This document shows, in pieces, positions 1 through 34,907 of a DNA stretch of 34,907 nt. This DNA is from Bradyrhizobium sp. (GTDB lineage: Bacteria > Pseudomonadota > Alphaproteobacteria > Rhizobiales > Xanthobacteraceae). The stretch spans positions 1 through 34,907 of the forward strand of contig JAGXAF010000009.1 of NCBI GenBank assembly GCA_018971675.1. Reading direction: 5' to 3'. The position numbers were made by a program, and so were the translations under genes. Positions within the stretch are counted from its first letter, which is position 1. Each line of letters starts with the position of its first letter. Under the pieces are notes generated by a model. The model was not told the origin of the DNA. It saw only the letters and a program-made list of their open reading frames with translations, and did not search any database.

Positions 1-52
1 GGAAGCGCATTGAGATCCGCCGCCGGTCTTTATCCTCGCGAAGAGCCTCACG

Positions 53-706
53 ATGAGCATCATCATTACCGCCTTTGAACGGTCACCCGATGGCGGCAGG
101 GGGCTGGCGCGCGATACGCGCGTTCGCTGGGCACTCGAGGAAGTGGGCCAACCCTACGAGGTTCGCCTTGTTTCCTTTCGTGCGATCAAGGAACCCGCGC
201 ATCTGGCTCTTCATCCCTTCGGCCAGATTCCGACGTATGAGGAAGGCGATCTCGCCCTGTTCGAGACAGGGGCGATCGTCTTCCATATCGCCCAGCGCCA
301 TGCAGGCCTTCTGCCTGTTGACGCCAATGCCCGGGCGCGCGCGATCACCTGGATGTTTGCCGCAGTCAACACGATTGAGCCGCCGATCCTTGAACTTGGA
401 ACGGCCAGGCTGCTGGAGGGTGACAAGCCCTGGCATAACGAGCGTTTGCCTCTGGTCGAGGATCGCGTGCGCAGCCGGCTGAAGCAACTTTCCGCCCGCC
501 TGGACGATGCCGACTGGCTTGATGGTGCGTTCAGTGCGGGCGATCTGATGATGGTGTCGGTGCTGCTCAGGCTGCGATTGTCGGGTATTCTGGACGAATA
601 CCCGAATCTCGCAGCTTATCTCGCTCGCGGTGAAGCGCGGCCGGCCTACAAGCGCGCGTTCGCCGCTCAATTGGCGGTCAACACCGGCAAGCCGCCGACC
701 CGTTGA
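53..706 (+). CDS. glutathione S-transferase family protein
   Basis: This 217-residue protein has the two-part layout of soluble glutathione S-transferases. An N-terminal thioredoxin-like half (about residues 1-85) contains 'VRWALEEVGQPYE', the usual first-helix pattern, followed by 'HPFGQIPTYEEGDLALFETGAIVFHIA', which matches the cis-Pro (QIP) and glutathione-contacting (E-T/S) segments. The all-helical C-terminal half follows, with 'DWLDGAFSAGDLMMVSVLLRL' matching the conserved N-capping/hydrophobic-staple region. The length is normal for the family. The family conjugates or isomerises with glutathione in the cytoplasm; the substrate cannot be told from sequence. The start ATG has only a weak ribosome binding site. 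The gene stands alone and is followed by a Mo-box region that belongs to the next gene, so a shared function is not implied. Confidence 0.9.
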   Translation: MSIIITAFERSPDGGRGLARDTRVRWALEEVGQPYEVRLVSFRAIKEPAHLALHPFGQIPTYEEGDLALFETGAIVFHIAQRHAGLLPVDANARARAITWMFAAVNTIEPPILELGTARLLEGDKPWHNERLPLVEDRVRSRLKQLSARLDDADWLDGAFSAGDLMMVSVLLRLRLSGILDEYPNLAAYLARGEARPAYKRAFAAQLAVNTGKPPTR

Positions 707-836
707 TGAGATTTGTCCCGGGCTCGAAGTCGTCATGCGGGTCATGTCCGATGCCATGATTCAGGCGGACGGCTGGTGCAGAAGATCGATATGGCGGCGT
801 TCCAGCGTGGTTGCGCCTATTGCGGCGGCCGATCTA

Positions 837-860
837 CGATATATCAGTGCAGATATAGCG
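837..860. promoter_or_regulatory. candidate molybdenum box (ModE-type binding site)
   Basis: The sequence CGATATATC-AGTGCA-GATATAGCG is an inverted repeat with nine-base arms and one mismatch. It follows the CGnTATAT-spacer-ATATAnCG pattern of ModE/Mop-type Mo-boxes known from E. coli and Rhodobacter. It lies about 160 bases upstream of the DUF2478 gene, a family I know to occur beside molybdenum genes. That pairing makes molybdate-responsive control plausible. The match is seen directly; binding and the direction of control are inferred. Confidence 0.55.
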
Positions 861-964
861 TTGCGCTGGCTCGCGCAAATGGGATCGGGAACCTGTGTTC
901 TGGATGGCTGCTATGATGATAGGCTGGAAGCCATGCTGGCGCTGGCAGGAGCGACGCGACCGGC

Positions 965-990
965 GGCTTCCCGTCATCGGACAGGAAGCC
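965..990 (+). promoter_or_regulatory. stem-loop in the leader of the DUF2478 gene
   Basis: A perfect seven-base-pair stem GGCTTCC/GGAAGCC with a 12-base loop lies between the Mo-box and the ribosome binding site of the DUF2478 gene. It ends 14 bases before the AAGGAGG-like Shine-Dalgarno at 1005-1012. It could be part of a structured leader or a chance hairpin. I cannot match it to a known riboswitch by eye. Confidence 0.25.
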
Positions 991-1018
991 CATCGGCGAT
1001 TACCGAAGGAGGATTGCG

Positions 1019-1549
1019 ATGATCTCAGCCGTACCCGCCATTGCCGCCGTGATCGGGGCAGACAGCCAGTTCGTCCAGACCTTGTTCGCCACCGTGGTAG
1101 CTGATTGGCGAGCCGCGGGCGTCAAGGTGGTCGGCGTGATCGCGGAAACCCATGGCCTGGCCGATCGCAGCTGCAGCGCCGGATTCCTGCGCGATATCGC
1201 GACGGGCAAGCTGTTTTCGATCTATCTGGAAACAGCACCGAGCCATACTTCGTGTCATCTCGATGCGGATGGCGTCAACGCGGCTTCTGCCAGCCTGATG
1301 CTTCAGGTGCAGACCGGTGATCTCGTCGTTCTCAGCAAGTTCGGCAAGCTCGAAGCGATGCGGTCGGGGCTAACAGGTGCATTCGAGGCCGCGATCGCGG
1401 CCGGCAAACCGGTATTGACGGCAGTTTCAGAAAAGCACCGCGACGCCTGGCGGGCGTTCGCGCCGGATGCGACTTTCCTGCCGGCCGAAAAGACCGCGCT
1501 CGAGGCATGGTGGCGCGATCTGGGCGTGTCATCTCACGCCGCAGCTTGA
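1019..1549 (+). CDS. DUF2478 domain protein, probably molybdenum-related
   Basis: This 176-residue protein fits the DUF2478 family over its whole length. The N-terminal beta strand and loop 'IAAVIGADSQFVQTLFATVVADWRAAGVKVVGVIAE' resembles a P-loop NTPase start but lacks a Walker A lysine. The segment 'GDLVVLSKFGKLEAMRSGL' matches the family's conserved strand and 'KFGKxE' motif. A cysteine-containing 'LADRSCSAGFLRDI' segment is also typical. A strong Shine-Dalgarno (AAGGAGGA) precedes the ATG. DUF2478 genes are commonly found near molybdate transport or molybdoenzyme genes, and here a Mo-box lies upstream, so a role in molybdenum homeostasis is the best inference. The biochemical function is not known to me. 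It converges on the efflux operon, with a hairpin between them. Confidence 0.8.
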   Translation: MISAVPAIAAVIGADSQFVQTLFATVVADWRAAGVKVVGVIAETHGLADRSCSAGFLRDIATGKLFSIYLETAPSHTSCHLDADGVNAASASLMLQVQTGDLVVLSKFGKLEAMRSGLTGAFEAAIAAGKPVLTAVSEKHRDAWRAFAPDATFLPAEKTALEAWWRDLGVSSHAAA

Positions 1550-1566
1550 GAAAAGATCGCGGTTTG

Positions 1567-1609
1567 ATGGGCGGGGTTGAGCCTTGCCGCATCCGGCACG
1601 GCCGCCCAT
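1567..1609. terminator. candidate bidirectional stem-loop between convergent genes
   Basis: Arms ATGGGCGG (1567-1574) and CCGCCCAT (1602-1609) are perfectly complementary. They enclose a second small stem TGCCG-CATC-CGGCA. The structure lies between the convergent ends of the DUF2478 gene and the efflux permease gene. There is no uridine run, so intrinsic termination is uncertain. Confidence 0.3.
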
Positions 1610-1691
1610 GGGGAAATCCCGGCGATGCCGCGCATCGACTTCCGACTGCGATTTGGAGCCAGGTTCTGCATTTGCCGACTTAAGCCCTTTT

Positions 1692-3317
1692 TCAATGCGC
1701 AGCGCTGCCGCTGTTCGTCTTCGCCTTGCGTGTGAAGACCAAAGCCAAAGCGGCGATCGCAAGCACGAAGCTGAGTACCGCGAAGGTGTCGCTGAAGCTC
1801 ATCACCAGCGCCTGGTGCTTGACGGTGTTGCCAAGAGCAATGATGGCCTGTTGATGCGCGGCCGCCGGGTCGCTCACGCCATGCGCCAGGAAGTAGTCGG
1901 TCAAATGCGCGATGCGGTCGCGCACTTCCTCACGGCCGGACGTGACCGACTGGCCGATGATATTGGAATGAAACTGTTCGCGCTTGGTGATGACGGTCGC
2001 AAGCACCGCCGTGCCGATCGCACCGCCGAGGTTGCGCAGCATGTTGCTGATACCCGAGGCCGCCGCTGCATCCTGCGGCGCGATCTCGCTGGTTGTCACC
2101 GAGGTCAGCGGGGTCAGCACCATGGCCTGGCCGATCGCGCGGACGATGTTCGGGATCCAGAGCTGGTCGCCGGCGTAATCGGGGGACATTGCCGTGTTCA
2201 TGAAGCAGCTATAGGCGAAGATCATCAGGCCGGTGAAGGCGATGTAGCGGGTGTCGAAGCGTTGCATCAATTTCGGGACCAGCGGAATCAGTATCAGTTG
2301 CGGCAAGCCGGTCCATGCCAGTACCGAGCCGATCTGCTCGGCATTGTACCCCTGTGCCTGGCCGAGATAGGCGGGCAGGATGTAGACCGATCCGAACAGC
2401 GCGAAACCCAGCATCGTTACCGCGATGGTGCCGAAACCGAAATTGCGGTTCTTCAGCAGCCGCAGCCGGATCAGCGGCTTCTCGGCCGTGAGTTCGATCC
2501 AGACGAACAGCGACAGGCTGACCAGCGCGATGACGGCAAGACGCAGGATGAAGGGCGAAGCGAACCAGTCATCCTTGTTGCCTTCCTCGAGCACGGTCTG
2601 CAGCGCGGACAAGCCGATCGCCATGGTGACGATGCCGGCCCAATCGCCTTCCTTCAGGAGCTTGAGCTGCATCGGCTGCCGCTCCAGCGTCAGATAGAGT
2701 GCGCTCACCATCACAACGGTCGGGATCACGTTGACGAAGAAAATGGTCCGCCAGCCGTAATTCTCGGTGAGATAGCCGCCAATGGTCGGTCCGATCGCCG
2801 GCGCGAAGGTCACCGACAGCGCGAAGATTGCAAGCCCGACCGGCTGCTGGGATTTCGGCAGCTTGGTCAGCACCAGCGTAAACGCCATCGGGATCAGCAC
2901 ACCGCCGGCAAAGCCCTGCAGGCCGCGCATCGCGATCATCGAGGGCAGATCGTGGGTAAAGGCGCAAGCAACCGAGAAGGCCGCGAACAGCGCCGCGCTC
3001 GCCAGCATGTAGCGGCGGAACGAGAACACGCGGCTGAGAAAATCGGTCAGCGGAATCACGACGATCTCGCCGATCAGATATGAGGTCGAAATCCAGGAGC
3101 CGTTGTCGACGCCGGTGCCGATTCCGCCTTCGATATTGAGCAGCGAGGCGTTGGTGATCTGGATATTCAGAATTGCCATGAACGAGCCGATCATGGCGGC
3201 CAGAACCGCGATCCAAACGGTGACGCTGGCGCGATTGGGATCGATCACCGCCGGAGCGGGTGGGGCGAACGGAGCGGGAAAGGCTGCGACAGAGGCGGAA
3301 GCACTGAACGGGGACAT
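1692..3317 (-). CDS. DHA2-family (EmrB-like) drug efflux MFS permease
   Basis: This 541-residue inner-membrane protein has the hydrophobic pattern of a 14-helix DHA2 major facilitator. Family marks include 'NIQITNASLLNIEGG' in the first helix region, 'MRGLQGFAGGVLIPMAFTLV' and the antiporter-type motif 'GPTIGGYLTENYGWRTIFFVNVIP'. The N terminus has an unusual Ala/Pro-rich stretch before the first helix. The start codon is preceded by GGAGGG at good spacing. It lies 23 bases downstream of the membrane-fusion gene, in the same direction, forming an EmrAB-type pair. Such pairs use the proton gradient to push amphipathic drugs across both membranes with an outer-membrane channel that is not encoded here. 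Regulation probably comes from the divergent TetR gene. The substrate cannot be told. Confidence 0.93.
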   Translation of the reverse strand: MSPFSASASVAAFPAPFAPPAPAVIDPNRASVTVWIAVLAAMIGSFMAILNIQITNASLLNIEGGIGTGVDNGSWISTSYLIGEIVVIPLTDFLSRVFSFRRYMLASAALFAAFSVACAFTHDLPSMIAMRGLQGFAGGVLIPMAFTLVLTKLPKSQQPVGLAIFALSVTFAPAIGPTIGGYLTENYGWRTIFFVNVIPTVVMVSALYLTLERQPMQLKLLKEGDWAGIVTMAIGLSALQTVLEEGNKDDWFASPFILRLAVIALVSLSLFVWIELTAEKPLIRLRLLKNRNFGFGTIAVTMLGFALFGSVYILPAYLGQAQGYNAEQIGSVLAWTGLPQLILIPLVPKLMQRFDTRYIAFTGLMIFAYSCFMNTAMSPDYAGDQLWIPNIVRAIGQAMVLTPLTSVTTSEIAPQDAAAASGISNMLRNLGGAIGTAVLATVITKREQFHSNIIGQSVTSGREEVRDRIAHLTDYFLAHGVSDPAAAHQQAIIALGNTVKHQALVMSFSDTFAVLSFVLAIAALALVFTRKAKTNSGSAAH

Positions 3318-3340
3318 GACATACCCTCCAGAAACCGTGT

Positions 3341-4519
3341 TCAGGAGCTGGGTGATTCCGAAGATGCTGCGGTGGCCGCGCGGCGTGGCGCTATCGCCCG
3401 GGTCTCGATGGTCGGAATCACCGACATGCCCGGCCGCAGCGCGACGTCGGCGCGGTCGAGCGCGATCTTGACGGGGATGCGCTGCACGATCTTGGTGAAA
3501 TTTCCGGTCGCGTTGTCGGGCGGCAGCAATGCGAATTCCTGGCCGCTGGCGGGTGCGATGCTGTCGACATGGCCGTGCACCGGCTTGCCGGGGAACATGT
3601 CGACGGCGATGTTGACTGCCTGGCCCTGGTGCACGTCGGTGAGCTGGGTTTCCTTGAAATTCGCCACGATATAGGCGCCGCTCGCCGGCACCAGCGACAT
3701 CAACTGCGTGCCGGCCTGCACGAATTGGCCGGTGCGCAGGGTGCGGTTGCCGACCACGCCGTCGATCGGTGCGACGATCGTGGCGTAGCTGAGGTTAAGT
3801 TCGGCCTGATTCTGCAGCGCTTGCGCGCGTGCCAGAGTGGCTTCCGATTGAACGATCTCGGCCTTGAGCAGGTCGACCTGCTTGACCGCGGAAACAAGGT
3901 TAGCGGTGTCGCGCTGGATTGCGGCTTGCGCGCTGGCGATGCGCGACTGCGCCTGCTGCGCGTTCTGCACGCTGCCATAACCGGTCGAGGCGAGGTCGGT
4001 GTAGCGCTTGTTTTCCTGGGCTGCGAAAGTCGCGGTGGCCTCATCGACCTCGACGGTTGCCTTCGCGGCGTTGATCACCGCCTGCTGCACATCGAGTTGC
4101 GCCTGCTTGCTGGCGATCGCGGCCTGCGCCGCGGCGACATCCGCCTTGGCCTGGTCGAGCGCGACCTTGAAGTCGCGGTCGTCGATCCGCGCCAGGATCT
4201 GGCCGGCCTTGACCTGCTCGTTGTCGCCGACCAGCACCTGGTGCAGGTAGCCGGAAACCTTCGGCGCGATCGTGGTGTTGTCGGCCTTCACATAGGCGTC
4301 GTCGGTCGACACCAGATATTGTCCAACGGTCCAGTAATCCCAACCGTACCAGGTCGCCGCGGCGAGCGTCGCCAGCGCCGCGCCGGTCAGCAACATCTTG
4401 CGAAGATTTAGCTTTTTGACTGCCGCGGAGACCGCCGTCACGCCCGGCAAGGGGACGGCGACGGCTTCAGCGGCAGCAAGCGGTCGTTCGATTTCGAAGG
4501 TCGTGAAATGTTGGGTCAT
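3341..4519 (-). CDS. EmrA/HlyD-family membrane fusion protein of the efflux pair
   Basis: The 392-residue product starts at 'MTQHFTTFEIERP'. The ORF track extends 30 residues further upstream, but that extension covers the promoter and operator, so I chose the internal ATG with GGGAG before it. A single membrane helix (about 'MLLTGAALATLAAATWYGWDYW') is followed by the lipoyl-like half 'DDAYVKADNTTIAPKVSGYLHQVLVGDNEQVKAGQILARID'. A long Ala/Gln-rich coiled-coil hairpin comes next, then 'LSYATIVAPIDGVVGNRTLRTGQFVQAGTQLMSLVP' and a C-terminal beta-barrel. This is the canonical periplasmic adaptor layout. It should bridge the DHA2 permease to a TolC-like channel. It is the first gene of the operon and is transcribed from the overlapping TTGACA/TAATTT promoter. 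Confidence 0.92.
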   Translation of the reverse strand: MTQHFTTFEIERPLAAAEAVAVPLPGVTAVSAAVKKLNLRKMLLTGAALATLAAATWYGWDYWTVGQYLVSTDDAYVKADNTTIAPKVSGYLHQVLVGDNEQVKAGQILARIDDRDFKVALDQAKADVAAAQAAIASKQAQLDVQQAVINAAKATVEVDEATATFAAQENKRYTDLASTGYGSVQNAQQAQSRIASAQAAIQRDTANLVSAVKQVDLLKAEIVQSEATLARAQALQNQAELNLSYATIVAPIDGVVGNRTLRTGQFVQAGTQLMSLVPASGAYIVANFKETQLTDVHQGQAVNIAVDMFPGKPVHGHVDSIAPASGQEFALLPPDNATGNFTKIVQRIPVKIALDRADVALRPGMSVIPTIETRAIAPRRAATAASSESPSS

Positions 4520-4539
4520 GGCCGGCTCCCATGGGCGAT

Positions 4540-4584
4540 AATTAGGAAACTTGATATTTTCCAAATTAGAGTCCATATTTGGAA
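4540..4584. promoter_or_regulatory. candidate TetR-type operator with three half-sites
   Basis: TTCCAAAT (4559-4566) and ATTTGGAA (4577-4584) form a perfect inverted repeat with a ten-base spacer. A further half-site AATTAGGAAA (4540-4549) forms a second near-perfect inverted repeat with TTTCCAAATT (4558-4567). The sites sit between the divergent efflux and TetR genes and overlap both predicted promoters. Binding by the adjacent TetR-type regulator is inferred from position. Confidence 0.6.
4551..4579 (+). promoter_or_regulatory. candidate promoter of the TetR-type regulator gene
   Basis: TTGATA (4551-4556) and CATATT (4574-4579) are spaced by 17 bases on the plus strand. The match is weaker than that of the opposing promoter. 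The same inverted repeat overlaps it, which would give autoregulation. Confidence 0.4.
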
Positions 4585-4591
4585 CTGTCAA
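4563..4591 (-). promoter_or_regulatory. sigma70-like promoter of the efflux operon
   Basis: On the minus strand TTGACA (4586-4591) and TAATTT (4563-4568) are separated by exactly 17 bases, a near-consensus sigma70 arrangement. The perfect inverted repeat lies between and over the two elements, so a bound repressor would block polymerase. The start codon of the membrane-fusion gene is 44 bases downstream of the -10 box. Confidence 0.6.
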
Positions 4592-4617
4592 TGGAATGAC
4601 AGGCATCATTTAAAAGC

Positions 4618-5301
4618 ATGGCTGAAACCGACCGCCCGCAAGACCCGAATTGCGATCAGAGCGAGGACCGGCGCTGCCGCGGTCGGCCGCAACTGCGCCC
4701 GGACGATGAGACGCGCCAGATCATCTATGAGGCCGCGCGGCACCAGTTCGCCGAGAGTGGCTATGCCGCGACCAGCATGGAAACGGTGGCGCGCAGCGCC
4801 GGGGTCTCCACCAAGACGCTCTATCGGCTGGTACCGAACAAGGCGGCGCTGTTCGAGGGCATGGTGACCGATCGGCTCGATCGCTTCCTGTCCGAGGTCA
4901 ATTTGCGTGCGATCGATTGTGCCGAGATCGACGAGGCGCTGTATGCGGCGTTGCTCGCCTGCGCGAGCCTTTCGCTCGACCCGGAAGTCATCGCGCTACA
5001 GCGCATGATATTGCAGGAGACCGGAAAGGCGGACCTCGCGCGGACCCTTTATCAGAACGGTATGGCGCGAAACGCCGCGGCGCTGGCCGACTGGCTGCGC
5101 AGGCAGCAGAAGCGCGGCCTGATTGCGTGCGAGGATACCGATGAGGCCGCAGGTTTCCTGCTCGGCATGGTCGCCTTCGTGCCGCAGCGCGCTGCCGTGT
5201 TCGGCGGCCTGCCGCTGCCGTCGAAACAACAGATCGAGGCGCGGGTTCGTCATTGCGTGGCGTTGTTTCTGAGAGGATGTCAGGCGGGCGCGAGAGGCTA
5301 G
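4618..5301 (+). CDS. TetR/AcrR-family transcriptional regulator of the efflux pair
   Basis: The 227-residue protein carries a TetR-type N-terminal DNA-binding domain at about residues 30-80: 'TRQIIYEAARHQFAESGYAATSMETVARSAGVSTKTLYRLVPNKAALFEGMV', with the typical 'KxTLYRxxxNKxxLF' end of the helix-turn-helix. The rest is helical and matches a ligand-binding C-terminal domain of the AefR-like type ('LQRMILQETGKADLARTLYQNGM', residues about 128-150). It is divergent from the efflux pair, with inverted repeats in the shared promoter, so it most likely represses that pair and itself until an inducer binds. An acidic/basic N-terminal extension of about 30 residues precedes the helix-turn-helix. 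The start ATG lacks a strong ribosome binding site. The inducer is unknown. Confidence 0.92.
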   Translation: MAETDRPQDPNCDQSEDRRCRGRPQLRPDDETRQIIYEAARHQFAESGYAATSMETVARSAGVSTKTLYRLVPNKAALFEGMVTDRLDRFLSEVNLRAIDCAEIDEALYAALLACASLSLDPEVIALQRMILQETGKADLARTLYQNGMARNAAALADWLRRQQKRGLIACEDTDEAAGFLLGMVAFVPQRAAVFGGLPLPSKQQIEARVRHCVALFLRGCQAGARG

Positions 5302-5449
5302 GCTGCGGCTTCCGGTGGGATCATGCTCGCAGCGCATCGGCCTTCGCGCGGAGAACTCGCGCTGATCGGGTGCTGGCGGCCTCAAGGCGTTGAACGGATC
5401 GGCCGGCTCGCCTATCTCTGCGGGACGCTGATTTGTACAAGGACCCGCC

Positions 5450-6706
5450 ATGACCGCACACCAACGCCACATTTCGACGCCGGTTGATCCCGTCAAGCTG
5501 GACCGGCTGGCGGAGGTCGCGGTGAAGGTCGGCCTGCAATTGCAGGAGGGCCAGGATCTGCTGGTGACCGCGCCGACGGTGGCGTTGCCGCTGGTGCGCC
5601 GGATCGCCGAACACGCCTACAAGGCCGGCGCGGGACTGGTGACGCCGATCTTCTCCGACGAGGCGGTCACGCTGTCGCGTTATCGCTTCGGCCACGACGG
5701 CAGCTTCGATCGCGCCGCGAACTGGCTCTATGATGGCATGGCGAAAGCTTTTGCCGCCAATACCGCACGGCTCGCCATTGTCGGCGATGACCCGATGCTG
5801 CTGTCGAACCAGGATCCGGCGAAGGTCGCGCGCGCCAGCAAGGCCAATTCGATGGCCTACAAGCCGGCGCTGGAGCGGATCGTCACTTTCGACATCAACT
5901 GGAACATTGTCGCCTATCCCAGTCCATCATGGGCGACGCGAGTCTTCCCCGACGACCAGGAGGATATCGCGGTGGCCAAGCTGGCGGACGCCATCTTCGC
6001 GGCCTCGCGCGTCGATAATGACGACGCGATCGCGGCGTGGAAAAAGCATAACGCCACGCTGCGCGATCGGACCGAATGGCTGAACGGCCAGCGCTTCAGC
6101 GCATTGCAATATTCAGGACCCGGCACCGATCTCACCATCGGCCTGGCCGACGGCCACGAATGGGAAGGCGGCGCCTCAACCGCGAAGAACGGCATCACCT
6201 GCAACGCCAATATCCCGACCGAAGAAGTCTTCACCACGCCGCATGCCCGGCGGGTTGAAGGCCATGTCGTCAGTTCCAAGCCACTGTCCTATCAGGGTTC
6301 GCTGATCGACAATATCCAGGTCAGGTTCGAGGGCGGCCGCATCGTCGAGGCCAAGGCCTCGAAAGGCGAGGAAGTGCTCAACAAGGTGCTCGATACCGAC
6401 GAGGGCGCGCGTCGGCTCGGTGAAGTGGCGCTGGTGCCGCATTCCTCGCCGATCTCGAAGAGCGGGCTGTTGTTCTTCAACACCCTGTTCGACGAGAACG
6501 CCGCCTGCCATATCGCGCTCGGTCAATGCTACTCGAAATGCTTCGTCAACGGCACCAGGCTGACGCCGGAGCAGATCGCTGCCCAGGGCGGCAACAAGAG
6601 CCTGATCCATATCGACTGGATGATCGGCTCGGACCAGATCGATATCGACGGCATCCATGCCGACGGCCGCCGCGTCCCGGTGTTCCGCAAGGGCGAGTGG
6701 GCTTGA
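5450..6706 (+). CDS. M29-family aminopeptidase
   Basis: This 418-residue cytoplasmic enzyme matches the M29 metallo-aminopeptidases (AmpS/AmpT/PepS type) over its full length. The two-metal ligands are visible with spacing like that known for the family: E259 in 'NIPTEEVFTTP', E325 in 'LGEVALVPHSS', E349 and H354 in 'DENAACHIALG', and H387 and D389 in 'LIHIDWMIGS'. The family removes N-terminal residues from peptides and works as a dimer. The start ATG has AGGA seven bases upstream. It stands alone 148 bases after the TetR gene and runs in the same direction. No terminator is obvious after it. The call is firm; the peptide preference is not predictable. Confidence 0.95.
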   Translation: MTAHQRHISTPVDPVKLDRLAEVAVKVGLQLQEGQDLLVTAPTVALPLVRRIAEHAYKAGAGLVTPIFSDEAVTLSRYRFGHDGSFDRAANWLYDGMAKAFAANTARLAIVGDDPMLLSNQDPAKVARASKANSMAYKPALERIVTFDINWNIVAYPSPSWATRVFPDDQEDIAVAKLADAIFAASRVDNDDAIAAWKKHNATLRDRTEWLNGQRFSALQYSGPGTDLTIGLADGHEWEGGASTAKNGITCNANIPTEEVFTTPHARRVEGHVVSSKPLSYQGSLIDNIQVRFEGGRIVEAKASKGEEVLNKVLDTDEGARRLGEVALVPHSSPISKSGLLFFNTLFDENAACHIALGQCYSKCFVNGTRLTPEQIAAQGGNKSLIHIDWMIGSDQIDIDGIHADGRRVPVFRKGEWA

Positions 6707-6804
6707 CGCGTCGCCGGCTACCGCCTCGCCGTTGGCTCACGGCCTGCTTATGCGGCTAACCGGTTTCGCGGACACACCGGATTTCATTTTAGCCGGCCAT
6801 TGAG

Positions 6805-7767
6805 TTAGTCCGGATCCTCTCTGTTCAACCGTTCCAGGATGTCAGCTATGGACGAGTTCTCCTTCGGAAGCGATTGATCGAAACCGGAGCTTCCAACAGC
6901 GTAGGATCTCGACATCTGAAACCTTATCGCTGCATTGACGAGGGCGAATAAGCCCATCGCTATTGCAACCGAGCCGATGACCACCAGCAAAAAGCGAGGC
7001 ATCGTTTCTGGCTTGACTGGCGTTGGGTCCGTGGTCAGGGAGTTTTCGGTGCCGGCAGGCGACTGAATGTCGCCGCGTGGCACGGCTGGCGCCATCTTCG
7101 ATGAAGCGGCCGACTGGCTGGTCTCAGTCGACGCGAGCCAGCGCGCATCGAACGTCGACGGAAAGGTTTGCTTCAAGTTATCTTCGCTTTGGTCAGTTCG
7201 GCCCACATTGGAGGTATTGCGAGGTGCGGCGCCCTTGCTGACGAGCAAGCTGTCGTTCGTATTTGCGACAGACCGCAATTGTTTTAGATCGTTCTTCTTG
7301 GGCTTGTCCTCGTCGCTCTTGAGTTGGTCCGATTTATTCGACGGGCTGGTTCGTGTTCGTATCGCCGGCGATCGCCTGGAGAACGAACTGGCGAGGTACC
7401 AGCACCTTTGACCCGTCTCTTTGAGACGATAGCGCCAGCGAGTATTGCGCGGCGATTGACCGTTGGGAAATGCCAGGCAACTCGGCGCCTGCGATTGCAT
7501 GAACCCGGTTCCTGCCTCATCCTTGGCAACGATCGGGCTTCGCTGTTCGCGCGGCGTGCTTCTGCTATCGGCTCGAAGAAACCAGCATTTCTGGCGCGAT
7601 CCCCGAATCCTTCGATACATCCACCGGCCGTCTGAATGGGAGGCGCGCATCGGGTGGGCATGGCAGCCCGCATCCATATTTTCAGCGGCGACGTCGCGAG
7701 CCGATGCCAAACCGCCGGCTATCGCAATCGACAAAGTCAGCAAAAGCGCGGTTGGGCTGAAATTCAT
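6805..7767 (-). CDS. unrecognised exported or anchored protein with duplicated W..YR..CW modules
   Basis: I do not recognise a named family. From the internal ATG at 7767 ('MNFSPTALLLTLSIAIAGGLASARDVAAE') the protein begins with a clear signal peptide; the track start at 7806 would add 13 residues in front of it. Two related cysteine-containing modules follow: 'GRWMYRRIRGSRQKCWFLRA' and 'TRWRYRLKETGQRCWYLASS'. A long polar, Ser/Lys-rich linker of about 120 residues comes next, then a single membrane helix 'FLLVVIGSVAIAMGLFALVNAAI' and a short tail 'SSIADILERLNREDPD'. The layout suggests a periplasmic module tethered to the inner membrane by its C terminus. Genes with similar W/CW modules occur in rhizobia as hypotheticals, from memory. 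It converges on the aminopeptidase gene. Confidence 0.7.
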   Translation of the reverse strand: MNFSPTALLLTLSIAIAGGLASARDVAAENMDAGCHAHPMRASHSDGRWMYRRIRGSRQKCWFLRADSRSTPREQRSPIVAKDEAGTGFMQSQAPSCLAFPNGQSPRNTRWRYRLKETGQRCWYLASSFSRRSPAIRTRTSPSNKSDQLKSDEDKPKKNDLKQLRSVANTNDSLLVSKGAAPRNTSNVGRTDQSEDNLKQTFPSTFDARWLASTETSQSAASSKMAPAVPRGDIQSPAGTENSLTTDPTPVKPETMPRFLLVVIGSVAIAMGLFALVNAAIRFQMSRSYAVGSSGFDQSLPKENSSIADILERLNREDPD

Positions 7768-8187
7768 GGAGCTCTCGTGCAACGCGATCGAAGGCCGAAG
7801 CAGCATCCGTTCCGCGGATCGAACAGGGAGTTAATTCGATGCGTGGAACAGGAACCCGGAGCAATCGCGTTTCAAATTTAACGTAAGTCGGCAAGGTTAC
7901 CGGGAGGAGACGAAGGGACTTGCCGTCGCGGAAAGCTGCCATCCAGCGCTGCAATTAACGTTACCATTGCCCGCGGAAATGAGGGGTTCTCACCGCGCGA
8001 GTGGCCGTTGGGCACGAAAGTGGCTGGGCGCGGCAGCCGATCGAGAACGCCAGTTTTCGCTTCACCGGCCGCGTCGACATTAATCTAAATTGAAAAGCTT
8101 AACCGGCAAATGGGGATTGTAAATTCGCGTGAGATGGCCGACGTTTAGAGCGCATTTTAGTCTGTTTAAAAACGATCGGATAACACC
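7768..8187. other. divergent intergenic region
   Basis: This 420-base stretch separates the divergent unknown genes and must hold both promoters. I see no convincing -35/-10 pair. A modest inverted repeat GCAAT...ATTGC lies around an AACGTT palindrome near 7951-7970. A TTAATCTAAATTGAAAAGCTTAA stretch near 8080-8102 is AT-rich and a possible promoter region for the gene at 8188. No RNA gene was recognised. Confidence 0.4.
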
Positions 8188-8676
8188 ATGACAAAGTCCA
8201 CACCGAGCGATTCCCTGGGGGTCATCGAGCGCGCAATTCAGGCGGGTATGAGTGACTCCAGCAATCGCCCCACCCGTCCGACCGACGAAACGGATCCCAC
8301 GATGCCGAACTATGTGGAGCACCGCGAAGGTGTCACCGAAATCGGAAAACTGTCGGCCGAGGCGGTAGTCCGCGAATACGAAGCGACCGCAAAAGAAATC
8401 GAATCCATGGGCATCGATCTGGTTGAGCGCGTCAAGGCTTGCGAAGCGATGACTCGCGATACCTTGCAAGTGACCCAGGAATTGAACGAAATCGCGGCTC
8501 GCTATCGCAAGGAAGCAAAGCGCGTCTTCGAGCACATTGAAAACTGCTCGCTGCTCGTCGCCGCTGCCCGGGAGACTTGCGGCGAATTGAAAGACAAGCT
8601 CGCTATTCCGACGCGACTGGGACGCTTGGGAACGGATCGCCCCGACGATAACAACGACTTGCAATCGCGTGACTGA
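8188..8676 (+). CDS. conserved-looking helical protein of unknown function
   Basis: I do not recognise the family. The 162-residue product starts with a polar, Thr/Pro-rich segment of about 45 residues ('SSNRPTRPTDETDPTMPNY'). A long, charged, almost uninterrupted helical stretch follows: 'LSAEAVVREYEATAKEIESMGIDLVERVKACEAMTRDTLQVTQELNEIAARYRKEAKRVFEHIENCSLLVAAARETCGELKDKL'. Its heptad-like spacing suggests a coiled coil. There is no signal peptide or membrane helix, so it is probably cytoplasmic. Only five bases separate it from the following winged-helix gene, which suggests one transcript. The codon use and the absence of a long antisense alternative with good features support it as real. 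Confidence 0.65.
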   Translation: MTKSTPSDSLGVIERAIQAGMSDSSNRPTRPTDETDPTMPNYVEHREGVTEIGKLSAEAVVREYEATAKEIESMGIDLVERVKACEAMTRDTLQVTQELNEIAARYRKEAKRVFEHIENCSLLVAAARETCGELKDKLAIPTRLGRLGTDRPDDNNDLQSRD

Positions 8677-8681
8677 TTGCA

Positions 8682-8924
8682 ATGACGGAGCGGGCCAGAA
8701 ACGCGCCACAAGGCATGAGGGCGCGCAAGATCGAGGCTGCCATCCTGGAGATTATGCCGGGACGGGAATGGCTGAGCTGTACATCGATTTCACGTCTTAT
8801 TCATGCGAACGACACCCGAAAGACGCGCGCGCGGCTTGATCGCCTTGCGAAGGAAGGCAAAATCGAACGCAAGCGCGGGCAGGGCACCCACGGTGTCGTT
8901 TATCTCTACCGCCAATTGCCATAG
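8682..8924 (+). CDS. small winged-helix-like protein
   Basis: This 80-residue basic protein has the layout of a small winged helix: 'RKIEAAILEIMPGREWLSCTSISRLIHANDTRKTRARLDRLAKEGKIERKRGQGTHGVVYLYRQL'. The 'TSISRLIHANDTRKTRARLDRLAKEGKIERK' segment fits a helix-turn-helix followed by the wing. It may bind DNA or act as a partner of the preceding helical protein. It starts five bases after that gene's stop and has no clear ribosome binding site of its own, so translational coupling is likely. It is followed directly by repeat copy 1. I cannot name a family; the fold call is from pattern only. Confidence 0.6.
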   Translation: MTERARNAPQGMRARKIEAAILEIMPGREWLSCTSISRLIHANDTRKTRARLDRLAKEGKIERKRGQGTHGVVYLYRQLP

Positions 8925-8925
8925 A

Positions 8926-9110
8926 GCCTTTTCCGTTCCGATGGAATCGGAACGCGACTCTGGATTCTTGTTTTGACGCGTTTTCCTTACGCGAACCGGT
9001 ATCCACTTCGCTCGAAAACGCTCTGGAATTCTTGTTTTGGCGCGTTTTCTTCACGCGAACCGGTATCCACCCACGGATCAAGTCCGGGGCATGCCTCGCT
9101 CGAAAACGCT
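8926..9110. repeat. dispersed palindromic repeat, copy 1 (with internal duplication)
   Basis: It begins with a perfect hairpin CGTTCCGAT-GGA-ATCGGAACG (8934-8954). The core 'TTGTTTTGACGCGTTTTC...CGCGAACCGGTATCCAC...CGCTCGAAAACGCTC' then occurs twice in tandem, at about 8963-9025 and 9026-9110. The second unit includes an extra 'CCACGGATCAAGTCCGGGGCATG' insert. The same element recurs at 23334-23457. I associate it with Bradyrhizobium genomes from memory. The remaining bases to 9224 hold nothing I recognise. Confidence 0.85.
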
Positions 9111-9224
9111 CCAAGCGCAGCGGCGCCTCCGTTGACCGTCCAATAGTCCGGAACAGCCGTGCAAGGCACCAGGCCGCGCCCTCGCTCGCCGACGGAAATA
9201 TCGCTCCCGGCGTCAGGACTGACA

Positions 9225-10757
9225 TCAGAAGGGCATCTGGCTGCGTCGCGGGCTGATCCTCCAGGTCCCGGCGAGGATGACCATCGTCATCAGCGCAGCG
9301 ATGATGGCAGCGAACGGGACGGTCAGCACCAGCACCGCGGTCGCGGCCCATCCAATCGAGGTAAAGGCTTCCGCGAACGTCGCCAGCCGTGACGAGGTCT
9401 GGCGGCGGCGAAACTGGCTGCGCTTCGCCTGCACCCGGAACCAGAGCTGGATGGCGGTCGCCGAGGCGGTTGCGGTCACCACGCCGAGCGCGGTGACGGC
9501 GGCCTGCAATGGCGAGGCAAAGGCCAGCGCGGCGATCAGCGGCGTGAATATCGCGCCGATCGCCATCAGCACCACCTCGATCTTGGCTCGCGTCACGCGA
9601 GACGGCGTCAGCGGCGCGGTGGCAACCAGATCGGCGGCATCCTCGCCCGATATTGTCAGCCAGGCGAGACCGCCGGCGAGCTGCCCCGCCGCCATCACGA
9701 TCACCGGGGTGATCAACACGATGGCGGTCGAGCTATGAGAAAAGCTGCGCCACAGCATCAGCGCCGGCGGCACCAGATACAACAGCTGCATCAGCGTCTG
9801 CGACACCAGCCACGGATCGCGTCGCAACAGGGCGAACTCCTTCCAGCGCAGCGCCTGTGGGCGCGAGCCGGTGCGGAATGACGTCCTGCGCGAGGCCATG
9901 GCCCGCACCGCATGCGCCGACGCACGCGCGGCGGTGTCGGCGAACCGGTTGGAGAACAGCGCCATCACCGTGCCGAGCAGCGCCAGACCCGACGCCAGCA
10001 GCAATAGCAGCACCTCGCGGTCGCCGAGCACCGCGCGGGCCGGCCACCAGACGATACTGTCCGGATCGGGCGCGAATGCCGCGGCCGTGCCCGAGGTCAG
10101 CACGGCAAAGCGCGAGAGCGTGCCGTAGGACAGGATCGCGGCGATCTGCAATGCGATGACAAAGCCGGCGCCGATCACGGCCGCGACGATCTGCGCGACC
10201 AGGCGCGTCCGGCTCGGGCCGATCAGGCGAAACAGCGCTACCGTGATCGCGATCGCAATCGCGGAGGCCGACAGCCCGATCGCGATCACGACGCCGAAAG
10301 CCGACAGCCATCGCCCGCCGCCACCGATCACCAGCACGTCGATGAACGGCGTCGACAGCAACAGCGCCATCGCGATGACCGACAATGCGATGGCGACCAT
10401 GCGCACCGCGAATATGTTGGCAAGCCGGACCGGCGACGACATGATCAGGTCGAGATCGTCGCGCGTGTAGAATACCCGCGTCACCGACTCGATCGCCTGC
10501 GACAGCATCAAGGCCCAGGCCAGGAAGATGCTCGCCGACAGCACGATGAGCGAGGATTTGTCGAGCGGCATCTGCAAATCCGCGAAGCGGCCGACCACGG
10601 CATAGGCAGGCAAATGCAGGATCACCGCGAAGGCAATCAGCCCGATCACGGCGCGTTTGCGCTTGCGCCGGCCGCCCATGATCATCGCAAGCCGTTCCCG
10701 CCACGCCAGGCGGAGTTCGTGTTGGGCGAACCAGGTCAGCGCCGCGGCCGAACTCAT
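9225..10757 (-). CDS. ABC transporter permease
   Basis: This 510-residue protein is very hydrophobic, with roughly ten to twelve predicted membrane helices in two groups. They are separated by a cytoplasmic stretch, 'RFADTAARASAHAVRAMASRRTSFRTGSRPQALRWKEFALLRRDPWLVSQTL'. This resembles large exporter-type ABC permeases (ABC-2-like). Its start codon overlaps the stop codon of the ATP-binding gene by four bases (ATGA), so the two are translated together and form one transporter. No substrate-binding protein is present, which fits export rather than import. The N terminus is soluble and basic ('AWRERLAMIMGGRRKRKR'). The substrate is unknown. It converges on repeat copy 1. Confidence 0.85.
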   Translation of the reverse strand: MSSAAALTWFAQHELRLAWRERLAMIMGGRRKRKRAVIGLIAFAVILHLPAYAVVGRFADLQMPLDKSSLIVLSASIFLAWALMLSQAIESVTRVFYTRDDLDLIMSSPVRLANIFAVRMVAIALSVIAMALLLSTPFIDVLVIGGGGRWLSAFGVVIAIGLSASAIAIAITVALFRLIGPSRTRLVAQIVAAVIGAGFVIALQIAAILSYGTLSRFAVLTSGTAAAFAPDPDSIVWWPARAVLGDREVLLLLLASGLALLGTVMALFSNRFADTAARASAHAVRAMASRRTSFRTGSRPQALRWKEFALLRRDPWLVSQTLMQLLYLVPPALMLWRSFSHSSTAIVLITPVIVMAAGQLAGGLAWLTISGEDAADLVATAPLTPSRVTRAKIEVVLMAIGAIFTPLIAALAFASPLQAAVTALGVVTATASATAIQLWFRVQAKRSQFRRRQTSSRLATFAEAFTSIGWAATAVLVLTVPFAAIIAALMTMVILAGTWRISPRRSQMPF

Positions 10758-11512
10758 GCGGCGGCGTCCTCGACGTCAACCAGCGCGATGAACATGTCTT
10801 CCAGGCTGGTGTCGTTCCTGCCGTTCTGCTGGCGCAACTCGGTGAGCGTGCCTTCGGCGACCAGTCTGCCCGACGCGATGACGCCGATCCGGTCGGCCAT
10901 GCGTTCGGCCACTTCGAGAATGTGCGTCGTCATGATCACGGTGCAGCCGGATCGCACGCGTTCGCCCAGCAATCCCTTGACGTGACGCGCCGACAGGGCG
11001 TCGAGGCCGGTGAGCGGCTCGTCGAGAATGATCAGGCGGGGATCGTGCACCAGCGCGCCCGCGAGAGCGACCTTCTGGCGCATGCCCTTGGAAAATCCCT
11101 CGCAGCGTTCGTGCAGGTGCGGCTCGAGGCCCAGCGAAACCAGAAGCTCGCGCGCGGAGGATTCGGAGATGCGCGGATCGATGCCCCAGAGCCCGGCGAC
11201 AAAGGCGAGGTATTCCAGCGGCGTCAGCTTGTCATAGATCATCGGCTCGTCGGAAACCCAGGCGGTGATCTGCTTGGCGGCGACCGGGTCATTCAGCGCA
11301 TCGATCCCGAGCACCGATACCGAACCGGCGTCAGGCCGCAACAGCCCTGCTACCATGCGCAGGGTCGTGGTCTTGCCGGCGCCGTTCGGCCCGAGCAACG
11401 CATAGAATTCGCCGCGGCGAACGGTGAGATCGAGCGCGTCGACCGCGAGGCGGTCAAAACGCTTTGTTAACCCTCGCACCTCGAGGGCGGACGGCGGTTC
11501 GGCGGGTTGCAT
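10754..11512 (-). CDS. ABC transporter ATP-binding protein
   Basis: This 252-residue ATPase has every nucleotide-binding motif: Walker A 'GPNGAGKTTT', a Q-loop near 'TAWVSDEP', a signature variant 'FSKGMRQK' in place of LSGGQ, Walker B 'RLIILDEPLTGLD' and the switch histidine in 'TTHILEVAE'. The 'GMRQK' signature and the following 'LAGALVHDP' are typical of exporters such as drug, antibiotic or CcmA/NatA-like systems. It powers the overlapping permease gene (four-base ATGA overlap). The ribosome binding site is weak or distant. It lies upstream of an unrelated group of small envelope genes in the same direction, but a 112-base gap separates them. Confidence 0.95.
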   Translation of the reverse strand: MQPAEPPSALEVRGLTKRFDRLAVDALDLTVRRGEFYALLGPNGAGKTTTLRMVAGLLRPDAGSVSVLGIDALNDPVAAKQITAWVSDEPMIYDKLTPLEYLAFVAGLWGIDPRISESSARELLVSLGLEPHLHERCEGFSKGMRQKVALAGALVHDPRLIILDEPLTGLDALSARHVKGLLGERVRSGCTVIMTTHILEVAERMADRIGVIASGRLVAEGTLTELRQQNGRNDTSLEDMFIALVDVEDAAA

Positions 11513-11624
11513 GATGTCGGGACCATCCTTGGGTTCGGAACAGCCGGTTTTTCAGCCGGACCTTGAACCCAGGACCTTGAACATAAGAGATTTCGGCGCG
11601 GTGAACGCTGGACCGCAAATCCCG

Positions 11625-11933
11625 TCAATGCGGCTGGGGGTCGCCAGGATTTGCAGGCTTGTGTCGCCGGTGAATAACGGGCTCGCGTTTCAGCGTCGCG
11701 CAGGAACTGTTTTCAGCCTCTTCCCTGGTGGATTCGGAGCTCGTCCACACCTGCTGGATACCGGTGAAGAACAGATAGCGACAATGCTTCTTGTAGAACG
11801 GCACCGGATAGTCATCGCTCAGTTTGGCGGTCTCGATTTTCGATCCAACCAGCACGCCCCGGTTCAGGGCATAGCAGGCCAGCACAACCACCGCCAAACC
11901 AAGCAAGGACCAGCCGATCGTTCGCATTCGCAT
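11625..11933 (-). CDS. small membrane-anchored protein of unknown function
   Basis: I place the start at 'MRMRTIGWSLLGLAVVVLACYALNRGVL', 90 bases inside the track ORF, because the longer form would run back into the coding sequence of the preceding gene. A start at 'MYGRITGKAM' is also possible and would overlap the upstream stop. The first 25 residues form a membrane helix or signal anchor. The rest, about 75 residues, is polar with two cysteines ('KKHCRYLFF', 'ENSSCATLKR'), which suits a periplasmic domain with a disulfide. It follows the next gene by 11 bases in the same direction, so they are probably cotranscribed. No family was recognised. Confidence 0.5.
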   Translation of the reverse strand: MRMRTIGWSLLGLAVVVLACYALNRGVLVGSKIETAKLSDDYPVPFYKKHCRYLFFTGIQQVWTSSESTREEAENSSCATLKREPVIHRRHKPANPGDPQPH

Positions 11934-11944
11934 GGCTTTACCCG

Positions 11945-12619
11945 TTATTCGTCCATACATTGAAGAATGAATTCGGTGCGGTCTCTGGGCAGAACGCCGT
12001 GGGCGTCCGCCTTTTGCCGGCATTTGATCTGCTCGATATGGGCGGCGAGCGCCTTGGCGCGACGGTCATCGGTTTCCGGGGCTTCCGGATCGACGGCCCT
12101 GACCATCATCACCCTGATCGGCGAGCCATCCGACTCGAACTGAAATTCATATTTCACGCCATTCGCATCGGTCGCCGCGCAGGAGACGCTCGACACCCGC
12201 TGTGTGACGAAATTCCCCACCTGTTTGCATGCGCCGCTTGCCAGTACGACCGACGGCACAGGCAGTCCGTCGATCTTGGGCCGATCTTTCGATTTCAGCA
12301 GCATCCGGTCGACGGTCAGCTCGTAGACATCCTGGTCTCTCCTGGCCTTGTCGCCGGAGAACGTGATGATGTGGCTGTCGTCGTCGGGATCGTTGAGCGG
12401 CACGGTGAAGCTGGATCGGCCGCCGGGGCTGTGGAAGAAGGCGACCGAGGTGCACATGAAATCGCGCTCTGCGACTTTTACCGCAGGGCATTTGCCGGCC
12501 ATCGAGGCGAACATGTCGACGTCGGGTTCGTGGCGCTCGCTCTCGTCGGCAACGAGCGCGCTTGACGCCGTCACCAGGCAAACGAACGCAGCAGCGATCG
12601 CTCGCCAGCAGATGCGCAT
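11945..12619 (-). CDS. exported protein of unknown function
   Basis: The 224-residue product begins with a clear signal peptide, 'MRICWRAIAAAFVCLVTASSALVADES', behind a strong GGAGG at eight-base spacing. The mature part contains six cysteines (for example 'GKCPAVKVAERDFMC', 'SGACKQVGNF', 'SVSCAATDANGVKYEFQFESDG', 'QIKCRQ', 'ILQCMDE'), suggesting disulfides in the periplasm. No catalytic motif or known family could be recognised. It is the first gene of a two-gene unit with the small anchored protein that follows. The LapG-like protease gene lies 134 bases upstream in the same direction, so a functional link is possible but unproven. Confidence 0.7.
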   Translation of the reverse strand: MRICWRAIAAAFVCLVTASSALVADESERHEPDVDMFASMAGKCPAVKVAERDFMCTSVAFFHSPGGRSSFTVPLNDPDDDSHIITFSGDKARRDQDVYELTVDRMLLKSKDRPKIDGLPVPSVVLASGACKQVGNFVTQRVSSVSCAATDANGVKYEFQFESDGSPIRVMMVRAVDPEAPETDDRRAKALAAHIEQIKCRQKADAHGVLPRDRTEFILQCMDE

Positions 12620-12753
12620 GAAAAGAACCTCCAGCCGAGGTGCAGCCTAAACCCTGTGGGTGCAAAGATAAACACGCAATGCTCGCCGGAGCACGGCGCT
12701 GGCGGCAACGGGTTGGCTTGCAAAGAACCGGGTTTTGTTGTGTGCTTCGGAAG

Positions 12754-13548
12754 CTAGTCCTGGTCGGACGACGAGGCTGACGCCGGTTGTCCCGCCAGAT
12801 TCAGCGCCAGCAGTGCAGCATCCGGATCCGGCCCGCCGGCCAGCAACGGCGTATCGATGTATCGCATGGTACCGCGCTCATCGAGGACGAACAGCGGCCG
12901 ATAGTTGCGCACATCGACATCCTCGACCATCGCCATGCGGTTGTTGTCCAGCATCAGCCAATGCCCGTCCAGCCGGGCGGCGGCGACGGCGTGGTCCTCG
13001 CCGCGAATGGTGTCGTGCATGACCACCAGCCGCAGGTCATCGGCATCGACGCCGGCGAGGCGCAATGCGACATATTTGGCGATCGCATAGTCCTCGCAAT
13101 CGCCGGCGCCATGCGCCAAGGTAACGAGCGGCGAACTCCACACATCGGGCTGGCCATATTGCGCCAGATCGCTCATTGGCCGGATCGCCAGATTGATCGC
13201 GCGATTGACCTCGCCGAGACGGGCGCGCCCCTCGCGCGCGCGTGCATTGTCGACGATGGCAAGAAGCTGCAGCGCGGCCGGAGAGACGCAGCGCTCGCGG
13301 TCGCCGTCGCATAGCGCAAGCTGTACCCGTTCGTCGTCAAGCTCGCGCTCGACGCCCAGCCATTTGTCCCGCAAGCCGCCCTCGGCGAGGAGCGATGTGA
13401 GCAGGCCGAACGGCTCGTTCGAGCGGCTGGCTGCTATCGATGGTTCCACCAGATCCGGCGTGCCCGCCGCGAGCTCCGTCGCCGATCCGAACCAGGCCAT
13501 GCATACGAAGATGGCACAGCAAACGCGCGCGCGGCCGGAAAACCTCAT
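12754..13548 (-). CDS. LapG-like periplasmic transglutaminase-type cysteine protease (BTLCP)
   Basis: The 264-residue protein has a signal peptide ('MRFSGRARVCCAIFVCMAWFGSATELAAG') and a bacterial transglutaminase-like cysteine protease domain. The segment 'WSSPLVTLAHGAGDCEDYAIAKYVALRLAGV' is very close to the LapG active-site segment. The triad is C151 ('GDCEDYA'), H186 ('GEDHAVAA') and D201 ('LMLDNN'), spaced much as in LapG. D150 and E152, equivalent to LapG calcium ligands, are present. LapG cuts LapA-type adhesins near their N terminus to release them from the outer membrane. The divergent neighbour is a giant type I-secreted protein, so that protein is the obvious candidate substrate; this is inference. 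AAGGGG precedes the ATG. Confidence 0.88.
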   Translation of the reverse strand: MRFSGRARVCCAIFVCMAWFGSATELAAGTPDLVEPSIAASRSNEPFGLLTSLLAEGGLRDKWLGVERELDDERVQLALCDGDRERCVSPAALQLLAIVDNARAREGRARLGEVNRAINLAIRPMSDLAQYGQPDVWSSPLVTLAHGAGDCEDYAIAKYVALRLAGVDADDLRLVVMHDTIRGEDHAVAAARLDGHWLMLDNNRMAMVEDVDVRNYRPLFVLDERGTMRYIDTPLLAGGPDPDAALLALNLAGQPASASSSDQD

Positions 13549-13965
13549 CTGACGCCCCTTGTCCGGGCATCGGCGAGGCCGGTTAGCCTGCTCGTGACCG
13601 GATCATTTCGTGGGCGAGAGGATGAGCGGCGGAGCTTTTATTCGGCTTAAGGGGGGCCGGGTTGAACCTGGAAACCGCGAAGCAGACTAAAAGCCGTGTG
13701 GCCAGTTTGCTGAAAGTTTTACGGGTTTGCCTTTTTGGGGAGGGCGCGCGGATCGCGGTAGGCCGAAGGGTGAAAATTTCGCTGCATTTTCGACGAATTT
13801 GGCCAAGTATGGCTAATCGGCGACAAGCAGCCTGTTTTGTAGGCTAGATCACAGCTTTGGCTCGAGAATTGGTGCAGGATGTCGCAAGGAAATGCAAGCT
13901 GAAGAAAGAAAAAGTATCGGCGCCCTATTATATACTTATTTATTTCCAAGGAGAACTTTTCGGCT

Positions 13966-14073
13966 ATGTCAAATGGTGATTTAATACTTGGAAAAACGAC
14001 AGGAAAATGTGCTGTTTTCGAGAATAAACCTCAATTGTTTGATGTCGCTGGCTTGATCGTCGAGGTTACGTAG
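13966..14073 (+). CDS. possible 35-residue leader peptide
   Basis: ATG at 13966 follows AAGGAG (13948-13953) with a 12-base spacer and opens a 35-codon frame, 'MSNGDLILGKTTGKCAVFE...VEVT', ending in TAG. It lies in the AT-rich leader 92 bases before the giant gene's TTG start and in a different frame. It may be an upstream ORF that affects translation of the giant gene, or chance. It is too short for the ORF track, and I know no homologue. Confidence 0.25.
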   Translation: MSNGDLILGKTTGKCAVFENKPQLFDVAGLIVEVT

Positions 14074-14108
14074 CACGTCCACAAGCAGGGAGATGGTTCC
14101 GCTCCACA

Positions 14109-14128
14109 TCCTCCAATGATATGGAGGA
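14109..14128 (+). promoter_or_regulatory. perfect hairpin in the leader of the giant gene
   Basis: TCCTCCA (14109-14115) and TGGAGGA (14122-14128) pair perfectly around a six-base loop, 37 bases before the TTG start. The right arm contains GGAGG, the best Shine-Dalgarno-like sequence nearby, and the hairpin would hide it. No start codon is placed correctly for it, so its role is unclear. Confidence 0.3.
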
Positions 14129-14165
14129 CATAGACTGACAAAATTATAACAAATATTAACCTTTT

Positions 14166-17100
14166 TTGCGGTGGCCTTTGAATTTCGTAGGCAAATTCGA
14201 CGCACAGCTACCGGCTGACGGCCTGGCCGGGCATGCCCATGTCCAGACCTATGTACCGACGGCGCATGCTCCGGCGGACGCCATTATTGTTCCCGACGCT
14301 CATCTGTTGTTCGGCGCGGACTTCAAGCGGTCCGGCGTCGACCTGATCCTTTCCAACGGCGACCGCGAACTGGTCCTGCACGATTACTTCAAGGGTGAGC
14401 ATCGCCTTCCGCTGGCGTCGCCTGATGGCGCCCATCTTACCGGCGCCATCGTCAATGCGCTCACCGGCCAGGTCGACTATGCCCAGGCCGCCGGCGCCGC
14501 CGACGCTGCCCATGTCATCGGTCACGTCACCAAGCTCACGGGCAGTGCGACCGTGGTCCGTAACGGCGTCTCGATCATCCTCAATAACGGCGACAACGTC
14601 GAAAAGGGCGACGTGGTCGCCACCGGTTCGGATTCCACGCTCGGCGTCACCTTCATCGACGGCACCGTGTTCGGCCTGTCGTCGAACGCCAGGATGGTGC
14701 TCAACGAGATGGTCTACGACCCCAACGGGTCGAACAATTCCTCGCTGATCAGCCTGGTTGCCGGAACCATCTCCTTTGTCGCCGGCGAGACCGCCAAGCA
14801 CGGCGACATGAAGGTCGACACGCCGGTTGCGACCATGGGCATTCGCGGCACCGCGGTGCTGGTCGAGATCAACTTCGACGTTCCCGGCGAGAACGGCCTG
14901 CCGGATGCGAAATTCCAGGTGCTGGTCGAGCCGGACGGCCACACCGGCTCCTACATCCTGTTCGACAAGACGACGCTGGATCCGATCGCAACGGTCAACA
15001 AGGCCGGCCAGCAGGTCAACATCAACCAGAACGGCATCAGCTACACGACCAGCCCGCTATCGCCCGAACTGCAAAAGCTGATCAACGATGTGTTCCAGCA
15101 GAAGTTCAGCGCCAACGACACCAATACCAAGTCGTTAGATCATTTTACCGACTCGGTCGTCCCGCCGCAGTTCGAGACGGTGAAGGGGGTGGACTTCATC
15201 ATCGTTTCGCCGGTCGTCCTGACGGTAAACTCGCTGGGCAATACGCCTTCGCCTCAATCCGCCCCGAGCCCTCTCGCCCCCCACATCGATCAGGCGCCGA
15301 AGATTGGCACCACCTCCGGCCAGGTCGGCGAACTGAAGGCCATTACCGGAAGCCATACGCCCGACATTGCGATCGGTGTCATCCACTATAACGACATCAA
15401 CGTCGGCGACCAGCCGACGGCGAGCGCCAAGTTTGATTCCTTCGTCTACCAGAATGCCCAGCACCAGGACATCAGCAAGAGCCTGACGCCTGCGGAACTG
15501 GCGGCGGTTCAGGCGGCGGCAGTCCCGCTGAACGTGGTCCAGGATCCGGCGAACAAGAACATCGGCTCGGCGACCTGGACCTACGCGGTTCCAGACGGTT
15601 CGCTCGACTTTCTCGGCGCCGGCGAGACGCTGACGCTGACCTATACCGCGAGTGTCAACAACAATTACGCGCCGAACATCGCAATCACCACGGCGCCGAT
15701 CACGATCACGATCACCGGCACCAATGACGTCCCGGTGTTCACCTCCGCGGCGCCGCAGCCCATCGCCTTCAACAGCGGCACCAGCGTGCCGGGCGGTAAC
15801 CTGACCACCAAGGTGGCGACATCGGGCACGATCTCATTCGACGATCCCGATCTCACCGACACCCACACGGTTTCGCTCTCGACGGCGACGGCAACGCTGA
15901 CCGATCCGACCACCGGCACCACGACCGCTTTCACGTTGCCGCCGACTCCGCAGGCGGTTTTCGATCAGGCGCTGACCGCCTATATCGTGAATCCCACGAC
16001 CGGAGTTTCGACCGACAGCACCGGTACGGGTTTGGGGACGGTCAACTGGAATCTCGCCGACCTTCCGGTCTGGCTCGGCGACATCGTGCCCAAGGGGGAT
16101 ACCCTCACGCTCACTTACGTGGTGACCGTGACGGATTCGCAAGGCGCAACTGCCCAGCAGGACATCACCGTCACCATCACCGGGACCGACGCCGCGGCGG
16201 AGGTCTGGATCGCCACGAGCGGAACTGGCGCCGCATCTGATGGCCTTTGGAGCACGGGTGCGAACTGGGAAACCGGTAACGCGCCGACGGCCAGCGACGA
16301 TGCAATCATCATCACCGATCAGTTGAAAGGTTTGACGCCGACCTACCCGGTGACGATCACCAGCGCCGCCGAGGCCCATAGTCTGAAGATGGACAATTAC
16401 GGCGGCAACGCTCCGGTGCTGATCAACCAGAGCACGCTGACGATCGGAACCGATTTCAATATCAACGATCACTCCACCAACAATCCGGACGGCTACATCG
16501 GCCCTGAGCTGGACAACCGGGGCGCGCTCACGGTCGGCGGCGCCTTCAATCTCAACGCGGATTCGATTGTCGACAATTCGGGAACCATCGCCGTTGGCGG
16601 CAAGATGGAGGTGCTTGACCAGAGCGAGTTGAAGAACTGCGGCATGATCGAGCTTGCCGGGGGCGGCGACTTCAGCGGCAAGAGCACGATCTCGAACACC
16701 ACTACCGACGCCATCATCGAGGTTTCCGGCGGTACGCTCAATGTCGGGGTCGACATTTCCAATCAGGGTGCGGTCAAGGTCGACCTCCCCGCGACGCTGG
16801 CACTCGGCGGCGCGACCATCTACGGCGGTACCATCACCAATAGCGGCACGCTGACGCTCGATGGCGGCGTGGTGAAAAACGGTACGCTCGGCAATTCCGG
16901 CACCATCGGCGCCATCGGCGCCAGCAACGCGCTCGACAACGAGCGGATCACCAACACCGGCGGCATCGAGATTGCGGCCCTCGGCGCGCTGACGCTGGAT
17001 TTGCTTACCATCGTCACCAATACCAACCACACGATCACGGTCGACGGCACCGGCACGCTGACGCTGCAGGGCGGTGCTTCGATCACGGGCGGCTCGCTTT

Positions 17101-20100
17101 CCAATTCGGGCTCGGTCGACATTGAGGGAACGGGCGCGACGCTCGATGGCGTCGCGATCACCGGATCGGGCGCCGTCAATGTCGATGATGCCGCCGTGCT
17201 GACGACGCTGGTTTTGAAGGATACCGCAAGCATCACCAGCGGCACGCTGACGGTCGGGCCAACCGGGATTCTCTCGGTCGCCGGCGACGTCACGCTGGAC
17301 CATGTCGCCGTCACCAACCAGAACTCGATCGAGGTAGCCGCGGGCAACGCACTGACGCTCGATGATACAACGACGCTCGGCAATACCGCCGGCACGGTCA
17401 CGATCGACGGTACCGGCAAGCTGACGCTGAACGATGCCGAGATCACCGGCGGCACGATCGCCGACAACGGCACGATCGATATCACCGGCTCCAGCAAGAT
17501 CGACGGTGGTGCGGCGCTGAATGACGGCCACGTGACCATCGAGGCCCATCAGACGCTGACGCTGGACAACGTCACGGTGACCGGGACCTCGTTCGGCGAT
17601 ACCGCCAGCGGCGCCGCGATCCAGATCGATGGCGGCGATACGTTGAAGCTGAGCGGCGTCAGCATCACTGGCGGCGGCTTCAACGTCGCGGCGAACGGCC
17701 TGGTGCAGACCAGCGGCGGCGTCACGTTGACCAACGCCAATGTCGCCAATGACGGGACGATCGAGGTGACCGGCGGCAAGTTGACGATCACCGGCGCCGG
17801 CTCTGTCGCGAACGATGGCGGAACCATCCAGATCGACGGCGGCGCGCTGCTCGATCTGAATGTGCCGGACACGCAAAATGTCTCGTTCAACGGCACCGGC
17901 GGTGAATTGCGGATCGATACCGGCAGCTTCGGCGGAAGCATCGTCGGCCTGGCCGCGGGCGACCAGATCGACCTGACCACCATCGGCTATGGGCCCGGCA
18001 CCACCGGCACCTATGTCAGCAATGCCGACAATACCGGCGGCATCCTGACCATCACGGACGGCACCCATTCGATCGCCTTGCAACTGGTTGGCGATTATCG
18101 CAACGCGCATTTCGCCGGCTCCGCCGACAGCAGCGGCGACACCCTGATTACGCTGCATGCCAATGACGACACACCGGTCTTTGCCCCGGGCGAGACCGCA
18201 CAGAGCGCCACGGTAGCGGAACTTACCGATGTCACGGGATCGTCGGCGGTGGACGACTCTACACCGGCCGGTGGCGCCATTCACTTCACCGACATCGACC
18301 TGACCGATCGACCGACAGCCAAGGTGACGTTGCAGACCGTCACCTGGACCGGCGGCACGCTGACGGATGCGGAGACGAGCGCACTCGAAAGCGGCTTCCA
18401 CCTGACACCGGTCACCAATACCAATAACGGCGAGATCGACTGGACCTATTCGATCACCGACGGCTCACTGGATTTCCTCGCTGCGGGCCAAACCGCGACG
18501 GTGACCTCGACGGTCACGCTGGATGATCATCAGGGAGGCACCAGCACGGCGACAGTCACCGTCACGATCGACGGCGCCAACGACATTCCGACGATCACGG
18601 CGACCGGCGGCGGCATCACCGAAGCGCCAAACATCACCGGAAGCGGTGCGACCGATACGGCCACAGGCACCATCGCTTTCACGGATGCGGATAGCACCGA
18701 CCGGCCGACCGTCAGCACATCGTTTGTCTCGGCCAAGTACACGGACGCGGCGGGTGACGATCTCACGCAGATGCCGGAGCTTCAGGCGGCGGTTGCGGCG
18801 CTGGAGACGGCTCTTATGCTCGCGCCGAGCAAGGCCAATACCAACAACGGCACCGTCGGCTGGACCTATTCCGTCACCGACAGCGCGCTCGACTTCATGG
18901 CGGCGGGCGACAAGCTGGTCCTGACCTACGACGCCACCGTCACCGATCACAACGGCGGCACGGCGACCACGCCGATCACGGTTACCATCACCGGCAGCAA
19001 CGATGCGCCGACGATTGCAGGTGAAACCAATCCGACGACACAGACGGTTATTCTAGGGCCGACCGGGCCGACTGTCTTGAGCGCCGGGACGACAACGAAC
19101 GCGCTCGGACTGCCTACCGAGACGTTCGATGAGCTTAGCGCCGGCGGCGCATCGAATAACGGCGCCGGCTACGGCAATTTCACGAGCGCTGTGCTCGGCG
19201 CCACGTTCAGCGCGTCGGGCAATGCGGGTGTCGTCAACGGTTCATCCTCGGTCTCGGCGGCTCCGTTCATCGGGCCTTGGTGGGACGATGACGAGTGGGG
19301 CCATGCGGACACCACGAACTACCTGAGCATTGGCGCCGGCGGCTCGGAAACCATCACCTTTACGACCGAGCAGAATCAATTCGGCCTGTATTGGGGATCG
19401 GTGGACTCCTACAACAAGATCAGTTTCTACAATGGAAGCGTGCTGGTCGCTTCCTACTCGGGCGCCGACGTTGCGCCGCTGTTTGCCGACGGCGATCGGG
19501 ATTCGTTTTCGTCGAACGGCTACGTGGAATTTGCGCATCTGGCGCCGTTCACCCAGGTGGTGCTGACAAGCAGTTCGAATGCTTTCGAGATCGACAATAT
19601 CTCCGCAGGATATTCTCAAGTCCATCTTGCCGGTCCGATCACCGGCACCATTACCGTGAACGACGCCGACATCGGCGACACGCTGACGGCCTCCGTGACC
19701 GGCAACGCCGTCGCTGAGTACAACGGCTCAACGACCCTGCCGTCCGGCGTGGATGTTTCCGCGCTGATCGCTTCCGGTGCGATCACGTTTGATACCGTCA
19801 AAACGACCGGCGGACCGGATGTGCTGGATTGGACCTACAATCCCGCCAACGCCAATCTCGATTTCCTGCAGCCGGGCGACAAGCTGACCCTGACCTTCAA
19901 TGCAACCGTCAGCGACGGGCACGCCACCACCGCCAATCAGGCGCTCACCATCACGCTGGTCGGAAACGGCTCGTCTGTCGTCAACGGAACAGCTGGCAAC
20001 GATACGTTTACCGATGTCGGCGGCGGGGTCACGATTTCCGGCAACGGCGGCCATGACATCTATAATTTCAACGCGCATTTCGGCAGCGCAACGATTACCG

Positions 20101-20933
20101 ATTTCGATGTCAGCCACGACGTCATCGATATCAGCAGCACGTTGTTTACCAGTGTTACGGCCCTTCTGAACAGCGCAGTTGCCTCCGGTGCCAACGACGC
20201 CAATACCGTCATCACCGACAGCGCCGGCGACACGATTACGCTGGACAATGTCAGCGTTGCCCAGCTCAAGGCGAATCCGGGTGACTTCCAGTTCACCATC
20301 GCCAACGGTGGCACATTCGAGGCCGGCGCCTCGACCGGCGAGAATGTGGTGTTCGAGGGTTCGACCGGAAAGCTGACGATCGATACGCCGTCGAGCTTTA
20401 CCGGCGTCATCTCCGGCTTTACCGGCGACGGCACCCTGGCCGGGTCGGACCAGATCGATCTAAAGGGGATCGATCATAATTCGGCTTCGTTCACCGAGAG
20501 CTTCAACGCGACCAACGACACGCTGTTCGTGAGCGATGGCACTCACAGTACGACTCTGCATTTCGACGGCACCTATCAAGCCAAGAATTTCAGCTTCATC
20601 ACCGACAATAACGGTGGCACGATTGTGTACGATCCGCCGGTTCCGTCCGACACGACGGCTTCGGGCGCCGGCAATACGTCGGCGGTAACCGCCAACGGCC
20701 AAGGCTTCGTGTTTAACTTTGCCGCCAATGGCCACGACGAGACAGGCGGCAACCCTCCGTCCGGCGATTCGCATTTGTTCGATCACCAGATGAGCACGGA
20801 TACGGAAGCGGCCCTGAACCAACTGCACGACGATAGCCATACCGCAGCGTTCGTGCCGACCGACAGCCACGATCCGTCCGGTACGGCCGGCGCCAAGGCG
20901 CTATGGCACGCGAGCGATTTCCACTTCGTTTGA
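14166..20933 (+). CDS. giant FecR/VCBS-repeat surface protein, probable type I-secreted adhesin
   Basis: The frame has no ATG near its start; TTG at 14166 or 14178 ('MNFVGKFDAQ') must serve. Residues 1-105 form a retention-like N-terminal module ('DLILSNGDRELVLHDYF'), followed by 'YAQAAGA', a candidate LapG-type di-alanine site. A FecR domain follows at about 117-240 ('VTVVRNG'-like start, 'DTPVATMGIRGTAVLVEI'). Two VCBS/cadherin-like repeats lie at about 375-675, and a long beta-helix-like repeat region at about 690-1290 ('SGTLTLDGG', 'ITGGSLSNSG'). Two more VCBS repeats end in 'TITGSNDAPT'. A beta-sandwich-like segment (about 1650-1815), a fifth VCBS repeat and one degenerate RTX-type unit ('NGTAGNDTF...GNGGHDIYNF') follow. 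The C terminus, '...ASDFHFV', suits a type I secretion signal. The ABC/HlyD pair downstream is the probable exporter. No signal peptide is seen. Confidence 0.88.
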   Translation: MRWPLNFVGKFDAQLPADGLAGHAHVQTYVPTAHAPADAIIVPDAHLLFGADFKRSGVDLILSNGDRELVLHDYFKGEHRLPLASPDGAHLTGAIVNALTGQVDYAQAAGAADAAHVIGHVTKLTGSATVVRNGVSIILNNGDNVEKGDVVATGSDSTLGVTFIDGTVFGLSSNARMVLNEMVYDPNGSNNSSLISLVAGTISFVAGETAKHGDMKVDTPVATMGIRGTAVLVEINFDVPGENGLPDAKFQVLVEPDGHTGSYILFDKTTLDPIATVNKAGQQVNINQNGISYTTSPLSPELQKLINDVFQQKFSANDTNTKSLDHFTDSVVPPQFETVKGVDFIIVSPVVLTVNSLGNTPSPQSAPSPLAPHIDQAPKIGTTSGQVGELKAITGSHTPDIAIGVIHYNDINVGDQPTASAKFDSFVYQNAQHQDISKSLTPAELAAVQAAAVPLNVVQDPANKNIGSATWTYAVPDGSLDFLGAGETLTLTYTASVNNNYAPNIAITTAPITITITGTNDVPVFTSAAPQPIAFNSGTSVPGGNLTTKVATSGTISFDDPDLTDTHTVSLSTATATLTDPTTGTTTAFTLPPTPQAVFDQALTAYIVNPTTGVSTDSTGTGLGTVNWNLADLPVWLGDIVPKGDTLTLTYVVTVTDSQGATAQQDITVTITGTDAAAEVWIATSGTGAASDGLWSTGANWETGNAPTASDDAIIITDQLKGLTPTYPVTITSAAEAHSLKMDNYGGNAPVLINQSTLTIGTDFNINDHSTNNPDGYIGPELDNRGALTVGGAFNLNADSIVDNSGTIAVGGKMEVLDQSELKNCGMIELAGGGDFSGKSTISNTTTDAIIEVSGGTLNVGVDISNQGAVKVDLPATLALGGATIYGGTITNSGTLTLDGGVVKNGTLGNSGTIGAIGASNALDNERITNTGGIEIAALGALTLDLLTIVTNTNHTITVDGTGTLTLQGGASITGGSLSNSGSVDIEGTGATLDGVAITGSGAVNVDDAAVLTTLVLKDTASITSGTLTVGPTGILSVAGDVTLDHVAVTNQNSIEVAAGNALTLDDTTTLGNTAGTVTIDGTGKLTLNDAEITGGTIADNGTIDITGSSKIDGGAALNDGHVTIEAHQTLTLDNVTVTGTSFGDTASGAAIQIDGGDTLKLSGVSITGGGFNVAANGLVQTSGGVTLTNANVANDGTIEVTGGKLTITGAGSVANDGGTIQIDGGALLDLNVPDTQNVSFNGTGGELRIDTGSFGGSIVGLAAGDQIDLTTIGYGPGTTGTYVSNADNTGGILTITDGTHSIALQLVGDYRNAHFAGSADSSGDTLITLHANDDTPVFAPGETAQSATVAELTDVTGSSAVDDSTPAGGAIHFTDIDLTDRPTAKVTLQTVTWTGGTLTDAETSALESGFHLTPVTNTNNGEIDWTYSITDGSLDFLAAGQTATVTSTVTLDDHQGGTSTATVTVTIDGANDIPTITATGGGITEAPNITGSGATDTATGTIAFTDADSTDRPTVSTSFVSAKYTDAAGDDLTQMPELQAAVAALETALMLAPSKANTNNGTVGWTYSVTDSALDFMAAGDKLVLTYDATVTDHNGGTATTPITVTITGSNDAPTIAGETNPTTQTVILGPTGPTVLSAGTTTNALGLPTETFDELSAGGASNNGAGYGNFTSAVLGATFSASGNAGVVNGSSSVSAAPFIGPWWDDDEWGHADTTNYLSIGAGGSETITFTTEQNQFGLYWGSVDSYNKISFYNGSVLVASYSGADVAPLFADGDRDSFSSNGYVEFAHLAPFTQVVLTSSSNAFEIDNISAGYSQVHLAGPITGTITVNDADIGDTLTASVTGNAVAEYNGSTTLPSGVDVSALIASGAITFDTVKTTGGPDVLDWTYNPANANLDFLQPGDKLTLTFNATVSDGHATTANQALTITLVGNGSSVVNGTAGNDTFTDVGGGVTISGNGGHDIYNFNAHFGSATITDFDVSHDVIDISSTLFTSVTALLNSAVASGANDANTVITDSAGDTITLDNVSVAQLKANPGDFQFTIANGGTFEAGASTGENVVFEGSTGKLTIDTPSSFTGVISGFTGDGTLAGSDQIDLKGIDHNSASFTESFNATNDTLFVSDGTHSTTLHFDGTYQAKNFSFITDNNGGTIVYDPPVPSDTTASGAGNTSAVTANGQGFVFNFAANGHDETGGNPPSGDSHLFDHQMSTDTEAALNQLHDDSHTAAFVPTDSHDPSGTAGAKALWHASDFHFV
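16780..17900 (+). repeat. degenerate internal repeats encoding a beta-helix-like region
   Basis: Within the giant gene, units reading roughly 'G-T-L-T-L-x-G-G-x-I-T-G-G-x-L-x-N-x-G-x-I-x-I' recur about ten times. At DNA level 'ACGCTGACGCTG/C' recurs, for example near 16849, 17059, 17248, 17352 and 17555. The pattern resembles parallel beta-helix rungs. The limits are approximate. Confidence 0.6.
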
Positions 20934-20988
20934 GGGATGCTGCCACAGGATGAATGGCGGACCTGTCGGGCATGAATTTTCCCGCAGC

Positions 20989-21008
20989 GGCGCCAGCCAT
21001 AAGGCGCC
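20989..21008 (+). terminator. weak candidate stem-loop after the giant gene
   Basis: GGCGCC (20989-20994) and GGCGCC (21003-21008) can pair around an eight-base loop 56 bases after the giant gene's stop. There is no uridine run. It may attenuate readthrough into the cyclase gene, or be chance. Confidence 0.2.
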
Positions 21009-21082
21009 TGTCATCCTCAACAATCCCGGCCGGTTTGCCCCGCCGACGTGATCAAATCGGCCAAACCTGATATCCAGACCGC

Positions 21083-23314
21083 ATGAAGCGCCTGAGTATG
21101 TTGCGGCACTGGTTCGCACGGAAATTCGGCTTTGCGAGGCTGGCGGGTCTTGCCATCCTGGTCGGATTCGTGGCGCTGCGCGTATGGGATCCGCAGCCGA
21201 TCGAGGAATTTCGGATCAGGGTGTTCGACGGATTCCAGCGCATCAAGCCGAGGGTCAAGACACAACGGCCGGTTACCATCGTCGACATCGACGAAAAGAG
21301 CCTGGCGAAGTTAGGCCAGTGGCCATGGCCGCGGACCCGGATCGCAGACATGGTCATCAACCTCACGAACCTCGGCGCGCTCGCGATCGGTTTCGACATT
21401 ATGTTCCCGGAGCCCGACCGGCTCAATCCGGACGTTGTCGCCGGGACCATGCGGTATCTTGACGATGTGACCAGGACCAAGCTGCGGGAATTGCCGACCA
21501 ACGACCAGATCCTGGCCGATGCGATCCGGCGTTCGCGCGTGATCCTGGGCGAAACCGCGCTTGGCGATGTCAATCCGCACCTCGACAAGAGCCTTCCGGA
21601 AACCGGCACCGCCACGCTCGGCGGAGATCCGCAGCATTTCATCCGCAGTTTTCCCGGCCTGTTGCGTAACGTCAGCGTGCTGGAGACGGCGGCGGCGGGG
21701 CGCGGCCTGTTCACCATCGAGCCCGAGCGCGACGGCATCGTGCGGCGCGTACCGATGATGATGCAGGCGCAAGGCATGATGTTGCCGTCGCTGAGTCTCG
21801 AAATATTGCGGGTGCTGATGCGCACACCGACCATCATGATCAGGGCTGAACCCACCGGACCGGTCACGGGCGTCCAGCTCGGGCGGCTAATGATCCCAAC
21901 CGACTACAACGCCAAGCTCTGGATACATTTCGCGCGGCGCGATCCTTCGATCTACGTATCCGCCTCGGACGCGATCGAGGGCAATATCGCGCCCGAGAAG
22001 GTCAATGGCAAGATCGTGCTGATCGGCACCTCGGCGGTCGGATTGAACGACAACAAGACCACGCCGGTGTCGCTCCAGATGCCTGGCGTTGAAATCCATG
22101 CGCAGGTGATCGAGGCCAACTTCGAACACGCGCTGCTGTCGCGGCCGCCCTGGGGTATTCCGCTCGAATTCGCCGCTGCCGTGCTGCTCGGGCTGCTGGT
22201 CGTGATTTTCACCCCGATGTTCGGGCCGGTCGCTCTCGTTCTGGGCGGCGGGCTGTTCGCTTCGCTGCTGATCGGTACTTCCTGGTATTTCTACACCGCG
22301 CAGAACCTCCTGCTCGATTTCACCTATCCGCTGATGTCGACCATGGCGATTTATCTCAGCATGATCTTCTCGAGCTTCGTACGCGAGCAGGCGCAGCGAC
22401 GTCAGATCCGTTCGGCGTTCGGCCAGTATCTGTCGCCGGCGCTGGTCGAGCAACTGGCGCAATCGCCGGAAAAGCTCGTGCTCGGCGGCGAGGAGCGCGA
22501 GATGACCATCATGTTCTCCGATGTCCGCGGCTTCACCTCGATCTCGGAATCCTACAAGAACGATCCGCGAGGCTTGACCGCGCTGATGAACCGGTTCCTG
22601 ACCCCGCTGACCAACGCGATCCTGGCGCGCTACGGCACCATCGACAAATATATGGGCGACGCCATCATGGCGTTCTGGAACGCGCCGCTGGACGATGCGC
22701 AGCACCAGATCAATGCCTGCGAAGCCGCGGTCGACATGCTGGAGCAGATCGACGTGCTGAACAAGCAGCGCGAGATCGAGGCGCAGAACGGCGGCCCCGC
22801 CTATATTCCGCTCAATGTCGGCGTTGGCCTGAATACCGGAATATGCGTGGTCGGCAATATGGGGTCCGACCTGCGTTTCGACTATTCGGTGCTCGGCGAC
22901 AGCGTCAATCTGGCGTCGCGGCTGGAAGGCCGGTCCAAGGAATATGGCTTCCCGATCATCGTCGGCTCGAAAACCGCGCTGGCGGTCAAGGAAAAGTTCG
23001 CGATCCTCGAACTCGACTTCATCATGGTGAAGGGCAAGAAAGAGCCCGAGGCGATCTACGCCATCGCCGGCCGCGAGGACATCGCGCAATCCGGCCGCTT
23101 CCAGCGCCTGCGCAACCTGACCATCGAGATGCTGGCTTGCTACCGCAGCCGCGATTGGAATGGCGCGCTGGAAGCGATCGAGCGCGGCCGCAAGACCGAC
23201 GCCGCCCGCTCGCTTGAACTGCTATACAACCTGTACGAAGTGCGGATCCTCAACTACCAGAAGAATCCTCCGCCGGAAGACTGGAACGGGGCGTTCGCGC
23301 TGTTGACGAAATAG
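21083..23314 (+). CDS. CHASE2-domain class III adenylate/guanylate cyclase
   Basis: The 743-residue protein has a short cytoplasmic start and one membrane helix (about residues 13-32). A periplasmic CHASE2 sensor domain follows (about 40-340, starting 'DPQPIEEFRIRVFDGFQRIKPR' and including 'TIVDIDEKSLAKLGQWPWPRT'). Three closely spaced membrane helices (about 357-433) lead to a cytoplasmic class III cyclase domain (about 470-660). Cyclase motifs include 'TIMFSDVRGFTSISE' (metal ligand D480), 'TIDKYMGDAIMAFWNAP' (D526) and 'RFDYSVLGDSVNLASRLEG'. The lysine in 'DKYMGD' favours ATP as substrate, so cAMP is likely, but this was not tested. It lies between the giant surface protein and the secretion genes and could report on the envelope or on the FecR protein. 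The ribosome binding site is weak. Confidence 0.93.
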   Translation: MKRLSMLRHWFARKFGFARLAGLAILVGFVALRVWDPQPIEEFRIRVFDGFQRIKPRVKTQRPVTIVDIDEKSLAKLGQWPWPRTRIADMVINLTNLGALAIGFDIMFPEPDRLNPDVVAGTMRYLDDVTRTKLRELPTNDQILADAIRRSRVILGETALGDVNPHLDKSLPETGTATLGGDPQHFIRSFPGLLRNVSVLETAAAGRGLFTIEPERDGIVRRVPMMMQAQGMMLPSLSLEILRVLMRTPTIMIRAEPTGPVTGVQLGRLMIPTDYNAKLWIHFARRDPSIYVSASDAIEGNIAPEKVNGKIVLIGTSAVGLNDNKTTPVSLQMPGVEIHAQVIEANFEHALLSRPPWGIPLEFAAAVLLGLLVVIFTPMFGPVALVLGGGLFASLLIGTSWYFYTAQNLLLDFTYPLMSTMAIYLSMIFSSFVREQAQRRQIRSAFGQYLSPALVEQLAQSPEKLVLGGEEREMTIMFSDVRGFTSISESYKNDPRGLTALMNRFLTPLTNAILARYGTIDKYMGDAIMAFWNAPLDDAQHQINACEAAVDMLEQIDVLNKQREIEAQNGGPAYIPLNVGVGLNTGICVVGNMGSDLRFDYSVLGDSVNLASRLEGRSKEYGFPIIVGSKTALAVKEKFAILELDFIMVKGKKEPEAIYAIAGREDIAQSGRFQRLRNLTIEMLACYRSRDWNGALEAIERGRKTDAARSLELLYNLYEVRILNYQKNPPPEDWNGAFALLTK

Positions 23315-23333
23315 CGGACCTGCGGCTTGCTAC

Positions 23334-23457
23334 AGCCTTTCCGTTTCGATGGAATCGGAACGGGGCCCTGGATTGTTGTTTTGACGTGTTTTCTTCACGC
23401 GAACCGGTATCCACCCACGGATCAAGTCCGGGGGCATGCTTCGCTCGAAAACGCTCT
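23334..23457. repeat. dispersed palindromic repeat, copy 2
   Basis: It starts with the hairpin CCGTTTCGAT-GGA-ATCGGAACGG (one mismatch). A single copy of the core 'TTGTTTTGACGTGTTTTCTTCACGCGAACCGGTATCCACCCACGGATCAAGTCCGG...CGCTCGAAAACGCTCT' follows. It matches the second unit of copy 1 at 8926-9110. It follows the cyclase gene by 19 bases, and its right edge supplies the stop codon of the minus-strand gene at 23456. Confidence 0.85.
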
Positions 23458-23701
23458 ACTCACCGAGGCCAGCCCAGCGTTCTACTTCGGCGGGGCCAAC
23501 AACCTGCTTGGGCTGATGCGGATTGAGCGTGCCGGCGCTGGCGGTCCAGCCCTTCGCCAGGATTTGCGTGGCGAACAGCCTGGCGTCGACTTCCGTTTTG
23601 AACGTCCGGGTCGATCGCACCCTTCCTCGATCAGCACCGTCGTCCGTTTTCACCGCCTCGTCGGGACCGAAGGTCACGTACCAGATATCGGGCTGGGTCA
23701 T
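23456..23701 (-). CDS. small conserved-looking protein of unknown function
   Basis: The 81-residue product reads 'MTQPDIWYVTFGPDEAVKTDDGADRG...TFKTEVDARLFATQILAKGWTASAGTLNPHQPKQVVGPAEVERWAGLGE'. Short proteins with this 'W-V-x-F ... TFxTExxAxxFA ... LAKGWxxSAGTLNPHxP' pattern occur widely in Bradyrhizobium as hypotheticals, from memory, so I treat it as real. There is no signal peptide or membrane helix. The last codon before the stop abuts the dispersed repeat, and the TAG itself falls within the repeat's terminal 'CGCTCTA', so the repeat may have trimmed the C terminus. No function is suggested by its neighbours. Confidence 0.65.
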   Translation of the reverse strand: MTQPDIWYVTFGPDEAVKTDDGADRGRVRSTRTFKTEVDARLFATQILAKGWTASAGTLNPHQPKQVVGPAEVERWAGLGE

Positions 23702-23874
23702 ACCAACACAACGCCCTCGGCGGGCGAAAGTTGCGTCAAATCTCGAGCGCTCTCGTTCTTATCTCATCGGGCCGCAGCACGCCGGCAAATATATGGGAGT
23801 CGTCAGGTCGGGGAATTGCGGTTAGGCTGTTGTCCGGTACGCAGGCGGAGATGCGCGGCAACAGGGGAAATTGC

Positions 23875-24144
23875 ATGCATTTGTCAAATGAAGGCCTTTT
23901 TGTCATCCTGTTCGTCGGTCTGGTTGCGGGCTGGATTGCAGGAAAGATCGTTAGCGGCACCGGCTTTGGCATCATCGGCGATATTCTGATCGGCATCGCC
24001 GGTGCTTTCGTCGCAAGCTGGCTGTTTCCGAAGCTGGGTGTCCGGCTTGGCGCCGGCCTCACGCGCGAGATCATCGATTCCTCGATCGGTGCGATCATCC
24101 TGCTGCTGGTCGTGCGCCTCATTCGCTCGGCGGGCCGTTTCTGA
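23875..24144 (+). CDS. GlsB/YeaQ/YmgE-family stress-response membrane protein
   Basis: I start the gene at the ATG at 23875 ('MHLSNEGLFVILFVGLVAGWIAGKIVSGTGFGIIGDILIGIAGAFVASWLF'), which has AGGGGA six bases upstream; the track ORF adds 48 unlikely residues. The 89-residue product has three membrane helices and the glycine-rich 'GLVAGWIAGKI...GDILIGIAGAFV' pattern of the family formerly called transglycosylase-associated proteins. Members are small inner-membrane proteins often induced by general stress; the mechanism is unknown. It is a single gene facing the DUF1236-like gene. No sigma-factor box could be supported upstream. Confidence 0.88.
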   Translation: MHLSNEGLFVILFVGLVAGWIAGKIVSGTGFGIIGDILIGIAGAFVASWLFPKLGVRLGAGLTREIIDSSIGAIILLLVVRLIRSAGRF

Positions 24145-24239
24145 TACGCCGTTTCGCTTTGCTCGAAAAAAGAGGCCGCCCGCGAGGACGGCCCGTGTCG
24201 TCTTTGCAGGCCGGCAGACTTTTCAACAACGCCTTTGAT

Positions 24240-24656
24240 CTATTCGACGATCTCGACGATCCGGCCGGTGCGCGGATCGACCAGAACCGTGCGACCGTTT
24301 ACGACCGCATAGCGATAATCCGGGACGCCATATTCCGGCGGCACATCGTAATAGGGGACGTCGGCCTCAGGCAGAACCGTGCCGACCCGGACTTCCTCGG
24401 CATAGTGATAAGAGGGACGGTGCTGCTCGACCACATAGTTGCGAAAGCGCGGCCGCTGGTCGACGCCGAGCACCCCGGCGACGCCTCCGATGACGCCGCC
24501 AACGACGCCACCGACCACGGCCCCGACGGGTCCGGCAGCCCGTTCGCCGTCCCGCGAGCCTTGCTCAATCCCGCCTGGTATTCCTTGGGCCTGCGCCAGC
24601 GAGGGCAGCGCCAAGGCGGCGACAAGGGCGGTCATTCCGATGAAACGGTGAATCAT
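24240..24656 (-). CDS. DUF1236-like exported protein
   Basis: From the ATG at 24656 ('MIHRFIGMTALVAALALPSLAQAQG') the 138-residue protein has a signal peptide ending in AQA. The start is preceded by GGGAG; the track start adds eight residues before the signal. A glycine/valine-rich hydrophobic stretch follows ('GPVGAVVGGVVGGVIGGVAGVLGV'). A C-terminal DUF1236-type domain then carries 'YVVEQHRPSYHYAEEVRVGTVLPEADVPYYDVPPEYGVPDYRYAVVNGRTVLVDPRTGRIVEIVE'. Such proteins are periplasmic or outer-envelope proteins of unknown function, common in rhizobia. It converges on the GlsB-like gene and is divergent from the secretion ABC gene. Confidence 0.85.
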   Translation of the reverse strand: MIHRFIGMTALVAALALPSLAQAQGIPGGIEQGSRDGERAAGPVGAVVGGVVGGVIGGVAGVLGVDQRPRFRNYVVEQHRPSYHYAEEVRVGTVLPEADVPYYDVPPEYGVPDYRYAVVNGRTVLVDPRTGRIVEIVE

Positions 24657-24839
24657 GATTGCTCCCGAAGTGTCCATCAAGGGTCTCCGCTAGGAGCGAA
24701 CACAAGCGATTGGACGCTAAAAGGTTCCGCTGGGGGTGCCGTCGGTCAGCGGTATTTGAGTAATGTCATTTAAATGGACGGTCGGCCGAAATATCGGTAA
24801 AACGGAGTTCCCGCATCCAATTGGCCGAGATCAGGTTTG

Positions 24840-26582
24840 ATGGCAGGCGCTCCCGGTGTCCGGCGTTCCGAGCTCGGCGATGCGCTGCGCACGTGCCGCC
24901 ACGCCTTCATTGGCGTCGGCATTATGAGTTGCGCGATCAATGTGCTCTATCTCACCGGCTCGATCTTCATGCTGGAGATCTACGATCGCGTGCTGCCGAG
25001 CCGCAGCGTGCCGACCCTGATCGGCCTCGCGATCCTTGCCGGCGGAATGTACCTCGGCCAGGGCGTTCTTGACCTCGTTCGCGGACGAATTCTCGGGCGT
25101 GTCGGCACCGCCCTCGATGAATCGCTCAACCGCCGGGTATTCGACACCCTGGTGCGCCTGCCGCTGGTCATGGGCGCGCGCAACGAAGGCCTGCAGCCGT
25201 TGCGCGACCTCGACGCGGTGCGCTCTTTTCTCTCGGGCATGGGTCCCGGTGCCTTCTTCGACCTGCCGTGGTTGCCGTTCTACCTGGCGATCTGTTTCGC
25301 CTTCCATTTCGCGATCGGGATAACGGCACTGGTGGGCGCCATCATCCTTGTCGGCCTTACCCTCGTCACGGAATACCTGTCGCGCGCACCGGCGCGCGAG
25401 GCGACGGGGCTTGCGGCGCGCCGCAACGATCTGGCCGCCGCCAGCCGACGCAACGCCGAGGTCCTGGTGGCGATGGGAATGTCCGGACGATTGACCGATC
25501 GCTGGAGCGAGGCCAACGAAAAATATCTGACGGGCAATCAATACGCCAGCGACATCGCCGGCGGTCTCGGTGCGATTTCCAAGGTGCTTCGCATGACGCT
25601 GCAATCGGCGGTGCTTGGTGTCGGCGCCTACCTGGTGATCTATCAGGAGGCGACGGCTGGCATCATCATTGCGGGATCGATCCTGAGCGCGCGGGCATTG
25701 GCCCCCGTCGATCTTGCAATCGCGCACTGGAGAAGCTTCGTCGCCGCCCGGCAAAGCTGGCACCGCCTCAACCGCCTGCTCGAACAATTGCCGCCGCGAA
25801 CCGGGCAGACCCTGCTGCAGGAGCCGTCGAGCCGGCTTTCGGTCGAGACCGTCAGCATCGTGCCGCCGGGCGATCAGAAGATCATCGTGCAGGAAATCAC
25901 CTTCGCACTCGAGGCCGGACATGGGCTCGGCATCATTGGACCGAGCGGATCCGGAAAATCGTCGCTGGCGCGCGTGCTGGTCGGCGTATGGCAACCGTTT
26001 CGCGGCAAGGTCCGGCTGGATGGCGCCGCGCTCGACCAATGGTCGCCTGACGTGCTTGGCCGTCACATCGGATATCTGCCGCAGGATGTCGAATTGTTCG
26101 CCGGCACGGTGGCGCAGAATATCTGCCGTTTCGATCCCGATGCCAGTTCCGACGGCATCATTGCCGCCGCCAAGGAAGCCGGTGTGCACCAGCTCATCAT
26201 CAAGATGCGCGACGGCTACGATACCCAGGTCGGCGAACAGGGGCATGCGTTGTCGGCCGGCCAGGCGCAGCGGGTGGCGCTGGCGCGGGCGTTGTACGGA
26301 AATCCTTTCCTGATCGTGCTCGACGAACCGAATTCCAACCTCGATACCGAAGGCGACGAAGCGTTGACGCGGGCGATCCGTGCCGCGCGGGAGCGCGGCG
26401 CCGTCGTGGTGGTGGTGGCGCACCGGCCGGTCGGGATCGAAGGGGTTGACCAGCTTTTGGTGTTGAGGGACGGTCGCATGCAGGCCTTCGGCCCCAAGGA
26501 GACGGTGCTCGGACAGGTGATCCAGCGGGTAGGGCCGCCCACGCCGATCAAGATCGTCAGCGAAGGCGGGGTCAAGAAATGA
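24840..26582 (+). CDS. type I secretion system permease/ATPase (PrtD/HasD type)
   Basis: The track begins at a TTG; the next codon is ATG (24840, 'MAGAPGVRRSELGDALRTCRHAF') and is the better start. The 580-residue protein has the PrtD/HasD layout. A membrane domain starts 'LYLTGSIFMLEIYDRVLPSRSVPTLIGL' and includes 'DLPWLPFYLAICFAFHFAIG'. The ATPase domain has Walker A 'GPSGSGKSSLAR' (about residue 367), 'GYLPQDVELFAGTVAQNICRF', signature 'LSAGQAQRVALARALY', Walker B 'FLIVLDEPNSNLD' and switch 'VAHRP'. No N-terminal C39-like domain is present. It exports proteins with C-terminal signals in one step; the giant FecR/VCBS protein 3.9 kb upstream is the likely cargo. It overlaps the adaptor gene by four bases. 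Confidence 0.94.
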   Translation: MAGAPGVRRSELGDALRTCRHAFIGVGIMSCAINVLYLTGSIFMLEIYDRVLPSRSVPTLIGLAILAGGMYLGQGVLDLVRGRILGRVGTALDESLNRRVFDTLVRLPLVMGARNEGLQPLRDLDAVRSFLSGMGPGAFFDLPWLPFYLAICFAFHFAIGITALVGAIILVGLTLVTEYLSRAPAREATGLAARRNDLAAASRRNAEVLVAMGMSGRLTDRWSEANEKYLTGNQYASDIAGGLGAISKVLRMTLQSAVLGVGAYLVIYQEATAGIIIAGSILSARALAPVDLAIAHWRSFVAARQSWHRLNRLLEQLPPRTGQTLLQEPSSRLSVETVSIVPPGDQKIIVQEITFALEAGHGLGIIGPSGSGKSSLARVLVGVWQPFRGKVRLDGAALDQWSPDVLGRHIGYLPQDVELFAGTVAQNICRFDPDASSDGIIAAAKEAGVHQLIIKMRDGYDTQVGEQGHALSAGQAQRVALARALYGNPFLIVLDEPNSNLDTEGDEALTRAIRAARERGAVVVVVAHRPVGIEGVDQLLVLRDGRMQAFGPKETVLGQVIQRVGPPTPIKIVSEGGVKK

Positions 26583-27919
26583 CCGTTCAGGGAATGATCG
26601 GCCAAAAGACGGGCCTTGCCGAGGCAAAGGGCGCGCAAGCATCGATCCGGCTGCACCTGATCGTCGGCCTGTCGGTGGTCGTGCTCCTGGTTGGCGGGCT
26701 CGGCGGCTGGGCCTCGACCGCCGAAATCTCCGGCGCGCTGATCGCGCCGGGATCGATCGTGGTCGAATCCAGCGTCAAGAAGGTCCAGCATCCGACCGGC
26801 GGCGTCGTTGGCGAAGTGCGCGCGCATGACGGCGACCACGTCAAGGCCGGCGATATCGTGGTGCGGCTCGATGACACTGTCACCAAGGCGAACCTCGCGA
26901 TCGTCACCAAGAATCTCAATGGTCTCCTGGCGCGCGGCGCGCGGCTGGAGGCCGAGCAGCAGGGCCTCGACAAGATCGTGTTTCCGCAAGCCTTGCTCGA
27001 TCAAGCTGATGACCCCGATGTCAAGGACGTGATGGCAAGCGAGACCAAATTGTTCGAAGTCCGCACCACCGGGCGGAGCGGACAGAAGGCGCAATTGCGC
27101 GAGCGGATCACGCAGTTGAAGGAAGAGATCGCGGGCCTCTCGGCGCAGGCCCAGGCCAAGGACCAGGAAATAGCGTTGGTCGACAAGGAATTGGTCGGCG
27201 TTCGCCAGCTCTACGACCAGCATCTCGTGCAGTTGGCGCGGCTGACCACGCTGGAGCGCGACGCGGCGCGGCTCGCCGGCGAAAAGGCGCAATACGTTGC
27301 CTCCACGGCGCAGGCCAAGGGCAAGATCACCGAGACTGAATTGCAGATCATCCAGATCGACAAGGACATGGTCAGCGACGTCTCCAAGGATCTGCGCGAG
27401 ACCAATGACAAGATCGGCGAATATATCGAGCGCAAGGTCACCGCAGAGGACCAGTTGCGCCGGGTCGATATCCGCGCGCCGCAGGACGGGATCGTCGAGC
27501 AATCGACCGTGCATACCGTAGGCGGGGTGATCCAGGCGGGCGATGCGATCATGATGATCGTGCCGCAAGCCGACGACCTTCAGGTCGAGGCCAAGGTCAA
27601 CCCGCAGGACATCGACAAACTGCAGATCGGCGAAAAGACGCTGCTGCGGCTATCGGCTTTCAACCAGCGCACGACGCCGGAATTGACCGGCGAGGTGATC
27701 CGCGTATCGCCCGACGTCACCACGGACCAGCGCACCGGACAATCCCACTACACCATCCGCGTCTCGCTGCCGCCGGACGAAGTTGCAAAGCTCGGCGAAG
27801 TCAAGCTGATTCCGGGCATGCCGGTGGAAGCCTTCGTCCAGACCGGCGATCGCACCCTGATGTCCTATCTGGTCAAGCCGCTGAAGGACCAGTTGATGCG
27901 TGCCTTCCGCGAGCGCTGA
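26579..27919 (+). CDS. HlyD-family type I secretion periplasmic adaptor (PrtE type)
   Basis: The 446-residue adaptor starts inside the stop codon of the ABC gene (ATGA overlap). It has one membrane helix ('LIVGLSVVVLLVGGLGGWAST'), then the first lipoyl half 'VQHPTGGVVGEVRAHDGDHVKAGDIVVRLDDT'. A long charged coiled coil (about residues 95-290) follows, then 'RRVDIRAPQDGIVEQSTVHTVGGVIQAGDAIMMIVPQADDLQVEAKVNPQDIDKLQIG' and the C-terminal beta domain ending 'GDRTLMSYLVKPLKDQLMRAFRER', a typical type I adaptor ending. It links the ABC protein to a TolC-like outer-membrane channel, which is absent from this window and must be encoded elsewhere. Together the two genes form a two-gene secretion operon. 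Confidence 0.94.
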   Translation: MTVQGMIGQKTGLAEAKGAQASIRLHLIVGLSVVVLLVGGLGGWASTAEISGALIAPGSIVVESSVKKVQHPTGGVVGEVRAHDGDHVKAGDIVVRLDDTVTKANLAIVTKNLNGLLARGARLEAEQQGLDKIVFPQALLDQADDPDVKDVMASETKLFEVRTTGRSGQKAQLRERITQLKEEIAGLSAQAQAKDQEIALVDKELVGVRQLYDQHLVQLARLTTLERDAARLAGEKAQYVASTAQAKGKITETELQIIQIDKDMVSDVSKDLRETNDKIGEYIERKVTAEDQLRRVDIRAPQDGIVEQSTVHTVGGVIQAGDAIMMIVPQADDLQVEAKVNPQDIDKLQIGEKTLLRLSAFNQRTTPELTGEVIRVSPDVTTDQRTGQSHYTIRVSLPPDEVAKLGEVKLIPGMPVEAFVQTGDRTLMSYLVKPLKDQLMRAFRER

Positions 27920-28346
27920 GCCAGGACCCCCCGCTGCTGCCAGGCTCCTGAAGCTTCTGACGCCCGACGCTGGCATCAAGTCATGCGGAATATTTCGCGC
28001 GACGACGGTGAAACAAAGCCGGCCCGGGATAGCAGCGTATGTTCATAAAACTCGGCCGCCGACGTCCCATATCCCGGAAACAAGCGGCGATGGCAGCTTG
28101 CGCCGACAATCCGCTTTGGGCCGCTTCCGTTGAAAGGTGGGCGGTAATTCAACGTGGTTGCAGGTGCTGCGCTTTGGCTGCTCCGAGTGAAGCGGTAAGC
28201 CGATTTTCGCCCCTTCCGCATTCCCCATCCGGAAAAGGCGGGTTGACAGCCCGACTAGCAGGGTTTTTATTTAAGCCACGGGGATGTGCGATCTCCCCGC
28301 GAGGCGACATGCCCAAGAATCGCGTCCTGATACCAAGGGGCGCCGC
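27920..28346. other. intergenic region before the chromate-resistance genes
   Basis: The first 300 bases hold no gene or structure I can support; short ORFs in the track here lack family features and ribosome binding sites. The last 100 bases contain the promoter listed separately, followed by a leader of about 75 bases and AAGGGG before the start codon at 28347. Confidence 0.5.
28243..28271 (+). promoter_or_regulatory. sigma70-like promoter of the chromate-resistance genes
   Basis: A consensus TTGACA (28243-28248) and TTTATT (28266-28271) are separated by 17 bases. They are placed 75 bases before the rhodanese-ChrB start. The spacer contains CCCGACTAGCAGGG, a short inverted repeat that could contribute to control. 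Transcription from here would cover both chr genes. Confidence 0.5.
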
Positions 28347-29165
28347 ATGTCTTCATACACCTCAATTTCCTCCGACAAGCTTTCCAGACTGATCGGTACT
28401 TCCAATGCGCCGACGCTCATCGACGTCCGCCTTGATGAGGATTTCGCGGCCGATCCACGCTTGATTCCCGGTGCCGCGCGGCGCTCGCATGTCGACGTCC
28501 AGGACTGGGCTCCTCGCGTCGCGGGTCAGTCGGTGGTCGTCATCTGCAACAACGGCCAGAAAATCAGCGAAGGCACGGCCGCCTGGCTCCGATGCAGCAA
28601 CATCGCCGCCGAGGTTCTCGAAGGCGGTCATCTCGGCTGGAGACAGGCCGGGCTTCCGACTGTTCCCGCGGACAAGATTCCCAGGCGTGACGGGCGGGGT
28701 CGCACGGTTTGGGTGACGCGATCCCGGCCCAAGATCGACCGTATCGCCTGTCCCTGGCTGATCCGGCGCTTCGTCGATCCCGCCGCCGTGTTTCTTTTTG
28801 TGGCGCCTGCCGAGGTCACATCGGTGGCCGAGCGCTTCGATGCCACGCCGTTCGACATCGAGGATGTCTTCTGGAGCCATCGCGGCGAGTTCTGCACCTT
28901 TGACGTCATGGTGCAGGAGTTCGGTATTTCCACGCCGGCGTTGGAGCGGCTCGCGACCATGGTGCGGGCTGCCGATACGGCGCGTCTCGATCTGTCGCCC
29001 GAGGCGCCCGGATTGCTGGCGGCCTCGCTCGGCCTCTCGCGCATGTACGACGACGATCTCGAACAGTTGAATGCCGGCATGCGCCTGTATGACGCGTTCT
29101 ACCGCTGGTGCCGTGACGCGATCAAGGAAACGCACAACTGGCCGACCAACAAGGTGAAGCCGTAA
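28347..29165 (+). CDS. rhodanese-ChrB fusion, chromate resistance protein
   Basis: The start at 28347 ('MSSYTSISSDKLSRLIG') has AAGGGG upstream; the track form adds 21 unlikely residues. Residues 1-110 form a rhodanese domain ('APTLIDVRLDEDFAADPRLIPGA', with catalytic-loop cysteine C67 in 'VVVICNNGQKIS' and 'VLEGGHLGWRQAGLP'). Residues about 125-272 match the ChrB C-terminal domain ('WVTRSRPKIDRIACPWLIRRFVDPAAVFLFV', 'FDIEDVFWSHRGEFCTFDVMVQEFGI'). Classical ChrB has a different N-terminal half that acts in chromate-dependent regulation; here a sulfurtransferase-like domain replaces it. With ChrA next door, a role in sensing or reducing oxyanion stress is likely. The 66-base gap to chrA suggests one operon. 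Confidence 0.88.
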   Translation: MSSYTSISSDKLSRLIGTSNAPTLIDVRLDEDFAADPRLIPGAARRSHVDVQDWAPRVAGQSVVVICNNGQKISEGTAAWLRCSNIAAEVLEGGHLGWRQAGLPTVPADKIPRRDGRGRTVWVTRSRPKIDRIACPWLIRRFVDPAAVFLFVAPAEVTSVAERFDATPFDIEDVFWSHRGEFCTFDVMVQEFGISTPALERLATMVRAADTARLDLSPEAPGLLAASLGLSRMYDDDLEQLNAGMRLYDAFYRWCRDAIKETHNWPTNKVKP

Positions 29166-29231
29166 GCACGCGGACACTCTTTGGACCAACTGCCTCGTCG
29201 AGGAAAAGCTAGAGCCAGAGGGCATTGGGCG

Positions 29232-30407
29232 ATGACGACAACAACGACGACTTTCGCTCGCGGCCGGATGGGCGAAATCGTGCGCTATTTTCTTCGGCTT
29301 GGCTGCCTGGGCTTCGGTGGACCGGTGGCCCTGGTCGGCCAGATGGAGCGCGAACTCGTCGACGGCAAGAAGTGGTTGACGAAAGAGCAGATGCGCGAGG
29401 CTGTTGCGATCTGTCAGTCACTGCCGGGACCGCTGGCGATCCAGGTCGGCATCTACATCTGTTATCTTCGTTGCGGCTTCTGGGGAGCATGGGCCGGCGG
29501 CTGGGCTTTTATCCTGCCGAACTTCATGATCGTTGCCGGCCTGGGTGCACTGTATGTGTATCTGGGTGATCTGCGACCGGTCACCGCCATCTTCTACGGC
29601 GTCAGTCCGGCGGTGATCGCGCTGATACTTCATTCCTGCTACCGGCTCGCCAGGCTCGGCATGGAGGACCGGCTGCAATGGGTGATCGCCGTGGTTTGCC
29701 TTGCCATCACGGTGATCCTTCAGGCCGAAGTCGCGCTCTTGTTCATTGGCGCCGGCGTTGTAGGCATTCTCTGCTACGGCACCTTCCGGGGACGCACACC
29801 GACGGCATTGAGTGTCACCGCGCCGGTTCTGGCGCAGCTTGCGCCGAATACCTCCGGCTCGATCCTCGGCAAGCTATTGCTGTTTTTTCTCAAGGCCGGT
29901 TCGCTTACCTTCGGAAGCGGACTTGTGATCGTGCCCTTTCTCGAACAGGGGCTCGTCCAGCAGTTCGGTTGGCTTGACGAGCGACAGTTCCTGATCGCGG
30001 TCGCGATCGGGATGATCAGCCCGGGGCCCGTGGTGATCACCGCGACGTTTGTCGGCTATCTCGTCGCAGGCTTTTGGGGCTCGCTGGTCTCCACCATCGG
30101 CATCTTCCTGCCATCGTTTCTGCTGGTGCTGATCGTCGCCCCGTTGCTTGCACGCCATCGCGGCAATGCGAACGTGCAGGGTTTCGTCAAGGGCGCCTAC
30201 GCGGCCGCGATCGGAACGATCCTGGGCGCATGCATTCTGCTCGGCCGCATCGCCATCGGTGATTGGCTGACGGCGCTGGTCGGAATTGTCTCACTGGCTA
30301 TCCTGTTTCGCTGGAAGGTGAGCAATCCGCTCCTGATCTGCGCGACGGCGGTGATTGGTCTCATGACCTATCCGATCATCCAGCCGGGTTGGGTGATGGT
30401 TCATTAG
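29232..30407 (+). CDS. chrA: chromate transporter ChrA
   Basis: The start is the ATG at 29232 ('MTTTTTTFARGRMGEIVRYFLRLGCLGFGGP'), 51 bases inside the track ORF. The 391-residue protein is a long, two-domain CHR-family transporter. The first half carries 'LGCLGFGGPVALVGQMERELVDGKKWL' and 'CQSLPGPLAIQVGIYICYLRCGFWGAWAGG'. The second half repeats the pattern as 'KAGSLTFGSGLVIVPFLEQGLVQQFGWLDERQFLIAVAIGMISPGPVVITATFVGYLVAGFWGSLVS'. About ten membrane helices are apparent. ChrA expels chromate from the cytoplasm using the membrane potential; some relatives handle sulfate. The upstream ChrB fusion supports chromate. It converges on the 2-hydroxycarboxylate transporter gene. Confidence 0.93.
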   Translation: MTTTTTTFARGRMGEIVRYFLRLGCLGFGGPVALVGQMERELVDGKKWLTKEQMREAVAICQSLPGPLAIQVGIYICYLRCGFWGAWAGGWAFILPNFMIVAGLGALYVYLGDLRPVTAIFYGVSPAVIALILHSCYRLARLGMEDRLQWVIAVVCLAITVILQAEVALLFIGAGVVGILCYGTFRGRTPTALSVTAPVLAQLAPNTSGSILGKLLLFFLKAGSLTFGSGLVIVPFLEQGLVQQFGWLDERQFLIAVAIGMISPGPVVITATFVGYLVAGFWGSLVSTIGIFLPSFLLVLIVAPLLARHRGNANVQGFVKGAYAAAIGTILGACILLGRIAIGDWLTALVGIVSLAILFRWKVSNPLLICATAVIGLMTYPIIQPGWVMVH

Positions 30408-30418
30408 AGCCGTGGCGT

Positions 30419-30432
30419 GTCCCGGAAGGGAC
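30419..30432. terminator. candidate hairpin between convergent genes
   Basis: GTCCC-GGAA-GGGAC is a perfect five-base stem with a stable GNRA-type tetraloop, in the 41-base gap between the convergent chrA and transporter genes. GC-rich sequence follows rather than uridines, so its strength is uncertain. Confidence 0.35.
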
Positions 30433-30448
30433 GGCGGCGGCGCCGACG

Positions 30449-31828
30449 CTAGGCGATTTGGGTCAAGACGATCAGCACGCCCGTGACGGTAAGCGCGCCA
30501 CCGATGCGGGTTGCGATCTGGGCGAACGGCATCAGCTGCATGCGGTTGGCCGCGGTCAGGATCGCGACATCGCCCGTGCCGCCCTGTCCGCTGTGACAGG
30601 CGGTGACGATCGCGGTGTCGATCGGATACATTTTCAGCCAGCTTCCGACAAAAAATCCCGTGGTTATGATTGCGGCCACCGTTGCCACGATCGTGATGAT
30701 GTAGGGCAGGGTGAAAGCCGCCACCAGCTTGTCCCATGGCGTCAACGCCACGCCGATCGCGAACAGCAGCGGATAGGTTACGGCGGTCGAAAAGAATTTA
30801 TAGACGTGGAAGGCGCCAAGCTGAAGCGATGGCGACACCGCACGAGCCAGCTTCAGCAGCACGGCAATCAGCAGCATCACCACCGGCGCGGGAAAGCCGA
30901 ACAACCGCTGCGCCAGGACGCCGATCAGATAGAGCGTTACGGCGGTAACGACGGCGGCTGCGACGGTTGCTACATCGACATGCTGCTTCGTATCTTCTTC
31001 CTCGAATTCCAGCTCGTCATGCTCGCCCGGTTGCAGGCGTCCCTCGCCGGTCAGATGCGGATATTTCTTCCCGACATAGTTGAGCGTGCCCGACAGCAGA
31101 ATGGCCGTCAGGCTGCCCAGCATTACCGGCGGCAGCACCTGCGCGAACAGGTCGCCCTGCGGCTGGTGAAGAATCTGCGAATAGCCGATCGAGAGCGGAA
31201 TCGCTCCTTCGCCCACGCCTCCGGCCATGATCGGAACCACGACGAAGAAGAACGCGTGGTAAGCGCCGAGGCCGAGCATGATGCCGACGAGTGTTCCCAC
31301 CAGACCGCCGGCGAGCGAGCCCGCGGCCAGCGGAACGAAGATCTTGAGGAATCCCTTGATCAGGACGCCTCGATCCATCCCCAGGATGCTGCCGACGATG
31401 ATGCAGGAAATGAACAGGTACAGGAAGTTCGAATCCTTGGTGAAGGTCTTGATCGAATCCACAATTGAGGCAGGCAACAAATGATGGAATGCCAGGAACG
31501 ACGGAATGAAGGTCGCGAAGATCGCCGCCGCACCGATGTTGCGGATGATCGGAATTCGTTTGCCCAGCTCGGCGCAGCTAAAGCCGCCCATCGATAGCAG
31601 TACGATGGCCATAAGGATATCGGACGGCACTTTCCCGGTGGTCGCGAAACCGGCGATCACGGCAAACAGGATCAGGAAAACGGGCAGAGGAATGATGCCG
31701 ATCTTGTAGTCGACGATTGCCCACCAGCGCACGGGCCAGGACCCGCGAGCTTCGCTTTGCAAGCCTGTTTCGCCTTGCAAGGTTGCCTCGCTTTGCAAAG
31801 CCGGCGCTGCGCTCTCGGCGTCCTGCAA
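30449..31828 (-). CDS. 2-hydroxycarboxylate (citrate/malate-type) transporter
   Basis: The start codon is TTG (31828), with AGGGGA six bases upstream. The 459-residue protein is a 2HCT-family secondary transporter with about eleven helices. Both reentrant-loop signatures with GGXG are visible: 'MAGGVGEGAIPLSIGYSQIL' and 'CHSGQGGTGDVAILTAANRMQLMPFAQIATRIGGA'. These are near-identical to CitS/MleP/CimH relatives, which take up citrate or malate with sodium or protons. The N terminus has a unique triple repeat 'ALQSEA-TLQGET-GLQSEA' before the first helix. A central acidic loop, 'QPGEHDELEFEEEDTKQ', is cytoplasmic. The LysR gene 160 bases upstream in the same direction is a possible regulator. 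The exact substrate is not decided by sequence. Confidence 0.93.
   Translation of the reverse strand: MQDAESAAPALQSEATLQGETGLQSEARGSWPVRWWAIVDYKIGIIPLPVFLILFAVIAGFATTGKVPSDILMAIVLLSMGGFSCAELGKRIPIIRNIGAAAIFATFIPSFLAFHHLLPASIVDSIKTFTKDSNFLYLFISCIIVGSILGMDRGVLIKGFLKIFVPLAAGSLAGGLVGTLVGIMLGLGAYHAFFFVVVPIMAGGVGEGAIPLSIGYSQILHQPQGDLFAQVLPPVMLGSLTAILLSGTLNYVGKKYPHLTGEGRLQPGEHDELEFEEEDTKQHVDVATVAAAVVTAVTLYLIGVLAQRLFGFPAPVVMLLIAVLLKLARAVSPSLQLGAFHVYKFFSTAVTYPLLFAIGVALTPWDKLVAAFTLPYIITIVATVAAIITTGFFVGSWLKMYPIDTAIVTACHSGQGGTGDVAILTAANRMQLMPFAQIATRIGGALTVTGVLIVLTQIA
31752..31805. repeat. 18-bp tandem repeat, three units
   Basis: Units TCGCTTTGCAAGCCTGTT, TCGCCTTGCAAGGTTGCC and TCGCTTTGCAAAGCCGGC lie head to tail within the 5' end of the transporter gene. 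They encode 'ALQSEA', 'TLQGET' and 'GLQSEA'. The unit length keeps the frame, so copy number could vary without breaking the gene. Confidence 0.75.
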
Positions 31829-31988
31829 TTTGTTTCCCCTGTTTTTTCGCCCGTCGTTTTCCCTGGGCGTGGCCGGTCAGGTTTCTCGTCCGCCGGCCGT
31901 TGTCTTTTGAGGGCTCAATCTGCCATGCCCGCGCGGCGCGGCCAACCGCAAAACTTCCTGAACGAGATACCGTGCGCCCGCCGATATT

Positions 31989-32888
31989 TCAGGGCTTGTT
32001 CTGCGCCGAGGCGCGAAGCCATTGCCGGAATGCCGCGAGCTTGGGCGGGTCGGCGCGCTCCACCGGCGAAACCAGATAGAATCCGGCATCGGCCGGCAGG
32101 GCGATCTGGAAGGGGACGACGAGGCGGCCCTTGGCGATGTCGGCCTCGACATAGGAGGTGCGGCCCATCGCGACCCCGATACCGTCGATTGCGGCCTGCA
32201 CGGTCATCAGGATCAGGTCGAACGTCAGCCCGGGCTGCCTGGAAATATTGGCCGGCAATTCCGCGGCGGTGAGCCACAACCGCCAGTCGTCGTCATAGAC
32301 GCCGCTGGTGTGCAGCAACGTATGATGGGCGAGATCTTCCGGGCTTTTCAGCGGCCGCTTGCCGGTGAGCAGCGCCGGGCCGCACACGGGAAACAATTGA
32401 TCGGCAGTCAGCCAGTCGGCGCGCAGACCCGGCCAGTGGCCGCGTCCGTAGCGGATCGCGGCGTCGACATCGCCGCTCTTGAAATCGACCAGAGCCGTCG
32501 AGGTGGTGATGCGGACGTCGATGCCCGGATGGGCCTCCTGGAACGTCGACATCCGCGGCAGAAGCCACTTCGCAGCCAGCGAGGCCAGCGTCGAGATCGT
32601 CAGCACATGATCGTCGTCCTTGCGCAGCAAGCGGTCGGTCGCCAACCTCAAATCGTTGAATGCGGCGCGGACTCCCGGCAGATAATCCCTGGCTTGCGGG
32701 GTCAGTGCCAGCGCGCGGTTCTGCCGGACGAACAGCCGGATCCCCAATTCCTCCTCAAGCCGCCGGATCTGATGGCTGATCGCGGTTTGGGTGACGTTCA
32801 ATTCGGTTGCCGCATTGGTGAAGCTGAGGTGCCGGGCGGCGGCCTCAAAGGCGCGCAACCCATTGAGCGAAGGTAGCCTGCTGGCCAT
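31989..32888 (-). CDS. LysR-family (GcvA-type) transcriptional regulator
   Basis: The 299-residue protein has the N-terminal LysR helix-turn-helix in its GcvA-type form: 'LPSLNGLRAFEAAARHLSFTNAATELNVTQTAISHQIRRLEEELGIRLFVRQNRALALTPQARDYLPGVRAAFNDL'. A periplasmic-binding-protein-like effector domain follows ('LTISTLASLAAKWLLPRMSTFQEAHPGIDVRITTS'). It ends at the usual length. It is divergent from the DUF1127 gene and lies upstream of the transporter gene on the same strand, so either could be a target. A 12-base perfect palindrome lies 12 bases before its start codon and may be an autoregulatory site. The effector is unknown. Confidence 0.93.
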   Translation of the reverse strand: MASRLPSLNGLRAFEAAARHLSFTNAATELNVTQTAISHQIRRLEEELGIRLFVRQNRALALTPQARDYLPGVRAAFNDLRLATDRLLRKDDDHVLTISTLASLAAKWLLPRMSTFQEAHPGIDVRITTSTALVDFKSGDVDAAIRYGRGHWPGLRADWLTADQLFPVCGPALLTGKRPLKSPEDLAHHTLLHTSGVYDDDWRLWLTAAELPANISRQPGLTFDLILMTVQAAIDGIGVAMGRTSYVEADIAKGRLVVPFQIALPADAGFYLVSPVERADPPKLAAFRQWLRASAQNKP

Positions 32889-32900
32889 GCCACAAATCCC

Positions 32901-32912
32901 AATTCATGAATT
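32901..32912. promoter_or_regulatory. 12-bp palindrome between LysR and DUF1127 genes
   Basis: AATTCATGAATT is a perfect palindrome located 12 bases upstream of the LysR start codon, in the 115-base divergent gap. A related ATGAATATCCAT lies at about 32963-32974. LysR proteins usually bind T-N11-A dyads near such gaps. Binding is inference. Confidence 0.3.
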
Positions 32913-33003
32913 TTTGTCATCTTAACGGGAACAAAGTGTCGTTTGTAGAAGTGCCAAATAGCATGAATATCCATAGCAGAATGTTGGTTTTTGGAGGCAA
33001 AAA

Positions 33004-33207
33004 ATGTTCGTTCGTTCACATCCACAGATGATGAATCATCATGGCTCTGGTTTCTGGGCGCAAATGGAGGAAACCATCCATGTTTGGCGGGAACGCATGA
33101 GGGCCAGGCGGGAACTGGCGCAGTGGACCGACCGCGACCTGCACGATATCGGCGTTTCCCGCAGCGACATCATCAACGAGACCGAAAAGCCATTTTGGCG
33201 GGCTTGA
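33004..33207 (+). CDS. DUF1127-domain small protein
   Basis: The 67-residue product ends in a clear DUF1127 (YjiS-like) motif, 'WRERMRARRELAQWTDRDLHDIGVSRSDIINETEKPFWRA'. The start ATG has GGAGG six bases upstream. DUF1127 proteins are short, arginine-rich and cytoplasmic. In some alphaproteobacteria they take part in RNA turnover and phosphate or carbon metabolism, and they often accompany LysR regulators. Here the gene is divergent from a GcvA-type LysR gene, consistent with that association. It is probably cotranscribed with the GNAT gene 79 bases downstream. Confidence 0.9.
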   Translation: MFVRSHPQMMNHHGSGFWAQMEETIHVWRERMRARRELAQWTDRDLHDIGVSRSDIINETEKPFWRA

Positions 33208-33286
33208 AGGCAGCCGGAGCGCGAGCAGCGCCGGCACCGCTTCGTCATCAGGGTCGGCGGCCAACTTATTTCAAGGGGAGCACGCG

Positions 33287-33904
33287 ATGGGCACCCTTCA
33301 CCTCGATGATCTCAGGCAATATTCCGACGCGCTGCGCTGCCGTAACGGAATTGTTGTAACAGTGCGTTTCGTCGAGCCGCGCGATGCAGCGACGCTGCAA
33401 AGCTACTTCCGCTCGCTCTCCGTACGATCACGCTACAACCGCTTTTTCAGCGCCATGCGCGAACTGCCGGACAATTTGCTTGAGCAGTTCATGCATGTTG
33501 GCGAACGCGACGAGTTCAGTGTGCTCGCGACCACCAAGATCGATGGGTTTGAAATCGTGGTCGGCGAAGCCCGCTATGCGTTCCACCCCGAGGCGGCAAG
33601 TGTCGAACTCGGCCTGTCGGTCGATGATCGATGGCAAGGCCAGGGCATCGGATCGGCGCTGCTGCGCAATCTGGAATGCCGCGCGGCGGCGTTGGGGGCG
33701 AAGCGCCTGTTCTGCGACACCCTGCGCTCGAACGAGGCCATGATCGGTCTGGCCCGCAAATCCGGCTTTACGCTTACCTCCAATCCCGACGATTGGAAGC
33801 TGGCGCGGTTCGTCAAGCAGATCGACACCGGGCCGCTGGACATTGCTTGCGCCAGCTGGCGGCTGGCTGCCACGCGGATCGATGCCGGCTTGGCCTATCG
33901 ATGA
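33287..33904 (+). CDS. GNAT-family N-acetyltransferase
   Basis: The 205-residue protein has the GNAT fold. An early strand and helix, 'VTVRFVEPRDAATLQSYFRSLSVRSRYNRFFSAMRELPDNLLEQF', is followed by the acetyl-CoA-binding motif 'VELGLSVDDRWQGQGIGSALLRNLECRAAALGAKRLFCDTLRSNEAMIGLARKSGFTLT', in which 'QGQGIG' is the pyrophosphate loop. 'LRSNEAMIGLARKSGF' is the usual motif B. GGGGAG precedes the ATG. The resemblance to the acetyltransferase module of Pat-type protein acetyltransferases is good in 'RSRYxRFF', but no ADP-forming synthetase domain is attached. Its acceptor is unknown. It converges on the SDR gene with only 28 bases between them. Confidence 0.92.
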   Translation: MGTLHLDDLRQYSDALRCRNGIVVTVRFVEPRDAATLQSYFRSLSVRSRYNRFFSAMRELPDNLLEQFMHVGERDEFSVLATTKIDGFEIVVGEARYAFHPEAASVELGLSVDDRWQGQGIGSALLRNLECRAAALGAKRLFCDTLRSNEAMIGLARKSGFTLTSNPDDWKLARFVKQIDTGPLDIACASWRLAATRIDAGLAYR

Positions 33905-33932
33905 AGGCCTGCGCCTCTCCTTGCGAGGTGTT

Positions 33933-34634
33933 CTAGAATTTCTCAAGCCACGGCCGCACCTCCAATTCCCAGGTCCAGGCGCTGCGCGGCTGTCGCAGCA
34001 CGTTCCAGTAGCTCAAGGCGATGGCATCGGGGTCGAGCATCGAGTCCGGACGATCCGCGGGCTCGGCCCGCGCCGCGCTGCGAATGCCGCCATCGATGAC
34101 GAAATGAGCGACGTGAATACCCTGCGGCGACAATTCGCGCGCCATGCTCTGGGCCAGGCCGCGCAGCGCGAACTTGCCCATCGCGAACGGCGCCGATTGC
34201 GGATAGCCCTTGACGCTGGCGGAAGCCCCGGTGAACAGGACCGCGCCGTGCTTGTTGGGCAACATCCGCTTCACGGCTTGCTGTGCCACCAGGAAGCCGC
34301 CGAAGGCACTGACGCTGATGGCCTGCGCCACTTCCGCCGGCACCAGATCGACGAACGGACCGCGCGCGCGGGTGGAGGCGTTATAAACCACGACGTCGGG
34401 GCTGCTGATTTCGCGCTCGACCATGCCGAACAGCCGCTCCACCTCGTCAGCGTCGGTTGCGTTACAGGCAAAGGCGCGGGCGCCGGTCTCGCTGCACAGC
34501 GCGCCGAGCTTTCCGATCTGGCGTGCGGCGAGCGCGACGCGAATGCCCTCGCGGGCGAACAGCCGCGCCAGCGATGCGCTCAGCCCTTCGCCGGCGCCGA
34601 CGATCAGGGCGGTCTTGTACTTCGGCATCTCCAT
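33933..34634 (-). CDS. SDR-family oxidoreductase-like protein lacking the catalytic tyrosine
   Basis: The 233-residue protein has the Rossmann start 'KTALIVGAGEGLSASLARLFAREG', an NxxG-like 'VVVYNAS' segment and the usual length for a classical short-chain dehydrogenase. The active-site segment reads 'FTGASASVKGYPQSAPFAMGKFALRGLAQSMARELSPQGIHV'. S138 and K154 are present, but the tyrosine of the YxxxK motif is F150 (codon TTC). The C terminus ends 'WTWELEVRPWLEKF'. I recall closely similar proteins in Bradyrhizobium with the same 'PFAMGK', so this is probably a conserved subfamily rather than a mutation. GAGGA precedes the ATG. It may act as a non-canonical enzyme or binding protein. Confidence 0.88.
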   Translation of the reverse strand: MEMPKYKTALIVGAGEGLSASLARLFAREGIRVALAARQIGKLGALCSETGARAFACNATDADEVERLFGMVEREISSPDVVVYNASTRARGPFVDLVPAEVAQAISVSAFGGFLVAQQAVKRMLPNKHGAVLFTGASASVKGYPQSAPFAMGKFALRGLAQSMARELSPQGIHVAHFVIDGGIRSAARAEPADRPDSMLDPDAIALSYWNVLRQPRSAWTWELEVRPWLEKF

Positions 34635-34907
34635 GGGCGCCGTCCTCGTTGGGTGAAAGTTTCGTATCTATGCGGGCGATGCGCCGAGGCAACCCTTCGC
34701 TTCCGGAACGCCGTCGAGCGTTTGCCCGGTTGGGCGCATGGTATCCGCCCGGCGCGGGGTTGTCCTCCAGTTATGCTGGTTGACGGCTTGATCGTCTGCT
34801 TTATCGGTAGCGGATCGATGGCAGTAGCCAGCCCGGCAAAATCAGCACGAGGCGAAAATGCATCCATTCCACCAGGATCGCTCCGCCGCGGCCAACAGGC
34901 CCGGTTT
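34635..34907. other. right-hand end without a recognised gene
   Basis: The last 273 bases carry only the upstream region of the SDR gene. Track ORFs here (for example 34604-34867 -) show no family features and no good ribosome binding site. A gene may begin beyond the window. Confidence 0.4.

Follow-up and report, generated by a model that had tools for sequence, protein, structure and literature searches.

An exact, arm-conserved Mo-box precedes a stand-alone DUF2478 gene in Bradyrhizobium, in a protein family genomically coupled to molybdate uptake

The window, i.e. the whole stretch of 34,907 nucleotides of Bradyrhizobium sp. DNA that was analysed, carries two genes of interest near its left end. 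The first (53-706, + strand) encodes a glutathione S-transferase (GST_N, 1.4e-12) and forms the upstream boundary of the region. The second (1019-1549, + strand), the presumed target of the Mo-box described here, encodes a DUF2478 protein of 176 amino acids, whose match to PF10649 (E=1.3e-38) extends over positions 1-159 and reaches 132.5 bits as compared to a curated cut-off of 22.3. A ribosome-binding site, AAGGAGG (1006-1012, + strand), read by eye 6 nt before the ATG, supports the DUF2478 start at 1019. In between the end of the GST gene (706) and this start, both genes being on the + strand, lies an inverted repeat with the sequence CGATATATCAGTGCAGATATAGCG (837-860), i.e. CGATATATC-AGTGCA-GATATAGCG, located 158 bp from the ATG. 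The first-pass annotation had placed this repeat at the same coordinates, with the same sequence, in the leader of a DUF2478 gene, and both points hold. The repeat finder extends the palindrome to 836-861, with a left arm ACGATATATC (836-845, + strand) and a right arm GATATAGCGT (852-861, + strand) in which 9 of 10 pairs are complementary, separated by the 6-nt spacer AGTGCA (846-851, + strand), read from the sequence.

The neighbouring genes that were tested encode the glutathione S-transferase, MFS, HlyD and TetR proteins and an M29 peptidase. By tblastn, the window contains no ModA, ModB or ModE, and the only ModC-like products are two ABC ATPases with ~30% identity to ModC, at ~10.8-11.4 kb and ~25.9-26.5 kb, in agreement with the earlier statement that no molybdenum gene adjoins the site. 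Covariance models of the Rfam families, including the Moco riboswitch, find no match in the leader (600-1200) up to E=1, and no convincing sigma-70 promoter is found there. A short ORF of 47 codons (879-1022) overlaps the DUF2478 start; it is not counted as a gene, since on reading the alignment the sister orthologue does not keep this frame intact. To note, a second inverted repeat of the leader (965-990, GGCTTCCCGTC-ATCG-GACAGGAAGCC) is not retained in that orthologue either.

The site at 837-860 (no strand assigned) matches all 14 fixed positions of the palindromic ModE-type core CGNTATAT-N8-ATATANCG. It is the sole exact core match found by a pattern scan of its own genome (3.45 Mb), while a first-order Markov model of the window predicts 7e-6 exact matches by chance per window and 7e-4 per 3.45 Mb genome; the own-genome background is given by these pattern counts together with the Markov model. 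The palindrome alone is unremarkable and was rejected as evidence, as the window holds 29 inverted repeats of the same quality; the rarity is in the sequence. A scan of the own genome allowing 3 mismatches was uninformative (47 sites, as compared to 39 for the reversed control pattern). The published consensus of Escherichia coli ModE is ATCGNTATATA-N6-TATATANCGAT (PMC545781), of which the pattern above forms the core. The window site shares with it the palindromic CGNTATAT...ATATANCG arms at equal spacing, and a 13/14 version of the motif lies before modABC in a relative (L106). Conversely, the inner pair is C/G in the window instead of A/T, the outer AT/AT is kept at 1 of 4 positions, and the likely regulators here are HTH-only.

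The AlphaFold2 model of the DUF2478 protein has a mean pLDDT of 88.9 and a pTM of 0.86. Its best match among PDB folds is the human THEP1-type NTPase 2i3b (probability 1.00, TM 0.59, E 2.4e-3), followed by the corrinoid adenosyltransferase CobA, and no fold match reaches E<0.001. Searching the solved structures by sequence returned nothing credible, and the viral fold library returned generic P-loop proteins only. The likeness to THEP1 extends to a weak sequence match with NTPase_1 (PF03266), which stays below threshold (19.6 bits against a cut-off of 23.9, E 8.6e-4). In contrast with THEP1, a Walker A motif GxxxxGK[ST] is absent after strand 1, with no lysine in that loop, and DUF2478 has invariant features of its own, namely Cys79, Asp82 and an FG-x-x-E region. 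The residues invariant in 28 sequences are G34, G39, C79, D82, F108, G109, E112, G117 and W164. Judging from the model, the protein resembles a THEP1-type NTPase devoid of Walker A, and may be described as NTPase-like.

Independently of the box, the DUF2478 family is linked to molybdenum, being genomically coupled to molybdate uptake and to ModE. Within the window's genus, many genomes have DUF2478 directly after modC, the gene of the molybdate ABC transporter ATPase (TIGR02142), and at 20 loci, representing 16 distinct genomes by handle (L016-L026, L224-L236 and others), the frame runs continuously from ModC into DUF2478. In three of these genomes the frame is of the type ABC-TOBE-DUF2478 and in 13 of the type ABC-DUF2478, without TOBE. 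Representative frames reach 317.7 and 430.6 bits, as compared to the ModC cut-off of 285, with PF10649 at the C-terminus; the junction holds an internal ATG, and the product may be one chain or two. About a dozen other genomes encode an HTH-only ModE homologue ~75-115 bp past DUF2478, and in the betaproteobacterium Dechloromonas, DUF2478 occurs with a full-length ModE, a TOBE-only protein and a FeMo-co family protein. These ties (modC frame, ModE or Mo-box) are found on both main branches of the DUF2478 tree. About half of the 104 DUF2478 leaders gathered display no such link, many of them judged on no more than 1.5 kb of flank. The window gene differs from the modC-associated members in standing alone: its own modABC genes lie on another contig (C69), and DUF2478 is not beside them. 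The earlier proposal that the DUF2478 gene here would help to assign the family is strengthened by modC adjacency and continuous frames as well as by ModE adjacency. In the literature searched, DUF2478 appears only in a table entry on archaeal plasmids and PF10649 not at all; a link between DUF2478 and molybdenum was not found there, which is no proof of its being unpublished.

The nearest orthologue of the window gene, 90% identical, belongs to the sister genome L182 (JAGXAJ010000014.1, MAG REEB74; also L210/L258), where the same GST gene lies upstream of DUF2478. The leader of L182 has diverged, with insertions, yet it carries CGATATATACATAGTAATATAGCG. Between the two sites the arms are identical at 16 of 16 positions (8 of 8 core bases in each arm), whereas the spacer between the core arms is identical at only 1 of 8, and the dyad symmetry is intact in both. 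Conserved arms around a replaced spacer are the mark of selection acting on a dyad that binds protein. Orthologues from other genera and families, at 55-66% identity (L183-L205, L064-L074, L183 being from Afipia), have no such Mo-box. The leader alignment advocated by the first-pass annotation gives a divided answer: the box is kept in the 90% orthologue but is missing at 55-66% identity. This makes the box a trait of the window lineage within its clade, in which the window and L182 form a supported pair of their own among 29 rows, the remaining rows being nearly all boxless. Presence in distant orthologues is not what defines an operator, since regulons turn over.

This distribution bears on the best surviving alternative, namely that the Mo-box is functional but was recruited recently by this lineage, the core role of the protein not being specific to molybdenum (a general nucleotide or metal-stress function, for example) and molybdenum control being incidental. 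Within the clade of 29, only the window and its sister have the box, and the other members stand alone, nearly all of them without a box or mod genes nearby, as this explanation would have it. Against it speak the links seen elsewhere in the family, with a shared modC frame, ModE or Mo-boxes occurring on either main branch of the tree, and we consider recent recruitment improbable.

Beyond the clade, the exact motif was searched in 250 genomes of the family, yielding 91 sites as compared to 3 for the reversed control (summed forward column). The free positions of the pattern are non-random, G occurring at position 3 in 2% and at position 9 in 4% of the half-sites, and the window site conforms to this. 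A DUF2478 coding region starts 75-218 bp downstream of an exact box at 9 of the 75 distinct sites examined (8 of 74 without the window site), where ~0.05 such placements would be expected by our arithmetic even at 5 DUF2478 genes per 5 Mb genome. Among distinct DUF2478 leaders, a box of 13/14 or better is present in 10 of 104, and in none once the dinucleotides are shuffled; this sample depends on the searches by which the leaders were collected. In L106 (G323), modA, modB and modC all score above their curated cut-offs behind a 13/14 box, and the DUF2478 gene that follows modABC has an exact box of its own. Sites of 12/14 also lie inside or near a modABC-DUF2478 stretch in L251 and L252; most modABC-DUF2478 operons of the window's genus have no box of at least 12/14. 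Could the repeat then be the operator of another regulator, a mere look-alike of the Mo-box? Palindromic operators are common, repeats of such size abound in the window, as noted above, and no ModE gene adjoins the site; the exact motif, on the other hand, is very rare by chance and far exceeds its reversed control, and a 13/14 box precedes modABC in L106, which leaves this explanation very unlikely. Least credible of all is a chance palindrome or a decaying relic without function, compatible with a long leader, in which 158 bp separate box and ATG, and with its lack of a convincing sigma-70 promoter, but disfavoured by a sister site that keeps all 16 arm positions and its symmetry while 7 of 8 spacer bases have changed.

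On computational grounds, the repeat ahead of DUF2478 is a genuine Mo-box with conserved arms, and it almost certainly serves the molybdenum regulator as a docking site. That the repeat fits the Mo-box pattern, as was first read by inspection, is borne out by its 14/14 core positions, its uniqueness in the genome, the arms kept in the sister species, the excess over the reversed control and its recurrence before DUF2478 in other genera.

The own genome encodes two ModE homologues of 118-127 amino acids, which possess the HTH only, without TOBE, and score 91.1 and 77.5 bits, as compared to a curated cut-off of 98.5. The contigs that carry them, C148 and C312, also carry Mo-box-like sites. A second DUF2478 gene of this genome has a 13/14 box and shares its contig with an HTH-only ModE homologue at a distance of ~2 kb. 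A Mop protein was not found in the genome, which is 83% complete. A pattern scan of the own genome, akin to the Mo-box matrix scan that had been proposed, singles out the window site as the only exact match, and the own modABC promoter has no box. HTH-only regulators have a precedent in the single-domain ModE of Desulfovibrio, whose way of sensing molybdate is unexplained (PMC545781). The homologues of the own genome resemble it in being HTH-only; its DNA sites, CGGTCACG-N14-CGTGACCG (PMC545781), are in contrast unrelated to the window box. On contig C312 of the own genome (L052:192-1199), a ChrA-type chromate transporter comes after an HTH-only ModE homologue, and a 12/14 Mo-box-like site with a perfect dyad is located at 576-599.

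Taken together, it is likely that the repeat is the operator of a ModE-type regulator, that DUF2478 belongs to the molybdenum regulon and that its product takes part in cytosolic molybdate handling. As far as computation goes, this supports the earlier suggestion of a stand-alone DUF2478 member of the Mo regulon, the window gene being alone and preceded by an exact box. A ModE-type regulator with a LysR-like winged helix would bind the inverted repeat as its operator. When molybdate is plentiful, the regulator would sit on the box and hold the DUF2478 gene down; the gene is probably expressed under molybdenum scarcity. The direction of control is suggested by the company of the other exact boxes. 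Among the genes behind them are those for TonB-plug receptors, aldehyde dehydrogenases and an aldo/keto reductase, as well as a NifH-family gene. A regulon for molybdenum starvation would be expected to contain uptake systems and enzymes that work without molybdenum, from which we infer repression by the loaded regulator. The DUF2478 product would reside in the cytosol, have a THEP1-like NTPase fold from which Walker A has been lost and act just behind the importer ATPase ModC, where it may hold, hand on or gauge incoming molybdate. The invariant Cys79/Asp82 pair together with the (K)FG(K)xE region (107-112) is the candidate site for this.

A bolder and rather doubtful reading sees DUF2478 as a molybdate-sensing or -carrying domain that had so far escaped notice; it would replace TOBE on ModC in the 13 genomes of the genus with TOBE-less frames and serve as a separate sensor for HTH-only ModE, regulators that have no molybdate-binding domain of their own. 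Three independent lines, i.e. the Mo-box leaders, the modC adjacency with its continuous frames and the ModE adjacency, provide DUF2478 with a testable role in molybdenum homeostasis. The TOBE-less ModC-DUF2478 frames, and the joint occurrence of DUF2478 and HTH-only ModE, turn the way molybdate is sensed into a concrete experimental question.

Several further observations concern palindromes and boxes elsewhere. A dispersed palindrome, CCGTTCCGATNNAATCGGAACG, is present twice in the window (8933-8955 and 23341-23363). In the own genome its pattern is hit 77 times forward and 73 times in reverse, which are overlapping counts of the same sites, against 0 for the control, and one copy lies directly past modC on contig C69. 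A Mo-box is found between the divergent type II secretion genes gspE and gspD, exact at L167:2504-2527 and with one mismatch on contig C126 of the own genome (L051:13542-13565); a further near-match on C126 precedes a ShlB/FhaC-type transporter. The exact boxes before NAD-type aldehyde dehydrogenases and the aldo/keto reductase (L128, L134, L146, L151, L144) suggest that these enzymes are molybdenum-free substitutes for molybdenum aldehyde oxidases. The TonB-plug proteins preceded by exact boxes (L115, L120, L123, L155, L161) are outer-membrane receptors for which molybdenum or molybdophore uptake is a possible function. Finally, in several genera, a protein of ~126 amino acids without a Pfam match (motif LTTCxV...LxF) is encoded divergently from DUF2478 across the Mo-box, for instance at L038:2141-2518 and L106:5638-6075, and possibly represents a further molybdenum gene family.
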